A stretch of DNA of 64,000 nt from Variovorax sp. DXTD-1 (GTDB lineage Bacteria > Pseudomonadota > Gammaproteobacteria > Burkholderiales > Burkholderiaceae_C). Under the pieces are notes generated by a model. The model made no database searches. It was not told the origin of the DNA and was given only the letters and a program-made list of their open reading frames with translations. The stretch lies in NCBI RefSeq assembly GCF_003984625.1, contig NZ_RWKH01000001.1:310001-374000 (forward strand), read 5' to 3'. The translations under genes and the position numbers were made by a program. Shown one piece after another: positions 1 to 64,000 of this stretch; within the stretch, counting starts at the first letter, position 1; each line of letters begins with the position of its first letter.

Positions 1-40
1 AGGCTTGCCTGTTGCTCCCGCACGCGCCATCATCCGCGGC

Positions 41-601
41 ATGCAAACCGTCGCTTCCATCCTGTGGCGCAGGCTCGATGCACCGGGCCATGACGCCTGC
101 CGCCTCGAACGCAACGCCACTGCATGGCAGCTCGACGGCGCCGCCGTATTCCGGCTCGAAGACCGCCGCATTGCGCAACTGCACTACCGCGTGCGCTGCG
201 ACCTGCACTGGCACGCGCAATGGGGCACCGTGCGCGGGTGGCTCGGCGCCGACGCCGTCGATTTGTCGATTGCCCGCGACGCGCGCGGGCATTGGAAACT
301 CAACGACGAAGCGGTGCCGGACCTTTCGCATTGCGTGGACCTCGACCTTGGCTTTACGCCAGCCACCAACCTGCTGCAATTGCGCCGGCTCAATCTTGCA
401 CAAGGCGAAGGGGCCGATGCGCCGGCGGCCTGGGTCGACCTGGAGGGCGGCGTGCTGAGCGAGCTGATGCAGCGCTACGAACGCACCGCGAGCGATGAAT
501 ACGCCTACGATGCGAAGCGCTTCGACTACGCGGCAACGCTGAGCGTCACCTCCGATTGCTTCGTGCGCGACTACCCCGGTCTCTGGATCGCCGAAGAGTA
601 G
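41..601 (+). CDS. Putative glycolipid-binding domain protein
   Basis: The 186-residue product resembles the bacterial putative glycolipid-binding family (PF06475 type): a short beta-rich cytosolic protein with an N-terminal ILWRRLD segment, a central WHAQWG stretch, alternating aromatic strands and a C-terminal DYPGLW end. The family is known mainly from a Pseudomonas structure and its ligand is not established, so only the fold is claimed. I chose the ATG at 41; an in-frame ATG at 5 would add 12 residues that look unlike the family. The upstream region lies outside the window, so operon membership is unknown. The next gene converges on it from the other strand 20 bases away. There is no signal peptide or membrane segment. 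Confidence 0.7.
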   Translation: MQTVASILWRRLDAPGHDACRLERNATAWQLDGAAVFRLEDRRIAQLHYRVRCDLHWHAQWGTVRGWLGADAVDLSIARDARGHWKLNDEAVPDLSHCVDLDLGFTPATNLLQLRRLNLAQGEGADAPAAWVDLEGGVLSELMQRYERTASDEYAYDAKRFDYAATLSVTSDCFVRDYPGLWIAEE

Positions 602-621
602 CGCCGCGCGCGGGGGACGGG

Positions 622-1955
622 TCAGTGGTCGTGGTGCAGGTAAGCCGCCTGCCGCGGCAGGCGCAGGCTCACCAGGAACGCGATCACCATCATCGCGCTC
701 ACGTACCAGAAGAACGCCGATTCGTGCCCCAGCGACTTGAGGCCCAGCGCCACGTACTCGGCCGAGCCGCCGAAGATGGCGTTGGCGACCGCATAGGCCA
801 GCCCCACGCCCAGCGCACGCACCTCGGGCGGAAACATCTCCGCCTTCACGATGCCGCTGATCGAGGTGTAGAAGCTCACGATCGCCAGCGCGACGATGAT
901 CAGCACGAAGGCCATCACCGGGTTGGTGGTGTGCTGCAGCGCCGTGAGAATCGGCACCGTGGCCAGCGCGCCGAGCCCGCCGAACAGCAGCATGTTGTTG
1001 CGCCGCCCGATGCGGTCCGACAGCGCGCCGAACACCGGCTGCATGCACATGTAGACGAATAGCGCGCCGGTCATCACGTAGCTCGCGGTCTTGATCGGCA
1101 GGTGCACCGTGTTCACCAGGTACTTCTGCATGTAGGTGGTGAAGGTATAGAAGATGAGCGAGCCACCTGCCGTGTACCCCAGCACCGTGAGGAATGCCGG
1201 CGTGTGGTGCTTGAACAGCCCGGCGATGGTGCCGGCCTCCTTGTTGGCCTTGGCCTCGGCGCTCTGGGTTTCGTGCAGCGTGCGGCGCAGCAGCAGCGCC
1301 ACCACGGCAGCCACAGCGCCCACCACGAACGGAATGCGCCAGCCCCAGGCCTTGAGCTCGGCCTCGGTGAGCAGCTGTTCGAGCACCACGATCACCAGCA
1401 CCGCGAGCAGCTGCCCGCCGATCAGCGTGACGTACTGGAACGACGAGAAGAAGCCGCGCTGCCCACGCAGCGCCACCTCGCTCATGTAGGTGGCGGTGGT
1501 GCCGTATTCGCCGCCCACCGAAAGGCCTGGAACAGCCGGCAAACCAGCAGCAGGAAGGGCGCCCACGCGCCGATCTGCGCATAGGTCGGCAAGAAAGCGA
1601 TGACCAGCGAACCGCCGCACATCATCGTGACGGAGATCAGCATCGAGGTCTTGCGCCCGATCTTGTCGGCAATGCGCCCGAAGAGCCAGCCGCCGATGGG
1701 CCGCATCAGGAAGCCGGCCGCGAACACGCCCGCGGTGTTCAGCAGCTGCACGGTCGGGTCCGACTTGGGAAAGAAGGCCGACGCGAAGTACAGCGCCGAA
1801 AAGGCGTACACGTAGAAGTCGAACCACTCGACCAGGTTGCCCGACGAGGCGGCCATGATCGAGAAGACGCGGTGGCGCTTTTCTTCCGCCGTGTACTGGC
1901 GGGGAGGGGGTGCGGAGGCCGAAGGGCCTTCCGTGACAGGCGTGACTGCGCTCAT
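622..1955 (-). pseudogene. MHS-family (KgtP-like) dicarboxylate/alpha-ketoglutarate permease, frameshifted
   Basis: This is a 12-helix major facilitator of the metabolite:H+ symporter family, most like alpha-ketoglutarate permease. The first half reads in one frame from the ATG at 1955 and carries the [10 protein letters not shown] helix-1 signature and an ADKIGRK loop. The rest, from VGGEYG onward, reads in another frame. The switch is near 1525, where one base is missing from a G run (C run on the plus strand); restoring it gives the normal [10 protein letters not shown] junction. With one base added the span is exactly 445 codons, the usual family length, and both halves look intact, so this is either a very recent mutation or a sequencing error. 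It lies 109 bases downstream of the lldD-like gene on the same strand and probably imports that enzyme's 2-hydroxy acid substrate (inference). Confidence 0.85.
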
Positions 1956-2064
1956 GATGGGTTTTGCCGCCCGTGCGGGGCGATGTTGTTGGAAGCAACA
2001 ATTTTCCGCACGCACGCATTTGCGCGCTGTCAGCCAGCGCCGCAAGCCTGTCGCCCGAGGGGGC

Positions 2065-3222
2065 TTAGAAGGTGCCCGGCAGCAGGATGCCCGAATCCAC
2101 GTTCTCGATATTGGTGTGGCCGCAAAAGGCCATGGTGATGTCGAGTTCCTTGTGGATGATTTGCAGCGCGCGCGTCACGCCCGCTTGCCCATAGGCGCCC
2201 AGGCCATAGAGAAAGCTGCGGCCGATGAGCGTGCCGCGGGCGCCGAGCGCGCGCGCCTTGAGCACGTCTTGTCCGCTGCGGATGCCGCCGTCCATCCACA
2301 CCTCGATGTTGCTGCCGACGGCATCGACGATGGCGGGCAGCGCCGAGATGGAAGAGGGCGCACCGTCGAGCTGGCGCCCGCCGTGGTTGGAAACGATGAG
2401 CGCATCGGCGCCGCTGTTGGCGGCCAGGCGCGCGTCTTCCTCGTCCATGATGCCTTTCAGAATCAGCTTGCCGCCCCAGCGCTTCTTGATCCATTCCACG
2501 TCGGCCCAGCTCAGCGCGGGGTCGAACTGCTCGGCCGTCCACGACGACAGAGACGACAGGTCCTTCACGCCCTTGGCATGGCCCGCGATGTTGCCGAAGG
2601 TGCGGCGCTTGGTGCCCAGCATGCCCAGGCACCAGTGCGGCTTGGTCGCCAGGTTGATCATGTTGGCGATGGTCGGCTTGGGCGGCGTCGAGAGGCCGTT
2701 CTTGATGTCCTTGTGGCGCTGGCCCAGGATCTGCAGGTCGAGCGTGAGCTGCAGTGCCGACACGTTCGCCGCGCGGGCGCGCTCGATCAGCCGCTCGATG
2801 AAGTCGCGGTCCTTCATTACGTAGAGCTGAAACCAGAACGGGTGCCGGCCGGTGTTTTCCGCAATGTCTTCCAGCGAGCAGATGCTCATGGTCGACAGCG
2901 TGAACGGAATGCCGAAAGCCTTGGCCGCGCGCGCACCGAGAATTTCGCCGTCGGCATGCTGCATGCCGGTGAGGCCGGTGGGCGCAATCGCCACCGGCAT
3001 GGCCACGTCCTGGCCGATCATGGTGGAGCGCGTGGAGCGGCCCTCCATGTTCACCGCCACGCGCTGGCGCAGCTTGATCTTCTGGAAGTCGCTCTCGTTG
3101 GCGCGATAGGTGCCCTCGGTCCATGCGCCGGAGTCGGCGTAGTCGTAGAACATTTTCGGCACGCGCCGCTTGGCGACCACCCGCAGGTCTTCGATGCAGG
3201 TGATCTTGGAAAGGTCGGGCAC
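2065..3222 (-). CDS. lldD: FMN-dependent alpha-hydroxy-acid dehydrogenase (L-lactate dehydrogenase type)
   Basis: The 385-residue protein belongs to the FMN-dependent alpha-hydroxy-acid oxidase/dehydrogenase family, which oxidises L-2-hydroxy acids such as L-lactate to 2-oxo acids. It fills the usual TIM-barrel length. The [10 protein letters not shown] motif near residue 278 supplies the catalytic base His280 and the following substrate-binding Arg283. DGGIRSG and LIGRSFLYG near the C terminus bind the FMN phosphate, and MPVAIAPTG near residue 75 lines the flavin site. The start is a GTG at 3222 preceded by a clear AGGAGA ribosome site; no better ATG exists. An MHS permease gene lies downstream and a LysR gene upstream on the same strand, suggesting a regulated hydroxy-acid utilisation unit. 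The exact substrate (lactate, glycolate, mandelate-like) cannot be read from sequence. Confidence 0.88.
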
Positions 3223-3302
3223 GGGGAGTCTCCTGGATGGTCTCTGTTTTTCGATCGCGTGAGCGGGATGATGGGCAAGCTCCGCCGCGGGCCGAGTGTG
3301 GC

Positions 3303-3350
3303 GTCCGAAACGGACTTGGACCTGAAAAATACCCGGGCCGGACCTGAAAA
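3303..3350. promoter_or_regulatory. Repeat cluster upstream of lldD-like gene
   Basis: The 136-base gap between the LysR gene and the lldD-like gene holds a perfect inverted repeat, GTCCG-AAA-CGGAC, at 3303-3315. It also holds two exact copies of GGACCTGAAAA at 3318-3328 and 3340-3350, whose starts are 22 bases apart, about two helical turns. Same-face spacing upstream of a catabolic gene is typical of a regulator binding site. The neighbouring LysR protein is the obvious candidate, but this is inference. Confidence 0.45.
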
Positions 3351-3358
3351 GAATTCAG

Positions 3359-4243
3359 TCAGTCGCGCAGCGCCTGCCGCAACCATTCGACGAAGGTTGC
3401 GCACTCCCAGCGCTCCATCGCCCCCGGCCGCCAGCACAGGAAGTAGGCGTTGGGCGAGGGCACGCTCTCTGCCGAAAGCCGCACGAGGCGCCCGTTCTCC
3501 AGCCAGGCGCTGCCGAGCTTCAGGTGCATCAGCACCACGCCGAAGTCTTCGGCCGCCGCATCGAGCGCCAGGCCCAGGTCGTTGAACTGGTGGCCTGTGG
3601 CCGGCTCCGGCAGGCCGATGCCGCGGGCCTTGAACCAGGTGCGCCACGACTCGAGCGGCGTGCGCAGCAGCTGCACGCGCGAGGCCTCGGCATCCGTCGC
3701 AAAGCCGTCGAATGGCCCGTGGCGCTGCAGGTACGCCGGGCTGCAGGCAGGCGCGACGTCGTCGGCCAGCAATTGGCAGAACTCGCGGTCGTGAAAAGGC
3801 CCGGTGCCGAAGCGCAGTTCCAGGTCGGCCTCTTCGGCCGTCATGTTGCGCACCGGCATGGTCACCTGCAGCATCAGCTCGATGTTCGGATAGGCATCGC
3901 GAAACCGCGCGAGCCGGGGCAGCAGCATCTGGCGGGAGAACGTGGGCGTCACCGCCACCCGCAGCCGCCGCACTTGCGATGCGGGCTCGCGGCCAGGCAC
4001 CTGCTGCAGCGCCGCAATGGCCTCGCGCACGCGGGCCAGGTAGGCCACGCCGTCGGCGCTCAGGCCGAAGTCGTTGCCTGCGAAAAGCTTGAGATCGAGT
4101 AGCGTTTCGAGCTGCCGTATGCGGTGGCTCACCGCGCTGGGCGTCACGCTGAGCTCTTCCGCCGCAAGGTTCACGCTGCGCAGGCGCGCCACGGCCTCGA
4201 AGGCCTGCAGGCCCTGCGTCGAGGGGAGTCGCGTGGAAGCCAT
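3359..4243 (-). CDS. LysR-family transcriptional regulator (GcvA-like)
   Basis: The 294-residue product has an N-terminal winged helix-turn-helix (FEAVARLRSVNLAAEELSVT region, residues about 10-65) and a C-terminal periplasmic-binding-type effector domain. The LPSTQGLQAFEAVARLRS opening is typical of the GcvA/AmpR-like subgroup. I chose the ATG at 4243; the frame stays open upstream but reads into the antisense of the TetR gene. It lies 136 bases upstream of the lldD-like gene in the same orientation and probably controls that locus, which has matching repeat elements in the gap. The inducer is unknown; lactate or a related hydroxy acid would fit the context. Confidence 0.85.
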   Translation of the reverse strand: MASTRLPSTQGLQAFEAVARLRSVNLAAEELSVTPSAVSHRIRQLETLLDLKLFAGNDFGLSADGVAYLARVREAIAALQQVPGREPASQVRRLRVAVTPTFSRQMLLPRLARFRDAYPNIELMLQVTMPVRNMTAEEADLELRFGTGPFHDREFCQLLADDVAPACSPAYLQRHGPFDGFATDAEASRVQLLRTPLESWRTWFKARGIGLPEPATGHQFNDLGLALDAAAEDFGVVLMHLKLGSAWLENGRLVRLSAESVPSPNAYFLCWRPGAMERWECATFVEWLRQALRD

Positions 4244-4269
4244 GTGTGTTGCCGTGTCCGGAGCGGATG

Positions 4270-4872
4270 TTATCGGCTCGCGGCCGAGGCCGGCGCGGCC
4301 ACCAAGGCCTCGAGCAGCCGGCGCAGATCGTCCACGGCTTCGCGCGCCAGGGCCGTGCCGCCCATCTGCGCCTTGACGATGGCGCCGTCCACCCCCAGCG
4401 CGGCAGCCTGCGCGAGCGCGATGCGCGAAGCAGCGCCAGCAGGCAGCAAGCCCGCGATGACCTCGACCATTTCGCGCTTGTGCTCGCGCGCGCGCTCGGC
4501 GGCGCCTTGCACGCTGCCGCCCACCTCGGCCACCGAGTTGATAAATGCGCAGCCCCTGAAGACCGGGTCGGCGAACCATTCGGCCATCACTTCGGGCAGC
4601 AGCAGCAGCGCCCCCGCACCACCGGCGCGTTCGTGTGCGCCGCGCCGGCCGAGCGCATCGACGAACCATGCCATCCACCGCGCATGGCGGTGATCGAGAA
4701 ACTCGCGCACCAGGTCGTCCTTGGACGGAAAGTGCCGGTAGAAGGTGACCTTGGTCACGCCCGATGCCGCAATGACGCGGTCGATGCCCGTGACGCGAAT
4801 GCCATCGGCATAGAAGAGGTCGTGCGCGGCGTGCAGGATGCGCTCGCGCGCGGGCAGTCCGGAGATGTCCAT
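4270..4872 (-). CDS. TetR/AcrR-family transcriptional repressor
   Basis: The 200-residue protein has a TetR helix-turn-helix near residues 10-57 (ARERILHAAHDLFYADGIRV, then TKVTFYRHFPSKDDLV) and a helical ligand-binding C-terminal domain with CAFINSVAE. The start is the ATG at 4872; upstream in-frame codons run through the operator and are not used. It is divergent from a DUF1348 gene, and a perfect 11-base inverted repeat lies 15-38 bases upstream of its own start, so it probably represses itself and the neighbour. The ligand is unknown. Similar TetR proteins commonly respond to reactive electrophiles or small organics, but nothing here proves that. Confidence 0.88.
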   Translation of the reverse strand: MDISGLPARERILHAAHDLFYADGIRVTGIDRVIAASGVTKVTFYRHFPSKDDLVREFLDHRHARWMAWFVDALGRRGAHERAGGAGALLLLPEVMAEWFADPVFRGCAFINSVAEVGGSVQGAAERAREHKREMVEVIAGLLPAGAASRIALAQAAALGVDGAIVKAQMGGTALAREAVDDLRRLLEALVAAPASAASR

Positions 4873-4886
4873 GGCTGTATTGTAGG

Positions 4887-4910
4887 CATGTAGACAGGTC
4901 TGTCTACATG
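4887..4910. promoter_or_regulatory. Perfect inverted repeat, probable TetR operator
   Basis: CATGTAGACAG at 4887-4897 and its exact reverse complement CTGTCTACATG at 4900-4910 are separated by GT. Eleven-base perfect arms in the 97-base gap between a TetR gene and a divergent gene are the expected architecture of a TetR operator. It sits close to the TetR start, where bound protein would block both promoters. Confidence 0.8.
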
Positions 4911-4969
4911 TGGCACATTGCCGACCTTCGACATCTCTTCCTCCCTTTTTCATTCAACGAAAGACCGCC

Positions 4970-5392
4970 ATGGAATCCCGCCCGCCGCTGCCGCCCTTCA
5001 CCCTTGAAACCGCAACCAGGAAAGTGCAGGCCGCCGAAGACGCGTGGAACACGCGCGACCCGGTCCGCGTGAGCCTGGCCTACACGCCCGACACCGAATG
5101 GCGCAACCGCGCCGAATTCGTCAACGGCCGCGAACAGGTGGTGCAATTTCTCACCCGCAAGTGGGAGCGGGAGCACGACTACCGCCTGAAGAAGACGCTT
5201 TGGGCTTTCATGGACAACCGCATTGCCGTGCGCTTCGAGTACGAATGGCACGATGCGGCGGGGCAGTGGTTTCGCAGCCACGGCAACGAGAACTGGGAGT
5301 TCGCAGAGAACGGCCTGATGCAGCGGCGCTACGCGAGCATCAACGACCAGCCCATTCCTGAATCGGAGCGCAAGTTCCGCTGGGAGCGCTGA
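4970..5392 (+). CDS. DUF1348 / NTF2-like (SnoaL-fold) protein
   Basis: The 140-residue product matches the DUF1348 group of NTF2-like proteins: [13 protein letters not shown], then [32 protein letters not shown] and a GNENWEF strand, ending in the RYASIND segment. These are small alpha+beta cones with a pocket; function in the family is not settled. No signal peptide is visible, so it is probably cytosolic. I chose the ATG at 4970 because translation from 4910 would run through the operator. It is divergent from the TetR gene and very likely its main target, which suggests a small-molecule stress or detoxification role (inference). Cyanase follows 59 bases later on the same strand. Confidence 0.82.
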
Positions 5393-5451
5393 GCGTGCCC
5401 CGGCTCCCGGGCACGGGTGTTGCTTGCTAGTGCTGCAAGGAGCAAACCCGC

Positions 5452-5895
5452 ATGAACCGCAACGACGTTACAGAGAAGATCATCACCGTGAAGGTGTCCA
5501 AGGGCATTCAATGGGCCGACGTGGCCAGGAAAGTGGGCCTCTCCAAGGAATGGACCACCGCCGCATGCCTGGGGCAGATGACGCTCGACGACAAGCAGGC
5601 GAAGATCGTCGGCAAGATCTTTGGCCTGACCGTGGAAGAGCAGAAGTGGCTCAAGGTCGTGCCCTACAAGGGTTCGCTGCCTACCCCCGTGCCGACCGAT
5701 CCGCTGATCTACCGCTGGTACGAGGTGGTGAGCGTGTATGGCACCACCATCAAGGAACTGATCCACGAAGAGTTCGGCGACGGCATCATGAGCGCCATCG
5801 ACTTCAGCATGGACATCCAGCGCCAGGCCGATCCGAAGGGCGACCGGGTCAATGTGGTGCTGTCGGGCAAATTCCTGCCCTACAAGACCTACTGA
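5452..5895 (+). CDS. cynS: Cyanate hydratase (cyanase)
   Basis: The 147-residue protein is cyanase, which decomposes cyanate with bicarbonate to ammonia and CO2 in the cytoplasm and forms a decamer. An N-terminal DNA-binding-like helical domain is followed by the dimer/active-site domain. The catalytic triad is intact: Arg88 and Glu91 in LIYRWYEVVSVYG and Ser114 in GIMSAIDFSM, equivalent to Arg96, Glu99 and Ser122 of the E. coli enzyme. AAGGAG precedes the ATG. No carbonic anhydrase (cynT) or CynR gene is adjacent, so it appears as a stand-alone detoxification or nitrogen-scavenging gene. It may be co-transcribed with the DUF1348 gene upstream. Confidence 0.96.
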   Translation: MNRNDVTEKIITVKVSKGIQWADVARKVGLSKEWTTAACLGQMTLDDKQAKIVGKIFGLTVEEQKWLKVVPYKGSLPTPVPTDPLIYRWYEVVSVYGTTIKELIHEEFGDGIMSAIDFSMDIQRQADPKGDRVNVVLSGKFLPYKTY

Positions 5896-5931
5896 CCCGC
5901 GGCCGTTCGGAAGTTCGGAAGACGCGGCCCC

Positions 5932-6684
5932 TCAGAACGCCGCGTGCTCGGCCGGCTTCGGCCGCCATGCCTGGCGCCGGGGCGCCGAGATGCTGCCGCC
6001 TTCGATGGCGCCGGCAATCGAGCGGGCCACGGCGTCCGGCGGCACCGCAATGCGCCGCCGCGTGACCATGCGCTCGAACGTGCAGCAGGCGGCGATGCGG
6101 TCGGCCAGCGTGTTGTGGTCCTCGCTCACGTCGGGGCGCACCACCGTCACGCGCACCCGCCCGGCATGCTCCTGCCGCAGCCCTTCGGAGATGGCGTCCA
6201 CCGCGTACTGCGTGCCGCAATACACCGCCGAGTTGGGCGACACGCCGTGCGCGGGCACCGGCGCCACGTTCACGATGTGGCCCCAGCCCTGTTCCTGCAT
6301 GGTCGGCAGCACCGCCGCAATGCCCAGCAGCACGCCGCGCAGGTTCACGTCGATCATCAGTTCCCATTCATCGATCTTGCGCGTCCACAGCGGCGAGACC
6401 GGCATCACGCCCGCGGCGTTCACCAGCACGTCGATGCGGTCGTGCTGCTCGAGTGCGAACTCGGCAAACGCTTCCACGTCGGGCCGGTAGGTCACGTCGA
6501 GCCGCTGGAAGCTTGCCGTTCCACCGGCCGCCGTGATTTCTTCGGCCAGTGCTTCCAGCTGGTGGGTGCGGCGCGCGCCGAGCACCACCTTGGCACCGCG
6601 CCGTGCCAAGAGCCGTGCAGCCGCTGCGCCAATGCCACCGCTTGCGCCCGTGATGAGGACGACTTTTTCCTGGATTGCGCTCAT
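5932..6684 (-). CDS. Short-chain dehydrogenase/reductase homologue with degenerate active site
   Basis: The 250-residue product is a classical-type SDR by fold. It has the cofactor glycine motif TGASGGIG at 12-19, an ARR stretch suited to NADP binding near 37, LDV at 62-64, NAAG at 89-92 and Asn114 of the helix-4 motif. The catalytic residues are abnormal: the Ser expected 13 residues before Tyr155 is Pro142, and the Lys expected four residues after it is Gln159. Only Tyr155 and Asn114 remain. The C-terminal substrate loop is also unusual. The reading frame is intact, so this is not simple decay; it may bind cofactor without normal catalysis. It is convergent with cynS. The start is the ATG at 6684, with GAGG about 8 bases upstream. 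Confidence 0.85.
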   Translation of the reverse strand: MSAIQEKVVLITGASGGIGAAAARLLARRGAKVVLGARRTHQLEALAEEITAAGGTASFQRLDVTYRPDVEAFAEFALEQHDRIDVLVNAAGVMPVSPLWTRKIDEWELMIDVNLRGVLLGIAAVLPTMQEQGWGHIVNVAPVPAHGVSPNSAVYCGTQYAVDAISEGLRQEHAGRVRVTVVRPDVSEDHNTLADRIAACCTFERMVTRRRIAVPPDAVARSIAGAIEGGSISAPRRQAWRPKPAEHAAF

Positions 6685-7013
6685 AAGAAACTCCTCGTGC
6701 TGGTCTGTGTGAACCATGGCGCAACGCTGCGCCGGCATGCTGACAAGTCTCGCGCCGATGGTGCCTCGGGCGTTAGACGAATCGAACGGCGTTCTTGCCT
6801 GATCCTGCAAAACGCGCGTCTTGGGGCTCAGCGCCGCGGTGTACTTTCGCGGTAAAGCACTATGCCGGCGTGGTACAGCATGTCGTCGCACCCCTGCGAG
6901 CGGTATCCGCTTCATGCCGATTTTTTGCCCAAATTTGCGAAAGTTCTGCGGAAGTTCTGCGGAAGAATAGAGCGGCCCGAGGCTCACCATTGAAAACCTC
7001 CAGACGCCGAACC
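6685..7013. other. 329-base intergenic region
   Basis: This gap lies between the divergent SDR and hydrolase genes and must hold both promoters. I see no conserved small gene in it. The hydrolase frame is open from 6795, but those codons do not resemble protein. The only clear structure is a tandem 11-base repeat at 6941-6962. Confidence 0.5.
6941..6962. repeat. Tandem 11-base direct repeat
   Basis: AAGTTCTGCGG occurs twice back to back, at 6941-6951 and 6952-6962, and a further AAG follows. It lies about 50 bases upstream of the hydrolase start. It could be a regulator half-site pair one helical turn apart or simple slippage. Confidence 0.6.
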
Positions 7014-8015
7014 ATGCATATCGCTTTGGGAGTCGCCGCATTCGCAGCGTTGCTCGTGCTGGCGGGCGTTGCCTACGAGCGCCTGGGCCAGTACCGGGCC
7101 GCACGGGACTTTCCTCCGCCCGGAACAATGGTCGACATCGGCGGCCGGAAGATCCAGCTGGATTGCCGGGGCTCGGGCTCTCCCACCGTCGTGTTCGAGG
7201 CGGGGCTGAGCGTCGAAGGTTCGCTGAGTTGGACCGCCGTGCAGCCGAAGATCGCCGCCCACACACGCGCCTGCTCATACAGCCGCGCGGGCCTGATGTG
7301 GAGCGATTCCTCGAGCGCCCCCCACAGCGCCAGGCAGGTGGCGCAAGACCTTCGTGCGGCGCTGACCAAAGCCGGCGAGCGTGGTCCCATCGTGCTGGTG
7401 GGCCAGTCCATCGGGGCGCTTTACGCCATGGGCTTCACGAGGCACTTCGGCCCGGAGGTCGCGGGACTTGTCTTCGTCGATCCCTCGCATCCGGAGCAGG
7501 TCGAGCGGGTGGCGGGCTTCATGACCGAATCGCGTTCCATGTTGTCGCGGGTCGGTGTGGCGCTCGCGTGGACCGGTGTGCTGCGCGCGGCGGCGCCGGT
7601 GCTTCTGCCCCGGTCGCCACACCGGACTGCACGCGATGCACAGACCATATGGGCCTACGCGCCAAAGTCACTGACCACGCAGCTCGCGGAGAGCGATTCG
7701 ACCGACAGTACTCTTGCCGAGGCGCGGGACTTTCGGGATCTGGGCAGCCGCCCGCTGGTGGTGCTCACGGCCATGGCTCCCTACACAGCGGCCGAACTCC
7801 GGGGAATGAAGATCACGCCGGAGCAAGGCACGCAGGTCCAGGCCATCTGGAAGCAGCTGCATGAAGACCAGGCGACCTGGTCATCCCGAAGCACCCACCG
7901 GGTGCTGCCGAATTCAGGGCACAACATCCAGCTCGAAGACCCGGATGCCGTGGTCGACGCGGTGCTGTCGGTGGTGCGTGCGGTGCGCGCAGAGGGTTCT
8001 GCCGGGTCCCCGTGA
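7014..8015 (+). CDS. Membrane-anchored alpha/beta hydrolase
   Basis: The 333-residue protein starts with a hydrophobic segment (about residues 4-20) that is either an uncleaved anchor or a signal peptide, followed by an alpha/beta hydrolase domain. Ser132 in GQSIG is the nucleophile, Asp156 in VFVDPSHP is a likely partner (a later acidic residue could serve instead), and His303 in GHNIQLEDP is the general base. The CRGSGSPTVVFEAG strand carries the oxyanion region. Members are esterases, lipases or peptidase-like enzymes; the substrate is not predictable. I chose the ATG at 7014 because it gives the clean N-terminal hydrophobic segment. It appears monocistronic and divergent from the SDR gene. 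Confidence 0.85.
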   Translation: MHIALGVAAFAALLVLAGVAYERLGQYRAARDFPPPGTMVDIGGRKIQLDCRGSGSPTVVFEAGLSVEGSLSWTAVQPKIAAHTRACSYSRAGLMWSDSSSAPHSARQVAQDLRAALTKAGERGPIVLVGQSIGALYAMGFTRHFGPEVAGLVFVDPSHPEQVERVAGFMTESRSMLSRVGVALAWTGVLRAAAPVLLPRSPHRTARDAQTIWAYAPKSLTTQLAESDSTDSTLAEARDFRDLGSRPLVVLTAMAPYTAAELRGMKITPEQGTQVQAIWKQLHEDQATWSSRSTHRVLPNSGHNIQLEDPDAVVDAVLSVVRAVRAEGSAGSP

Positions 8016-8123
8016 GGATCGCACTGCAGCGGACCGATTCACGACGATGTTGTTACTCCCCGCTGTGCTCTCTGGTGAATAGAGTTGCCTTGCAGCGCCA
8101 TTGAATGCGCCCAAGGATTGGCG

Positions 8124-8465
8124 ATGACCCCCACGACAACCAAAGACCCTGCCATCCGCGACGAGCAAGCACATGGCCGAGTCGCGCATGCGCTCGAAGT
8201 TCTCAGAAGCATTGCGCGGTGCAATGCCTATATAGAGAGCGGCAAGGACGTTTATGCGCTCACGGCCGCGCTGATGTTGCCTTGCTACCAGTCTGAGTTC
8301 AAAAAGCTGGTGTTCGAGTTGAGCGAGATGGAAGAGTTCGAGCTCAGGTCCGCTCTTGCGGGCTGGCCTGCTGCGCTCAACCCGAATATCCCGCCAGCCT
8401 CGGCAGCAGCAGCACCATGTCCGGCCACACCGTCACCAGCGCCAGCGCGCCCAGCATTACCATGA
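8124..8465 (+). CDS. Hypothetical protein overlapping dctM antisense
   Basis: This 113-residue frame has an ATG at 8124 with AAGGATT about 8 bases upstream. The first 80 or so residues look like a real soluble helical protein (HALEVLRSIARCNAYIESGK, FKKLVFELSEMEEFELRSAL) and use less G+C-biased codons than the neighbours. From about residue 85 the frame reads antisense to the last 89 bases of dctM and becomes a Pro/Ala-rich tail, so the natural C terminus may have been lost or replaced. I recognise no family. Confidence 0.45.
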   Translation: MTPTTTKDPAIRDEQAHGRVAHALEVLRSIARCNAYIESGKDVYALTAALMLPCYQSEFKKLVFELSEMEEFELRSALAGWPAALNPNIPPASAAAAPCPATPSPAPARPALP

Positions 8466-9678
8466 GAAAGGGAAAGGTCTCGCGGATCAGCACCATCAGC
8501 GGCACATTCGCGATCTTGGCCATCATGAACAGCAGCAGGCCGTAAGGCGGCGTCACCAGCCCGATCATGATGTTCAGTACCGCCATCACGCCGAAGTGCA
8601 CGGGGTCGATGCCCAGCGCGGTGGCGGTCGGCAGCAGCACCGGCAGCATGATCAGGATGATCGTCGAGCCCTCGAGGAACGCGCCCATCACCAGCAGCAG
8701 AACATTCACCAGCAGCAGGAAGCCGAGCGGCGACAGATCGAGTCCCTTCATCGCGGTGCTGAGCGTCGCTGGAATGTTCTCTGACGTGATGACGTAGTTG
8801 AACACCATCGCCCCGGCGATGAGCATGCCGATGGAGATGCTCATTCGCGCACTGGAGAGCAGCGACTGGTACAGGTCGGCCCAGCGCATGCTGCGATAAA
8901 GCCCCACCGAAATGAGGAGCGCGTACGCGGCGGCAATGCCCGCCGCCTCGGTGGGCGTGGTCACGCCGCTGTAAAGGCAGCCCAGCAGGATGACGGGCAG
9001 CATGAGGGCCGGCAGCGCCTCGCGGGTGATGCGGGGCATTTCGCGCAGCGGCACCCTCGGCTCGACCGGAAAACGCCCGCGGCGCGCCAGCACGTAGATC
9101 AGGCCCATCTGCACCACGCCCAGAAGCAGTCCCGGCAGCACGCCGGCAATGAACAGGTAGCCGATCGAAGTTCCGGACACCAGCGCATACAGCACCAGGG
9201 GAATGGAAGGCGGCAGGATGGGCCCGATCACGGACGACACGGCGCTCAGCGCGGCAGCAAAGCCCGGCGTGTACTTGCCGTCCTTGGTCATCATCTCCTG
9301 CATCAGCTTGCCCGAGCCGGCCGCGTCGGCCAGCGCCGAGCCCGACATGGTGGCGAACACGATGCTCTGCAGCACGTTCACCTGCGCCAGGCCGCCCGGA
9401 AAGCGGCCCACGATGGCGTTGCAGAAGCGCAGCAGCCGGTCCAGGATGCTGCCCGAGCTCATGATCGTGGCCGCCAGGATGAACAGAGGAATGGCCAGCA
9501 TCAGAAAGCTGGAGTAGGTGCCGTTGAGCAACTGTTCCGCCGCGGCGCCCATGTCCATGCCCTTGAGGTACAGGTAAAGAACGGAGCCGCCGATCATTGC
9601 GTGGCCGATGGGCACGCCCAGGAGACTGAGCGCCACGATGACGTAGAGCGCCAGCGAAAAAGGACTGGTGAAATTCAC
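8377..9678 (-). CDS. dctM: TRAP transporter large membrane subunit DctM
   Basis: The 433-residue protein is the large permease subunit of a tripartite ATP-independent periplasmic transporter, which uses a sodium gradient to import organic acids delivered by a DctP binding protein. It has about 12 hydrophobic segments and DctM signatures such as ATMSGSALADAAGSG, IPPSIPLV-type ILPPSIPLVLYA and GVTTPTEAAGIAAAYA. The start is a GTG at 9678 whose bases overlap the dctQ stop by 4 (GTGA), showing translational coupling; the longer open frame upstream is the shadow of dctQ. It is the last gene of dctP-dctQ-dctM. Confidence 0.93.
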   Translation of the reverse strand: MNFTSPFSLALYVIVALSLLGVPIGHAMIGGSVLYLYLKGMDMGAAAEQLLNGTYSSFLMLAIPLFILAATIMSSGSILDRLLRFCNAIVGRFPGGLAQVNVLQSIVFATMSGSALADAAGSGKLMQEMMTKDGKYTPGFAAALSAVSSVIGPILPPSIPLVLYALVSGTSIGYLFIAGVLPGLLLGVVQMGLIYVLARRGRFPVEPRVPLREMPRITREALPALMLPVILLGCLYSGVTTPTEAAGIAAAYALLISVGLYRSMRWADLYQSLLSSARMSISIGMLIAGAMVFNYVITSENIPATLSTAMKGLDLSPLGFLLLVNVLLLVMGAFLEGSTIILIMLPVLLPTATALGIDPVHFGVMAVLNIMIGLVTPPYGLLLFMMAKIANVPLMVLIRETFPFLMVMLGALALVTVWPDMVLLLPRLAGYSG

Positions 9679-10178
9679 AATGCGGATGAGGAAGAAGAGG
9701 GTGGTTCGTCCGTCAGCGGCGCGGGGCCGCGAACGAGTTGGCGCAGGCTCCGGGCAATCACCGCCACGACGAAGACCAGGTAGATGGCGTACATCACGTC
9801 CATGCGAATGCCCAGGTACGAGCTCTTCTCGACCTTCATGAAGCTCACGTAGGCGTACGAGGCCGGCAGCGACATGCCGAACAGCACGATCAGGCCCAGC
9901 GCGGCAATGGCGCCGAGGGTACGGCGCATGCGCGGGCCGGCATTCGCGGCGACGAAGTCCATGCGGATCTCGTCGGAGTCCTTCAGCACGAAGGCCGCGC
10001 CCCAGAGCACCAGCCACAGCCACGCCGCCAGCGAAACCTCGGACGTCCAGCCCACCGGCCAGCTGAACAGGTAGCGCAGTGCGATCTGCACGATGAACGC
10101 GACGAAGATCACTCCCAGGAACAGTGCGGCTACCGCTTCGGCGAAGCGGTGCAGCAACGAAAGCACACGGTCGAACAT
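9675..10178 (-). CDS. dctQ: TRAP transporter small membrane subunit DctQ
   Basis: The 167-residue protein has four hydrophobic segments and the DctQ signatures RYLF (near 35-38) and EVSLAAWLWLVLWGAAF (near 47-63), followed by HIRM-like DEIRMDF. It scaffolds the large permease in the inner membrane. It ends in a Ser-rich tail that overlaps the dctM start by 4 bases. It starts 10 bases after the dctP stop, so the three genes form one transcription unit. Confidence 0.93.
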   Translation of the reverse strand: MFDRVLSLLHRFAEAVAALFLGVIFVAFIVQIALRYLFSWPVGWTSEVSLAAWLWLVLWGAAFVLKDSDEIRMDFVAANAGPRMRRTLGAIAALGLIVLFGMSLPASYAYVSFMKVEKSSYLGIRMDVMYAIYLVFVVAVIARSLRQLVRGPAPLTDEPPSSSSSAL

Positions 10179-10188
10179 GGCTTTGGGG

Positions 10189-11178
10189 TTACTTCATGGC
10201 GTTGATCTTGTCGAGCATGCCGGGCGGCCAGTTCTTCGCATCGTCCGAAGCCAGGTAGGCCTTCTGCGCGTAGTCGCGAAAGGCGTTGATGTTGGGCACA
10301 TACACCTCCAGGCCCTGCTTGCGGAAGCTCTCGGCCAGCTCGGCTTCGCGCTTCTGGTGCTCGGCCGTGCTCCAGGCAATGGCCTTGTCAGCGGCAGCCT
10401 GGAAGCTGCGCTGCTTCGCGGGCGGCATGGCCTGCCAGGTCTTCATGTTCACCGTGAGCAGGTCGAAGGCCACCAGGTGCGAGGTCAGCACGATCTGCGA
10501 CATCACCTCATTGAACTTCATGTTCTGAACATTGGGCAGCGGGTTGTCCTGCCCGTCGATGGCGCCCGTCTGCAGGCCGGTGTAGGTCTCTGCGTAGGCC
10601 ATGGGCGTGGGATTGGCGCCGAGCGAGCGGCCCAGCATCTGCCAGGTGTCGCCGGGCGGCATCCGCAGCTTCACGCCGGCCAGGTCGGCGGGCGTGCTGA
10701 TGCGCTTCTTCGTCTTCAGGCCCACGTGGCGCGTGCCGAAGAAGGTCGGCCCGAGGATCTTCACCTTCAGCTGGTCTTCCACCATCTTCTTCATCTGCGC
10801 ACCCAGGTCGCTCGCGAAGAACTTGCCGAGGTGATCGGGGTCGCGGAACAGGTAGGCCGAGGTGAGCAGCGACCAGGCCGGCACCTGCTTGGAAATATCC
10901 TGCGGCGCGATGTTGCCCATCTCCAGGTTGTCGCGCTGCAGCGCGACGAGCTCGGTGCCCTGGCGGAACAGCGTGGAGTTCAGGAACAGCTCGACCTTGT
11001 AGTCGGCCTCGATGTCCTTGGCGAACATCTTCATCATGTCGGCGCGGATGTCCTTGTCCGAAAACACCGCGGCAAACCGCAGCGTGGGCTGTGCCTGGGC
11101 GCCGGCCGGCAAGACGGCGCCGGCGGCCAGCGCGGCCCCGGCGCCCAGCAGCGTGCGGCGATCGATGGAAAAGGTCAT
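10189..11178 (-). CDS. dctP: TRAP transporter substrate-binding protein DctP
   Basis: The 329-residue periplasmic binding protein has a signal peptide with a twin-arginine-like start (DRRTLLGAGAALAAG) ending near AQAQ at residue 29. It is a DctP-family solute receptor, with GTRHVGLKTKKRI, the LRMPPGDTWQMLGRSLGANPTPMAYAE-type core (Arg172 of LRMPP is the usual carboxylate-binding arginine) and a QDNPLPN segment. TRAP receptors mostly bind carboxylic acids. The adjacent type II dehydroquinase homologue makes a quinate/shikimate-like polyhydroxy acid a reasonable guess, but only a guess. Start ATG at 11178. Confidence 0.92.
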   Translation of the reverse strand: MTFSIDRRTLLGAGAALAAGAVLPAGAQAQPTLRFAAVFSDKDIRADMMKMFAKDIEADYKVELFLNSTLFRQGTELVALQRDNLEMGNIAPQDISKQVPAWSLLTSAYLFRDPDHLGKFFASDLGAQMKKMVEDQLKVKILGPTFFGTRHVGLKTKKRISTPADLAGVKLRMPPGDTWQMLGRSLGANPTPMAYAETYTGLQTGAIDGQDNPLPNVQNMKFNEVMSQIVLTSHLVAFDLLTVNMKTWQAMPPAKQRSFQAAADKAIAWSTAEHQKREAELAESFRKQGLEVYVPNINAFRDYAQKAYLASDDAKNWPPGMLDKINAMK

Positions 11179-11217
11179 GGTGGTCTCCTGTCGTGTTGTG
11201 ATGATGAACGCTGAAAT

Positions 11218-11676
11218 TCAGGCTGCCGGCGCAGTTGCGGCTGCGAGCCGCTGCGCCAGCGCCCGGATCGCCAGCTCATAGCCGAACGGGCCAAAGCCGC
11301 AGATCACGCCCGTGGCAGCCAGCGAGACCAGCGAATGCTGATAGAGCGCGTCGCGGCGGTGGATGTTGGTGATGTGGACTTCCGCGATGGGTTGATCCAG
11401 CGTCTTGAGTGCGTCGAGCAGCGGTATCGATCGGAACGACAGCCCCGCGGGGTTGATGGCGACGGCCGCGGCGCGCTCGCGGGCTTCTTGCACCCAGTCC
11501 ACCATCACGCCTTCGTGGTTGGTCTGGCGAAACTCGCAGTCAAGGCCCAGCTCGCCGGTGACGCGGCGGCACAGCTGCTCCACCTGCGCCAGCGTGGCGC
11601 TGCCATACAGGTGCGGCTCGCGCACCCCCAGCAGGTTGAGGTTGGGGCCGTTGAGGATGTAGACGATGGAACTCAT
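11218..11676 (-). CDS. Type II 3-dehydroquinate dehydratase homologue with altered substrate pocket
   Basis: The 152-residue protein has the type II dehydroquinase flavodoxin-like fold and length. The catalytic Arg19 and Tyr24 (REPHLYG), Asn12 (NGPNLN), Asn75 (INP) and His101 (EVHITN) are in place. Pocket positions differ from canonical enzymes: the normal Gly-Gly-x-Thr-His-Thr-Ser stretch is A77-G-L-S-F81-R-S, so the conserved His81 is Phe, and the conserved Arg112 is Tyr. It may therefore act on a related substrate rather than 3-dehydroquinate in the shikimate pathway. It is upstream of dctPQM on the same strand (39-base gap) and divergent from an IclR gene, which argues for a catabolic role. 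Calling it plain aroQ would overstate the evidence. Confidence 0.8.
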   Translation of the reverse strand: MSSIVYILNGPNLNLLGVREPHLYGSATLAQVEQLCRRVTGELGLDCEFRQTNHEGVMVDWVQEARERAAAVAINPAGLSFRSIPLLDALKTLDQPIAEVHITNIHRRDALYQHSLVSLAATGVICGFGPFGYELAIRALAQRLAAATAPAA

Positions 11677-11701
11677 GCGGCCGATTCTTCGGCGCGGCCA
11701 C

Positions 11702-11723
11702 GAAAGACTTTCCAAACTGGAAA
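11702..11723. promoter_or_regulatory. Overlapping palindromes, probable IclR operator
   Basis: In the 58-base gap between divergent dehydroquinase and IclR genes, GAAAG-A-CTTTC (11702-11712) overlaps TTTCCA-AAC-TGGAAA (11709-11723). The second is a perfect 6-base inverted repeat made of the same TGGAAA/TTTCCA half-sites found in classical IclR boxes, though in the opposite order. Its position allows control of both genes. Confidence 0.6.
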
Positions 11724-11734
11724 CTACTTTCATA

Positions 11735-12538
11735 ATGCAGGATATGAGCATCTCACTCGACCGCGGCCTCTCCATGGTGGAGCACCTTGCACGGCATCCG
11801 CAGGGCTTGCCGCTCACGCTGCTCGCGTCGGAGCTCGACATTCCGCTCGGCGCCTGCCACCGCTTGCTGGCCGACCTGCAGCGCTGCGGCTACGTTCGCC
11901 AGACGTGCAAGCAGGGCGACTACGTGCTGACGACCAAGGTGGTGTCGCTGGGCCTCGGCTTCCTGAGCGGCGCCGGCATCGTGAACATTGCCGAGCCGCT
12001 GCTGGAGCGGCTCGCGCAGGCATCGGGTGAATTGGTGCGTCTTTCTATCGTGGACGAAGACCGCCTCACCTGGGTTGCCAAGTCGCAGGGCACGCGGCAA
12101 GCGGGGCTGCGCTACGACCCCGACATGGGCATGGATGCGCGCCTTTCGTGCACGTCGTCCGGCCACGCGTGGCTGATGGCGCTGAGCGACGAACGCGCAC
12201 TGGAGCTCGTCTCGCGCCAGGGGTTCGGCACACCGGCGGAATACGGTCCGAAGGCGCCGACCACCATTCGCGCGCTGCTGGGTTTTCTGCATGCGGCGCG
12301 GGTGCGCGGCTACGCGATGATCGATGAGGTCTTCGCGCCCGGCATGGCCGCCATGGCCGCGCCCGTGTTCCGCCGCAAGGAGGTGATCGGCGTCATCAGC
12401 ATTGCCGGGCCGCGCACGCGCCTCGGCAGCGAGCGCATGCACGAGCTGGCGCCGGCGCTGCTGGCCGCAACGGCCGAGCTCGGGCCGATCAGCAACGCGT
12501 CGAGCCTGTTCGGCCGTCCTTCGCTGGGCAAGGGCTGA
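11735..12538 (+). CDS. IclR-family transcriptional regulator
   Basis: The 267-residue protein has an N-terminal winged helix-turn-helix (SISLDRGLSMVEHLARHPQG, then LTLLASELDIPLGACHRLLADL, residues about 5-50) and a C-terminal IclR effector domain (LSCTSSGHAWLMAL, GYAMIDEVFAPGMAAMAAPVF, VIGVISIAGP). The start is the ATG at 11735; another ATG at 11744 would also work. It is divergent from the dehydroquinase-TRAP unit, and IclR regulators commonly control aromatic or hydroaromatic acid catabolism, so it is the likely regulator of that unit. Palindromes lie in the shared promoter gap. Confidence 0.9.
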   Translation: MQDMSISLDRGLSMVEHLARHPQGLPLTLLASELDIPLGACHRLLADLQRCGYVRQTCKQGDYVLTTKVVSLGLGFLSGAGIVNIAEPLLERLAQASGELVRLSIVDEDRLTWVAKSQGTRQAGLRYDPDMGMDARLSCTSSGHAWLMALSDERALELVSRQGFGTPAEYGPKAPTTIRALLGFLHAARVRGYAMIDEVFAPGMAAMAAPVFRRKEVIGVISIAGPRTRLGSERMHELAPALLAATAELGPISNASSLFGRPSLGKG

Positions 12539-12570
12539 GCGGCGCGAAGCGGCTTGTCAGACTCGGCTTC

Positions 12571-13161
12571 TCAGTAAGGCGGCGCCTTGCGCGCCCGCTG
12601 CTCGCGCGCGGCTTCGGTCCACCAGGCCAGGTCGTCGGCAAAGCGGCCGAACGAGCGCTGGAGAGATTCGCCCGCGCTGCCCGTGGGCTTGCCGTCAGCA
12701 TCCAGCGTTTGCGAAATCGGCCCGACGGCGAGCGTGCTCGAGACGACGACCATGCCCATCTCCGAGAGGATCGAATGCCACACGGTGCCCGAGCGCACGC
12801 CCGAGAACCGGCCCGCCGAATAGCTGGCAACGGCAGCAGGCCGCCAGAACCATTCTTCGAGAAAGTGGTCGGTGAGGTTCTTCAGGCCTGGTTGCGGGCC
12901 CCAGTTGTATTCGCCCGTCACGAAGACGAAGGCGTCCGCGCCGCGGATCTTCTGCGCCAGCGCTTCCATCGGTGCGGGCGCCGTGCCCCTGGGGTACTCC
13001 TTGTACATGCGGTCGAGCATGGGCAGGCCCACCGCCTGCGCGTCGATCAGCTCGGCATCGGCGCCTCGCGCGCCGAGGCCTGCCACCAGGTAGTCGGCCA
13101 GGCGAATGCCCATGCGGTCCGACCTGTAGGAACCGTAGAACACCAGGATCTTGTCAGCCAT
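12571..13161 (-). CDS. NADPH-dependent FMN reductase family protein
   Basis: The 196-residue protein has a flavodoxin-like fold of the NADPH-dependent FMN/quinone reductase family. The FMN phosphate loop is GSYRSDRMGIRLADYL near residues 10-25, and the TGEYNWGPQPGLKNLTDHF segment near 82-100 is the family's conserved PEYN-type flavin loop. SAGRFSG near 115 is the second flavin loop. It transfers hydride from NAD(P)H to flavin or quinones in the cytosol. It converges with the IclR gene and is divergent from a secreted hypothetical gene. No partner monooxygenase is adjacent. Confidence 0.88.
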   Translation of the reverse strand: MADKILVFYGSYRSDRMGIRLADYLVAGLGARGADAELIDAQAVGLPMLDRMYKEYPRGTAPAPMEALAQKIRGADAFVFVTGEYNWGPQPGLKNLTDHFLEEWFWRPAAVASYSAGRFSGVRSGTVWHSILSEMGMVVVSSTLAVGPISQTLDADGKPTGSAGESLQRSFGRFADDLAWWTEAAREQRARKAPPY

Positions 13162-13270
13162 TCGTCGCTCCGTTGTCGAGGCCGGGCGGCCACCACGCGA
13201 AGGCTACAACATTGGCATGTCGGCGCATTTGGTAGCAGCATCTTTCGAATCCTCTGGCTACCATCCCGGC

Positions 13271-14056
13271 ATGAACAAGCTGCCTGCTTTGTGCACTGCC
13301 GCCATGGTGCTTGCCGCATCGGCCGGCCATGTGTTCGCCGCCCCGACGGCGCAGGTGCTCGATGCCGTCAAGAAGCCGCATTCGGTCGATCCGGATTGGC
13401 GCGCGCGCCTGTGCGCTTTGCTGCCGCAGCCTTGCGACCCGCATGCGCTGGGCTTGTACCGGCTGCGCGGCGCCGGGGCAAACAGCTTTGCAGTGCTCTC
13501 GGCCGAGCCGCTGGCCATGGCGCGCATCACGCGCGACAAGGTTGCGAAGACCTGGCAGCTCGAGCGACTGCATGACTTCAGCGCCTATGTGGCCGGCATG
13601 AAGAAAGACGCCGCAACGGGCATGTCCGACACGCGCCTTTCGCTTGGGCCGGCACTCTATCCAGTGGCCGAAGGGCAATGGGCGATGGCTGTGCTGCAGA
13701 CCGTGTCCGAGATGTACTCGGGCGGCGGCGCCTCGTTCAGCAAGGCCGATTTCGTGCCGCTCGACGACACCCGGGCCGTGCACGAAGGCATTCCTTTTTC
13801 CTGCTCGAAGATGATCCGCGCCTGCTTCAGCGAAAAGGAATACAAGAGTTCGAAGCACTGCCACGACGAGAGCAACGGCAGCCTTCGCATCGCCTACGAA
13901 GAACCCGGCAAGCCAGGCGGACCCTACAGCTGGCAATACACATGGCTGCAGAGCGAATGGCCCGCAAACACACCCGCCAGCGGCACCACCACCACGCGTC
14001 TTCACTTCACCGCCAAGACCACCGAGAGGGTGAGCTTCTGCGGCGGGCCGCAGTAG
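13271..14056 (+). CDS. Secreted hypothetical protein
   Basis: The 261-residue product has a clear signal peptide ending near VFAAP (residue 25). The mature part has eight cysteines, including a CALLPQPCDP pair near the start and CSKMIRACF, HCHD and FCGGPQ later, which suggests disulfide bonds in the periplasm or outside. I recognise no domain and see no catalytic motif. The ATG at 13271 is chosen because it begins the signal peptide; the frame is open upstream to 13151. Its neighbours (FMN reductase divergent, MFS convergent) give no functional clue. Confidence 0.7.
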   Translation: MNKLPALCTAAMVLAASAGHVFAAPTAQVLDAVKKPHSVDPDWRARLCALLPQPCDPHALGLYRLRGAGANSFAVLSAEPLAMARITRDKVAKTWQLERLHDFSAYVAGMKKDAATGMSDTRLSLGPALYPVAEGQWAMAVLQTVSEMYSGGGASFSKADFVPLDDTRAVHEGIPFSCSKMIRACFSEKEYKSSKHCHDESNGSLRIAYEEPGKPGGPYSWQYTWLQSEWPANTPASGTTTTRLHFTAKTTERVSFCGGPQ

Positions 14057-14096
14057 CCTCCGAATCATTCTGCGGAAGCGGTGCGGTGCGCCGGCC

Positions 14097-15377
14097 TCAG
14101 CGCCGGGGAACCGTCACCGCGCCCACATGCATCGTGCGCCCCGCGCCGAGGCCCGCAATCACCAGCGCAATGCCCAACCCGATGAAGAGCCACGACGATG
14201 CGCGGAAGCTCCCGGTCCAGCCATGCAGCAGGCCGGCAAGCAGCGGGCCGCACGCGGCCACCATGTAGCCCACGCCCTGCGCCATGCCCGAGAGGTGCGC
14301 CGCCACGTGCGAATCGGGCGAGCGCAGCACCATGAACGTGAGCGCGAGGGCAAAGGTGCCGCCTTGCGCAATGCCCAGCAGCACGGCCCAGAACCACACG
14401 CCGGAGAGCGGCGCGAACAGCATCGCCAGCATGGCGGCCAGGGTGAGCAGGGCCAGCCCCACGGCAAGGCCGCGCTGGTTGCGCAGCTTTACCGCCACCG
14501 CGGGAATGACGAGGCAGGTCACCACCTGCGTCATCACGGCGAGGGACACCGCGTATCCGGCGGTTTCGCCGCCCAACCCGCGCTCGCGCAATATCGGCGC
14601 GAGCCAGCCCATCACGATGTACGCGAGGGCCGACTGCAAACCCATGAAGAACGTGACTTGCCAGGCCAGCCGGTCGCGCCAGAGCCCGCGCACGGTAAAG
14701 CCCGATTCGCTTGCCACCGGCTTCAGCGGCAGGGCCTGCGGCGTCCAGATCAGCGTGACGAGCAGGGCCGGCAGCGCCCACATGGCCAGCGCGGAGGTCC
14801 AGCCGCCGCCCAGCGCGTGTTCGAGCGGCACCGTGAGCCCCGCGGCGCTGGCCGCGCCGCCACACACCGCCATGGTGTAGAGGCCCATCATCAGCGCCGC
14901 CTGTCCGGCGAAGTCGCGCTTCACCAGGCCCGAGAGCAGCACGTTCGACACCGCGATGCCGCTGCCCGCAACGGCCGAGGCCACGAACAGCAGCGGGATG
15001 TTGCCGGTGCCGCGCAGCGCGGTGCCCACCAGGATGAGCACCATGCAGCCGAGCAGGGTGCGCTCGGTGCCGAAGCGCCGGCCCAGGCCCGGCGCGAGCG
15101 GCGCGAAGACGCCCAGGCAGACGATCGGCAAGGTGGTCAGCAGGCTCGCGGCGGTGGCAGAAAGGCCGGTGGCTGCCATGATTTCGGGCAGCATCACCGA
15201 GAGGCTGGCAAACACCGGCCGCAGGTTGAATGCAATCAGCACCACGCTCGCACCCAGCAGGATGCGGCGGGCCAGGCTCGGCGCCGGCGTGGGGTGCGGC
15301 GCGGGCATGCTGTCGGCCTCGGCGTCGATCAGCAGTTCACCGGCGGCGCGGTTGGTCGAAAAAGGCACTGCGCTCAT
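14097..15377 (-). CDS. MFS transporter, CynX/NimT family
   Basis: The 426-residue protein has about 12 membrane segments and the CynX/NimT-type opening (LIAFNLRPVFASLSVMLPEI), which is distinctive for this subgroup of the major facilitator superfamily. Members have been linked to cyanate (CynX) and 2-nitroimidazole (NimT) resistance, but most are uncharacterised. It starts 10 bases after the stop of the GntR gene, so the two form an operon and the GntR protein probably senses the transported compound. A short charged N-terminal tail of about 35 residues precedes helix 1. The cyanase gene is 8 kb away and not part of this unit. Confidence 0.85.
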   Translation of the reverse strand: MSAVPFSTNRAAGELLIDAEADSMPAPHPTPAPSLARRILLGASVVLIAFNLRPVFASLSVMLPEIMAATGLSATAASLLTTLPIVCLGVFAPLAPGLGRRFGTERTLLGCMVLILVGTALRGTGNIPLLFVASAVAGSGIAVSNVLLSGLVKRDFAGQAALMMGLYTMAVCGGAASAAGLTVPLEHALGGGWTSALAMWALPALLVTLIWTPQALPLKPVASESGFTVRGLWRDRLAWQVTFFMGLQSALAYIVMGWLAPILRERGLGGETAGYAVSLAVMTQVVTCLVIPAVAVKLRNQRGLAVGLALLTLAAMLAMLFAPLSGVWFWAVLLGIAQGGTFALALTFMVLRSPDSHVAAHLSGMAQGVGYMVAACGPLLAGLLHGWTGSFRASSWLFIGLGIALVIAGLGAGRTMHVGAVTVPRR

Positions 15378-15387
15378 TGAATGCTCT

Positions 15388-16068
15388 TCATGGCTCGGCT
15401 TTCGACAGTGCGTCGATCATGGGCGCCATGAATGCGCGAACCGCTTCCGCGGCGCGGTCGGGATCGCGGCTGGCAATGGCTTCGACGATGGACGCGTGCG
15501 CCGCCTGGTCGGGTTCGGGCAGGCTGGTGCCCATGGAGCTGGCGATGGTGTCCTTGATGTAGCCGGTAATGAAGCGGCAGGTTTCAGCCAGCGCCAGGTT
15601 GCCCGAAACGTCGACGATGGCCAGGTGAAAATCCAGGTCGCGCTGGATGAAGCTTGCACCGCCGTCGCTTGCATCCGGCAAGCCGCGCCGCTCGAGCAGG
15701 GCCCTGAGGTTGCGCAGGTCCTTGGCGGTGTGGCGCACGGCGGCAAGCCGGGCGGCTTCTACCTCGAGCGCGCGGCGCACCTCGAACTGGTCGCGCAGGC
15801 TCGCGCGACGCATTTTCTGCAAGTTGGCCGACGGGTCGAACCCCGAGCGCACATAGGTGCCGGAGCCCTGGCGCACTTCGAGCAAGCCGCGCGAGACCAG
15901 CGTTTTCACGGCTTCGCGCACGGTGCCGCGGCTCACGCCCAGAAGCAGGGCGAGCTGAGGTTCGATGGGAATGCGCGAGCCAACGGGCCAGCGCCCGGCC
16001 GAGATCTCGGCGCGAATGCTGTTGGCCGCGCTGTCGGCAAGAGAGGTTCGGGGTGCTTGGGCAAGCAT
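15388..16068 (-). CDS. GntR-family (FadR-type) transcriptional regulator
   Basis: The 226-residue protein has a GntR winged helix (SIRAEISAGRWPVGSRIPIEP, then LLGVSRGTVREAVKTLVSRGLLEVRQGSGTYV, residues about 15-75) and an all-helical FCD effector domain. In that domain the metal-ligand pattern Asp-x3-His (DLDFHLAIVDVSGN) is present, with a downstream His in AAHASIVEAI. Such regulators respond to carboxylates or sugar acids. It is first in an operon with the MFS gene. An AT-rich imperfect palindrome lies just upstream of its start. Confidence 0.9.
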   Translation of the reverse strand: MLAQAPRTSLADSAANSIRAEISAGRWPVGSRIPIEPQLALLLGVSRGTVREAVKTLVSRGLLEVRQGSGTYVRSGFDPSANLQKMRRASLRDQFEVRRALEVEAARLAAVRHTAKDLRNLRALLERRGLPDASDGGASFIQRDLDFHLAIVDVSGNLALAETCRFITGYIKDTIASSMGTSLPEPDQAAHASIVEAIASRDPDRAAEAVRAFMAPMIDALSKAEP

Positions 16069-16085
16069 ATGAACTAGAAAGACCT

Positions 16086-16108
16086 ATTCATTGAATCATT
16101 GGATGAAT
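16086..16108. promoter_or_regulatory. Imperfect palindrome upstream of GntR gene
   Basis: ATTCAT (16086-16091) and ATGAAT (16103-16108) are inverted around an 11-base spacer, 18 bases upstream of the GntR start, in an unusually AT-rich patch. It may be the GntR operator or promoter. The arms are short, so this is weak. Confidence 0.3.
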
Positions 16109-16200
16109 TGTCCGCCTGCTTCAATGCCGCAGTTGCAAGCAGGGGATTGGGAGTTGCTGTTCGCGGGATCGGCCACTGCCACCGGGCCGATCGCTCCCGC

Positions 16201-18489
16201 TCATCGGCGGGCGTTCTTCGCAACCACGCCCGCGCCGCGCACTTCGATCCTGCGCTGGTCGACCACCTTGCCTGCCGCGTCGACGAGTTCGATCACGTGG
16301 CGCCCCGGCCAGGGCAGCCATTGCGCGCTGTTGCCGCGCGCAAAGTGCTTGCCGTCGATGCGCCATTGCACGCCGCGGCCTTCGGACTCGAAGCGCACGC
16401 GCTGGTGCAGGGGCGGAATGTCCGGATCGAGCGCGATGATGGTGCCGTCGACCGGCGCGACGATGCGCGCCGCCGCGGTGTTTGCCGCCCGCGCGCCCGC
16501 GCCGGAGTCGAGCGCAAAGAGCGGTTGCTCCGTGCCCTGCAGGAACCATTCGCTGCGTGCCGCTTCGAGCGGATTGCCGTCGGTGCCGGGCCCGAAAGCC
16601 ACGCGCGCCTCCACCAGCCCGGTGGGCGGCCTGGGCGCGCGGCTCGGCTCGCGTGCGTGCAAAAAGCGCATCACCTCGGCCCATACCGGGGCTGCGCCGC
16701 TGGTGCCGCTCACGTCCCACATCGACGCGCCGCTCGCGTTACCCACCCACACGCCGACTGTGTAGCGCTGCGACCAGCCCACGGCCCAGTTGTCGCGCAT
16801 GTCCTTGCTGGTGCCGGTTTTCACCGCGGTCCAGAAGCGCGTGGAAAGAATGCTGTCGAGCCCGAAGGTGCGCGTGCGTGCGTTCGCGTCGGACAGGATG
16901 TCGCCGACGATGAAGGCCGCGGCCGGGTCGAGCATGGGTGCGACAGCGGATGCGTTGTCCCCAGCCTTGGCCTTGGCGGATGAGGCCGGCGGCGGCGCGG
17001 CCGTGCGCACCGTGAGCGTGGTGGTTCCGTAGCGCCCGCCGTTGGCCAGCATGCGATAGGCATTGGCGAGCGACAGCAGCGACACCTCGGCGCTGCCGAG
17101 CGCGAGGCTGTAGCCGTAGTAGTCGCCACTTTCGCGCAGCGGCAGCCCGGCCGCGCGCAACTGCCGCGCGAACGATTCGGGCGACACCATCACCAGCGTT
17201 CGCACGGCCGGCACGTTGAGCGATGCGGCAAGCGCCGTGCGCGCCGACACCGGTCCCTTGAACTGGCGGTCGTAGTTCTGCGGAATGTAGAGGCCGCTGG
17301 CCGTGTTGATCTGCGCCGACGAATCGTCGATCAGCGATGCCGCGGTGAGCCGCCTCTCGGCAATGGCCTGCGCATAGAGCAGCGGCTTGAGCGTGGAGCC
17401 CGGCTGGCGCAGCGCGGTGACCGCATCGACCTCGGCCGCCTGGCTCAGCGGGCCCGACGAGCCGACCCACGCGAGCACTTCGCCGCTCGCGTTGTCGAGC
17501 ACCACCAGCGCGCCGTCTTCCACATGGCGCCCGCGCAGTTCTTTCAGGTGGCGCTGCAGCGCGTCGAGCGCAAAGCGCTGCAGCGGCGCGCGCAAGGTGG
17601 TGCGCACGGCGGTTTCCCTCGGGCCTGCTTGCCGCGCGGGCGCCGCGGACTTTGCGGTCGCTTCGGCTTCGGCCAACTCCTTCAGCACGCGCCGCGCCGC
17701 ATGCGGCGCAATGCCTTCGTTCGCATCGAACGCCCGCCGCTGCACGGCTGCGCTGGTGAACATGTCGAGCGCATCGCAGTCGATCTTCTGGCCCGGCTCC
17801 ATCGCGCGCATGACCTCGCACGCGCGCTGTGCCACGTGCGCCGGCTTGGCGTTGGGCGCGCGCACCAGCGCCGCGGCCACCGCGGCCTCGCGCGCGTCCA
17901 GTCCGCTCGGCGCCTTGCCGAACAGCGTGCGCGAAAGCGCATCGATGCCCACGATCTCGCCGCGGAACGGCACGGTGTTGAGGTAGGCCTCCAGGATCTG
18001 GTCCTTGCGCCAGTTGCGCTCCAACTGCGTGGCCGCCACGGTCTGGCCGATCTTCTGCGTGAAGGTGCGTCCGCTGTTGGCGCGGCGCAGGTCTTCGTCG
18101 AGCAGGCCCGACAGCTGCATCGTGATGGTCGAGGCGCCGCGCGTGCGCGTGTTCCACAGGTTGGCCCACGCGGCCGACGACACCGCGCGCCAGTCGATGC
18201 CGCTATGCTCGTAGAACCGCTTGTCTTCGCTCAGCACCATGGCCATGCGCAGCGCCGGCGACACATCGGCCAGCGCAATCCACTGGCCGCGCCGCACCGT
18301 GGCATCGGTGCGCACGCGCTGCAGCAGCTCGCCGCTGCGGTCGAGCACCGCGGTGTCGGAAGAACGGAACTCGCGCTTCACCTCGTCGAAGCTCACGACG
18401 CCGGCGGCAAGCGCAAGCGCCGGCTGCGCGCAGGCCGCCACGATCAACGCGGCGACAAGATGGCTGGCGGTAAATGACGGGCGATGCAT
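16201..18489 (-). CDS. pbpC: Penicillin-binding protein 1C
   Basis: The 762-residue bifunctional peptidoglycan synthase is anchored by an N-terminal hydrophobic segment (about residues 10-30). The GT51 transglycosylase domain has Glu88 in SEDKRFYEH and RGASTITMQL. The transpeptidase domain has S365-T-L-K368, S423-L-N425 and K557-T-G. The C-terminal roughly 90 residues (from about GARAANTAAARIVAPVDGTIIALDPDI) form the BiPBP_C domain diagnostic of PBP1C. The frame is open further upstream, but the ATG at 18489 gives the usual N terminus. In E. coli pbpC is next to the alpha-2-macroglobulin gene; here that gene is about 10 kb away on the same strand. Confidence 0.94.
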   Translation of the reverse strand: MHRPSFTASHLVAALIVAACAQPALALAAGVVSFDEVKREFRSSDTAVLDRSGELLQRVRTDATVRRGQWIALADVSPALRMAMVLSEDKRFYEHSGIDWRAVSSAAWANLWNTRTRGASTITMQLSGLLDEDLRRANSGRTFTQKIGQTVAATQLERNWRKDQILEAYLNTVPFRGEIVGIDALSRTLFGKAPSGLDAREAAVAAALVRAPNAKPAHVAQRACEVMRAMEPGQKIDCDALDMFTSAAVQRRAFDANEGIAPHAARRVLKELAEAEATAKSAAPARQAGPRETAVRTTLRAPLQRFALDALQRHLKELRGRHVEDGALVVLDNASGEVLAWVGSSGPLSQAAEVDAVTALRQPGSTLKPLLYAQAIAERRLTAASLIDDSSAQINTASGLYIPQNYDRQFKGPVSARTALAASLNVPAVRTLVMVSPESFARQLRAAGLPLRESGDYYGYSLALGSAEVSLLSLANAYRMLANGGRYGTTTLTVRTAAPPPASSAKAKAGDNASAVAPMLDPAAAFIVGDILSDANARTRTFGLDSILSTRFWTAVKTGTSKDMRDNWAVGWSQRYTVGVWVGNASGASMWDVSGTSGAAPVWAEVMRFLHAREPSRAPRPPTGLVEARVAFGPGTDGNPLEAARSEWFLQGTEQPLFALDSGAGARAANTAAARIVAPVDGTIIALDPDIPPLHQRVRFESEGRGVQWRIDGKHFARGNSAQWLPWPGRHVIELVDAAGKVVDQRRIEVRGAGVVAKNARR

Positions 18490-18760
18490 GGAGGGCGTGA
18501 ACTGGAGGAGGGCAAATCGGTGGCCAAGCCGCGCCATTCTCGGCGATGCGCCCACGGGAACTGCACCTACTTCGACTCGGGCGTGCCGCCGCCTCCCTTG
18601 CTCAGCAATTACAGCCAAAGTTCACAGCAAGGTTCCACATCCGGTAACGAACTTCACGCCCGAGCGTCATTCGGGATACGCAGCCGAGACGGAGGCGGCC
18701 TTCAATGCGGACGACGGCTTGCGGAGGCAGGCCGCGTTTGAAAACTCCAAGGAGAAAATC

Positions 18761-18970
18761 ATGAAGAAGACATTGGCCATTCTGCTTGCCGCATCGGCTA
18801 TTCTGGCCGGCTGCGTGGTTGCACCGTACGACCGTCCGCCCCCGCCGCGCGGCCAGTACCATGGCGGCGACCGAGACCGCGACGGCGTGCCCAACCGCTA
18901 TGACCGCGACCGCGATGGCGACGGGGTGCCCAACCGGTACGACCGCCGGCCGAACAACCCGTATCGCTGA
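18761..18970 (+). CDS. Small lipoprotein with two EF-hand-like calcium loops
   Basis: The 69-residue product has a lipoprotein signal peptide (MKKTLAILLAASAILAGC) with Cys18 in an LAGC lipobox. After a Pro-rich linker come two 12-residue loops, DRDRDGVPNRYD (37-48) and DRDGDGVPNRYD (50-61), each fitting DxDxDGxxNxxD as in EF-hand or thrombospondin type 3 calcium sites. AAGGAG precedes the ATG. Expected location is the outer membrane or periplasm. Calcium binding is inferred from the motif only. The 271-base region upstream, shared with divergent pbpC, holds no other gene that I can see. Confidence 0.8.
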   Translation: MKKTLAILLAASAILAGCVVAPYDRPPPPRGQYHGGDRDRDGVPNRYDRDRDGDGVPNRYDRRPNNPYR

Positions 18971-18988
18971 TCCAGGCTGCAGCGCGCC

Positions 18989-19615
18989 TCAGGCGGGCCG
19001 GCGCGCGAGCAGCGCCCACACGCCCGCCGCGCTCAGCAGCGAACCGCCCGCAAGGTTGAAGCGCCGCTGCGCGCGCGGCGACGAAAGCAGCTTGCGGGCC
19101 GATCCCGCAAACACGGCATAGAGCGTGGCATTGAGCGCCGCCATGGCCACGAAGGTGACCGCCAGCACCCACAGCTGGCGCGTCATGTCGGCCGCGGGGC
19201 TCAGGAACTGCGGCAAGAACGCCACGAAGAACACGATGCCCTTGGGGTTGAGCGCCGTTACCAGGTAGGTATTGGCGAACAGCCGCCAGCGCGAATCGGG
19301 TGCCGCAGGCGCCGCGACTTCGGACGACGTGATGCCCGCGCGCAGCAGCTTGATGCCCAGGTACAGCAGGTACAGGCCGCCCGCCCACTTCACCACCGTG
19401 AACCAGAACGCCGAAGCGGCCAGCAGCGCACCCAGGCCGAGCAGCGAAACCACCAGCGCCGTCGAATCGCCCAGCGCCACAGCCGCCACCAGCGGCACAT
19501 TGGCGCGCCGGCCGTGCGACATGGAATAGCTGATCACCGTGAGGATGGTCGGGCCGGGAATGATCAGCAGCACGGCCGATGCCGCCACGAAGGCGAGCCA
19601 GAGTTCAACGGGCAT
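18989..19615 (-). CDS. LysE/RhtB-family amino-acid exporter
   Basis: The 208-residue inner-membrane protein has about six hydrophobic segments and family signatures: an N-terminal IPGPTILTVISYSMSHGRR stretch, KWAGGLYLLYLGIKLLR near 75-92 and TALNPKGIVFFVAFLPQF near 119-136. RhtB proteins export homoserine, threonine or other amino acids. It is the last gene of the minus-strand run that starts at phnD, 27 bases after the DUF2277 gene. The C-terminal helix runs to a short RRPA tail. Confidence 0.9.
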   Translation of the reverse strand: MPVELWLAFVAASAVLLIIPGPTILTVISYSMSHGRRANVPLVAAVALGDSTALVVSLLGLGALLAASAFWFTVVKWAGGLYLLYLGIKLLRAGITSSEVAAPAAPDSRWRLFANTYLVTALNPKGIVFFVAFLPQFLSPAADMTRQLWVLAVTFVAMAALNATLYAVFAGSARKLLSSPRAQRRFNLAGGSLLSAAGVWALLARRPA

Positions 19616-19642
19616 GAAAAGTCTCCAGGGTTGTTGTTGCGT

Positions 19643-19912
19643 TCAGGTGCCGAAGCGCGCGGCCGACCTGGCCTTGGCACGCTCCGCCTCTATGGCGCGG
19701 TCGCGCGGCTCGGCAGTGGTCACCAGCGACTCGATCAGGCGGGCGGCCGTTGCAGCGACTTCATCGACCGCGCGCTCGAAGGCCTCCTGGTTGGCCTTGG
19801 AAGGCACGCTGAAGCCGCTGAGCTTGCGCACGAACTGCAGCGCCGCGGCGCGAATCTCCTGCTCGGTGGCCGGAGGCTCGAAGTTGTAGAGGGTCTTGAT
19901 GCTTCTGCACAT
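19643..19912 (-). CDS. DUF2277 family protein
   Basis: The 89-residue protein begins MCRSIKTLYNFEPPAT, the hallmark of DUF2277, and continues as two or three helices. It has Cys2 right after the initiator, followed by RSIKTL, both conserved in the family. Function is unknown. It is 12 bases downstream of the GNAT gene and 27 upstream of the rhtB gene, within the same minus-strand run as mnmH. Confidence 0.88.
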   Translation of the reverse strand: MCRSIKTLYNFEPPATEQEIRAAALQFVRKLSGFSVPSKANQEAFERAVDEVAATAARLIESLVTTAEPRDRAIEAERAKARSAARFGT

Positions 19913-19924
19913 GGGAGCTCCATT

Positions 19925-20350
19925 TCACTCGATCAGCCCGCGCTCCGCGGCCTGCGCCTGGTTCTCGAAAACGGCCATGGCGGTCTTCATGCGCCTGAAG
20001 CCGAACTTTTCGTAGAAGGGCTCCTTGCCGGCCACCGCATACAGAATGATCTTGCGGTGGCCCTTCGAAAGATCCATGAGCCGAGAGACGAGCTGCTTGC
20101 CAAGGCCCGTGCCCTGATGCGTGGGGTGCACCGCCACGTCGCAGATGTAGGAGCAGTCGAGCCCGTCGGCCACTGCACGCCCGGCGCCGACCATGCGGCC
20201 GTTGTCGTACACGAAGCACTTGAACATGCTGTTGGAGAACACGAGCTTCAGCCCGTCGGGCTGCTTGTTGCCGAGCGGTGCGGCCTGGTAGAGCCGCGAG
20301 AGTTCTTCCCAGTCGATGCCTTGGAGCGAATGGCGCCATTCGAGTGTCAT
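19925..20350 (-). CDS. GNAT-family N-acetyltransferase
   Basis: The 141-residue protein is a single GNAT domain. The acetyl-CoA pyrophosphate loop is HPTHQGTGLGKQLV near residues 76-89, matching Q/RxxGxG/A, preceded by the CDVAVHP strand and followed by the FYEKFGF segment typical of motif B. The substrate is unknown; it could be a protein, amine or antibiotic. It starts 28 bases after the mnmH stop on the same strand, so it is likely co-transcribed. Confidence 0.88.
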   Translation of the reverse strand: MTLEWRHSLQGIDWEELSRLYQAAPLGNKQPDGLKLVFSNSMFKCFVYDNGRMVGAGRAVADGLDCSYICDVAVHPTHQGTGLGKQLVSRLMDLSKGHRKIILYAVAGKEPFYEKFGFRRMKTAMAVFENQAQAAERGLIE

Positions 20351-20378
20351 GGAGCGTGCCTTCTCTTTTTTCGGCCGG

Positions 20379-21452
20379 TCACCCGGCCGCGTTCAAGCGC
20401 AGGATGGCGTCCGCCACGGCTTCGATGCCTTGGTCCGTCAGGTCGGGTGCCGCCACCTGCTGGCGCAGCGGCCACTTTTCGAAATGGCGCGCCTGCGAGC
20501 GTTCGTAGTGCGGATCGTAGTGAAGTGCCATCAGTTCCGCAAAAAGCTGCGGCAGGTCGCCCGCCATCGCCCACTCCTGCCAGCGCTGCACCACCGCCTT
20601 GCCCTGCATTTCCTTCAGCCTGCCGAGCTGTTCCGCGAGCGCCGCGCGGTCGTCGCCCAGGTAGGCATAGTCGCGCAGCAGGTAGTCGAGCCGCGCGGCC
20701 GCATCCGCCTGAATTTCGATGCATGCGGCGGCGCGCATGTACGCGACCAGCGGAATGGGAACCGAGAGCCGGCCGATGCGGGCGCTCTCACCTTCCACAT
20801 ACAGCGTGCGCGAGAGGTCGAGCGCACCGAAGCAGGTGGCAATGCGGGTTTCGAACTGCTTTTGCGACGGCTGCGGCACGCCGGGCAGGGCGCCCAGCAG
20901 CGAGCCCTTGTGGCTGGCGTAGTGTTCGAGGTCGAGCACCTGTTCGCCGCGCGCGGCCAGCGCCTGCAGCACGCGCGTCTTGGCGCTGCCCGTGGCACCG
21001 CAGATCACCTTGAGCCGCAGCTTGGGCACCGTGGCCTCGATCTGCGCCAGCACATGGTGGCGAAAGCTCTTGTAGCCGCCGGCAAGCTGCTGCGCGTCCC
21101 AGCCGACCAGGCGCAGCCAGGTCACCATCGAACCGCTGCGAAGCCCACCGCGCCAGCAATACACGAGCGGCCGCCAGTTGGCGGGCTGCTCGCTGAAGCG
21201 TTCGCGCAGGTGCCGCGCGAGGTTGGCGGCCACCATGGCGCCGCCCACGCGCCGCGCTTCGAACGCGCCGGTCTGCTTGTAGATGGTGCCGACGATGCGG
21301 CGCTCTTCGTCGTCGAGCACCGGGCAGTTGATGGCGCCGGGAATATGGTCGAGCGCAAACTCGGAGGGCGAGCGCGCGTCGATGACGGTGTCGAACCGGG
21401 GCAGGTCGGCCACGCGCGTGGGCTGGTGGCGCGGGTTGTCTTGGTCACGCAT
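20379..21452 (-). CDS. mnmH: tRNA 2-selenouridine synthase MnmH (SelU/YbbB)
   Basis: The 357-residue enzyme replaces sulfur of 2-thiouridine at the tRNA wobble position with selenium from selenophosphate, by way of a geranylated intermediate. It has an N-terminal rhodanese domain with the active Cys99 in YCWRGGLRSGSM, equivalent to E. coli Cys97. A P-loop domain follows with GATGSAKT at 152-159. Length is normal. The ATG at 21452 overlaps the stop of the upstream phnE by 8 bases, so translation is coupled to the ABC transporter. SelD, which makes the selenium donor, is divergent at the far end of the same cluster. Confidence 0.95.
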   Translation of the reverse strand: MRDQDNPRHQPTRVADLPRFDTVIDARSPSEFALDHIPGAINCPVLDDEERRIVGTIYKQTGAFEARRVGGAMVAANLARHLRERFSEQPANWRPLVYCWRGGLRSGSMVTWLRLVGWDAQQLAGGYKSFRHHVLAQIEATVPKLRLKVICGATGSAKTRVLQALAARGEQVLDLEHYASHKGSLLGALPGVPQPSQKQFETRIATCFGALDLSRTLYVEGESARIGRLSVPIPLVAYMRAAACIEIQADAAARLDYLLRDYAYLGDDRAALAEQLGRLKEMQGKAVVQRWQEWAMAGDLPQLFAELMALHYDPHYERSQARHFEKWPLRQQVAAPDLTDQGIEAVADAILRLNAAG

Positions 21453-22248
21453 GGGCGTGCCCCAGGTTGCGCCGCAGCCGGCCGCTTGCCAGGTCGACAA
21501 GGGCCACCAGGACGAACATTGCAATCAATACGGTCATGGCCTGCTGCTGTTGAAAGATCGACAAGTGAAAGTAGAGAAGCTGGCCCAGGCCGCCGCCGCC
21601 GACAAAACCCAGCACCGCGGCCATCCGGATGTTCATTTCCCAACGATACAGCGCATAGGCCACCCATTGCGGCAGCACGAGCGGAAGGCTGCCGTAGGCA
21701 AAGGCCGCTGCCGCGCCGGTACCACTGAGAACCAGTGCCTGCTCGGGTTCGCGCGGCGCGTTCTCCAGGCTTTCGGCGAACAGGCGGCCCAGCACGCCGG
21801 TGGTATGCAGCGCGAGCGCCAAGGCTCCGGCAAACGGGCCGATGCCCGCGGCCAGCACCATGAGCGCGGCCCACACCAGTTCAGGCACGCTGCGCAGAAA
21901 GTTGAGGACAAAACGGCAGCCCTGCCGCACCAGGAGGCCCGACCTGCCCGAGGCCGGCAATGCCAGCGCGGCGGCTCCCGCGGCGGCCAGCAGCGTGCCC
22001 AGCGCCGAAACGGCCAGCGTCTGAAGCGCGCCCCACGCCGTCTTGGAAAGGAAGGCGCTCGAAAAATCGGGCGGAAAAAACTCGGCGATGAACTTGCCCA
22101 TGAAGCCGATCGATTCCGCCGTGAACAGCGCGCGGTAGTCGATGGCCAGATACGCAAAGCTGGCCACCACGGCCGCCAGAACCAATGCCGATGCCACCCA
22201 GCAGCGGATGCAGCGGGGCGGCCTGGCCAAGTCGACGCGCCCGTTCAT
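21445..22248 (-). CDS. phnE: Phosphonate-type ABC transporter permease (second PhnE)
   Basis: The 267-residue inner-membrane permease has about six hydrophobic segments and the binding-protein-dependent transport loop (about YRWEMNIRMAAVLGFVGGGGLG), which docks the ATPase, plus NFLRSVPELVWAALMV earlier. It is PhnE-like, as is the gene immediately upstream; the two probably form a heterodimeric channel. Its ATG overlaps the upstream phnE stop by 4 bases (ATGA), and its own stop overlaps the mnmH start by 8 bases. Substrate assignment depends on context and may be a selenium oxyanion rather than phosphonate (inference). Confidence 0.9.
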   Translation of the reverse strand: MNGRVDLARPPRCIRCWVASALVLAAVVASFAYLAIDYRALFTAESIGFMGKFIAEFFPPDFSSAFLSKTAWGALQTLAVSALGTLLAAAGAAALALPASGRSGLLVRQGCRFVLNFLRSVPELVWAALMVLAAGIGPFAGALALALHTTGVLGRLFAESLENAPREPEQALVLSGTGAAAAFAYGSLPLVLPQWVAYALYRWEMNIRMAAVLGFVGGGGLGQLLYFHLSIFQQQQAMTVLIAMFVLVALVDLASGRLRRNLGHAHA

Positions 22249-23099
22249 GCGAGCAACCGCCGCAACGCATTGCTCAGCGCATCGGCGAGCAGCACCAGCA
22301 CCAGGAACACCAGCAGGATGCTGCTGGCCTCGCCGCCGTTGAGCATCTTCATCGACTGGTCCATGAGCTGGCCCAGGCCGCCCGCGCCCACGAAGCCCAT
22401 CACCACCGAGGCCCTGACGGCACATTCCCAGCGGTACACCGTGTACGAGATGAGCTCCTGCGCGGAGTTGGGCAACAGGCCGTACACCAGTGCGGCAAAG
22501 CGCCCGCTGCCGCTTTCCAGCAACGCGCGGGCGGGGCGTGTGTCGGTCGATTCGAGCACCTCGGCATACACCTTGCCGAGCATGCCGCCATAGGTGATGG
22601 CCAGCGCCAGCACGCCCGCCGCCGGGCCCAAGCCGAGCGCACGCACGAAGACCAGCGCCCAGACGATCTCGGGCACGGCGCGCAGCACCATCAGCACCGA
22701 GCGCCCGGCTTGCCGCACCATGCCGGCCTTCGCACGGCCCGGGCCGGGGCCGATGCGCGACACCGAAAGCGCGCGCGTGGTCACGAAAGCCAGCGGCGCG
22801 CCGATGACGAATGCCAGCGCCGTGCCCGCCGTGGCCATGGCCAGCGTCTCCAGCGTGGCCTTGCCCAGCATCGCCAGAAAATCCGGTGCGGTTTCGGGCG
22901 GCAGAAAGCCGGCCAGGAAACCGCCTATTACCTGCAGGTTGCCGGGCGCGAACAGGGCCGACGGCGCAAAGCCCGACAGCTGCAGCATCGGCCATGCGAT
23001 GACGAGCGCGGCCAGCAGCCACACGACGCGGCGGCGCGCTAGCGGGTCGCGCAGCGCGGGCGCTGTGCGTGGCGGCGATGGCTGCTGCACGGTGCTCAC
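22245..23099 (-). CDS. phnE: Phosphonate-type ABC transporter permease (first PhnE)
   Basis: The 284-residue permease has about six hydrophobic segments, an ATMAVTGT-like [18 protein letters not shown] region, [13 protein letters not shown] and a docking loop [22 protein letters not shown]. The start is a GTG at 23099 whose bases overlap the phnC stop by 4 (GTGA); the open frame further upstream is a shadow of phnC. The stop overlaps the second phnE start. It is closely related to, but distinct from, its neighbour, as in several phnCDE1E2 operons. Confidence 0.9.
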
Positions 23100-23935
23100 A
23101 GGCAATCCGGGCGTTCGATGGAGTTGACGGCGCTTGAAGCGAAGGGACCCGATGCGATGCCAAGAGGGCGTTCCGGTGCCTGCACCGGCAACCCGCCTTC
23201 GCTTGCATAGAGCGCCGCGAGCATCGATTCGGTCACATTGCCGACTGGCTCGTCGAACACCACTTGCCCACCGCGCATGCCGACGATGCGAGGAAACCAG
23301 CGCAGCGCCAGGTCGACCGCATGCAGCGAGGCCACAAGCGTGGCGCCGGTCGATTCGCTTTGCGCCACCAGCTGCTGCAGCGCGGTATCGGCCAGCGTCG
23401 GGTCGAGCGCGGACACCGGTTCGTCGGCCAGCAGCAGCGCGGGCCGCTGGTAGAGCACGCGCGCAATGCCCACGCGCTGCAGCTGGCCGCCGGAGAGGCG
23501 GTCGCAGCGGTCGAACAGCCGGTCTTCGAGCGAGAGGCGCGCCAGCACCTCGTGCGCGCCCGCAAGATCCGAAGGGCGCAGCAGCGAAGCCAGAGCGCGC
23601 ATCGCGCTCCATTGCCCCAGCCGTCCCGAGAGCACGGCGGTGACCACGCGCAGGCGCGGCGCAATCGGCGGGCTCTGGTGCACGGTGCCGATGCGGGAGC
23701 GCAGCGTGCGCAATGCGGGCGCAGCCAGGCTCCACGGCGATTCACCGAGCAGTTGCACCGTGCCTTCGCCGGGCCGCAGCGCGGCGCCGAGCACGCGCAG
23801 CAGCGTGGTCTTGCCCGCGCCGGAAGGCCCGATGACGGCCACCCGCTCGCCGCTGCGCGCCGCGAGCGACACGCCTTGCAGCGCGCGATGGCCGTTCGGG
23901 TGAACCAGCCCGACCCGGTCGAGCGAGAAACTCAC
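23096..23935 (-). CDS. phnC: Phosphonate-type ABC transporter ATP-binding protein (PhnC)
   Basis: The 279-residue ATPase has Walker [10 protein letters not shown] near residues 36-44, the ABC signature [15 protein letters not shown] near 147-161, Walker [13 protein letters not shown] near 167-178 and a switch His in ASLHAVDLA. It groups with PhnC-like proteins and has an unusual C-terminal extension of about 30 residues (after LPVQAPE) before the phnE overlap. It energises the paired PhnE channel. It lies 31 bases downstream of phnD. Confidence 0.9.
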
Positions 23936-23966
23936 GCGACGGCTCCGCTGGCGCGCCGCAACGACA

Positions 23967-24824
23967 TCACTTGACCAGGCCGGCCGACTTGGCGGCAGCC
24001 TCGATGCCGTCGTAGTTCGACGACTTGGTGGCGACGAACTTGCTCGCGCGCTGCAGGTTCATGATGTCCTTCATGGCGGGATTGGCCGGGTCCAGCTTCA
24101 GGAAGGCCTCGGTGAGCTTCTTCGTCAGCGCCGGGTCGAGGCCGGGGCGCACGGTCCAGTTGTAGTCGTAGTAGGTGGGCGTGGTGGCCAGCACGCGCAC
24201 CTTGGCGGCGTTCGGGTTCTTGCTTTCGACCAGCTTCTCCCACACCGACGCGTTCAGCACGCCAGCTTCGGCGCGCGAGGCGGCCACGAAGGCCACTGTG
24301 GCATCGTGCGCACCGGAAAAAGCCACCGTCTTGAAGTCCTTTTCAGGATCGATGCCCGCTTGCATGAGGAAGTAGCGCGGCATCAGGCTGCCCGAGGTGG
24401 AGGAGGGCGCACCGAACGCGAAGGTCTTGCCCTTCAGGTCGGCCAGCGTCTTGGCGGTGCTTTCGACCGGCACGATGAACTTGCTGGTGAACACCTCGTC
24501 CTCCGCGCGCTGCACGATCGGTACCGCGCCGCCGTTCGTGCGAAGGCGGGCCTGCACGAAGGTGAAGCCGCCGAGCCACGCCAGGTCGATCTTGTTCGTG
24601 GCCAGGCCTTCGACCACCGCGGCGTAGTCGGTCACGGGCGTGAACTGCACCTCCATGCCGGTCTCCTTCTTCAGGTAGTCGCCCAGCGGCGTGAACTTGC
24701 GCTGCAGTTCGGTGGGCGCCTCGTCGGGAATGGCTGAGACGCGCAGCACCTTGCCTTGTGCGAAGGCACCCAGGGCGAAGGCGGACAGCGAGAGTGCAAG
24801 GGCGATGCGAAGGATGGGTTTCAT
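23967..24824 (-). CDS. phnD: PhnD-like oxyanion-binding periplasmic protein
   Basis: The 285-residue solute receptor has a signal peptide ending near AFAQG (residue 23). It belongs to the phosphate/phosphite/phosphonate-binding PhnD family: [29 protein letters not shown] near 64-92 and the anion-binding serine/threonine loop [11 protein letters not shown] (140-150). Proteins of this family bind tetrahedral oxyanions. It heads an operon that runs straight into mnmH and faces selD. No phosphonate-lyase or phosphonatase gene is in the window, so a selenium oxyanion is a plausible ligand (inference); phosphite, phosphonate or phosphate remain possible. Confidence 0.9.
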
Positions 24825-24942
24825 GGCGTGGCGCGGCATGGCGCAAGGAAGAAGGGACAACCTTCGATTGTAGAAACCCGTGTCCGGGCGCCGTTTGCGC
24901 GCGGCTTCGATAATGGGCGACTGCCCTGATACGGATTGCGCC
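24825..24942. promoter_or_regulatory. Divergent promoter region phnD / selD
   Basis: These 118 bases separate the phnD and selD starts and must contain both promoters. GATAAT at 24909-24914, 29 bases upstream of the selD ATG, resembles a -10 box; I see no matching -35 at the normal distance. No long inverted repeat is evident. A shared region would allow selenium supply and use to be co-regulated. Confidence 0.4.
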
Positions 24943-26022
24943 ATGACCGACACGCCGACGATTTCACCCCTCAACCCGCTGGCTCCGCTGCGGCTCACCA
25001 GCTTTTCGCACGGCGGGGGATGCGGCTGCAAGATCGCGCCTGGCGTGCTGTCGGAAATTCTGAAGAACAGCGGCGGCGGCCTCATTCCGCCGGAGCTGAT
25101 GGTAGGCATCGAAACCGCCGACGATGCGGCCGTATACCGACTGAACGACAAGCAGGCGCTGATCGCGACCACCGACTTCTTCATGCCCATCGTGGATGAC
25201 CCGTACGAGTTCGGCCGCATTGCGGCCACCAACGCCATCAGCGACGTCTACGCGATGGGCGGCAAGCCGATCATGGCGCTGGCACTGGTGGCTATGCCGG
25301 TCAACCAGCTGCCGGTGGAAGTCATCGGCGACATCGTGCGCGGCGGGCAGGACGTGTGCCGCGCGGCCGGCATTCCGATTGCGGGGGGCCACACCATCGA
25401 TTCGGTCGAGCCGATCTACGGGCTCGTGGTGATGGGCCTGGTCGACCCGGCCCACGTCAAGCGCAACGCCGAGGCGCGTGCGGGCGACGTGCTGGTGCTG
25501 GGCAAGCCGCTCGGCGTGGGCGTGCTTTCGGCTGCGCTCAAGAAAGAAAAGCTGTCGCTCGCGGGTTACCGGCAGCTCATCGAGAACACCACGCGGCTGA
25601 ACACGCCGGGCATTACGCTGGCGACGATGCCGGGTGTGCATGCGCTCACCGACGTCACGGGCTTCGGGCTGGCCGGCCATGCGCTGGAGCTCGCACGCGG
25701 CGCCAAGCTCACGGCCACCATCGACTGGCCCCGCGTGCCGCTGCTGGACGGCGTGGCCGCCATGGCGGCGGATGGTTTCGTGACCGGTGCCTCCGGCCGC
25801 AACTGGGCCGGCTACGGCGCGGACATCGAGCTTGCGGACGGCCTCCCCGCCGCTGCCCAGGCACTGCTGAGCGACCCGCAGACCTCGGGCGGTCTGCTCG
25901 TGAGCTGCGCTGCCGAGTCGGCCGAAGCGGTGCTGCAGGTCTTTCGCGAGGAAGGCTTCTCGCATGCCGCGGTGGTCGGCCGCATGGAGCAGGGCCCGGC
26001 GCGCCTGCGCGTCTTGGCTTGA
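24943..26022 (+). CDS. selD: Selenide, water dikinase (selenophosphate synthetase)
   Basis: The 359-residue enzyme makes selenophosphate from selenide and ATP in the cytosol. The N-terminal glycine-rich loop GGGCGCKIAPG carries the catalytic Cys27 (Cys17 in E. coli) and Lys30; the active residue is Cys, not selenocysteine. DDAAVYRLND, TTDFFMPIVDDPYEFGRIAATNAISDVYAMGG and the late LLSDPQTSGGLL motif are standard for the family. I chose the ATG at 24943; the frame opens at 24880 without a better start. With mnmH nearby and no selA or selB in the window, its visible purpose is tRNA 2-selenouridine. It is divergent from the phnDCEE-mnmH run. Confidence 0.96.
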   Translation: MTDTPTISPLNPLAPLRLTSFSHGGGCGCKIAPGVLSEILKNSGGGLIPPELMVGIETADDAAVYRLNDKQALIATTDFFMPIVDDPYEFGRIAATNAISDVYAMGGKPIMALALVAMPVNQLPVEVIGDIVRGGQDVCRAAGIPIAGGHTIDSVEPIYGLVVMGLVDPAHVKRNAEARAGDVLVLGKPLGVGVLSAALKKEKLSLAGYRQLIENTTRLNTPGITLATMPGVHALTDVTGFGLAGHALELARGAKLTATIDWPRVPLLDGVAAMAADGFVTGASGRNWAGYGADIELADGLPAAAQALLSDPQTSGGLLVSCAAESAEAVLQVFREEGFSHAAVVGRMEQGPARLRVLA

Positions 26023-26117
26023 AGGCCGCGCGGGTGCTGCCGCAAGTCCCGAGTTCGGGCCAGAATGCGGCCAAGGGGAAACGCTGCAAGACTTCGGCAG
26101 TGAACAACGAGGGTCGC

Positions 26118-26603
26118 ATGATGCGCACAACGGTTCTTTTCATTTCGGTCTTTGCTGCCGCGGCCATGGGCATGGCGGCGCATGCGGCGGACGTGATTCG
26201 CTGCACCGACGCCAGCGGCCGCATCGTCTACACCGACGGCCAGTGCCCGCCCGGGAGTAAGCTCTCGCGCCAGGTGCCCATTTCCGAGCCGCTGTCGGTG
26301 GTGCCGCCTGCTTCCTCCTCGGAAGAAGCGCGCCGCCCGGCCTACACGCCGTCGCCGAGCGCGGCGTTGCCGCAGCCCCCCGTCAGCAATGTGCCGCAGG
26401 GCCCCGCCATCATTCCGCGCAACGTCGAAGAGCCGCGCGTGGCGCCCGAGCCGCCGCCCGTCTACAGCTGGGGGCCCGATCCGTACTACGACGGGGGCCG
26501 CCCCGTCATCCGCCCGCGGCCCCCGCGCCCGCAGGACCCGGGGCCGCCACCGGGCCAGCGGCCGTGCCAGAACCTGGCGGGCATCAAGCGCAGCAACTGC
26601 TGA
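26118..26603 (+). CDS. Secreted DUF4124 protein
   Basis: The 161-residue product has a signal peptide (about residues 1-23, ending AAHAAD) followed by a DUF4124 domain: VIRCTDASGRIVYTDGQCPPGSK, with the typical Cys pair. The rest is Pro-rich and probably disordered, with PPVYSWGPDPYYDGG, an RPRPPRPQDPGPPPGQ stretch and a final QRPCQNLAGIKRSNC. DUF4124 proteins are common periplasmic proteins of unknown role in betaproteobacteria. ATG at 26118 or 26121 (Met-Met) may start it. It follows selD by 95 bases. Confidence 0.85.
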   Translation: MMRTTVLFISVFAAAAMGMAAHAADVIRCTDASGRIVYTDGQCPPGSKLSRQVPISEPLSVVPPASSSEEARRPAYTPSPSAALPQPPVSNVPQGPAIIPRNVEEPRVAPEPPPVYSWGPDPYYDGGRPVIRPRPPRPQDPGPPPGQRPCQNLAGIKRSNC

Positions 26604-26616
26604 GCCGACGCAGCCG

Positions 26617-27060
26617 ATGCAACTTCGCCCGTGGACCGTGTACTGCGACGGCAGCGCCATGCCGAACCCCGGCCGCATGGGCGCCGGCGCGGTGATCACC
26701 GACCCCGACGGCGTCCGTCACACGCTGTCGCTGGCCAGCCACGCCACCGGCTGCAACAACGAAGCCGAGCTGAGGGCCCTGACCCTCGCGCTCGAAGAAC
26801 TGAAGGCCAGGGGCGCGACCGCGGTGCTGGCCTATACCGACAACAGCATCCTCGTCGAGCAGCTTGGCGGGCCCGGCGCCAGGCCGATCGCGCGCATGGC
26901 CGGCTTGTTCGAGGATGCCCGAGCGCTGCTCGGCTCCTTCGAAGAAGCGAGCCTTCGGTGGGTGCCGCGGCACCGCAACCAAGAGGCCGACACGCTCGCG
27001 CGCGCCTCGCTGGGGTTTGCGCCCAAGGCGCCCGCCAAGGCAACAAAGAAGCGGCGTTAA
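26617..27060 (+). CDS. RNase H-like protein (reverse-transcriptase-like/RNase HI fold)
   Basis: The 147-residue protein has the RNase HI fold with all four carboxylates: Asp11 (YCDGSA), Glu49 (NNEAEL), Asp75 (YTDNS) and Asp125 (NQEADTLA), plus the nearby His119. It should cleave RNA in RNA:DNA hybrids. It is a short form with a basic tail (PKAPAKATKKRR) that could contact nucleic acid. It starts 13 bases after the DUF4124 stop, so co-transcription is likely although function is unrelated. It is an RnhA paralogue rather than certainly the housekeeping rnhA, so no symbol is given. Confidence 0.88.
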   Translation: MQLRPWTVYCDGSAMPNPGRMGAGAVITDPDGVRHTLSLASHATGCNNEAELRALTLALEELKARGATAVLAYTDNSILVEQLGGPGARPIARMAGLFEDARALLGSFEEASLRWVPRHRNQEADTLARASLGFAPKAPAKATKKRR

Positions 27061-27101
27061 GCTGCGCGGTTCAGTTTTTCAGATAGATCACCGTTTATTC
27101 C

Positions 27102-27350
27102 ATGACCGAAGCCAATTCCCTTCCGCCCCTTCCTGACCACCTGTCCACCGACCCGCGCAGCCCCCATCACGTGGCGGCCGTTTTCGAGCACGACATCGGC
27201 ATCCGCTTCAACGACAAGGAGCGCCTGGACGTCGAGGAATACTGCATCAGCGAAGGCTGGATCAAGGTGCCCGCGGGCAAGACGGTGGACCGCAAGGGCA
27301 AGCCGCTGCTGATCAAGCTGAAGGGCAGGGTCGAGGCGTTCTATCGGTAA
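27102..27350 (+). CDS. DUF3297 family protein
   Basis: The 82-residue protein matches the DUF3297 family: [26 protein letters not shown], then [30 protein letters not shown] and the closing [11 protein letters not shown]. These are small soluble proteins of unknown function, widespread in Gram-negatives. It is in the same orientation as the RNase H-like gene (41-base gap) and the broken macro-domain gene (16-base gap). Confidence 0.85.
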
Positions 27351-27366
27351 GACTCCGCTCAGGGCC

Positions 27367-27881
27367 ATGCAGAACGCGCTTCGCGCCGTACGCGGCGACA
27401 TCAACAAGCTGCAGGTCGATGCCATCGTCAATGCAGCCAATTCATCGCTGCTCGGCGGAGGCGGTGTCGACGGTGCCATCCACCGCGCCGCAGGGCGCGA
27501 GCTTTTGCATGAGTGCCGCCTGCTGTCTGGCTGCAAGACGGGCGACGCCAAGCTGACCAAGGGCTACCGGCCCGGTTCATCATCCACACCGTCGGGCCGG
27601 TCTGGCGCGGGGGCTCGAACGATGAGCCGGAACTGCTTGCATCGTGCTACCGGAAGTCGATGGAAATCGCCGGGCAGCACGGCCTGCGGACCATCGCGTT
27701 TCCGTCGATCAGCACGGGCATCTACGGCTATCCGATCGAACTCGCGGCGCCCATCGCGGTAGCCACGGTCCGGTCGGCGCTGGCCGAAAGCGCCAGCGTT
27801 CAGGAGGCCACGTTCTGCTGCTTCTCGGACGCGGACCTGGCCGTGTACGAGGCGGCGCTTGCGGCAGCGGGGCCTGCCTGA
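27367..27881 (+). pseudogene. Macro-domain ADP-ribose hydrolase (YmdB-like), frameshifted
   Basis: The first part, from the ATG at 27367, reads the macro-domain N terminus: [36 protein letters not shown] with the ADP-ribose-binding NAAN and [10 protein letters not shown] motifs. The rest, from about 27571, reads in another frame: [25 protein letters not shown] and a C-terminal CFSDADLAVYEAAL. The family expects GYRLPARF at the join. Seven bases appear to be missing between CCGG repeats at about 27566-27573; adding seven gives 174 codons, the normal YmdB length. Intact homologues remove ADP-ribose from proteins or hydrolyse O-acetyl-ADP-ribose. Both halves are well preserved, so this is recent decay or an assembly error. 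Confidence 0.85.
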
Positions 27882-27882
27882 A

Positions 27883-28527
27883 TCAACCAAAAACGATGGC
27901 GGTCTTGTGCGCGATGCTGAGCCGGGCCGACTCATAAAGCAGCAGCCAAGACTCGATTTCGCGATACAGACTTTCCTCTCCTTCGCTGATCGCGGTGAGA
28001 CGGGACGCTTCCTCGTCCGAGAGCTGGCCATTCGAGAGCGCGATGCCGAGTGCGGGAGCGACCAGCACCAGTTCTTCAAGCAATCTGTACGAAGAGCCAA
28101 GCATGCCACCGGGCAGATCAGCCTCGTCTTGCTCGGCAAAGATCACCTCTTCGAAGTCGACCGGCAGATAGAAGCCCTCCGCATCGGAGTGGCAAAGCAG
28201 GTGGCTTTCGAACATGCCCGCCACGTCTTCGAGCGTCTCGTCTTCCGTGGGGTCGACGCCATCCGGCAAGGGCGTCGCCATCCAGTCGGGCGTCGTCACG
28301 CGATGTGCGTAGGCCCGGCGGAGGTAATGAATGAACGAATAAGGCAGGCCATCGATCCGGGCACGGGACTCGAGTGGCGGCAACGTGCGCGGCTCCACGT
28401 GCGGCGGCAGGCCAGCCGCTATGAGTCTGCGGTTCGCCGCAGCGAAATCTTCATCGAACCGTTCGGCGCTCTCGGGATCGTTCTCGAGCAAGTCGGCGAG
28501 GATGCCGACGGAGATTGAAAGGCCCAC
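27883..28527 (-). CDS. Conserved hypothetical protein
   Basis: The 214-residue soluble protein has no recognised domain. It is acidic, with an N-terminal helix pair (SISVGILADLLENDPESAERFDEDFAAAN), a LPYSFIHYLRRAYAHR segment near 60-76, a CHSDAEGFYLPVDF strand near 112-125 and a helical C terminus (SEGEESLYREIESWLLLYESARLSI). GGACCCT-like bases precede the ATG at 28527. It ends one base from the broken macro-domain gene, convergent. The overall look is of a cytosolic immunity- or SMI1-like protein, but I cannot support that and leave the function open. Confidence 0.7.
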   Translation of the reverse strand: MGLSISVGILADLLENDPESAERFDEDFAAANRRLIAAGLPPHVEPRTLPPLESRARIDGLPYSFIHYLRRAYAHRVTTPDWMATPLPDGVDPTEDETLEDVAGMFESHLLCHSDAEGFYLPVDFEEVIFAEQDEADLPGGMLGSSYRLLEELVLVAPALGIALSNGQLSDEEASRLTAISEGEESLYREIESWLLLYESARLSIAHKTAIVFG

Positions 28528-28614
28528 AGGGTCCTCCTTGTTTCAATGATCGATTCGGCGAATGCGGTGCTGTGCGTCACGCGCGTTCGCCGGTATTAAC
28601 TGTCGCCCCGGCGC

Positions 28615-31600
28615 TTACTTCGCCGCCTCCACCTTCACCCGCGCATTCGGCGTCTCGCCGAACATCTCCGGCGCATACATCGCCTCGACGCGGCTCGGCG
28701 GCAGCGCGAAGTCGCCAACGTTGTTCAGGCGCACGGTGTATTCCATCTTCACCACGCCCTTGGGCAGGTACTCGTAGTAGCTGCGGAAGGCTTCGAAGCT
28801 GCGCTCTTCGAAAGCCGGCCAGCCGGCGCCCGACTTCTTCTCGCCTTGCGTGGCGATCTGCGAGTCGCGGCCGAGGCCGCTGCCCAGGATGGTGGCGCCG
28901 CCGGGAATCGGGTCGCTGATCACGACCCAGGTCATGTCGGCGCTGGCGTTCACCTCGATGCTCACGCGCAGCACGTCGCCGCGCGTGTACTTGCCCGCGG
29001 TGGCTTGCTCGACGGGCGTGATGGTCTTCTTGAGCGCGTAGCCGGCGGCAAAAGGCGCCTTCAGCTGCACGGCGGCAATCGACTGCATCGTGAGCCACGG
29101 CTTGCCGGTGCCTTGCTGCGTGACCAGCAGCGTGTCGCGCACCGGCGCACCCGAAGGCGATGCCGCCCAGGGCAGGAACATGGTGTTGTTCTTCAGGTTG
29201 CCCGGTGACGCGGGCGCGCCGAAGAAGGTGCTCTGGTTGGGGGCGCCGGCCGCATCGGTGGTCTTCACGCGATCGACCTTGCTCCAGTCGACCTGCGCCT
29301 TCGCGGCGCCGAGCGTGGCGGCGGTGATGCCCGCCACCGGCGTGCTTTCGAGCACCTTGGAGAACTTCTCGAGCGCGAGCCCGCCCCACAGGTTGGCGGT
29401 GGTGGTGTGCCAGGCGCCGTTCTGCTGGCGGCCGATGAAGCCGTTGGCGAGCTTGCCGATGTCGTCCTTCCACGCCGGGTCGTCCATCACGCTCAGCAGC
29501 AGCCGCGCAGTGTTGACGTCGCCGTTGGTCATGAGCCACCACCAGTAGTCGTCCTGTTCGGTGCTGAAGATGAGCTTGGTGCCCTGGTACGACAGGCGCG
29601 CCTTCAGCACGTTGTTGGCCTCGTCGAGGCGCTGCTGGCGCTGCGGCACGTCCTGCACGCGCTTGAGGATGTTGAGCCAGTCGATCACGGCGCTGGTGGG
29701 CCACTGGTTCGGCGCAATGGTGATGCTGCCGAGCATGCTGCCCTTGGCCGTGCCGTAGCGCGACAGCGCCTCCAGCGCGGCAAGCTTGCGCACGTCCAGG
29801 TCCTTGCGCGGACTCCAGAATTCGCGCTGGATGCGGCCTTCGACAAAAGCGATGAGGCCCGACTCCATCGGTGCACGCACGTCGTCAGGCAGCGCGAAGG
29901 CGGGGTTCAGCGCCGCGGCCTCGTGCGTTGCCGCCAGCAGGTACGACGTGAGAATGTCGCTGCCGCGGTTGGCTTCGCCGTCGCGCGGCGGAAAGTAGTT
30001 GGCCAGGCCGTCGCTGTCCAGGTAGGTCGGCAGCTGGGCCAGCACGCCTTGCCACATCTTCGCGTCGCGCAGGCCGACCGATTTGCTGGTCTTCTGCTCG
30101 AGGCAGATGAACGGGTAGTTCGCAAACCAGTCGCGCACGCCGGGCAGGCCTTCGGCAAGCTTGGGCTGCAAGGCGAGCTTGAGGCCGCCGCGGCCGGGCA
30201 GGGCGTCGGCGGGTGGTGCCACGTCGATGGTGAAGGGCCCGTCGAGCTGCACCAGCGTGGCCTGCTGCACCGTGAGCGGCACCGAGGGCACGATACGCTG
30301 GCGCACCTTGAGCGCATCGCGCGCGCCGCCCAGCGTGTCCTTGGCCTCGATCTCCCACAGGATGGCTTCGGCGCGCGTCTGCGCGAGCTGCGCGGGCGCG
30401 GTCACGGTCCAGGCCACTTCGCGTGCTTCGCCGGCCGGAATGTCGACGGTTTGCGTCTCGAGCGTGAGCAGCGTGGCGCGCGGCGTGGCTTCCACCTTCA
30501 TCGGCTTCTGCGTGGTGTTGCGCAGCGTGATCTGGGCGCGGAACTGGTCGTCCTCGCGCACCAGCGGCGGCAGGCCGCTGATGATCTGCAGGTCTTGCGT
30601 GGCCTGGATGCTGGTCTGGCCCGTGCCGAAGAGGCTGGTGCCCGAATCGGCCACGGCCACGATCTTGAAGGTGGTGAGCGCATCGTTGAGCGGCACCGTC
30701 ACCACGGCCTGGCCGTTGGCGTCGAGCACCACCTTCGGGTTCCACAGCAACAGCGTGTCGAGCAGTTCGCGCGTCTGGCCCTTGCCGCCGCCGCCGCCTG
30801 CGGGCACGGCCTTGCGTCCGTAGTGGCGCCGGCCGACGATTTCCATCTGCGCGGTGGAGGTGGAGACGCCCCAGCTGCGCCGCTGCAGCATGGCGTTGAG
30901 CAGGTTCCAGCTGTCGTTGGGCATGAGCTCCAGCAGGGCCTGGTCGACCGCGGCCAAGGCCACTTCGGCGCCGGCCGCGGGTTTGCCGTCGGGCAGCTTG
31001 GCGGAGATGGTGATCTGCGCCTTGCCACGCACGGGGTAGCTGGGCTTGTCGCTGGTTACTGTCACGTCGATCTGGTGCGCGCGCGTGCCGACGCGGATCT
31101 CGGCCATGCCCAGGCGATAGGCGGGCTTGCTCAGGTCGACCATCGCGGTGGGCGCGACGTATTCCTTGCCTTCGTACCAGAAGGCCGTCCACCATTCGCG
31201 CGGTGCTTTGAAGCCCCAGGTGAAGAAGCTGTACCACGGCACTTCGCGCAGGCGGCCGCGCAGGGCGAGCACGCTCACGTAGGCGTTTGGTCCCCATTCG
31301 GGCTTGACCTGCAGGCTCACGGTCGGGTCCTTGCCGTTGAGCTGGACCACGTGCGTTTCGATGATGCCCTCGCGTTCCACCGACACCAGCGCGGTGGCAA
31401 AGCGGAAGGGGCTGCGCACCTGGAACTTGGCGATTTCGCCGGGCTGGTAGCTCTTCTTCTCGGGCAGCACGTCGATGCGGTCGTTGTCCTCGCCGCCGAA
31501 CCAGAGTTCGCCTTGCTTGGTCACGTACACCGAGCTGGCGGCGCGGCTGTCGCGGCCTTCACTGTCGGTGGCGCTGGCCACCAGCTCGACTTCGCCGGCT

Positions 31601-34600
31601 TCCTTCAGCTCGGATTCGCACAGCAGCAGGCCGCGTGCGTCGCTCTTGCCGCTGCAGACGGTACCGATGTCCTTGGTGTCGGTCTTGTTGTCGTAGGTGT
31701 AGAAACCGCCCACCATGCGCTTGCGGCTGGTGGTGGTGATGCGCGCCACGGCGCGCACGTTGAGCGTCACGCCGGCCTGGGGCTTGCCCGAAAGGTCGAG
31801 TGCCAGCGCCTGGTACTTGAGCTTCTGGCTGGTGGAAACCCAGCCCTCGGTCTTGATGCCGGCAATCACCGAGGCGGGCCACAGCGTCTGCGTGCTGCGG
31901 ATGGTCTGCACCTCGCCGTTCGGGTCGGCGTAGGTGGCTTCGAGCAGCAGCTCGCGCGCGGCCTTGACCTTGGGCACCTTGTCGATCGTGACCTTGCCGG
32001 CGCCGTCCTTGTTGAGCGTGAGCGGCAGCTTGTCGGCGATCACGCGGGTGTCGCTGGCGCTGTTGATGTCTTCCTCTCCGCCCGCAGCATCGGCGGCGGG
32101 CGCGGCCGCCTGCGCACCGTCGGCTTGCACGCGCGGCGGGTTGAAGCTGAAGGCGTCGTGGTCGGCAAAGCTCAGGCTCTTGCCGCGCATCATGGCCGAC
32201 ACGCGCACCGGCAGGTTGGCGGCGCCGCCGCCGGCCACGTAGTTGATCTGCACGTCGGCCGGCACCGAGACCACGCTCACCAGCGGTTTCTTGTCGGTGG
32301 GCGCAATGCGGCCTTCGAGCACGGGCAGGCGGAACTCCTCGACGCGGAACAGGCCGGTGGAGAAGCTGCGGTTGTAGTCGCTGTCGCCGCCTTCGCCGCC
32401 CTCGCCATCGGATTCGCCGCTGTTGGCGTCCTTGCCCTTGCCGGTACGCAGCATGACCTCGTACACGCCGAGCTTGGCGGCCGGCGGAATGGCAAAGGTG
32501 TTTTCCGCGCTCAGGCCGCCGGTCGGCGTCTTGCGCCAGGCAAGCGGCTGCGTAAAGCGCTGGCCGCTGCCGGTGTGGGTCACCACCAGCGTGTCCGGCC
32601 GGTTTTCGGGCAGGCCGAAACCCTTGCTGGTCTGGGTGCGGATCAGGTGCTTCATCGACACCGTTTCGCCGGCGCGCAGCAGCGTGCGGTCGAAGATGGT
32701 GTGGGCCACGCGGTCGGGCTCGGCCTGCAGGCTGGTGGGCACATTGAAGCGCCAGGGCTCGATGCCGCGCTGCCAGTCGCTCCAGGTGAAAGCCAGGTCT
32801 TCAATGCCCTTGTCGTCCTTGGCGCGCGCGCTGACGAACCACGCGCCCGTGTTGTATTCGTCAGGCCCGTTGCAGCTGGGCGCGTCGGGCGCGATGCCGG
32901 TCAGGTTGACGATGCCGTTGGCGTCGGTCTTGCCGGTTGCGACGGCGGTGCCGCGGCAATCGGACACGCGCACTTCGGCATTCGGCACCACCTTGCCCTT
33001 GTCGAGCGTGGTGACCCAGGCCATCGAGTTCTCGCGGCCGAGCTTGAAATGCACGGCCAGGTTGGTGGCCAGCGCGGTGGTGCGCACGTACATCGTGCGG
33101 CTTGCGCCGTAGCGCTCGTCGAGCAGCGCGTCGCCGAGCTTCTGCGAGGCAATTTCGAGCACGTGGAAGCCGGGCGTCAGCGGAATGCCGATGACTTCGA
33201 AGGGGCGCGGATCGCCGCTCTCGGCCTTGGGCATGTCGAGCGCCTTCACGCCGGGCTGGCCCGCCAGAAGAGACAGCATGCGGGTCTGAATGCGGGTGCG
33301 CTCGTTGGTCTCGATGACTGCGGGCAGCGCGCCCTTGATGTCCTTGCGCGCCTGCTCGCGGCTCACCGTGTACTCGTCGTAGCGGCGCACCTTGCGGAAC
33401 CACGCGATGATTTCCGCGTCGGTCTTCGGATTCATGTCGCTGACCTTGCCGGGCGTGAGCGCCTGCACCATGAGCGCGGGTTCCACGCGGCGCACGGTCA
33501 CCGGCATCATGGCCGGCGTGCCGGGTTCGGCCAGCCGCTCGACCACGCCGAAAGGCGAGGCGGCGAACTTGGCCAGGGGCGGCATGGCGCCGGTCGCCAC
33601 GTCCAGCGGAAAGCTGCCGGGCGAAGCCAGCGGCCGGCCCGATGCGTCTTCGAACTTGGCGGGCAGCTCGACCGTGTACTTGGTGTCTTCGGCAAGCGGC
33701 GGGGCGAAGCTCGCGGCGCTGACGACATCGTCTTCGCTGGGTGTGCCGCCGTCGTTCTCGAGCGTGGCGGCAATCGATTTGCCGGCGCCCTTGAGCTGGA
33801 TCTGCGAAGCCATCTTGCGCGTGACCGGCGCATTGAACTGCAGCTGCATCGGCCGCAGCGGCAGGCAGGCGGCTTGCGCGTTCTCGCGCTCGCAGGTGAA
33901 AGACACCGCAAACGGCTCGCGCACCTGAAAGCTCAGGCGGCGCTCCACGTTGTTGGCCACACCCGAGGGCGTGGCCACGCCCTTGCCGTAGACGATCTGC
34001 ACCTTGCTGCCGGGCGTGAGCGTGCGGTTGCACTGCAGCGCAATGAAGCGCAGCGGCTCTTTCGCGGCCTCCTGGTCGCGGCCAAAAGCCTTGAGGAGGC
34101 CGGCGCGCTGCTCGCCTTCGAGCAGCCTGACGGGAATGCGCTCGCCAATGCCCTCGGCCGCGCACCAGACGTTCTGGCGCACGCTCTCGACCGTCGCCCC
34201 ACCGTTGAGCTCGAGCACGAACATCTGCTGCTCGTCGATGCGCCCGTAGCTCCCGGGCATGAAATTGCGCACGAACGGGCCGCCGCTATTAAATTGATAG
34301 CGCTCCGGGCCGGTCAGTTCACCGCCGGCACTCGGCTTGAAGGTGGAGATTCGCGTAACGGTGCAGCGCACGCCGGGCGGCAGGTCGTTCTCGAAGTCGA
34401 AGACCCATTGCTTGGCATCGGTCCAGCGGCCCGTTCCCTTGCCCGCACGGGCGTCGGTGCAGCTCACCGTGAGCGGCGCGGGTGCCTTCGGGTCGCCGAA
34501 ATTGACGGCGGTCTGGTCGAACTTGGCGACGATCTGGCGCACGCGCGCCACCTCGCCTTGCGGCGTCAGGCTGGTGATCTGCAGGGCATGGCCCGGGCCG

Positions 34601-34650
34601 GCAAAAAAAGCGCTGCCGGCCAAAAGCAACGCTGGAATGGTTCTTTTCAA
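28615..34650 (-). CDS. Alpha-2-macroglobulin family protein (large form, thioester-containing)
   Basis: This 2011-residue protein is a bacterial alpha-2-macroglobulin, thought to trap proteases that enter the periplasm. It starts at a TTG (34650), with GGCGGAG upstream, followed by a signal peptide ending near GHALQ. There is no lipobox Cys, unlike the E. coli lipoprotein form, so it may be soluble in the periplasm. Macroglobulin-like beta domains fill the first 1450 or so residues. The thioester motif CLEQ is intact at 1516-1519 (bases 30094-30105), followed by the helical thioester domain and a C-terminal receptor-like domain (LRVSIEVNASADMTWVVISDPIPGG region). It is longer than the roughly 1650-residue E. 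coli protein. It is divergent from opgC. PBP1C, the usual neighbour, is about 10 kb away. Confidence 0.93.
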   Translation of the reverse strand: MKRTIPALLLAGSAFFAGPGHALQITSLTPQGEVARVRQIVAKFDQTAVNFGDPKAPAPLTVSCTDARAGKGTGRWTDAKQWVFDFENDLPPGVRCTVTRISTFKPSAGGELTGPERYQFNSGGPFVRNFMPGSYGRIDEQQMFVLELNGGATVESVRQNVWCAAEGIGERIPVRLLEGEQRAGLLKAFGRDQEAAKEPLRFIALQCNRTLTPGSKVQIVYGKGVATPSGVANNVERRLSFQVREPFAVSFTCERENAQAACLPLRPMQLQFNAPVTRKMASQIQLKGAGKSIAATLENDGGTPSEDDVVSAASFAPPLAEDTKYTVELPAKFEDASGRPLASPGSFPLDVATGAMPPLAKFAASPFGVVERLAEPGTPAMMPVTVRRVEPALMVQALTPGKVSDMNPKTDAEIIAWFRKVRRYDEYTVSREQARKDIKGALPAVIETNERTRIQTRMLSLLAGQPGVKALDMPKAESGDPRPFEVIGIPLTPGFHVLEIASQKLGDALLDERYGASRTMYVRTTALATNLAVHFKLGRENSMAWVTTLDKGKVVPNAEVRVSDCRGTAVATGKTDANGIVNLTGIAPDAPSCNGPDEYNTGAWFVSARAKDDKGIEDLAFTWSDWQRGIEPWRFNVPTSLQAEPDRVAHTIFDRTLLRAGETVSMKHLIRTQTSKGFGLPENRPDTLVVTHTGSGQRFTQPLAWRKTPTGGLSAENTFAIPPAAKLGVYEVMLRTGKGKDANSGESDGEGGEGGDSDYNRSFSTGLFRVEEFRLPVLEGRIAPTDKKPLVSVVSVPADVQINYVAGGGAANLPVRVSAMMRGKSLSFADHDAFSFNPPRVQADGAQAAAPAADAAGGEEDINSASDTRVIADKLPLTLNKDGAGKVTIDKVPKVKAARELLLEATYADPNGEVQTIRSTQTLWPASVIAGIKTEGWVSTSQKLKYQALALDLSGKPQAGVTLNVRAVARITTTSRKRMVGGFYTYDNKTDTKDIGTVCSGKSDARGLLLCESELKEAGEVELVASATDSEGRDSRAASSVYVTKQGELWFGGEDNDRIDVLPEKKSYQPGEIAKFQVRSPFRFATALVSVEREGIIETHVVQLNGKDPTVSLQVKPEWGPNAYVSVLALRGRLREVPWYSFFTWGFKAPREWWTAFWYEGKEYVAPTAMVDLSKPAYRLGMAEIRVGTRAHQIDVTVTSDKPSYPVRGKAQITISAKLPDGKPAAGAEVALAAVDQALLELMPNDSWNLLNAMLQRRSWGVSTSTAQMEIVGRRHYGRKAVPAGGGGGKGQTRELLDTLLLWNPKVVLDANGQAVVTVPLNDALTTFKIVAVADSGTSLFGTGQTSIQATQDLQIISGLPPLVREDDQFRAQITLRNTTQKPMKVEATPRATLLTLETQTVDIPAGEAREVAWTVTAPAQLAQTRAEAILWEIEAKDTLGGARDALKVRQRIVPSVPLTVQQATLVQLDGPFTIDVAPPADALPGRGGLKLALQPKLAEGLPGVRDWFANYPFICLEQKTSKSVGLRDAKMWQGVLAQLPTYLDSDGLANYFPPRDGEANRGSDILTSYLLAATHEAAALNPAFALPDDVRAPMESGLIAFVEGRIQREFWSPRKDLDVRKLAALEALSRYGTAKGSMLGSITIAPNQWPTSAVIDWLNILKRVQDVPQRQQRLDEANNVLKARLSYQGTKLIFSTEQDDYWWWLMTNGDVNTARLLLSVMDDPAWKDDIGKLANGFIGRQQNGAWHTTTANLWGGLALEKFSKVLESTPVAGITAATLGAAKAQVDWSKVDRVKTTDAAGAPNQSTFFGAPASPGNLKNNTMFLPWAASPSGAPVRDTLLVTQQGTGKPWLTMQSIAAVQLKAPFAAGYALKKTITPVEQATAGKYTRGDVLRVSIEVNASADMTWVVISDPIPGGATILGSGLGRDSQIATQGEKKSGAGWPAFEERSFEAFRSYYEYLPKGVVKMEYTVRLNNVGDFALPPSRVEAMYAPEMFGETPNARVKVEAAK

Positions 34651-34800
34651 TTTTTTCTCCGCCTTGAAGCACCGCGCAGCGTAGCCGATTTGAAAGGCGG
34701 TTCGGCAGTGCCAAGAGTCATATGCCGTGGCTGTCTTCATACAATCGGCACTGTCGTGCGTGCGCCGCGCGGACCGCCACCAAGACCTCGCCGCCGACCG

Positions 34801-35943
34801 ATGAAACGCTACTGGGAAATAGACGCCTTGCGCGGGCTGATGCTCGTGCTGATGACCGTCACCCATTTGCCGACGCGGCTGACCGATCCGCTGGGCCAGC
34901 CCTTCGGCTTTGTTTCGGCGGCGGAAGGCTTCGTGCTGCTGTCGGCTTTCGTCGCCGGCCTGGTCTACAGCCGCATCGGCTACGTGCGCGGCGTCGATTC
35001 GATGCGCCAGGCCTTCTGGCGGCGCGTGCTCAAGGTGTACCTGTGCCAGGCGGCGATCCTGCTGTTTCTGTTCACGGTGATTGCCGCACTCGGGCTGCAC
35101 ATCGACCAGCCGGCGGTGAAGAACCTGGTGTCGTACTACCTCGCGGAGCCGCGCGACGGCTTCCTGTTCGGGCTGCTGCTCATCTACGAACCGGCGCTGC
35201 TCGACATCCTGCCGATGTACATCTTCTTCATGTTGATGAGCCCCTGGGTGCTGGCCTTTGCCATGCGCCACGGCTGGACGCCGGTCATGGCCGCCAGCGT
35301 CGCCGTGTGGGCCATGGCGCAGTTCGGCATCAGCGAATGGATTTATGCGCTGGCCGTGCGTTACCTGGGTATTTCGGTGCCGTTCCATGAAATGGGCGCT
35401 TTCAACAGCTACGCGTGGCAGTTCCTCTGGTTTGCGGGACTGTGCATGGGTGCGAGCCGCAATTTGCCCGATGCGCGGCCGATGCGTTTTCCGGCCTGGC
35501 TGTGGATGCCCGCGCTGGCCATTGCGCTCTATGGCTTCTGGTGGCGCCACCATGGCATCAACGGCCAGGCGCCCTTTGGGGGCGACGTGGAGCTGAACCT
35601 GCTGTTCGACAAATGGCAACTGGGGCCGCTGCGCCTCGTCAACCTGGTGGCGCTGGGCATCCTGGCGGTGCGTTTCGGGCCGTGGTTCATGCGCAAGATT
35701 CCGCGCCTGCATTGGCTCGAGGCCATGGGCGCGGCCTCGCTGCCGGTGTTCTGCGCGCACCTGGTGGCGGTGCTGCTGGTGCTGGCTTTCTACGGCGACA
35801 GCCAGACCGCGCGGCCGTGGTGGGGCGACGGCTTGCTGCTGCTGGCGGTGTTCGCGGGGATGTACGCGGTGGCGCGCTTCACGCGCGGCGCCGATGTGCC
35901 GCCGCCAGCGGACGATGTGCCTACGGAGCCTGCGCGGGCCTGA
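34801..35943 (+). CDS. opgC: OpgC-family periplasmic glucan O-succinyltransferase
   Basis: The 380-residue integral membrane protein has about ten hydrophobic segments and belongs to the OpgC acyltransferase family. It has the RYWEIDALRGLMLVLMTVTHLP opening, typical of acyltransferase-3-like enzymes with a membrane His, and FGFVSAAEGFVLLSAFVAGLVYSR with the conserved Glu. OpgC proteins succinylate osmoregulated periplasmic glucans. This fits the cyclic beta-glucan synthase gene about 14 kb downstream, though the two are not adjacent. It starts 150 bases from the alpha-2-macroglobulin start on the opposite strand. It ends 6 bases from the SGNH hydrolase gene, convergent. Confidence 0.85.
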   Translation: MKRYWEIDALRGLMLVLMTVTHLPTRLTDPLGQPFGFVSAAEGFVLLSAFVAGLVYSRIGYVRGVDSMRQAFWRRVLKVYLCQAAILLFLFTVIAALGLHIDQPAVKNLVSYYLAEPRDGFLFGLLLIYEPALLDILPMYIFFMLMSPWVLAFAMRHGWTPVMAASVAVWAMAQFGISEWIYALAVRYLGISVPFHEMGAFNSYAWQFLWFAGLCMGASRNLPDARPMRFPAWLWMPALAIALYGFWWRHHGINGQAPFGGDVELNLLFDKWQLGPLRLVNLVALGILAVRFGPWFMRKIPRLHWLEAMGAASLPVFCAHLVAVLLVLAFYGDSQTARPWWGDGLLLLAVFAGMYAVARFTRGADVPPPADDVPTEPARA

Positions 35944-35949
35944 GAGCGG

Positions 35950-36771
35950 TCAGGGCAGGGCAGACGCCGCGGCCGGCGCCGATGTCGGCGTGGGTGCCGT
36001 CGCAGGTGCCGGCGCTGCCGCCGCAACGGCTCCCGGCAGGCGCGCCGCGATGACCGACTGCCAGAGCCGGTAGCCCTCGTCCGTCATGTGCAGCCTGTCG
36101 CTGCGGAACAGTTCCGGCCGCGGCCGGCCGTCCGCGCCGAGCATGGGCGTGAAAACGTCGATGTATTCGCTGTCGGGCAGCCGGTTGAGGTAGGCCGCGA
36201 TCACGTTGTTGGTTTCGCGGACCAGCGGCAGCAGGTGCTCGCGCGAGGGGCTCGGCTTGACGGAGATGAAGCTGATGCGCGTGTTCGGCAGCTCGGCGCG
36301 CACCGTGTTGGCAAAACGCGCAAAGCTTTCGAGCACCTGCAGCGGCGTGCGGCCTTCGGCCAGGTCGTTGTCGCCGGCGTACACCAGCACCTGCCGCGGC
36401 TTGTAGCGCACCACCAGGTCGCGCGCGAACAGGCTGCAGTCGGCCATGGTCGAGCCGCCGAAGCCGCGGTTGACGACGCCCGGCACCTGGCGGAAATCCT
36501 GCGCGAGGCTCTTCCACATGCGCACGGTGGAACTGCCCACGAACACCACGCCGCCGGGCGCCGGAAATTGCTGCTGGTCGGCTCGCGAGAAGGCCGCGAG
36601 CTCGTTGTGCCAGCGCGCCTTGGCCGCAAGGTATTCGGAGGAGGTGGAGGCATCCGCCGCCGTGCTGTCCAGCGACTCATAGGGGAGGACGGCAGTGTGG
36701 TTCTGGGCGTGCGAGGCGAGTGCCGCGGTCAGCAGCAAGGCCGCGGCCAGCGCGGTTTTCATCGAAGGCAT
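35950..36771 (-). CDS. Secreted SGNH/GDSL-type esterase
   Basis: The 273-residue product has a signal peptide (cleavage near SHAQN, residue 23) and a complete SGNH hydrolase set: block I VGSSTVRMW with Ser81 as nucleophile, block II RGFGGSTM (Gly), block III YAGDND (Asn) and block V SDRLHMTDEGY (Asp and His). It probably acts as an esterase or deacetylase on lipids, sugars or cell-wall esters in the periplasm. The last 25 or so residues are an Ala/Pro/Thr-rich tail. ATG at 36771 or 36762 may be used. It is convergent with opgC; a role in trimming acylated glucans is possible but unproven. Confidence 0.88.
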   Translation of the reverse strand: MPSMKTALAAALLLTAALASHAQNHTAVLPYESLDSTAADASTSSEYLAAKARWHNELAAFSRADQQQFPAPGGVVFVGSSTVRMWKSLAQDFRQVPGVVNRGFGGSTMADCSLFARDLVVRYKPRQVLVYAGDNDLAEGRTPLQVLESFARFANTVRAELPNTRISFISVKPSPSREHLLPLVRETNNVIAAYLNRLPDSEYIDVFTPMLGADGRPRPELFRSDRLHMTDEGYRLWQSVIAARLPGAVAAAAPAPATAPTPTSAPAAASALP

Positions 36772-37002
36772 CGGAAGTCGGAGCGCAAATCGGACCGTTT
36801 TTGTTCAATCGGGAGCGGGCAGTGGGCGCGGTTTCACCCGGGTGCCGTCTTCGGATTGTGGGGCATGAAATACCGGGCCGGCCACTCTTCCGACGCGCCG
36901 CCGGAGCGCCTTGCCGGCCTCGCTCCCCGCTCCCAGGAAACATTCGGCAACGTATACTGCCCCGCAAAATCGGAGCGGAGCGCACAAGCGTGCGGGTGGG
37001 GA

Positions 37003-37539
37003 ATGAAGCAAATTGCGATCGTTGTCGCGCTCTGCGTGGGCGCGTGGTACTTCTTCATCGGCGGGCGCAAGCTCGACGAATCGATGGTGCGCACGTACTA
37101 CGAGAAAGAGGCGCACGCCATCTATTCGCGTGACGCGGACAAGCTGTGCAAGCAACTCAGCAAGAAGGTCGTCATCCAGAGCAAGACGGTGATGATGGGC
37201 CGCACCACCGAAACCAGCAGCGACCGCGAACAGGCCTGCGACTCGTTGCGCAAGACTTTCAAGATGTTCGAGTCGGTGGGCGAGCGCATGGGCGGCATTC
37301 TCACCATCGAGTACGAGTACCACATCGACAGCATCGAGGTGGCGAGCGACCGCAAGAGCGCTACCGTCGAAGGCACCAGCGTGCTGAAGATGGGCGAGAC
37401 GGCCATGCAGTTCAAGAGCACTTTCACGCAGCGGCTGGAGCGCGAGCTGGGCCAGATGCGGCTGGTGCGCGGCGACGACGTGACCGTGGTGCGCATGGGC
37501 GGGCGCGGCGCCATGAGCCAGAGCGACTTCTTCAAGTAA
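37003..37539 (+). CDS. Membrane-anchored hypothetical protein
   Basis: The 178-residue protein has one N-terminal membrane segment (about residues 3-20, no cleavage site evident) and a soluble domain that begins with a helix (SMVRTYYEKEAHAIYSRDADKLCKQLS). Extended strands follow (GILTIEYEYHIDSIEV, KSATVEGTSVLKMG, MQFKSTFTQRLE, MRLVRGDDVTVV). That helix-then-sheet order resembles an NTF2-like fold; I recognise no named family. GGGTGGGG lies just upstream of the ATG at 37003. It is 18 bases upstream of the next membrane-protein gene, so the two are an operon. The 231-base region upstream, shared with the divergent SGNH gene, shows nothing else. Confidence 0.75.
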   Translation: MKQIAIVVALCVGAWYFFIGGRKLDESMVRTYYEKEAHAIYSRDADKLCKQLSKKVVIQSKTVMMGRTTETSSDREQACDSLRKTFKMFESVGERMGGILTIEYEYHIDSIEVASDRKSATVEGTSVLKMGETAMQFKSTFTQRLERELGQMRLVRGDDVTVVRMGGRGAMSQSDFFK

Positions 37540-37557
37540 GCGCGGAGCGTCGCCACC

Positions 37558-38859
37558 ATGCTCGTCAACGACTCGCTGCCGCCCCCGCCGCCGTTCTGGC
37601 ACCGCCTCAACAGCTTCTTTGCGTTTCCGTTCCAGTTGCGGCCGTTGATGTACGGCCTGGTGCTCGCGTTTTGCAGCCTGCTGTTCGAGGCCATTCCTTT
37701 TCTGCATCCCGGCCTGTCGCTGATCGTGATCGAACTGGGCATCGTGCTGGCGGCCAGCCGCTATGGCTTCAAGGTGACCGCGCTTGGCTCGCGGGGCATC
37801 TGGCGTTCCGAAGATTTTCCGCGCGAACTCAATGAGGACTGGGTCAACCTGCCGTGGAAGCTGTTTGCTATTTCAGTGGTGCAGGGCGCGCTGATCGGCT
37901 GGCTGGCCTGGTACGAGCCGGTGCTGGGCACTGTCGCGGTGTTCGTGGTGTCGTTCACCTTTCCGGCCGCCGTGATCGTGCTGGTGCAGTCGGGCAGCTT
38001 CTTCCAGGCCATGAACCCCGGCCACGTGATGGATGCGATGCGCATCATCGGCTGGCCCTACGCACTGCTGTGCTTCTTCCTGTTTCTCTTGAGCGCGGGC
38101 GCCCAGGTTGCCATCGACATGCTGCTGCCGATGATCGACGGCCTCATTGTGCTGCCGATCGCCAATTTCGCGTTCATCTACTTCGGCTGGGTGATGGCCA
38201 GCCTGCTGGGCTACGTGATGTACCAGCACCACGACGCTTTCGGCATCGACCTGCTGCCCGGCGGCGGGGTGGACGACGGCGCGCCGGTGGACCGCCGCAC
38301 GCCCGAGCAGATTGCCGCGCAGCGCACCGATGCCGAGGTGGCACAGCTGGTGACCGACGGCGACGTGGCCGGCGCGCTGGGCGTGGCCTACGAGGCGCAG
38401 CGCGTGGCATCGTCCGACGACCTGGCGGCGCAGCGCCGCTACCACCGCGTGCTGCTGCTCATGCCCGACAAGGCTTCCACCTTGCTCGACCACGCGCGCC
38501 GCTACATTCCGCTGCTGCTGGGGCGCGACCTGGCGTCCGAGGCGCTCAAGGTCTTCAGGGCCTGCCGCGAGAAGGACAAGGCTTTTGCGCTCGACGACGC
38601 GCCCACGGTCGTGACGCTTGCAAAAGCCGAATGGCGCAACGGCGATGCGCATGCCGCGCTCGCGCTGCTGTCGGGTTTCGACCGGCGCTTTCGCGGCCAT
38701 GCGGCCATTCCGCAAGCCTACGAACTGGCGGCCAGGGTGCTGGTGCAGGGGCTGGGCCGCGCCGACATGGCGCAGCCGATTCTGAAGACGCTGGAATCGC
38801 GCTTTCCGGACAGCGAGCAGACGCAGGAAGTGCGCTGGCTGCTCCGTCCGGCAGCCTAG
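37558..38859 (+). CDS. Polytopic membrane protein with helical-repeat C terminus
   Basis: The 433-residue protein has about six hydrophobic segments in residues 25-225, of the kind seen in DUF4013-like channel or sorting proteins (PFQLRPLMYGLVLAFCSLLFEAIPF, VVSFTFPAAVIVL, IIGWPYALLCFFLFLL). It is followed by a cytosolic all-helical domain (about 265-433) with TPR-like periodicity (DLAAQRRYHRVLLLMPDKAS, DLASEALKVFRACREKD, GDAHAALALLSGFDRRF, ADMAQPILKTLESRFPDS). I recognise no function. It is co-oriented with the upstream anchored hypothetical gene and converges on a rhomboid gene whose product also ends in a helical-repeat domain. Confidence 0.75.
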   Translation: MLVNDSLPPPPPFWHRLNSFFAFPFQLRPLMYGLVLAFCSLLFEAIPFLHPGLSLIVIELGIVLAASRYGFKVTALGSRGIWRSEDFPRELNEDWVNLPWKLFAISVVQGALIGWLAWYEPVLGTVAVFVVSFTFPAAVIVLVQSGSFFQAMNPGHVMDAMRIIGWPYALLCFFLFLLSAGAQVAIDMLLPMIDGLIVLPIANFAFIYFGWVMASLLGYVMYQHHDAFGIDLLPGGGVDDGAPVDRRTPEQIAAQRTDAEVAQLVTDGDVAGALGVAYEAQRVASSDDLAAQRRYHRVLLLMPDKASTLLDHARRYIPLLLGRDLASEALKVFRACREKDKAFALDDAPTVVTLAKAEWRNGDAHAALALLSGFDRRFRGHAAIPQAYELAARVLVQGLGRADMAQPILKTLESRFPDSEQTQEVRWLLRPAA

Positions 38860-38875
38860 GCGGCCGCCAGCCTGT

Positions 38876-40351
38876 TCAGGCGCGCTCGAGGGCGCGCGTC
38901 ACCATGTCGTTGGGCGCAAGCCGCAGCAGATGCGGCAGCCAGCCCTTGGCCATCTCGCGCTCGCCGGCATGCAGCAATCCGTTGGCACAGGCCGACAGGG
39001 TATCGGCCAGTTCCGGATGGTCGGGCGCGGTCTTCAGCAGCACGCGGCACAGCTTGTCGGCGTCCTGGAACTGGCGCACGCGCGTGAAGCGGCGCGCAAG
39101 CCGGGCCATGTCGTCGGGCTTCAGGCGCGCGCCGGGCTTGGCCTGGTCGAGGTAGGTGGTGTAGCTGGCGTGCTGCAGCGCCAGGGTGTCGGGATCGGTG
39201 GCGGGCAGGCGGAAGATGCGGCGCGCGGCCTGGTGAAAGTCTTCGCTCGCGGGCTGCAGCCGCGCGGTGTTGAACCAGGCGCGCAGCGTATCGGTGTCGC
39301 CAGGTTGCAATGCGGCGGCGGCGCGCCATTCGGCGGCGGCGGCCTCGAACTTCATGGCGGCGCCCAGCCGCCGCGCCGCGGCCACGTGGCCGTTGAACTC
39401 CTCGTCGCCGTTCGATTGTTCCGACGCCACGGTCTCCGGCGTCTTCACCCGGTTCAGCGCCATGGCGCAGGCCATCAGTGCCGCGCCCGCCAGAAGGCCG
39501 CCCAGGTGCGCCATGTAGGCGATGCCCTGGCCGCCTACCGCGTGCTGGAGCAGTTCGTTGGCAATCCACGCCGGCAGCAGCAGCAGTGCCGGCGCCGTGA
39601 CGTAGTTGAAATAGAAGAACAGCTGGTAGAAGAACCGGATGCGCCGCAGCCGGTACATCACCGCGTACATGCCCATCAGCGCCGACACCGCGCCCGAGGC
39701 GCCGAACCCGTAGCTGCCCTTGCCCGCATAGGCCCAGTCGGCCAGCACCGAAGCGCCCACCGCACCCAGGATGTAGAAGCTCAGGTAGGTGCCGCGGCCC
39801 AGTGCCAGCTCGACCGAAAAGCCGAACAGGAAGAGGAACAGCATGTTGCCCAGCAGGTGCCCGGTGCTGCCGTGCAGGAAGGCGGCGGTGACCCAGGTCC
39901 AGGGCTTGAACTCCGCGTCCTTGGTGTAGTCCTGCGCCCATCGTTCGGTGAACGGCGCGGGCTGCATCGATTCGTATTGCTGGCGGTCGCGCTTCCACTC
40001 GGCGTACCGAGGGTTGGCGGGCGTGATCACGCCGTCTGAGCGCAGCTTTTGCAGGAACGCTTTTTCCTGCTGCATGCCGTCGAGCAGTGGCCCTGTCTGC
40101 TTGCGGGCCAGCAGCCGCTGGGCGGCCTTGGCACGGGGCGAGCGCGTTTCCTCGAGCCAGGCCACGAAGGGCGGCAGCTCCAGCTCGGGCAGCACGCTCT
40201 GCGCGTAATAGTGGGCCGCGCGTTCGTCGGCCTTTTCTTCACTGCGCTGCGGCCCCCAGAACACGATCATGTTCACGAGGATCAGCAGCACCGTCATCCA
40301 CGGTGGATTGCGCCAGCTCGGTTTGTTCTCGAGCGGGATGGCGTAGAACAA
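38876..40351 (-). CDS. Rhomboid family intramembrane serine protease with helical-repeat C terminus
   Basis: The 491-residue protein carries a rhomboid core at about residues 150-300. FLHGSTGHLLGNM supplies the oxyanion His160/His165/Asn169 region, GFGASG the catalytic Ser219 and YMAHLGG the catalytic His282, so it should be an active intramembrane protease. Unusual features are a roughly 100-residue charged loop between helix 1 (20-33) and the core, and a C-terminal domain of about 170 residues with TPR-like helices (FEAAAAEWRAAAALQPGDTD, FQDADKLCRVLLKTAPDHPE, REMAKGWLPHLLRLAPND). It is immediately upstream of argH's 3' end (15-base gap, same strand) and convergent with the previous gene. 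Confidence 0.9.
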   Translation of the reverse strand: MFYAIPLENKPSWRNPPWMTVLLILVNMIVFWGPQRSEEKADERAAHYYAQSVLPELELPPFVAWLEETRSPRAKAAQRLLARKQTGPLLDGMQQEKAFLQKLRSDGVITPANPRYAEWKRDRQQYESMQPAPFTERWAQDYTKDAEFKPWTWVTAAFLHGSTGHLLGNMLFLFLFGFSVELALGRGTYLSFYILGAVGASVLADWAYAGKGSYGFGASGAVSALMGMYAVMYRLRRIRFFYQLFFYFNYVTAPALLLLPAWIANELLQHAVGGQGIAYMAHLGGLLAGAALMACAMALNRVKTPETVASEQSNGDEEFNGHVAAARRLGAAMKFEAAAAEWRAAAALQPGDTDTLRAWFNTARLQPASEDFHQAARRIFRLPATDPDTLALQHASYTTYLDQAKPGARLKPDDMARLARRFTRVRQFQDADKLCRVLLKTAPDHPELADTLSACANGLLHAGEREMAKGWLPHLLRLAPNDMVTRALERA

Positions 40352-40366
40352 GTGGCGCCTTGAAGG

Positions 40367-41764
<1,398 letters not shown>

Positions 41765-41786
41765 GGGAGCCGTTCGAGAGGCAATA

Positions 41787-42883
<1,097 letters not shown>

Positions 42884-42887
<4 letters not shown>

Positions 42888-43630
42888 CCCTCAAGACCCT
42901 GATCGTCGACGACGAAACCCTTGCGCGCTCCCGGCTGCGCACCTTGCTGCGCGACTGCCGCTCGCCCGCGGCCGACGTGGTGGCCGAGGCGGCCCAGGGC
43001 GCCGAAGCGCAGCAACACCTGGCGAGCATGGCGATCGACCTGGTGCTGCTCGACGTCCACATGCCGGGTGTCGACGGCATCGAGGTGGCGCGCGCGCTGC
43101 ACGAGCAGGCGGACGCGCCGGCCGTGGTGTTCGTCACAGCCCACGCGGCCCATGCGGTCACGGCCTTCGACCTCGATGCGGTCGACTACCTGACCAAGCC
43201 CGTGCGGGCCGAGCGCCTGCAGCAGGCGCTGCAGAAGGCCGAGCGTTTTCTGAAGGAGCGGCGGGTGCTGCAGGCGGGCGCCGTGCAGGAGAGCGTGCTC
43301 ATTCAAGACCGGGGCCGCGCCGAGCGGGTGCCGCTTTCGGAGGTGCTTTACCTCAAGTCGGAATACAAGTACCTCACGGTGCGCACCGCCACGCGCAGCC
43401 ACATCCTGGACGGTTCGCTGAACGAATTCGAAGAGCGGTACCCGGGGCGCTTTCTGCGCGTGCACCGCAATGCGCTGGTGGCGCGCGCAGCCATCCGCGC
43501 GCTGGAGAAATACGATGACGGGGAAGACGCCGAAGGCTGGGCCTTGCGGCTCGACGCGATTCCCGAACCCGTCGCGGTTTCGCGGCGGCAACTGGCTGCA
43601 GTGCGCGAAGTGCTGAAGGAAGCCCGATGA
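42884..43630 (+). CDS. LytTR-family response regulator (AlgR-like)
   Basis: The 248-residue regulator has a receiver domain (LIVDDETLARSRLR; phospho-acceptor Asp57 in LVLLDVHMPG; YLTKPV with the conserved Lys) and a C-terminal LytTR DNA-binding domain (about 140-240: VLYLKSEYKYLTV, LNEFEERYPGRFLRVHRNALV, VSRRQLAAVREVL). It is the partner of the upstream LytS-type kinase, by 4-base overlap. In Pseudomonas the equivalent AlgR sits between argH/algZ and hemC; here hemC is about 18 kb away. Target genes cannot be read from sequence. Its stop overlaps the AI-2E gene start (ATGA). Confidence 0.92.
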
Positions 43631-44886
43631 CCGACGACAAGAAAACCGCCGACGAGACAACGGCAGCAGGACAGCCTCCGCCCGAGGCTGCCGAAACTCC
43701 GCCCGAACTGCCCCCCGAGCCCGCGGCGGCGCCCGCGCCGCAGGCCGCCGCCCCCGAGCCTGAACCGGAGCCCGAACCCCAGCGCATGCTGCTGCATATG
43801 CCGGTCGACGTGCGCAGCGCTTCGCTGGTGGTGCTTGCGGTGCTGGCCGGTGTCTTCGCGTTGCGATGGGCTTCGGCGGTCTTCATTCCGCTGATGGTGA
43901 GCTTGCTGCTGAGCTATGCGCTCTCGCCCCTGGTCGACCGGCTGGAGCACTGGAAGGTGCCGCGCTGGATCGGTGCGACGGTGATCCTGCTGGGCTTGAC
44001 CGGCGGCCTGGGCTGGACGGGCTATTCGCTGTCGGGCAGCGCCTCGGAGCTGCTCGATTCGTTGCCGGTTGCGGCGCAAAAGCTGCGGCAGGCCACGCGC
44101 AGCAACAAGAGCGCCACCGCCACGCCGCTCGACAGCGTGCAGCAGGCCGCCGCGCAGCTCGAACGCGCGGCCGAGGAAAATTCGGCCCGCGTTGCGGCCC
44201 GCAAGGGCGTGGCGCGTGTCGTCATCGAGCGGCCGGCCTTCAACGTGCGCGAGTACCTGTGGAGCGGCACGGTCGGGTTGCTGGCCGCCGCGGGGCAGTT
44301 CACGCTGGTGATCTTTCTGACCTTCTTTGCGCTGTGCTCGGGCAACACGTTCCGGCGTAAGCTGATCAAGATCACCGGCCCCAGCCTCGAAAAGAAAAAG
44401 ATCACCGTGCATGTGCTGGACGACATCACGCGCAACATCGAGCGCTACCTGCTGGTGCAGATACTCACCAGCGTGCTGGTCGGCGTGGCCACGGGTCTCG
44501 CGTTCTGGGGGCTGGGGCTGGAGAACGCGGCCGTGTGGGGCATTGTTGCGGCGGTGACCAACCTCATTCCGTACATCGGCTCCGTCATCGTCATGGGCGC
44601 CGCGGGGCTGGTGGCCTTCTTGCAGTTCAACACGCTTGAAATGGGGCTGCTGGTGGCCGGCACGTCGCTGCTCATCCACACCCTGGTGGGCAACCTGCTG
44701 CTGCCGTGGCTCACCAGCCGCACCAGCCGAATGAACCCGGTGGCGGTGTTCGTCGGCGTGATCTTCTGGGGCTGGCTCTGGGGCGTGTGGGGGCTGCTGC
44801 TGGGCATTCCCATCACCATGGTGGTCAAGTCGATCTGCGACCGGGTGGAAGACCTGCAGCCGATCGGGGAGCTTCTGGGCGACTAG
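43627..44886 (+). CDS. AI-2E family transporter
   Basis: The 419-residue membrane protein belongs to the AI-2E/TqsA/PerM family, putative exporters or Na+/H+-linked carriers. It has about eight hydrophobic segments, AVFIPLMVSLLLSYALSPLVDRLE near 80-103 and the family hallmark NLIPYIGSVIVMGAAGLVAFLQF near 315-337, plus LLLGIPITMVVKSICDRV at the end. The first roughly 50 residues are a low-complexity Pro/Glu/Ala tail, longer than usual. Its ATG overlaps the LytTR gene stop by 4 bases, so it is co-transcribed with the two-component system. That hints that its substrate or role lies in that signalling pathway (inference). Confidence 0.88.
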   Translation: MTDDKKTADETTAAGQPPPEAAETPPELPPEPAAAPAPQAAAPEPEPEPEPQRMLLHMPVDVRSASLVVLAVLAGVFALRWASAVFIPLMVSLLLSYALSPLVDRLEHWKVPRWIGATVILLGLTGGLGWTGYSLSGSASELLDSLPVAAQKLRQATRSNKSATATPLDSVQQAAAQLERAAEENSARVAARKGVARVVIERPAFNVREYLWSGTVGLLAAAGQFTLVIFLTFFALCSGNTFRRKLIKITGPSLEKKKITVHVLDDITRNIERYLLVQILTSVLVGVATGLAFWGLGLENAAVWGIVAAVTNLIPYIGSVIVMGAAGLVAFLQFNTLEMGLLVAGTSLLIHTLVGNLLLPWLTSRTSRMNPVAVFVGVIFWGWLWGVWGLLLGIPITMVVKSICDRVEDLQPIGELLGD

Positions 44887-44909
44887 GAGGCTTGCGCCGC
44901 ACGAGGGCT

Positions 44910-46165
44910 TCAGCCAGACCGGGCACGGGCCTGGTTCAGCCTGGAGAAGCGCACGATCATCCACGGCCCCAGCAGCGCGCCGAGCCCGACCGAGCTCCAT
45001 GCCGCGACCCAGCCGTAGGTGCTGCCGAAGCCGAAGTGCGACTGTCCCCAGTCCAGCGCCAGGCCGAACACCCAGGGGCTCAAGGCACCGGCGCCGAAGC
45101 CCATCACCGAGCGCACCGAGTACGCCACGCCCAGGCGGTGCGGCGCCACCACGTCGGCCAGCGCGGTCGAATAGACCGACGAGTCGGCGATGGCAAGCAG
45201 GCTGTAGATGGCGGCCATCGCGGCCAGCAGCCACAGCGGCCAGGTCCACATCCAGCCGAAGCTGAACGACATGCAAAGGCTGGCCACCGTGGCGACCATC
45301 ATGATTCGCGCACGGCCGAACCGGTCGGATGCGGCGCCGCCCGCGATGCTGCCGAACACGCTCACCAGGTGCGCCAGCGCCGCCAGTGCGATGCCCGCGC
45401 CTTGCCACCGAGCACTGCCGCCCGCGGAGGCAACGAGATAGGCGGGCAGCCACGCCCACAGGGCCATCAGCTCCCAGCAATGGAATGCATAGGCCCAGTT
45501 GCCGGCCATCGCGGGCTTGTCGCGCACCGTTTCGCGCAGTGCATGCCAGGCGCCTTCGCGCGGCGTGCCGGCACTGGCGGGCGGCGCGGGCGGGCGCATG
45601 CGCCGCAGCGCGGGCAGCGTCAGCAATGCACCCGCCAAGGTGCAGCCCGCCGCCACGAACAGCCCGAGCCGCCAGTGCTGCACATGGCTCAACACCGCCA
45701 CCACTGCGAGCGACAAGGCATAGCCCATCGACGCCGCGCCGAGAAACAGCCCCATCGCGCGGCCGCGCACGGCGGGTTCGGTGTTGCGTGCCAGGAGCTG
45801 CAGGCCCGGCGTGTACGAGGCGCCAGCGCACAACCCCGTCAGGCCGTAGAGCAGCATGGCCGAACGATGGTCGTGCGCGAAGACCGCGAAAGCCGCTGCA
45901 GCGAATGCACTGATGATGCTGCCGACAAGGAACACGCGATGCGGGCCGAAGCATCGGCCAGCAGGCCCACCGCGAACAGCGAGCTCATGTAGCCGATGTG
46001 CCAGGCGCTCTGGATCGAACCTGCCTGCGCGGCCGTCATGTGCCAGTCGGCCATCATGAACGGCAGCACGCCGGAGTAGGCGGTGACGATCATTGCCTGC
46101 AGCAGCCGGCTCGCGCACAGCAGCGCCAGCCATCCGCGTGCGGGCGCTGCCTCAGCGCAGTGCAC
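44910..46165 (-). pseudogene. MFS transporter, frameshifted
   Basis: This is a 12-helix major facilitator. The N-terminal part reads from a GTG at 46165 (RGWLALLCASRLLQAMIVTAYSGVLPFMMADW, then WHIGYMSSLFAVGLLADA). The remainder (from GPHRVFLVGSIISAF) reads in a different frame to the stop at 44910. One base is missing near 45950, within the motif-A loop. Restoring it gives a normal ADRFGPHR-type junction and exactly 419 codons. Both parts are otherwise intact, so this may be a recent mutation or a sequencing error. Its start overlaps the end of the GNAT gene by 14 bases, indicating an operon. The substrate is unknown. Confidence 0.85.
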
Positions 46166-46676
46166 GTTGCATGAGCACGGTATCGACCCACTGCCCGAAC
46201 TTGAAGCCCACGTTGCGCAGCACGCCCACCATCTCGAAGCCGAGGCTTTCATGCAGGCGCTGCGATCCGGCATTGGCGCTGTTGCCGACCACCGCGACCA
46301 TCTGCGTGAAGCCGCCATCGGTGCAGCGCCCGATCACCGCCTGAAGCAGCGCCTTGCCGATACCGTGGCCCTGCATGCCTTGCGCGACGTAGACCGAATC
46401 CTCCACCGTGTGGCGGTACGCGGACCGGCTGCGGTAGGGGCTTGCATAGGCATAGCCGGCCACCTCGCCGTCCTTCATTGCCACAAGGTAGGGCAGGCCG
46501 CGCGCAAGCACGTCGGCACGCCGCGCCTGCATCTGCTGGACGGTGGGAACCTCTTCCTCGAAGGAGCACAGGTCGTGAAGCACGTAGTGGCTGTAGATGG
46601 CCTGCACCGCCGGCATATGGTGCGGTTCGGCGCCGAGGATCTCCAAGGAGGTGGAGGCGAAGGTCTGTGGAGGCAT
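46152..46676 (-). CDS. GNAT acetyltransferase (phosphinothricin/methionine sulfoximine acetyltransferase-like)
   Basis: The 174-residue protein is a Pat/MddA-like GNAT: AVQAIYSHYVLHDLCSFEEEVPT near 25-46, YAYASPYRSRSAYRHTVEDSVYV near 77-99, the acetyl-CoA loop QGMQGHGIGKALLQAVI near 101-116 and NAGSQRLHESLGFE near 135-148. Such enzymes acetylate the free amine of phosphinothricin, methionine sulfoximine or related amino acids. It is upstream of and overlaps the frameshifted MFS gene, and is divergent from a LysR gene that probably controls both. The ATG at 46676 has AGG close by. Confidence 0.87.
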   Translation of the reverse strand: MPPQTFASTSLEILGAEPHHMPAVQAIYSHYVLHDLCSFEEEVPTVQQMQARRADVLARGLPYLVAMKDGEVAGYAYASPYRSRSAYRHTVEDSVYVAQGMQGHGIGKALLQAVIGRCTDGGFTQMVAVVGNSANAGSQRLHESLGFEMVGVLRNVGFKFGQWVDTVLMQRALR

Positions 46677-46724
46677 GCCCCGGATCTTGACGGCCTTTAC
46701 CGGATAAGTGAAGCTTGGCCAGCC

Positions 46725-46737
46725 TATGCAAAGCATA
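46725..46737. promoter_or_regulatory. T-N11-A palindrome, probable LysR box
   Basis: TATGC-AAA-GCATA is a perfect 13-base palindrome of the T-N11-A form bound by LysR proteins. It lies in the 82-base gap between the GNAT start (46676, minus) and the likely LysR start (46759, plus). Its position supports the downstream TTG start for the LysR gene. Confidence 0.6.
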
Positions 46738-46758
46738 AGGAATACTTTGGAAAAGACA

Positions 46759-47691
46759 TTGAACCTCGACCAGCTGAAGTCCTTCGGGCTGGTCATTGAA
46801 ACCGGCAGCTTCTCCGCCGCGGCCGACAGGCTCGGCCTCACGCAGCCCGCGGTGAGCCTGCAGATCCGCCAGCTGGAGCGCAAGCTGGCCGTGCGCCTGG
46901 TGGAGCGCGTGGGCAGGCAGGCCAAGGCCACGCCCGCCGGTGCGGCACTGCTGCTGCACGCCCAGCACATCGAGACGGCGGTGGAGAACGCCATCGACGC
47001 GTTGGCGGACCACACCAGCGGCGTGACGGGCCGCGTCCGGCTGGGTACCGGCGCAACGGCCTGCCTTTATTTCCTGCCGGGCTTGCTGCGCGGCTTGCGT
47101 GAGCAGTTCCCGGCGCTCGGCATCGTGGTGAGCACCGGCAATACCGACGACCAGGTCCGCAAGGTGGAAGAAAACAGCATCGACCTCGCGCTGGTCACGC
47201 TGCCGGCGGCGGGCCGCTCGCTGAGCGTGCTGCCGGTGCTCGACGACGAGTTCGTCGCCATCGGCCGCGGCGATCTCGCGCCGCTGAAAGCCTGCGTCGG
47301 GCCTGCCGACCTGGCCGCGCTGCCGCTGGTGCTGTTCGAGCCCGCGGCCAACACGCGCAAGCTGGTCGACCGGTGGTTTGCCGCCGAAGGCCTGCAGCCG
47401 CAGCCCGTCATGGAGCTGGGCAGTGTCGAGGCCATGAAGGAGATGGTGGCCGCAGGGCTGGGCTACGGCATCGTGCCGCGCATGTCCATGGCGGGCCGCG
47501 GCGCGCACCCCGGGTTGAAGACAAGCCGGCTGAGCCCGGGCATGCACCGCACGCTGGCCGTCGTGATCCGGCGCGACAAGCCGGTCAGCAAGGCCCTGCG
47601 CGTGGTGCTCGATGCGATTCTTGCGGCGGGCAAGAAGGGGAGTTCGGCCGTTACTCCGGCCGTTACTCCGGTGAAAAGGCCGAAGACGTAG
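46759..47691 (+). CDS. LysR-family transcriptional regulator
   Basis: The 310-residue regulator has an N-terminal helix-turn-helix (NLDQLKSFGLVIETGSFSAAADRLGLTQPAVSLQIRQLERKLAVRL) and a LysR substrate-binding domain. I chose a TTG at 46759, with GGAAAAG a few bases upstream, because it yields the typical M-NLDQLKSF opening. In-frame ATGs at 46708 and 46726 would translate across the palindrome at 46725-46737. It is divergent from the GNAT-MFS pair, the expected targets. The C terminus has a repeated AVTP tail (SSAVTPAVTPVKRPKT), and the last 29 bases overlap the end of the convergent MFS gene. Confidence 0.85.
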   Translation: MNLDQLKSFGLVIETGSFSAAADRLGLTQPAVSLQIRQLERKLAVRLVERVGRQAKATPAGAALLLHAQHIETAVENAIDALADHTSGVTGRVRLGTGATACLYFLPGLLRGLREQFPALGIVVSTGNTDDQVRKVEENSIDLALVTLPAAGRSLSVLPVLDDEFVAIGRGDLAPLKACVGPADLAALPLVLFEPAANTRKLVDRWFAAEGLQPQPVMELGSVEAMKEMVAAGLGYGIVPRMSMAGRGAHPGLKTSRLSPGMHRTLAVVIRRDKPVSKALRVVLDAILAAGKKGSSAVTPAVTPVKRPKT

Positions 47692-48910
47692 CCCGCGCCG
47701 CGCCGCCGGGTGCGCGGCCCAGCGTGCCGACGATGAGCGCGGCAACCAGCACCAGCGCGCCGCTGAGCACCATGGCGCTCGAGATGCCGTAGTTGTCGAC
47801 CGTGACGCCGCCGATCAGCGCGCCCGAGGCAATGGCCACCTGGAAGCCGCTCACCAGCAGTGCCTGGCCGGCTTCGGGTGCATCGGGCACGGCTTCCATC
47901 ATCCAGCCTGTGAGCGCCACCGGGATCAGGCCGAAGGCCACGCCCCAGATAAAGACCACCACCGCGCCGGCCACGAAGCCGCGGCCGATCACTGTCGAAA
48001 GCAGCAGCGCCGTCGCCAGCATCAGCGCCGCGAGCAGGGTGGTGCCGCGCACGCTGCGCGCCACCAGGCTACCGCCCAGGAATGTGCCGATGAAGCCCAC
48101 GGCGCCGTACACCAGCAGCAGCGTGGAGACGGAGTGCGGCGCCAGGCCGAACACCTGCTGCAACAGCGGCTTCAGGTAGGTGTAGGCGGCGAAATGGCCG
48201 GCAATGAAGAACAGCACGGCCAGCAGGCCGACCTGCGCCATGCGGCGCGTCAACGGTGTGAGCAGGTCGCGTGCGCCGATGGCGCGCACCGGCGGTATTG
48301 CAGGCAACAGCCACAGCTGCACCAGCAGCACGACCGCGGCAAGCGCGCCGGTCACCGCGAACGAGGCGCGCCAGCCGAACAGCGTTCCAAGCAGGGAACC
48401 GGCGGGCACGCCGAGCACCGTGGCCGCGGACACGCCCGCCAGCACCAGCGACATGGCCCGCGCCTTCGAGGCTTGCGGCACCAGCTGGGTGGCTGCCGCG
48501 GGTGCAAAGGTCCAGAAACCGCCCACGCACAGGCCCAGCATGAGCCGCGCAACCAGCATGGTCGCGAAGTTGGGCGCAAAGGCCGCCAGCAGGTTCGATG
48601 CGATCAGCAGCGTGGTGAGCGCGATCAGCACGGTCCGCCGGTCCAGGCGGCCCGAAGCGACGATGAGCCCGGGTCCTGCAAGAGCGGCAAGGACGCCGGG
48701 CATGGTGATCATGAGCCCCGCCGTGCCGTCCGACACATTGAGCCCACGGGCGATGTCGGTCAGAAGACCGATGGGCATGAACTCGGTCGAAACCATTGCA
48801 AAGGTGCCGACGGCAATCGAGCTGACGGCCAGCCAGGCCGAGCGGGTCGTCTTGACCGGTTCGGGCGACAGATCGTCGATGCAGGGGTTGCTGCTGGGTG
48901 AATTCATCAT
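47663..48910 (-). CDS. MFS transporter, drug:H+ antiporter-1 (AraJ/Bcr-like)
   Basis: The 415-residue protein has about 12 membrane segments and the DHA1 pattern of AraJ/YdeA/CmlA-like exporters: AVGTFAMVSTEFMPIGLLTDIARGLNVSDGTAGLMI, GRLDRRTVL in loop 2-3 and motif C-like AAATQLVPQASKARAMSLVLAGVSAATVLGVPAGSLLG in helix 5. It probably exports drugs, sugars or metabolites. ATG at 48910 or 48907. It is convergent with and overlaps the LysR gene by 29 bases. The 197 bases upstream (48911-49107) hold no gene that I can support. Confidence 0.88.
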   Translation of the reverse strand: MMNSPSSNPCIDDLSPEPVKTTRSAWLAVSSIAVGTFAMVSTEFMPIGLLTDIARGLNVSDGTAGLMITMPGVLAALAGPGLIVASGRLDRRTVLIALTTLLIASNLLAAFAPNFATMLVARLMLGLCVGGFWTFAPAAATQLVPQASKARAMSLVLAGVSAATVLGVPAGSLLGTLFGWRASFAVTGALAAVVLLVQLWLLPAIPPVRAIGARDLLTPLTRRMAQVGLLAVLFFIAGHFAAYTYLKPLLQQVFGLAPHSVSTLLLVYGAVGFIGTFLGGSLVARSVRGTTLLAALMLATALLLSTVIGRGFVAGAVVVFIWGVAFGLIPVALTGWMMEAVPDAPEAGQALLVSGFQVAIASGALIGGVTVDNYGISSAMVLSGALVLVAALIVGTLGRAPGGAARATSSAFSPE

Positions 48911-49107
48911 GGGATGGTCCTGGAGTCGCACCGGCCAAAAAAGCGCGCGCCGATGCGTTTTGTTGCGAAAGGCCGTCCAGTGTCGAAGCGGATGGGCTCT
49001 TCACCAAGGGCCTTGCCGGCAGTAGTCAGTTTCCCGGCGGCGAACAATCGACCCTTTGCCGTTCTCGCCCTGCCTGGCACCGGTCGCACCAGTGCCTTGC
49101 AGTGCTG

Positions 49108-49647
49108 CTAGGCGGCCGCCGGGCGAAGCTGCAGAACCCGCCCGTCGGCGATGAAAGAGTCGCCCACAAGCACACGAAAGGTCGCACCCTCGGGGAATCG
49201 TGCGTTCGCAATGTCTGGCGTCAACAACTCGACGTCGAGCGCATGCGGCTTTCCGCGTTCGAGCTGTTCGCCCTGCGGCACAAACCAGCGCGCGGAAAAG
49301 CCTTCGTTGCCGATCACCAGCGCGCAGCGGTATTCGCCGGCGGCCAGCGGCACGTCGTGCGAAGGCAGCGCCGGCGGGCGCAGCGTGAGTTCTACCCGAA
49401 GGTGCGGCATGAACGCGCGCGCCGTGTCGAAGCTCGCGGGCTCGGCCGACGGTGCGCGCCGCGGCAGCTTGCCGATGAGCCAGGCAATGACGTTGCCGAT
49501 GATGGGCACCCACAGCACCATCAGCAGCGTGCCGATATCGCGCGTGGTCGAGCCCGGTGTTGCGTAGTGCCGCACGACGGCGCCGCCGACGGCCACGCAG
49601 AGCAGGATGGCGACGATGAGCTTGCGGCGGGACTGGATGGTGGTCAT
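49108..49647 (-). CDS. Hypothetical membrane protein
   Basis: The 179-residue protein has two N-terminal membrane segments (about 9-26 and 38-58), a short basic linker and a beta-rich soluble domain (about 75-175: HLRVELTLRPPALPSHDVPLAAGEYRCALVIGNEGFSARWFVP and FRVLVGDSFIADGRVLQL). I recognise no family; the soluble part reads like a small Ig-like sandwich. It is 69 bases downstream of the glucan synthase gene on the same strand and possibly co-transcribed. Confidence 0.65.
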   Translation of the reverse strand: MTTIQSRRKLIVAILLCVAVGGAVVRHYATPGSTTRDIGTLLMVLWVPIIGNVIAWLIGKLPRRAPSAEPASFDTARAFMPHLRVELTLRPPALPSHDVPLAAGEYRCALVIGNEGFSARWFVPQGEQLERGKPHALDVELLTPDIANARFPEGATFRVLVGDSFIADGRVLQLRPAAA

Positions 49648-49716
49648 GAAGGAAGGAGGCTGTTGGCGGCGAGTGCCCTGCGGTCGGCTGCGAGCGCCCT
49701 GCGGGCGCTGCCGACA

Positions 49717-52700
49717 TTAACTCACCCGCAGCACCGCATTGGCCGGCAGCGCTTGCCAGTCGATCCATTCGCCCGCCGCAATGTGGTGCGTGGGCTCACC
49801 GGTCGCTTCGGCCGCCTTGGGCGTGCCCCATTGCAGCACAAGGCTTCTTTCACCGAGCCGCAACGCAATCTCGAAGCCGGGCCAGTGTGCCGGCACGCGC
49901 GGCGTGAGCGAGAGCATGCGGCCCTTCACGCACAGGCCCAGCAGCGTTTCGACCGCGGCGCGGTGCAGCCACGCGGCCGAGCCGGTGTACCAGCTCCAGC
50001 CGCCGCGCCCCGCATACGGCGCGGCGCTGTAGATGTCGCCCGCCATCACATAGGGCTCCAGTTCGTAGGCGGGCCCGCGCTCCGGATGTGCCGCGCGGTG
50101 CGCTGGGCTCAGGCCTTCGAAGCTCTGCCAGGCCGCTTCGTTGTCGCCCTGCAGTGCCTGCGCCATCAGCGCCCACACGGCACCGTGCGAATACTGCCCG
50201 CCGTTCTCGCGCACGCCCGGCGGGTAGGCCTGGATGTAGCCGGGGTTGTTGGTCGAGCGGGCGAAGGGCGGCGTCAGCAGGCGCAGCAGGCCGGCCGGCT
50301 CGTCGTGCAGGTGCTTCTTGACGGCGGCCATTGCCGGCGCGGTGTGGGCGCCGTCCGATGCGCCGGACAGCACCGACCAGGCCTGAGCGATCAGGTCGAT
50401 GCGGCACTCGTCGTTGGCCGACGAGCCGAGCGGCGCGCCGTTGTCGAAGAAGGCGCGGCGGAACCAGGCGCCGTCCCAGCCGGCGTCGTGCAGCGCTGCG
50501 ATCCAGCCGCGCCGGGCTTCGTTCCAGCGCTCGGCGCGTTCGTGTTCGCCGCGCGCCTGCGCAATCGGCGCGAACTGCTCGACCACGCTGCACAGAAACC
50601 ATGCAAGCCAGACCGATTCGCCGCGGCCCTCGTGGCCGACGCGGTTCATGCCGTCGTTCCAGTCGCCCGTGCCCATCAGCGGCAGGCCGTGCACGCCAGT
50701 CGTCAGGCTGCGGTCGATGGCGAGCGCGCCGTGCTCGAACACGGTGGCCATTCGGCCGCTGTGCTGCGGCGCGTAGTAGGCGTCTTCGGCGCCCTTGGGA
50801 ATCGCGGGGCCTTCGATGAACCCGACCACATGGTCGAGCAGCGCCGCATCGCCGCTCACCTCGACATAGTGTGCGGTTGCGAAAGGAAGCCACAGCAGGT
50901 CGTCTGAAAAATGCGTGCGCACGCCGGCACCGCCGGGCATGTGCCACCAGTGCTGCACGTCGCCTTCGGGGAACTGGCGCGCCGCGTTGACCAGGATCTG
51001 CTCGCGCAGCCGGGGCGGATCGGTGAGCGCAAAGGCCATGGCGTCCTGCAGCTGGTCGCGAAAACCGAAGGCGCCCCCGGCCTGGTAGAAGCCGGCTTTC
51101 GACCAGAGCCGGCAGACCAGCGTCTGGTAGATGAGCCAGCGGTTGACCATGGCGTTGAACAGCGGATCGGGCGTGCGCACCTGCAGGCGGCCCAGCAACT
51201 CGTCCCAGAAGCCGCGCGCCTGCGCCAGGGCTTCGGGCACGTCGCGCTGCCGCCAGCGGCGTGCGAGCGCCAGGGCCGCATCGGCGTTGCCGGCATGGCC
51301 GAGCACGAAGCTGAACTCCGCCGCCTCGCCCGCACCGATGATGAATTCGCCGCCGATGGCTGCACACGCGTCGAGCCCGCCGCCCGCGCGCCGCGCCAGC
51401 GTGTCGGGCACTTCGACGATGCCGCGCCCGGCGAAGAACTCGTTGCGGTCACAGGTCCATTCGGTGGCGCTGGGCGCTCCGGCCAGCAGCAGGAAAGCCG
51501 TGCTGCCGCCGAAGCCCGTGCTCGATTCACGCTGCTGGCCGAACACCGCGGGCTGGTCGTCGGGCTTCCAGCAATGAACGGTTCGCCTTTCGCCGCGCGC
51601 CGCGCCGAGTTGCCACTCGACCATGCCGAGGGCGCGCAGGCGCCGCTGGCCGGGGCCCTCGTTGCGCACACGCACGTGCACCAGCTTGACGGCGTCGTCG
51701 CGATCCGCGAAGAAGGTGGTCTCGAGTGCCAGGTTCTGCTGGCGGCATTCGAAGACGGTGTAGCCCTGGCCGTGGCGCACTCGATGGCGCACTTCGTGGC
51801 GCACCTGATCTTCGCTCCCCGCGCCCTGGCCGGCCGGCGTGAGCGGCAGCAGGGCGCGCGAGGCGACGTCCTGCAGCAGGTAGTGCTCGAAGGCCGGATC
51901 CTGAACCGGATCGTTCGACCACGGCGTGACCTGGTGCATGCGGCTGTTGCCGGCCCAGGTGAAGCCGGTGCCCCATTCGGACACCTGGAAGCCGAAGTTC
52001 GCATTGGCGATCACGTTGATCCACGGGCGAGGCGTGCGATGGCCGGCGTCGACCTCGAAGCGGAACTCGCCGCTTTCGGCGTCGAAGCTTCCCACCGGTG
52101 CCTGCGCGGAAGGCGCCGCCGCGGGGCGTGCCAGCAACGCGACCCGCGACGATGCCGCCGGCGCCTCGGCATCGCCGCCGGTCACAGCATCGACTCGCGC
52201 TTCGTGCAGCGCCGCCACCTGCATTTCGAGCGAGCGCCCGTCGGCGGTAAACACCACGCGCGCCAGCTTCGAGAGTGCGGCCTTCTCCGAAGGCGCCACC
52301 TCGTGGTCGCGCAGCAGGTAGAAGCCCGCCGTGTCGTTGCGCGGAAAACTGTTCTGGGTCTGGTGTGCAACGCGCAGGCGAAGGGCCTCGATCTCGCGCT
52401 GCAGCGGCATGAGGTAGGAGTTCGGCTCGCTGTTGAGCACCACCAGGTCGCAGGCCACGCCGCCGAAGCCCCACCAAGGCTGCGCCCGCAGCAGTGCGTC
52501 GATGAGCCCCATGCCGTTCATCGAATGGATGGCGACCAGCACGATGGGCTTGTCGCCCGAGATGCCGAAGCGCCAGATCTGCCGCAGGTCGACCAGTCCA
52601 CGGTCCTTCATCACGCGCGGCGTCGTGTAGGTGAGGATGGTCGTCAGGTCTTGCAGCGCGAAGGTCTGCGCGGGCGCGATGCTCAGGTCGCGCAGCCGCA

Positions 52701-55700
52701 CCTGCGCCAGCGTGGCGGCCATGCGCGTGGCACGCTCGACATGCATCGGCTCCAGGTAGCGGTCGATGCTGGGCATCAGCGCCTCGATGCTTTCGTCGGC
52801 GGCGGTCGCGAAGCACAGGCGCGCGGTGGTGCCCGGCGCGATCGACAGGCGCACGCGCAGGCACGCGATGGGGTCGAGCCCGTTCACCGGCGTGCCGTCG
52901 GCCGCGAGCGGCTGCGCATCGAGCGCGGGGCTCGCGAGCGAGCGGTTGCGGCCGATGAAGGCGCGCCGGTCGGTCATGCAGTCGACGGAAAGCACATGCG
53001 CATCGACCGAGGCGAGAAAGTGCACGGCGGCCACCACGGGGTCGCCATGCAGCCGCGGCTTGCGCGTCATCAGCAGCGCCCGCCATGCAGGCTCCCAGCG
53101 CGATTCGACGAACAGGTTGGTGAAGGCCGGATGCGCCTCGTCGGCCTTGGGGTTCGACAGCACCGGCTCGAAGTAGGAGACGAGCTCGAGCGTGCGGGTT
53201 TCTTCCCCGGTGTTGTGCAGTGTGATGTTGCGCAGCTCGGTGTCGTCTTCGGGGCTGATCAGCACCGTGGTGCGCACTTGCAAGCCGTCGCCGGCCGCAT
53301 CGAACTGCACCTGCTCGGCGAGAAAACGGGTGCGGTAGCTCCAGCCTGCGCCCGGCGCGGGCAGCGCGGTGAGCGAGACGGGTTCGTGCCGGCCTCCCTC
53401 TTTTTCGATGTTGCGCAGGTAGAAGAAGGTGCCGTGGCTGTCGCGCAGCGGATCGTCGCGCCAGCGGGTCACGTTGAACGCGTGCCAGCGGCTCACGCCC
53501 GCGCCGTTGGCGCGCAGGGCCACCGTGTAGCGCCCGTTCGACAGCAGGTGCGTGGGCTGGAAGCCGGGCCCTGTCGGGTCCACCGCGCGGGGCTGGAACA
53601 GCGGCGCGAGTTCGGTCTGGCTGGGCTCGGGCGGCGTGCGCGGGTCGGCGCTGCCGATGATCTGCCGCGGCGTGCGTTCGTGCAGCAGCGACTCGTGCGC
53701 CTGCACCAGCGCGGCGCTGCCGAACCAGCGGCGCGGGGCCTCGGCGCGCAGCACGTGGCACAGCGCCACGAGCGACATGCCCTGGTGGTGCGCCATGAAG
53801 TTGCGCACCACGGTGAAGTCCTGGCCCTCGGCCTGGCGCGAGGTGGTGAAGTCCACCGCGTCGTGAAAGCCGAACTCGCCGCGCGCGCCGAGCGATTCGA
53901 GCAGCCTCAGGTTGACCACCGCCGCGGCCGGTGCAAGCACGGCGGCCATGGCGCTCGCATAGGGCGCCACCACGCGGTCGGTGGGGGGCGTGCGGCGCAG
54001 CGCGAGGCGCGGCACGCCGAAGGGCGAATACTGGTAGGCCAGCGAATGGTCCTGCGCGAAGTAGGCCGACTCCGAAACGCCCCAGGGCAGGTTCAGCAAC
54101 CGGCCGAAGGCCTGCTGCTCGGCGATGGCCGCGGTGTTGGCCACCTGCAGCAGGCCGTCGACGGGCTCGGACATCACGAGCGCGGGCATCAGGTACTCGA
54201 ACATCGAGCCGGACCACGACTTGAGGCCGGGCTGGTAACCCACCAGCAGGAACGGCCGGCCCAGCGCCATCCAGTGGCGGCGGGGTACATCGCCCTTGGC
54301 AATTGCCAGGAAGCTCAGCAACCGCGACTCGGAGGCCAGCAGGTCGTAGTAGCTTGCATCGAGCACGTTCTCCTCGACCCGCAGGCCGATGTGGAACAGG
54401 TGCCGCTTGGGGTCGTAGAGGCCGCTGAAATCCATTCCGGCGTGCAGCGCGTCGCAGCGTTGTGCCAGCGCCTCCAGCGCGGGTTCCTCATGGCGCTGGC
54501 AACCTTCCGCGGCGAAGGCCCGGCAGGCCTGGGCCACGGCGACCAGGTGGCCCGCGAAGTTGCCGCTGTCCACGCTGGACACGTAGGCCGGCGGCAGCAG
54601 CTGCAGCGTCTGCGTGTCGTACCAGTTGAAGAGATGGCCCTGGTGCTTCTGCATGCGGTCGACGGTGTCGAGCGTGGCCGTGATGCGTGCGAGCAGCGCC
54701 GCGGTGTCGATCCAGCCGAACTCGCGCGCGCAGCAGGTGGCCAGCAGGTACATGCCGATGTTGGTCGGCGAGGTGCGGTGGGCGATGGTCGGCTGCGGTT
54801 CGAGCTGCAGGTTGTCGGGCGGCAGGTGGTTGTCTTCCGGGCCGACCACGCGCTCGAAGAACCGCCAAGTGTCGTGTGCCAGTTTCTCGAGGTAGCTGCG
54901 CTGCTCGGCGCTCAGCGGATCGGGCACCTGCGCATCGACGCGGCTGCTCCACCAGGCCGCGAGCGGCGCCAGCGCCCAGACGATGAACAGCAGCGGTCCG
55001 CCGAGCGGATAGGCACTCCAGCGCGCCGCCACTGCCGCCAGTGCCAGGCAAAGCACGCTGCTGAGGGCCGCGCTGCGCAGGAAGGGTGGCAGTTGCTGGC
55101 TCGACTGTGCCTGGGCCTGCGCTGTCGTGGTCCATTGCAGCAGATGCCTGCGGCTGACGGTCAGCCGCCATGTCGCCAGGAATATCGCATCGAGCAGCAG
55201 GCGCGTCTGCGCCGCCAGTTGCACGAATTGCCAGGCCGCACCGGCCATGGCGCGCAGCAACTCGACCGCGCCCACGTCGAAGAAGTGGCGCAGCTCGATG
55301 GCGCGGCGTGTCGGCACCAGCCCGGCCAGGGCGCCGAGCAGCGGCCCGAGCGTGAGTGCCGAGGCGACCGCGGCAAGCGCCCATCCGAGCGGCATGGCCT
55401 GCGTGAAGATGACGAGCACCAGCAGCGCGAAAGAAGCGGGCACCACCAGCGAGCGGCGCAGGTTGTCGCCCATCTTCCAGAGGCCGAGCGCGTCGATGCC
55501 GAAGTGCCTGGCGCGCCACAACAGCGGCAGCAGCTGCCAGTCGCCGCGCACCCAGCGGTGCACGCGCGATGCGGCCACGCCGGAGTGGTGCGGGTGGTCT
55601 TCAATCAGCACCACGTCGCTCACCATCGCGCAACGCGCCACCGTGCCTTCGAGCAGGTCATGGCTCAGCACCGCGCCTTCGGGCAGGCGCTGGTCGAGTG

Positions 55701-57930
55701 CACCATGCACTGCGCGCACGTTCAGCAGGCCCTTGCCGGTGAAGGAGCCGCTGCCGAACACGTCCTGGTAGATGTCGGACGCGCCGCTGCCGTAGGGGTC
55801 GAGCCCGCACTGTCCGGCAAACATCCAGTGGAAGAAAGAGCGTTCGTTGCGCATCGGAAACGGTGTCACGATGCGCGGCTGGAGGATGCCGAAGCCGGCG
55901 ACCGCGCTCCGGGTTTGCGTATCGATTTCAGGCGCATTGAGCGGGTGGGCGGCAATCGACACCAGGTCGCGCAAGGCGCCCGGCGGCAGGCCGGTGTCGC
56001 TGTCGAGCGTCAGCACATAAGGTGTGAATCCCGGAGCCAGCTGCTGGCCCGGCGTGAGCGGAAGAAAGCCGCTGGCGTCGCCGGTTGCCAGGAGGCGCAT
56101 CAGCATTTCGAGCTTGCCACGCTTGCGCTCCCAGCCCATCCAGCGTTCTTCGGTTCCGCTCCAGCTGCGCGGGCGATGCAGCAGCAGGAAGCGCGAGGCC
56201 GCGCCGGCGGGAACCGGGTACTTCGCGTTGAGCGCGTCGATGCGCGCAACGGCATCTTCGAGCAGCGGCGCATCCTCCGGCAGCGATGCCTGGGAGGCGT
56301 CGGCCCAGTCGGTCAGCAGCGCGAACTGGGCGTGCGCCTCGCGGTTCGCGAGCCAATGCAGTTCGAGCCGGTGGGCGAGCTGCGCGGTGTTCGCGGGCGA
56401 GCTCAGCAGCGTGGGAATGACGACGAGCGCGCGATGCCGCTCGGGAATGCCGGCCGCGAAGTCGAGGCGAGGCAACGCCTGCACCCGCACTGACTCGGCC
56501 ATGATGCGCTGTGCCAAGGCGATCAGCGCCTCCGAGAGCGGCCATGCGAGCAATGCCATCGCTGCAAACGTGGTCCAGCCGTGGGGCTGCGGCAGGCCGT
56601 GAGCCACGGCCGCCAGCAGCGCGACGGTACCCAGCACAATGGAGAGCACATAGGCAGGCAGGCGCCAGCCGCGGCTGCGCAACGGCCGCATCCGTGCCGG
56701 GCGGCCGCCCGCCGTGTCGGCCTGGAGCGCCGCAATCAGCGCCGCGTGCCCCTGGCCGAACAGGTAGTAGCCGGCGGTGCCGTCGGCGCGGTCGCCGCGG
56801 GCAGGGTGGGGGCTCGCATCGTCGGCGGGCGCAACTGCCGCCAGTTGCACCACGGCCTCTGCCACCTCGCGCTCGGAGCGGCCGCTGTCGCGCGCGACCC
56901 GCTCCATCGCGTACGTGATCTGCTGGCGCGTGCGCTCGCTTTCGTCGGCGAAGCTCGGCAGCTGGCGCAATACGCGCAGCGAGCGGCTGACGGGTTCGAT
57001 CAGGTCGCTCCACTCGACCTGTCCGATCATGCGCAGCGTGGTGATGATGTTGCCGACGGTGAGGTTGGCCGCTGCCTGCGCGTTCTGCGCCTCGCCGATC
57101 AGCGCCGGCCCGTTGGGGCAGTGCTGTTCGGTCCATCGCACCAGCGCGGACATGCTCTCGCCATGCTCCACCGGCAGGCGCTGCCAGAGCTGCGTGAGGT
57201 AGGCGTCCTGCAGGTCGTGGCTTTGCAATGCGCGGTACAGCGCATCGAGGTCTTGCGTCGAGAGATGCGGCGCCGCGTCCCAGACGGCATGCGCTATTTC
57301 GCCCGCAACCTTGTTCTCCGCAATGCTTTCGGCCACGCGGCGCAGATTTTCGAGCAGCACCACGCGCAAGGTGGTGGGCAGCGCCCAGAGCTCGCCGAGC
57401 GTGAGTTCGTCGATGTCCTGGTAGGCGTTGAGAAAAGCCGTGAACAGCGACTGGTTGAGCACGCTGTCGGTATGGGCCACATAGGCCCACGCGATGCCGT
57501 AGACGCGCGGCAGGCCCGCGAGAGGCGGCGTGGCGAGCTTCGGCAGGCGCGCGTAGTAGCTGCGCGGCACTCCCTCGTTGATCTGCTGGAGCTGCGCTTC
57601 CACGAGGTGGAAGTTGTCGAGCAGCCATTCGGCCGCCGGAGACACATAGCGCCCGCTCTGCGAGATCAGCGCGATGTAGTCGAAGGCATTGCGCAGGGAT
57701 TCGAGGTTCTCGTCCACGCGCGGAAAAAAGGGTGCCCCCTCGCGCGCGCGGCGCGGATCGATTTCGACCACCTGGGCCCGTGCCAGGCTGCGGCCGTGCT
57801 GTTCGAAGCGCTGGGCTCCGAAGAGTTCGGCGCGGATCGGCAGTGCAACCGGATCGTGCGGAGCAAGCAGCAGCGTGCGCGCGTAAGGGCTGAGATCCGC
57901 GAGCCGATCAACGACAAAGGCGGCGCTCAT
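49717..57930 (-). CDS. ndvB: Cyclic beta-1,2-glucan synthase (NdvB/ChvB/Cgs type)
   Basis: This 2737-residue inner-membrane enzyme is of the NdvB/ChvB/Cgs type, which initiates, elongates and cyclises beta-1,2-glucan from UDP-glucose and controls ring size. The N-terminal third holds the GT84 glycosyltransferase, flanked by membrane segments, with the acidic motif D643-S-D645 in LTLDSDTGLPPG and later HRWVRGDWQLLP. Further membrane segments follow up to about residue 1000. The C-terminal half holds cellobiose-phosphorylase-like domains (GH94), with the general acid Asp2426 in TGDWNDGMN. Length is close to the 2830-2870 residues of rhizobial enzymes. An opgC gene for glucan decoration lies about 14 kb upstream in the window. 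A glucan exporter (NdvA) is not visible. Confidence 0.93.
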   Translation of the reverse strand: MSAAFVVDRLADLSPYARTLLLAPHDPVALPIRAELFGAQRFEQHGRSLARAQVVEIDPRRAREGAPFFPRVDENLESLRNAFDYIALISQSGRYVSPAAEWLLDNFHLVEAQLQQINEGVPRSYYARLPKLATPPLAGLPRVYGIAWAYVAHTDSVLNQSLFTAFLNAYQDIDELTLGELWALPTTLRVVLLENLRRVAESIAENKVAGEIAHAVWDAAPHLSTQDLDALYRALQSHDLQDAYLTQLWQRLPVEHGESMSALVRWTEQHCPNGPALIGEAQNAQAAANLTVGNIITTLRMIGQVEWSDLIEPVSRSLRVLRQLPSFADESERTRQQITYAMERVARDSGRSEREVAEAVVQLAAVAPADDASPHPARGDRADGTAGYYLFGQGHAALIAALQADTAGGRPARMRPLRSRGWRLPAYVLSIVLGTVALLAAVAHGLPQPHGWTTFAAMALLAWPLSEALIALAQRIMAESVRVQALPRLDFAAGIPERHRALVVIPTLLSSPANTAQLAHRLELHWLANREAHAQFALLTDWADASQASLPEDAPLLEDAVARIDALNAKYPVPAGAASRFLLLHRPRSWSGTEERWMGWERKRGKLEMLMRLLATGDASGFLPLTPGQQLAPGFTPYVLTLDSDTGLPPGALRDLVSIAAHPLNAPEIDTQTRSAVAGFGILQPRIVTPFPMRNERSFFHWMFAGQCGLDPYGSGASDIYQDVFGSGSFTGKGLLNVRAVHGALDQRLPEGAVLSHDLLEGTVARCAMVSDVVLIEDHPHHSGVAASRVHRWVRGDWQLLPLLWRARHFGIDALGLWKMGDNLRRSLVVPASFALLVLVIFTQAMPLGWALAAVASALTLGPLLGALAGLVPTRRAIELRHFFDVGAVELLRAMAGAAWQFVQLAAQTRLLLDAIFLATWRLTVSRRHLLQWTTTAQAQAQSSQQLPPFLRSAALSSVLCLALAAVAARWSAYPLGGPLLFIVWALAPLAAWWSSRVDAQVPDPLSAEQRSYLEKLAHDTWRFFERVVGPEDNHLPPDNLQLEPQPTIAHRTSPTNIGMYLLATCCAREFGWIDTAALLARITATLDTVDRMQKHQGHLFNWYDTQTLQLLPPAYVSSVDSGNFAGHLVAVAQACRAFAAEGCQRHEEPALEALAQRCDALHAGMDFSGLYDPKRHLFHIGLRVEENVLDASYYDLLASESRLLSFLAIAKGDVPRRHWMALGRPFLLVGYQPGLKSWSGSMFEYLMPALVMSEPVDGLLQVANTAAIAEQQAFGRLLNLPWGVSESAYFAQDHSLAYQYSPFGVPRLALRRTPPTDRVVAPYASAMAAVLAPAAAVVNLRLLESLGARGEFGFHDAVDFTTSRQAEGQDFTVVRNFMAHHQGMSLVALCHVLRAEAPRRWFGSAALVQAHESLLHERTPRQIIGSADPRTPPEPSQTELAPLFQPRAVDPTGPGFQPTHLLSNGRYTVALRANGAGVSRWHAFNVTRWRDDPLRDSHGTFFYLRNIEKEGGRHEPVSLTALPAPGAGWSYRTRFLAEQVQFDAAGDGLQVRTTVLISPEDDTELRNITLHNTGEETRTLELVSYFEPVLSNPKADEAHPAFTNLFVESRWEPAWRALLMTRKPRLHGDPVVAAVHFLASVDAHVLSVDCMTDRRAFIGRNRSLASPALDAQPLAADGTPVNGLDPIACLRVRLSIAPGTTARLCFATAADESIEALMPSIDRYLEPMHVERATRMAATLAQVRLRDLSIAPAQTFALQDLTTILTYTTPRVMKDRGLVDLRQIWRFGISGDKPIVLVAIHSMNGMGLIDALLRAQPWWGFGGVACDLVVLNSEPNSYLMPLQREIEALRLRVAHQTQNSFPRNDTAGFYLLRDHEVAPSEKAALSKLARVVFTADGRSLEMQVAALHEARVDAVTGGDAEAPAASSRVALLARPAAAPSAQAPVGSFDAESGEFRFEVDAGHRTPRPWINVIANANFGFQVSEWGTGFTWAGNSRMHQVTPWSNDPVQDPAFEHYLLQDVASRALLPLTPAGQGAGSEDQVRHEVRHRVRHGQGYTVFECRQQNLALETTFFADRDDAVKLVHVRVRNEGPGQRRLRALGMVEWQLGAARGERRTVHCWKPDDQPAVFGQQRESSTGFGGSTAFLLLAGAPSATEWTCDRNEFFAGRGIVEVPDTLARRAGGGLDACAAIGGEFIIGAGEAAEFSFVLGHAGNADAALALARRWRQRDVPEALAQARGFWDELLGRLQVRTPDPLFNAMVNRWLIYQTLVCRLWSKAGFYQAGGAFGFRDQLQDAMAFALTDPPRLREQILVNAARQFPEGDVQHWWHMPGGAGVRTHFSDDLLWLPFATAHYVEVSGDAALLDHVVGFIEGPAIPKGAEDAYYAPQHSGRMATVFEHGALAIDRSLTTGVHGLPLMGTGDWNDGMNRVGHEGRGESVWLAWFLCSVVEQFAPIAQARGEHERAERWNEARRGWIAALHDAGWDGAWFRRAFFDNGAPLGSSANDECRIDLIAQAWSVLSGASDGAHTAPAMAAVKKHLHDEPAGLLRLLTPPFARSTNNPGYIQAYPPGVRENGGQYSHGAVWALMAQALQGDNEAAWQSFEGLSPAHRAAHPERGPAYELEPYVMAGDIYSAAPYAGRGGWSWYTGSAAWLHRAAVETLLGLCVKGRMLSLTPRVPAHWPGFEIALRLGERSLVLQWGTPKAAEATGEPTHHIAAGEWIDWQALPANAVLRVS

Positions 57931-58024
57931 CGCGCCGCCTTTGCCTGGAATCCATGAGGGTTGCTGCTTGCTTGTTCCCTATCGGGGAGCACTACAGCCC
58001 AGTTCGGTTTGGGGTCGGTCACTC

Positions 58025-58243
58025 TCAAGCGAAGGCGAACAGACCGATGCCGAAAGCGGCTGCGACGCAAGCCATTGTGACGATCCGGCCCGCAGCGAGC
58101 GCGCGCACCCGCTGCATGTGGCTTCTGGCCGAGAACCAACGCCCGTGGGCGCGGGAGCAGTGGCGCATATGGGAGGCCAGCGCCTCGAAGTCGTTGTTGA
58201 CGAAATCGATCTGCGAGTGGGCGAGGGACTGCGGGGTAGACAT
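58025..58243 (-). CDS. Small C-terminally anchored membrane protein
   Basis: The 72-residue product has a soluble, His/Arg-containing N-terminal part (DFVNNDFEALASHMRHCSRAHGRWFSARSHMQR) and a single C-terminal membrane helix (about 53-72, IVTMACVAAAFGIGLFAFA), so it looks like a tail-anchored protein. A strong AGGAG lies 9 bases before the ATG at 58243, which supports a real gene. It is 94 bases upstream of the glucan synthase start on the same strand and could be co-transcribed with it. I recognise no family. Confidence 0.6.
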   Translation of the reverse strand: MSTPQSLAHSQIDFVNNDFEALASHMRHCSRAHGRWFSARSHMQRVRALAAGRIVTMACVAAAFGIGLFAFA

Positions 58244-58373
58244 TGCAACGGGCTCCTGAATACGACTCAAGCTGCCGCGCGATTGCGAGCGATTGCGAGA
58301 AAACTTTGAAGGTTCCCCGACCCTACTCTCTTAATTGACCTTACAGATCGATGTTGTGCGGGTGTTTGCGTAG

Positions 58374-58398
58374 GAGAGGACGCATAAGGCGCCCTCTC
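58374..58398 (-). terminator. Hairpin downstream of ppc
   Basis: GAGAGGACGC (58374-58383) and GCGCCCTCTC (58389-58398) can form a 10-base-pair stem with a 5-base loop. On the minus-strand transcript the single mismatch becomes a G-U pair, so it folds best downstream of ppc, 45 bases past its stop. There is no T-run, so intrinsic termination is uncertain; it may just be a 3' stabilising hairpin. The rest of the 199-base gap 58244-58442 shows nothing clear. Confidence 0.35.
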
Positions 58399-58442
58399 GT
58401 GGCCTTTTGTCCTATAGGCCCTGGGTCTCTCTGTCTCTCTGT

Positions 58443-61289
58443 TCAGCCGGTGTTGCGCAAGCCGGCCGCAACCCCGTTGATGGAGATATGAATGCCGCGC
58501 TGCAACCGTTCGCCGCCTTCGCCCGCGCGATAGCGCCGCATCAGCTCGACCTGCAGGTGATGCAGCGGGTCGATGTACGGAAAGCGATGGCGCACCGAGC
58601 GCTGCATCTCGGCATTGCCCTCGAGCCTTTGTTTTGCGCCGGTGATCAGCGTGAGCGCATCGGAGGTGCGATGCCATTCGGTGTCGATCATCGAGAACAC
58701 CTTCTGGCGCAGCTTGCGGTCGCCTACCAGTTCGGCATAGCGCGAAGCCAATGCGAGATCGCTCTTGGCAAGCACCATGTCCATGTTGGAGAGCAGGGTG
58801 CGAAAGAACGGCCACTGCGCATACATGCGGCGCAGCAGAGCGATGCGTTCCTTGCGCGCGGCCGGCGTTGCGGCCGACGCCAGGAATTGCTCCACACCCG
58901 AGCCGAAGCCGAACCAGCCCGGTATGGTGAGGCGGCACTGGCCCCAGCTGAAGCTCCACGGCACGGCGCGCAGATCGTCGATCTTGTGGCTCGGGTTGCG
59001 CGACGCGGGGCGCGAGCCGATGTTGAGTTCGGCAATCTCGCGAATGGGCGTGGAGCCGAAGAAGTAATCGCCGAAGCCTGGGGTTTCGTAGACCAGCTTG
59101 CGGTACGCCGCCATGCTCGCGGTCGACAGTTCCGCGGCCGCCGAAAGAAAGGTGGAAGGCGCCGACTTGCCCTGCGGCAGCAGCGTGGCTTCGAGCGTGG
59201 CGGCCACCAGTGTCTCGAGGTTGCGCCGGCCGATCTCGCGGTTGGCGTATTTCGAGCCGATGACTTCGCCCTGCTCGGTGAGACGGATCTGGCCACGCAC
59301 AGTGCCCGGCGGCTGCGCGAGGATGGCCTGGTAGCTCGGGCCGCCGCCGCGTCCCACCGTGCCGCCGCGGCCATGGAACATGCGCAGGCGGATCGGATGG
59401 GTTTTCTTTTTCTTGTTGAGCTCGTCGAACAGCGACACCAGCGCAATGCCGGCGCGGTAGAGCTCCCAGTTGCTGGTGAAGATGCCGCCGTCCTTGTTGC
59501 TGTCGCTGTAGCCGAGCATCACGTCCTGTTCGGCGCCCGAGCGCTCTATGAGCTCGGCAATACCGGGCAGGGCGTAGAAGGCGCGCACGATCGGCGCGGC
59601 GTTGCGCAGGTCTTCGATGGTTTCGAACAGCGGCACCACGATCAGGTCGCAGGTTGCGTTGCTGCCCATGGCGCCGCGCAGCAGGCCCACTTCCTTTTGC
59701 AGCAGCAAGGCCTCGAGCAGGTCGCTCACCGTTTCGGTGTGGCTGATGATGTAGTGGCGGATGGCCGCCGCGCCGTAGCGTGCGCGCGCGTTGCGCGCTG
59801 CCGCGAAGATCGCGAGTTCGCTCTGCGCGAGCGGCGAATATTCGGCGTCGGGCACGCGCAGCGGACGTGCGTCGTCGAGCAGCTTGAGCAGCAACTGCTG
59901 CTTGGCTTCCTCGGCCAGCGACGCATACGAGGGCTCGATGCGCGCGGTGGCCAGCAGCTCGGCAATCACGGCCTCGTGCTTGTCGGAGCTCTGGCGCAAA
60001 TCGACCGTCGCCAGATGAAAACCGAACACCTCCACCGCCCGGATCAACGGCCGCAGGCGCGGCGCGGCGAGCACGCTGCCGTGCTTTTCGTTGAGCGACT
60101 CTTCCACGGTGCGAAGGTCGGCCAGGAATTCTTCGGCCGCGGTGTAGGGGTTTTGCGGCGGCACCGCGTGGCGCGCAGCCTCGCCGCCGGTCAGGTCGCG
60201 CAGCGTGGCCGCCAGGCGCGCATACACGCCGGTGAGTGCGCGGCGGTAGGGCTCGTCCTTGCGGTGCTCGCTGGTGTCGGGCGAGCGCTCGGCCAGCGCC
60301 TGCATCTCGACCGACACGTCCACCAGCGTGGCCGAGAGCGAGAGCTCTCCGCCGAGGTAGTGCACTTCGGTCAGGTAGTGGCGCAGCGCCAGCTCGGCCT
60401 GACGGCGCAATGCGTACTCGAGCGTTTCGGCCGTGACGTTGGGGTTGCCGTCGCGGTCCCCGCCGATCCACTGGCCCATGCGCAGGAACGGAGCCACCGA
60501 GGGCACCACGCCGTTCTGGCCCAGAGTTTTTTCCAGGTCGGCATAGACGCGCGGAATTTCTCGCAGGAAGGTGGCTTCGTAGTAGCTCAGTGCGTTCTCG
60601 ATTTCGTCGGCCACGGTGAGCTTGGAGAAGCGCAACAGGCGCGTCTGCCAGATCTGCGTGACGCGGATGCGCATCTGCGTTTCGTTCTCGGCAAACTCGA
60701 GCGGCGTGAGCGCGTCCTTGCCGCCTGCGTAGGCGCTCTGGCGAAGCTTGATCTCGTCGCGCGTGGTGAGCAGCTGCGCAATGGCGCGCTCGGCGTCGAG
60801 GATGCTCTTGCGCTGCACTTCGGTCGGGTGCGCGGTGAGCACCGGCGACACGTAGCTGTGTGCCAGAGAGGCCACCACCTCGTCGGGCTTGACGCCGGCC
60901 TTGCGGATGCGTGCAAGAGCGGTCTGCAGGTCGCCGTCGGCGCTCTCGCCGGCACGCTCGGCCTCGGTGCGGCGGCGAATCAGGTGCCGGTCTTCCGCCA
61001 GGTTGGCCAGGTGGCTGAAGTAGGTGAAGGCGCGAATCACGCGCACTGTTTCGGCCGCGCTCAGGCCCTTGAGCAGGTTCTTGAGTGCGCGGTCGGCCGC
61101 ATGGTCCGCATCACGCCTGAAAGCCACCGACAGCGTGCGAATCTTTTCGACCAGCGCGTAGCTTTCTTCGCCCTCCTGCTCGCGGATGACGTCGCCGAGG
61201 ATGCGGCCCAACAGCCGGATGTCGTCGATCAGTGGCTGGTCTTCGGCTTGCCGGCGCTTGGGAGGCGCAGGTGTCTTGCTGGCTTTCAT
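58443..61289 (-). CDS. ppc: Phosphoenolpyruvate carboxylase
   Basis: The 948-residue cytosolic enzyme carboxylates phosphoenolpyruvate with bicarbonate to oxaloacetate, refilling the TCA cycle. Both signatures are present: [13 protein letters not shown] with catalytic His154 (His138 in E. coli) and [12 protein letters not shown], plus [14 protein letters not shown], the mobile glycine-rich loop. The C terminus ends in RNTG, as in other bacterial enzymes. I chose the ATG at 61289; the frame is open to 61619 but overlaps hemC. It is divergent from hemC, with 81 bases between starts. The ppc/hemC divergence is common in betaproteobacteria. Confidence 0.97.
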
Positions 61290-61370
61290 TCGATGTTTTT
61301 CCTGAACTAGAAAGGAGACTTCGCCTGCGTTGCTGCGGCGCAACATGCTAGCATTCCAGAGGTCTGAAAC

Positions 61371-62297
61371 ATGTACTTTTTGGGAGCGATCTTGAGCAAC
61401 ATCGTGATCGCCACGCGCGAAAGCCGGCTGGCCCTGTGGCAAGCCGAACACGTGCAAGCGCTGCTGCAAGAAAGAGGCCACACGGTCAGCCTGCTGGGAA
61501 TGACCACGCGGGGCGACCAGATCCTCGACAAGTCGCTCAGCAAGGTGGGCGGCAAGGGCCTCTTCGTGAAAGAACTCGAACTCGCCCTGGAAGAGGGCCG
61601 CGCCGACATCGCGGTTCATTCGCTCAAGGACGTGCCGATGGATTTGCCCGAGGGCTTTGTCCTGGCCTGCGTGCTCGAGCGCGAAGACCCGCGCGATGCG
61701 CTGGTGTCGCCGCGGTATGCCTCGCTGGAAGAACTGCCGCAGGGCGCGGTCGTCGGTACCTCGAGCCTGCGGCGCGTGGTGCTGCTGCGCGCCATGAGGC
61801 CCGACCTGCGCATCGAGCCGCTGAGGGGCAACCTCGACACCCGCCTTCGCAAGCTCGACGAAGGCCAGTACGACGCCATCGTGCTCGCGGCGGCCGGGCT
61901 CAAGCGGCTCGGCCTCGAATCGCGCATCCGGGTCGCGTTCGATCCCGACACCATGCTGCCGGCGGCAGGGCAGGGCGCGCTCGGCATCGAGGTGCGGGCC
62001 GACCGCGGCGACCTGATTGCATTGCTCGCGTCGCTCTCATACCGGAGCGACTGGCTGGCCACCGCCGCCGAGCGCGCGGTGAGCCGATCGATGGGCGGCA
62101 GCTGCTCGATGCCGCTGGCGGCGCACGCGCGCTGGCAGACCGATGGCACGCTGCGCATCGATGCTGCCTGGGGCGACCCGGAAGGCAATGCCGCGCTGGT
62201 GCGGATTCACACCCAGGCCGAAGCGGCCGATTTCGCACAGGCAGGCGCGCTCGGCGAACGGGCCGCGGACCTGCTGCGCGACGCAGGCGCGCACTGA
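61371..62297 (+). CDS. hemC: Porphobilinogen deaminase (hydroxymethylbilane synthase)
   Basis: The 308-residue enzyme joins four porphobilinogens into hydroxymethylbilane in haem synthesis. Asp87 in HSLKDVP is catalytic and Cys245 in [12 protein letters not shown] carries the dipyrromethane cofactor. [14 protein letters not shown] and GTSSLRR are standard. The ATG at 61371 has AGAGG 8 bases upstream; a TTG at 61392 with GGGAG 7 bases upstream gives the more typical [11 protein letters not shown] start, so either is possible. It heads hemC-hemD-hemX. Confidence 0.96.
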
Positions 62298-62313
62298 GCG
62301 CGGCCCCAGACAG

Positions 62314-63087
62314 ATGGCTGCCAAGCCCGTCATCGTCACGCGGCCGGGCCGCGAGGCCGCGCAGTGGGTGGACGACTTTCGCGCCGCCGGCCTGGCTGCG
62401 GCGGCGTTGCCGCTGATCGTGATCGAACCGGCCGCTGATGCTGAACCCCTGCGGGCCGCCTGGCGTCGGATCTCGGACTATGCCGCGCTGATGTTTGTGA
62501 GCGCGGCTGCAGTCGAGCACTTCTTTTTCCATGCCGAGAAGAATGCTGTGGCGGCGCGTCCGCGCTTCTGGGCCACCGGCCCCGGCACGGCGCGTGCCCT
62601 TCGGCGCGCCGGCGTGCCCGACGAAGCCATCGACGCACCGCCGGCCGATGCCGCGAGCTTCGACTCCGAAGCCTTGTGGGAACGGGTCAAAGCGCAGGTC
62701 TCGGCGGGCGTGCGGGTGCTCATCGTCCGCGGCGGCGATGGGGCGGGCAACCCGAAGGGGCGCGACTGGCTCGCCCACGAGATCGATGCCGCGCAAGGCC
62801 TGCGCGACACGGTGGTCGCCTACCGCCGCCTGCCACCCTCCTTTGGCGACGAGGAGCGCGCACTCGCACTCGATGGTGCAGAAGGGCATGCGGTCTGGCT
62901 GTTCAGCAGCTCCGAGGCTATCGCCAATTTGCAAGTGGCCATGCCCGCAACCGGCTGGCAGGCCGCCAGCGCGGTGGCAACGCACGTACGCATCGGCGAG
63001 GCCGCGCGCACCGCGGGATTCGGAGCGGTGCGCGTGTGCAGTCCCCAGCGTGAGGCGTTGATCGCGTCGATAGAATCCTTCACATGA
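62314..63087 (+). CDS. hemD: Uroporphyrinogen-III synthase
   Basis: The 257-residue protein is a two-lobe HemD: VIVTRPGREAAQWVDDFRAAGLAAAALPLIVIEP at the start, FVSAAAVEHFF near 61-71, VLIVRGGDGAGNP near 137-149 and WLFSSSEAIANL near 199-210. HemD sequences are poorly conserved, so length, context and the N-terminal TRP motif carry the call. It inverts ring D of hydroxymethylbilane while closing uroporphyrinogen III. It starts 16 bases after hemC and overlaps hemX by 4 bases (ATGA). Confidence 0.92.
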   Translation: MAAKPVIVTRPGREAAQWVDDFRAAGLAAAALPLIVIEPAADAEPLRAAWRRISDYAALMFVSAAAVEHFFFHAEKNAVAARPRFWATGPGTARALRRAGVPDEAIDAPPADAASFDSEALWERVKAQVSAGVRVLIVRGGDGAGNPKGRDWLAHEIDAAQGLRDTVVAYRRLPPSFGDEERALALDGAEGHAVWLFSSSEAIANLQVAMPATGWQAASAVATHVRIGEAARTAGFGAVRVCSPQREALIASIESFT

Positions 63088-64000
63088 GTGCCGCGTCTCC
63101 GTCCGACGACTTCTCCCCCCCAACTGCCGCCGCGCCGGTGCCCGCAACGCTCGTGGCGCCGCAGTCGCCAGAGGCGATGGCGGCCGCCGCAACCATGCTC
63201 TCCCGTATCGGCTTCGGCCTTCTGGCCGTCGTGTCGCTCGCGGCCCTGGCCATCGCCATCGCGCTCTGGCAGAAGGTGAGCGGCATGCAGGAGCAGCTGG
63301 CGCGCCAGAGCGCGGATGCGCAGGCGCAATCGCTCGAGGCGCGCACGCTCGCGCGGCAGGCAATGGACACCGTGCGCGACACCGCCGCGCGCGCGGCCCT
63401 TACCGAAACCCGTGTCGCCGAAGTTGCGCTGCAGCGTTCGCAGCTCGAAGAACTCATGCAAAGCCTCTCGCGTTCGCGCGACGAGAACCTGGTGGTCGAC
63501 ATTGAATCGGCCGTGCGGCTGGCGCTGCAGCAGGCCCAGGTCACCGGCAGCGTGGAGCCATTGCTGGCCGCGCTCAAGTCCGGCGACCTGCGTATCGCGC
63601 GCGCCGCGCAGCCCAGGCTTGCGCCGCTGCAGCGCGCCATGCAGCGAGACGCCGACCGCCTGCGCAGCAGCGCCAGTGCCGACAGCGGCGAGGTGCTGCA
63701 GAAACTCGACGAACTGATGCGCAGCGTGGACGACCTGCCGCCGCTCAATGCCGTGGCGACGCGCGGCGCCGGCGTCAACGCCTGGCAGCCAGAACCCATT
63801 CCGGCCGACGCGGCCTGGTGGGAGCGGGCGCTGCTGACCGTGCGTGCCGAACTGCGCTCGCTGGTGCGCGTCGGCCGCATCGAGCGCCCCGAGGCCGTGC
63901 TGCTGGCGCCCGACCAGACCTACTTCCTGCGCGAGAACCTCAAGCTCAAGCTGCTCAACGCAAGGCTTTCGCTCCTTTCGCGGCAGGTGGATGCCGCGCG
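63084..64000 (+). CDS. hemX: HemX-like uroporphyrinogen-III C-methyltransferase family protein (partial)
   Basis: This frame opens at the ATG at 63084, overlapping the hemD stop (ATGA), and runs off the window after 305 codons. It has an Ala/Pro-rich cytosolic N terminus, one membrane helix (about 41-62), a long coiled coil (about 64-130, SGMQEQLARQSADAQAQSLEARTLA region) and the HemX domain with VVDIESAVRLALQQAQVTGSVEPLLAALKSGD, then AAWWERALLTVRAELRSLVRVGRI. HemX proteins follow hemD in many proteobacteria. They are annotated as methyltransferases but lack that catalytic domain; a scaffold role is more likely. The C-terminal end and the expected hemY lie beyond the window. Confidence 0.9.
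   Translation, partial: MSAASPSDDFSPPTAAAPVPATLVAPQSPEAMAAAATMLSRIGFGLLAVVSLAALAIAIALWQKVSGMQEQLARQSADAQAQSLEARTLARQAMDTVRDTAARAALTETRVAEVALQRSQLEELMQSLSRSRDENLVVDIESAVRLALQQAQVTGSVEPLLAALKSGDLRIARAAQPRLAPLQRAMQRDADRLRSSASADSGEVLQKLDELMRSVDDLPPLNAVATRGAGVNAWQPEPIPADAAWWERALLTVRAELRSLVRVGRIERPEAVLLAPDQTYFLRENLKLKLLNARLSLLSRQVDAA

Follow-up and report, generated by a model that had tools for sequence, protein, structure and literature searches.

The phnD-phnC-phnE-phnE genes of Variovorax sp. DXTD-1 probably encode a PhnD-type ABC importer that takes up selenium, likely as selenite, and feeds it to SelD and then to MnmH. The genes were analyzed within a 64-kb stretch of this genome (the window). 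Production of selenophosphate by SelD and its use by MnmH on tRNA are established for these enzyme families, and thiol reduction of selenite to selenide is known from other bacteria. By analogy with solved relatives, in which a three-oxygen pocket holds phosphite, PhnD would likely bind hydrogen selenite in the periplasm, and PhnC, PhnE1, and PhnE2 would, as expected for their family, use ATP to move it into the cell. Cellular thiols would then reduce selenite to selenide, which SelD would convert to selenophosphate, and MnmH, assigned like SelD by family membership, would place the selenium in tRNA. Elsewhere among bacteria, importers of this kind would supply the synthesis of selenoneine and selenocysteine.

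On the minus strand of the window, phnD (positions 23967 to 24824) encodes a periplasmic receptor of 285 amino acids with a signal-like N terminus. It is followed by phnC (23096 to 23935; GTG start), which encodes an ABC ATPase of 279 amino acids, by the permease genes phnE1 (22245 to 23099; GTG start; 284 amino acids) and phnE2 (21445 to 22248; 267 amino acids), and by mnmH (20379 to 21452), encoding a tRNA 2-selenouridine synthase of 357 amino acids. On the plus strand, selD (24943 to 26022) encodes a selenide, water dikinase (selenophosphate synthetase) of 359 amino acids. The preliminary description of this DNA, which had the transporter genes running into mnmH and selD divergent from them across 118 bp (24825 to 24942), is exact to the base. 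The reading frames overlap by 4 nucleotides at phnC/phnE1 and phnE1/phnE2 and by 8 nucleotides at phnE2/mnmH, so that mnmH appears to be a cistron of the transporter operon; these overlaps suggest that the importer and MnmH are produced from one transcript. A simple scan of the 118-bp region found no sigma-70-like site, and a scan of the cassette found no promoter-like sites and 4 terminator-like ones, compared to 4.1 in shuffled sequence. A tesA-mnmH unit was considered and dropped: part of the 653-residue query ORF runs antisense to a GDSL-type gene, the latter read by eye.

Comparison with NCBIfam profiles places PhnD above the cut-off of TIGR04553 (366 versus 250 bits, covering positions 1 to 266 of the 266 in the profile) and below that of the phosphonate equivalog TIGR03431 (190 versus 261 bits). 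PhnC, which matches ABC_tran and has the PhnC profile as its best NCBIfam match, stays under the PhnC equivalog cut-off (210 versus 266 bits) and carries the motifs [13 protein letters not shown] and LLLADE. With the PhnE profile TIGR01097 (cut-off, 216.7 bits), PhnE2 scores over the threshold (229.9 bits) and PhnE1 just under it (209.9 bits). MnmH (NF008752, 511 bits; motifs YCWRGG and GATGSAKT) and SelD (NF002098, 533 bits; motif GGGCGCK) both exceed the equivalog cut-offs, and SelD also scores 426 bits with TIGR00476. The E. coli phosphonate importer (PhnD structure, 3P7I) has the same PhnD-PhnC-PhnE make-up; unlike E. coli PhnD, however, the window receptor fails the PhnD equivalog cut-off, and no PhnJ was found in its genome at E ≤ 1e-30.

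TIGR04553 is listed in NCBIfam as a “putative selenate ABC transporter” of the hypoth_equivalog type, i.e., with a function assigned by hypothesis. The selenium idea is therefore not new for this family, of which the window receptor is a full-length member, although the name says selenate and selenite is favored here. As the family was named on that idea, its limits could be circular, although the scores are bimodal. No selenium binding or transport experiment on TIGR04553 was found in the open-licence literature. What is new here are the co-occurrence counts, the gene linkages, and the membership of the picocyanobacterial PhnD1 in the TIGR04553 family.

In a sample of 433 genomes, the family is present in 45 and absent in 388. 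The selD gene is found in 44 of the 45 family-positive genomes versus 68 of the 388 others, and mnmH is found in 43 versus 50, respectively. The same pattern is seen within Pseudomonadota (selD in 21/22 transporter-positive genomes versus 56/217 others; mnmH in 20/22 versus 45/217) and within Cyanobacteriota (selD in 23/23 versus 12/171; mnmH in 23/23 versus 5/171), with Fisher tests on these counts ignoring kinship. The single exception, G380, encodes a family receptor and neither selD nor mnmH. The family is absent from 56 of the 77 selD-positive Pseudomonadota and is therefore not required for selenium use. In picocyanobacteria, SelD is low-scoring (127 to 191 bits) and lies within an ORF of 720 to 813 residues; NCBIfam has a model, fusion_not_SelD, for such SelD fusion ORFs.

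The C-P lyase subunit PhnJ shows no such association: it is encoded in 1 of 22 family-positive Pseudomonadota versus 48 of 217 others, and a link between the transporter and C-P lyase was rejected on these counts. The check proposed earlier thus came out with the family accompanying selD and mnmH and not C-P lyase, the latter judged in Pseudomonadota. The window had been described as free of phosphonate-degradation genes, and for PhnJ this extends to the whole Variovorax genome (none at E ≤ 1e-30). The 64-kb window has no PtxD-like match either. Searches of the same genome for selenium sinks, which covered SelB and SenB, found no SelB at E ≤ 1e-60 and no SenB at E ≤ 1e-40. A selenocysteine or selenoneine sink was accordingly dropped for this organism, leaving MnmH as the only SelD-dependent use found there.

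Gene neighborhoods connect the family to several selenium routes. Of the 21 Pseudomonadota genomes in the sample that have both phnD and selD, 8 have the two genes no more than 1.4 kb apart, in differing gene orders, which exceeds chance; for 12 of the 21 copies, selD lies at a distance of over 8.4 kb or on a different contig (G262 being counted as near). SenB adjoins the transporter in three genomes (G313, G376, and G402), and in G418 the transporter is surrounded by a SenA-like gene, EgtD, and SenB. A Sphaerotilus plasmid carries mnmH, the ATPase, permease, and receptor genes, and selD in a single run. On 6 of 16 plasmids, selB-selA-fdh is divergent from the transporter, and for 9 of the 16 plasmid copies, the plasmid sequence within 8 kb of the transporter has no gene annotated for selenium. 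In cyanobacteria, mnmH adjoins phnE in 6 of 80 loci. Mechanical ORF calls are unreliable in GC-rich neighbor loci, and only ORFs labeled by tblastn or scanned with profiles were used. Among 10 neighbor ORFs scanned around unlinked copies, no phosphorus or selenium gene stood out; one encodes a LysR regulator. Together with the genome counts, these comparisons lend support to the original proposal that the transporter supplies selenium for tRNA selenation.

The predicted structure of PhnD (pLDDT, 92) has as its nearest folds those of PhnD1 (5LQ5, 5LQ8, and 7S6G), the receptor of the picocyanobacterial phnD1C1E1 system. Phylogenetic analysis of 47 rows, with PtxB and PhnD as outgroups, places it in one clade with PhnD1 (7S6G and 5LQ5; support, 99/98), and the clade is recovered with plasmid rows added (43 rows; support, 98/92). 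The tree suggested at the outset thus sets the family apart from characterized PtxB and E. coli-type PhnD. The Ser/Thr loop PSSTSG is present at PhnD residues 140 to 145, as first described. Mapped on 5LQ5, the pocket comprises D34, Y67, T88, F112, S141 to S144 (with T143), H173, N191, D220, and Y221, and thus shares with PhnD1 the contacts D13, Y46, F90, S126, T127, S128, H158, N176, D205, and Y206; F112 and D220 correspond to F90 and D/N205 of the PhnD1 clade. The PtxB phosphite receptors (5O2J, 5LV1, and 5JVB) have the same fold and the same STS and H contacts but form a separate branch and carry Y90 and Q205 instead; three uncharacterized PtxB relatives in the sample adjoin ptxD. PhnD1 differs from the window system in that it has been studied only as a phosphorus transporter, that its permease is a single gene region, and that selD and mnmH are usually elsewhere in the genome.

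Import of phosphite or another reduced phosphorus compound, with the nearness to selenium genes incidental, is an improbable alternative, although the binding data speak for it. Tight binding of phosphite or phosphonate, combined with no binding of a selenium oxyanion, had been named in advance as counter-evidence. The first half applies to PhnD1 relatives in the same clade, which bind phosphite best (affinity, 0.05 to 4.3 μM), more tightly than phosphate, which they also bind, whereas hypophosphite is not bound (PMC10284923). A plasmid receptor from B. vietnamiensis, just outside the clade, also has F90 and D205 and lies upstream of a phosphonate dehydrogenase gene, and F90 with D/N205 is not restricted to the PhnD1 clade. 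The pocket therefore cannot tell selenite from phosphite and was dropped as proof of selenium specificity. Each of the four receptors that fall just outside the clade, the query's own record among them, has phosphite dehydrogenase beside it, whereas close PtxD adjoins none of 117 family loci, many of them partial. Phosphite import also leaves aside the co-occurrence with selD and mnmH and the linkage to several selenium routes, and most picocyanobacteria are unable to use phosphite (PMC10284923). Phosphite importers were probably the ancestors of the clade, and this origin would account for the affinity that its members show for phosphite.

The preliminary description listed selenite, selenate, and a selenium analogue of phosphonate as candidate substrates. 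Selenite fits better, being a three-oxygen look-alike of phosphite; selenate fits less well, and the analogue is unneeded. Selenate import in place of selenite would match the NCBIfam name but appears unlikely. Selenate closely resembles sulfate. In PMC10284923, sulfate is dismissed from the 7S6G pocket, and the solved relatives prefer three-oxygen phosphite over four-oxygen phosphate and do not bind hypophosphite, which speaks for selenite, as does the mono-protonated state of the ligand that D205 touches at pH 8 (PMC5700983). For selenate, Haft and Self (2008, PMC2276186) suggested that a haloarchaeal phosphate-type transporter subunit probably also carries it. The authors of PMC10284923 prefer to regard PhnD1 as a constitutive medium-affinity phosphate importer; 7S6G was solved with phosphate, and the phosphate KD is 7 to 182 μM. 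This function is very improbable for the importer in the window: phosphate affinity is weak, P starvation does not induce the system in studies cited there, and the match with selD and mnmH and the linkage to selA/selB and SenB would be left unexplained.

Selenite import by this clade can be set beside two known systems. The E. coli sulfate/thiosulfate transporter is a separate system, whose principal substrate is sulfur. It is an ABC importer listed as an entry route for selenite and selenate (PMC3781023). YedE has also been proposed as a selenium transporter from its gene neighborhood but, unlike the ABC importer of the window, is a membrane protein with ten helices (PMC5322559). The predicted function would matter because, according to reviews from 2022 (PMC9312934) and 2026 (PMC13188914), prokaryotes have no identified transport system with high affinity for selenium. 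With somewhat better than even probability, the clade represents this missing dedicated selenite importer, derived from phosphite importers and feeding selenouridine, selenocysteine, and selenoneine synthesis. It would include the core PhnD1 of Prochlorococcus and marine Synechococcus, whose phosphite affinity would reflect selenite mimicry rather than phosphorus nutrition. The idea is directly testable, as the relevant proteins have already been purified and crystallized. If it is true, the clade would supply all SelD-dependent routes seen here, and it would solve the puzzle raised in PMC10284923: phosphite is bound by a core transporter of abundant photosynthetic cells of the sea, yet most of these strains are unable to use it.

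The phnDCEE-mnmH/selD cassette of the window is real, and the arrangement described for positions 20379 to 26022 is correct to the base (coordinates, strands, and 118-bp gap rechecked). On the minus strand, phnD (24824-23967) lies 31 nt from phnC (23935-23096), which overlaps phnE1 (23099-22245) by 4 nt; phnE1 in turn overlaps phnE2 (22248-21445) by 4 nt, and phnE2 overlaps mnmH (21452-20379) by 8 nt. The divergent selD (24943-26022, plus strand) is 118 bp from phnD; selD and mnmH both score over their NCBIfam equivalog cut-offs. Among the best 120 of 8,000 scored homologues of PhnD, the nearest named ones are from Variovorax (87-91% identity). A GNAT acetyltransferase gene (19925-20350, minus strand), starting 28 nt past mnmH, may share its transcript and is followed by a DUF2277 gene and a LysE-type gene. 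A macro-domain gene (27367-27881, plus strand) apparently changes frame partway: its match to Pfam Macro stops early within the open reading frame (ORF) at 27367-27762, and the ORF at 27513-27881, in the other frame, looks by eye like the rest. The split appears to be a frameshift or sequence error.

The window PhnD belongs to TIGR04553, the NCBIfam "putative selenate ABC transporter" receptor family (cut-off 250 bits). Receptors over the cut-off are found in 22 of 239 Pseudomonadota genomes (240 requested, completeness at least 90), with scores of at least 326 bits and next-best matches of at most 171, and in 23 of 194 Cyanobacteriota genomes (200 requested; completeness filter set, values not displayed), with at least 298 bits and a next-best match of 172. 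The limits of a model named on the selenium idea might be circular; the position of the cut-off is unimportant because the gap from 172 to 298 bits is empty across all 433 genomes. In Pseudomonadota, the family goes with selD (21/22 family-positive genomes versus 56/217 others) and mnmH (20/22 versus 45/217), the association asked about in the preliminary description, and not with the C-P lyase marker PhnJ (1/22 versus 48/217); SelB is found in 12/22 versus 19/217. In Cyanobacteriota, all 23 family-positive genomes have both mnmH (versus 5/171 others) and selD (versus 12/171) over cut-off, one of the mnmH matches (G183) having an in-frame TGA. Fisher tests of these associations ignore kinship, the 22 positive Pseudomonadota representing 14 genera in 8 families. 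The two positive Pseudomonadota without mnmH are G464, where selD and SelB are present, and G380, where neither mnmH nor selD passed the thresholds applied; near the family receptor of G380 (L118), tblastn found no phnC or phnE. A point against necessity is that 56 of the 77 selD-positive Pseudomonadota have no family transporter. Among 50 cyanobacterial genomes reached via loci of PhnD1, the picocyanobacterial family member, mnmH is over cut-off in 42 and present as fragments or weak matches in 4 (G017, G019, G023, and G024); the 4 with no match (G002, G020, G027, and G028) are all "AG-" records, which we take to be single-cell genomes.

Of the 21 Pseudomonadota genomes with both genes, 8 have phnD and selD at most 1.4 kb apart; the distance is 8.4 kb in 1 more, and in the other 12 they are at least 300 kb apart or on separate contigs. 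Gene order in the cassette varies among lineages (window, G421, G297, and G418), which argues for selection and not inherited order. The linkage extends to SenB, the selenosugar synthase of selenoneine synthesis. SenB and a long SelD ORF adjoin the transporter in three congeneric genomes (G313, G376, and G402), and G418 combines a SenA-like gene (379 bits, under the cut-off of 420), selD, phnD-C-E-E, EgtD, and a reversed SenB in a single block. Among selD-positive Pseudomonadota, SenB is found in 5/21 genomes with the transporter versus 3/56 without (P = 0.03, uncorrected). In G402, the one of the three checked by profile, the long ORF is an oxidoreductase-SelD fusion; picocyanobacterial SelD (127-191 bits) likewise lies inside ORFs of 720-813 aa. 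For such fusions, selenophosphate synthesis is given as expected, not demonstrated, in the available text of PMC2398784. The NCBIfam model fusion_not_SelD covers similar fusions, and the G402 protein scores 474 bits against its cut-off of 700.

The plasmid set comprises the 16 records annotated with a "putative selenate" receptor among 40 listed of 704 matching, all read within 8 kb of the receptor. A Sphaerotilus plasmid carries mnmH-ATPase-permease-receptor-selD in one run, and on six Paracoccus plasmids the transporter is divergent from selB-selA-fdhE and formate dehydrogenase genes; in the collection's incomplete gene table, no annotated selenium gene is found within 8 kb on the other 9. 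Klebsiella accounts for 566 of the 704 records, and those listed have a PhnD-like receptor (~32% identity to the window PhnD) annotated as phosphate/phosphite/phosphonate type. Of 80 cyanobacterial loci, 6 have mnmH directly downstream of phnE on the opposite strand (in L088 a GDSL-esterase-like gene, read by eye, comes next); it is not seen in the available flank of the other 74 (62 of the 80 have at least 5 kb downstream), and selD is seen in none of the 80 flanks. Loci L125 (11729-13195) and L138 (6238-7926) each encode a single permease, of 488 and 562 aa respectively, that contains two PhnE stretches, whereas the window has two separate phnE genes. A LysR-type regulator gene (L136:8679-9545) adjoins the G370 transporter; PMC5322559 predicts a LysR subfamily related to selenium.

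The four receptors examined outside the family differ from its members in having a phosphite dehydrogenase (ptxD) neighbor. The query was the dehydrogenase adjoining the receptor of Burkholderia vietnamiensis plasmid pBVIE02 (L154), where receptor, ATPase, permease, and phosphonate dehydrogenase genes follow one another and are surrounded by transposase genes. Its close matches, at 55-80% identity and incomplete because the loci end, adjoin the sub-cut-off receptors L114, L115, and L116, giving a dehydrogenase neighbor for 4/4 receptors outside the clade, the query's own included, versus none in the searched flanks of 117 family loci (80 cyanobacterial, 20 Pseudomonadota, 16 plasmid, and the window). 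The absence is weaker for cyanobacteria because many of those loci are short. Matches of only 28-31% in L126, L141, and L152 are taken for other dehydrogenases.

The pocket alignment has 47 family rows (23 from 22 Pseudomonadota genomes, 22 cyanobacterial loci, and 2 PDB chains; 5LQ5 numbering). Position 90 is F in all 47 and Y in three PtxB (phosphite receptor) and four PhnD rows; position 205 holds D (38 rows) or N (9 rows), against Q in PtxB and G or H in PhnD. The expected separation holds in the tree, where the family is a clade apart from the PtxB and PhnD rows (support 99/98), but this clade includes the phosphite-binding PhnD1 structures 7S6G and 5LQ5. The B. vietnamiensis receptor (221 bits, below the TIGR04553 cut-off), on a long branch just outside the family (96/85), also has F90 and D205, so the pocket alone cannot separate selenite from phosphite. 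This receptor may mark an intermediate step from phosphite to selenium importers, and pocket and tree fit a selenium clade derived from phosphite importers. On G464 contig 6 (L119), two tandem family receptors adjoin selD; the second groups with the orphan G380 receptor, and both have lost D205 and the capping Y206, perhaps reflecting a new role.

Foldseek with the predicted window PhnD model (pLDDT 92) gives PhnD1 structures 5LQ5, 5LQ8, and 7S6G as top matches, and TIGR04553 is passed by 7S6G (338 bits) and 5LQ5 (301 bits). In the available text of PMC10284923, the PhnD1 transporter is called paradoxical: it is found in all 97 picocyanobacterial genomes of the authors' database, binds phosphite at 0.05-4.3 µM and phosphate at 7-182 µM, and, per studies cited there, is not induced by P starvation, and both Synechococcus strains grown left phosphite unused. 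The authors prefer a phosphate transporter; the stem "selen" is absent from the main text, as are "selenite" and "selenate" from PMC5700983. The pocket is described as requiring three oxygens in a trigonal arrangement (PMC10284923, PMC5700983), with sulfate dismissed as a ligand (PMC10284923) and D205 touching a mono-protonated ligand at pH 8 (PMC5700983). Because the pocket takes a three-oxygen, mono-protonated ligand and rejects sulfate, the substrate would be selenite rather than selenate. Near pH 8, hydrogen selenite carries one proton and has its three oxygens in a pyramidal arrangement. Selenite, selenate, or a selenium analogue of phosphonate had been proposed; by inference from PhnD1, selenite is favored over selenate.

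The Variovorax genome (G000; 92 contigs) has a listed completeness of 100%. Searches of it for SelB, SenB, and PhnJ found none, which extends the reported absence of phosphonate-degradation genes from the window to the whole genome as regards PhnJ. Of the SelD-dependent uses searched for, with SelB and SenB as markers of the others, only MnmH was found, in agreement with the place of mnmH in the transporter operon. Two tandem PhnD-like receptors on contig 10 (3907-5716; L002 and L003) fall outside TIGR04553 (51 and 44 bits); the one scanned with the PhnD equivalog scores 146 bits, below cut-off.

The selenium-importer idea is supported but not new, being already in NCBIfam as a curated guess; no experiment behind the name was found in the open-licence literature. 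In the text available, "selenate ABC transporter" appears in annotation or proteome lists, one guessing selenite export, or means a sulfate transporter, and the papers found for the family name or for proteins that bind selenite or selenate concern yeasts, judged by title. A haloarchaeal phosphate-type transporter subunit was suggested probably to carry selenate too (Haft and Self 2008, PMC2276186), the membrane protein YedE is a predicted selenium transporter (PMC5322559), and reviews of 2022 and 2026 describe a high-affinity prokaryotic selenium transport system as unidentified (PMC9312934, PMC13188914). Comparative genomics lends good support to the predicted selenium role of the cassette. 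The family name is old; the novelty lies in how heavily the co-occurrence weighs, in the ties to several selenium routes together with the contrasting phosphite neighborhoods, in placing PhnD1 inside the family, and in preferring selenite, which PhnDCEE would likely import for SelD to make the selenophosphate used by MnmH in tRNA 2-selenouridine formation.
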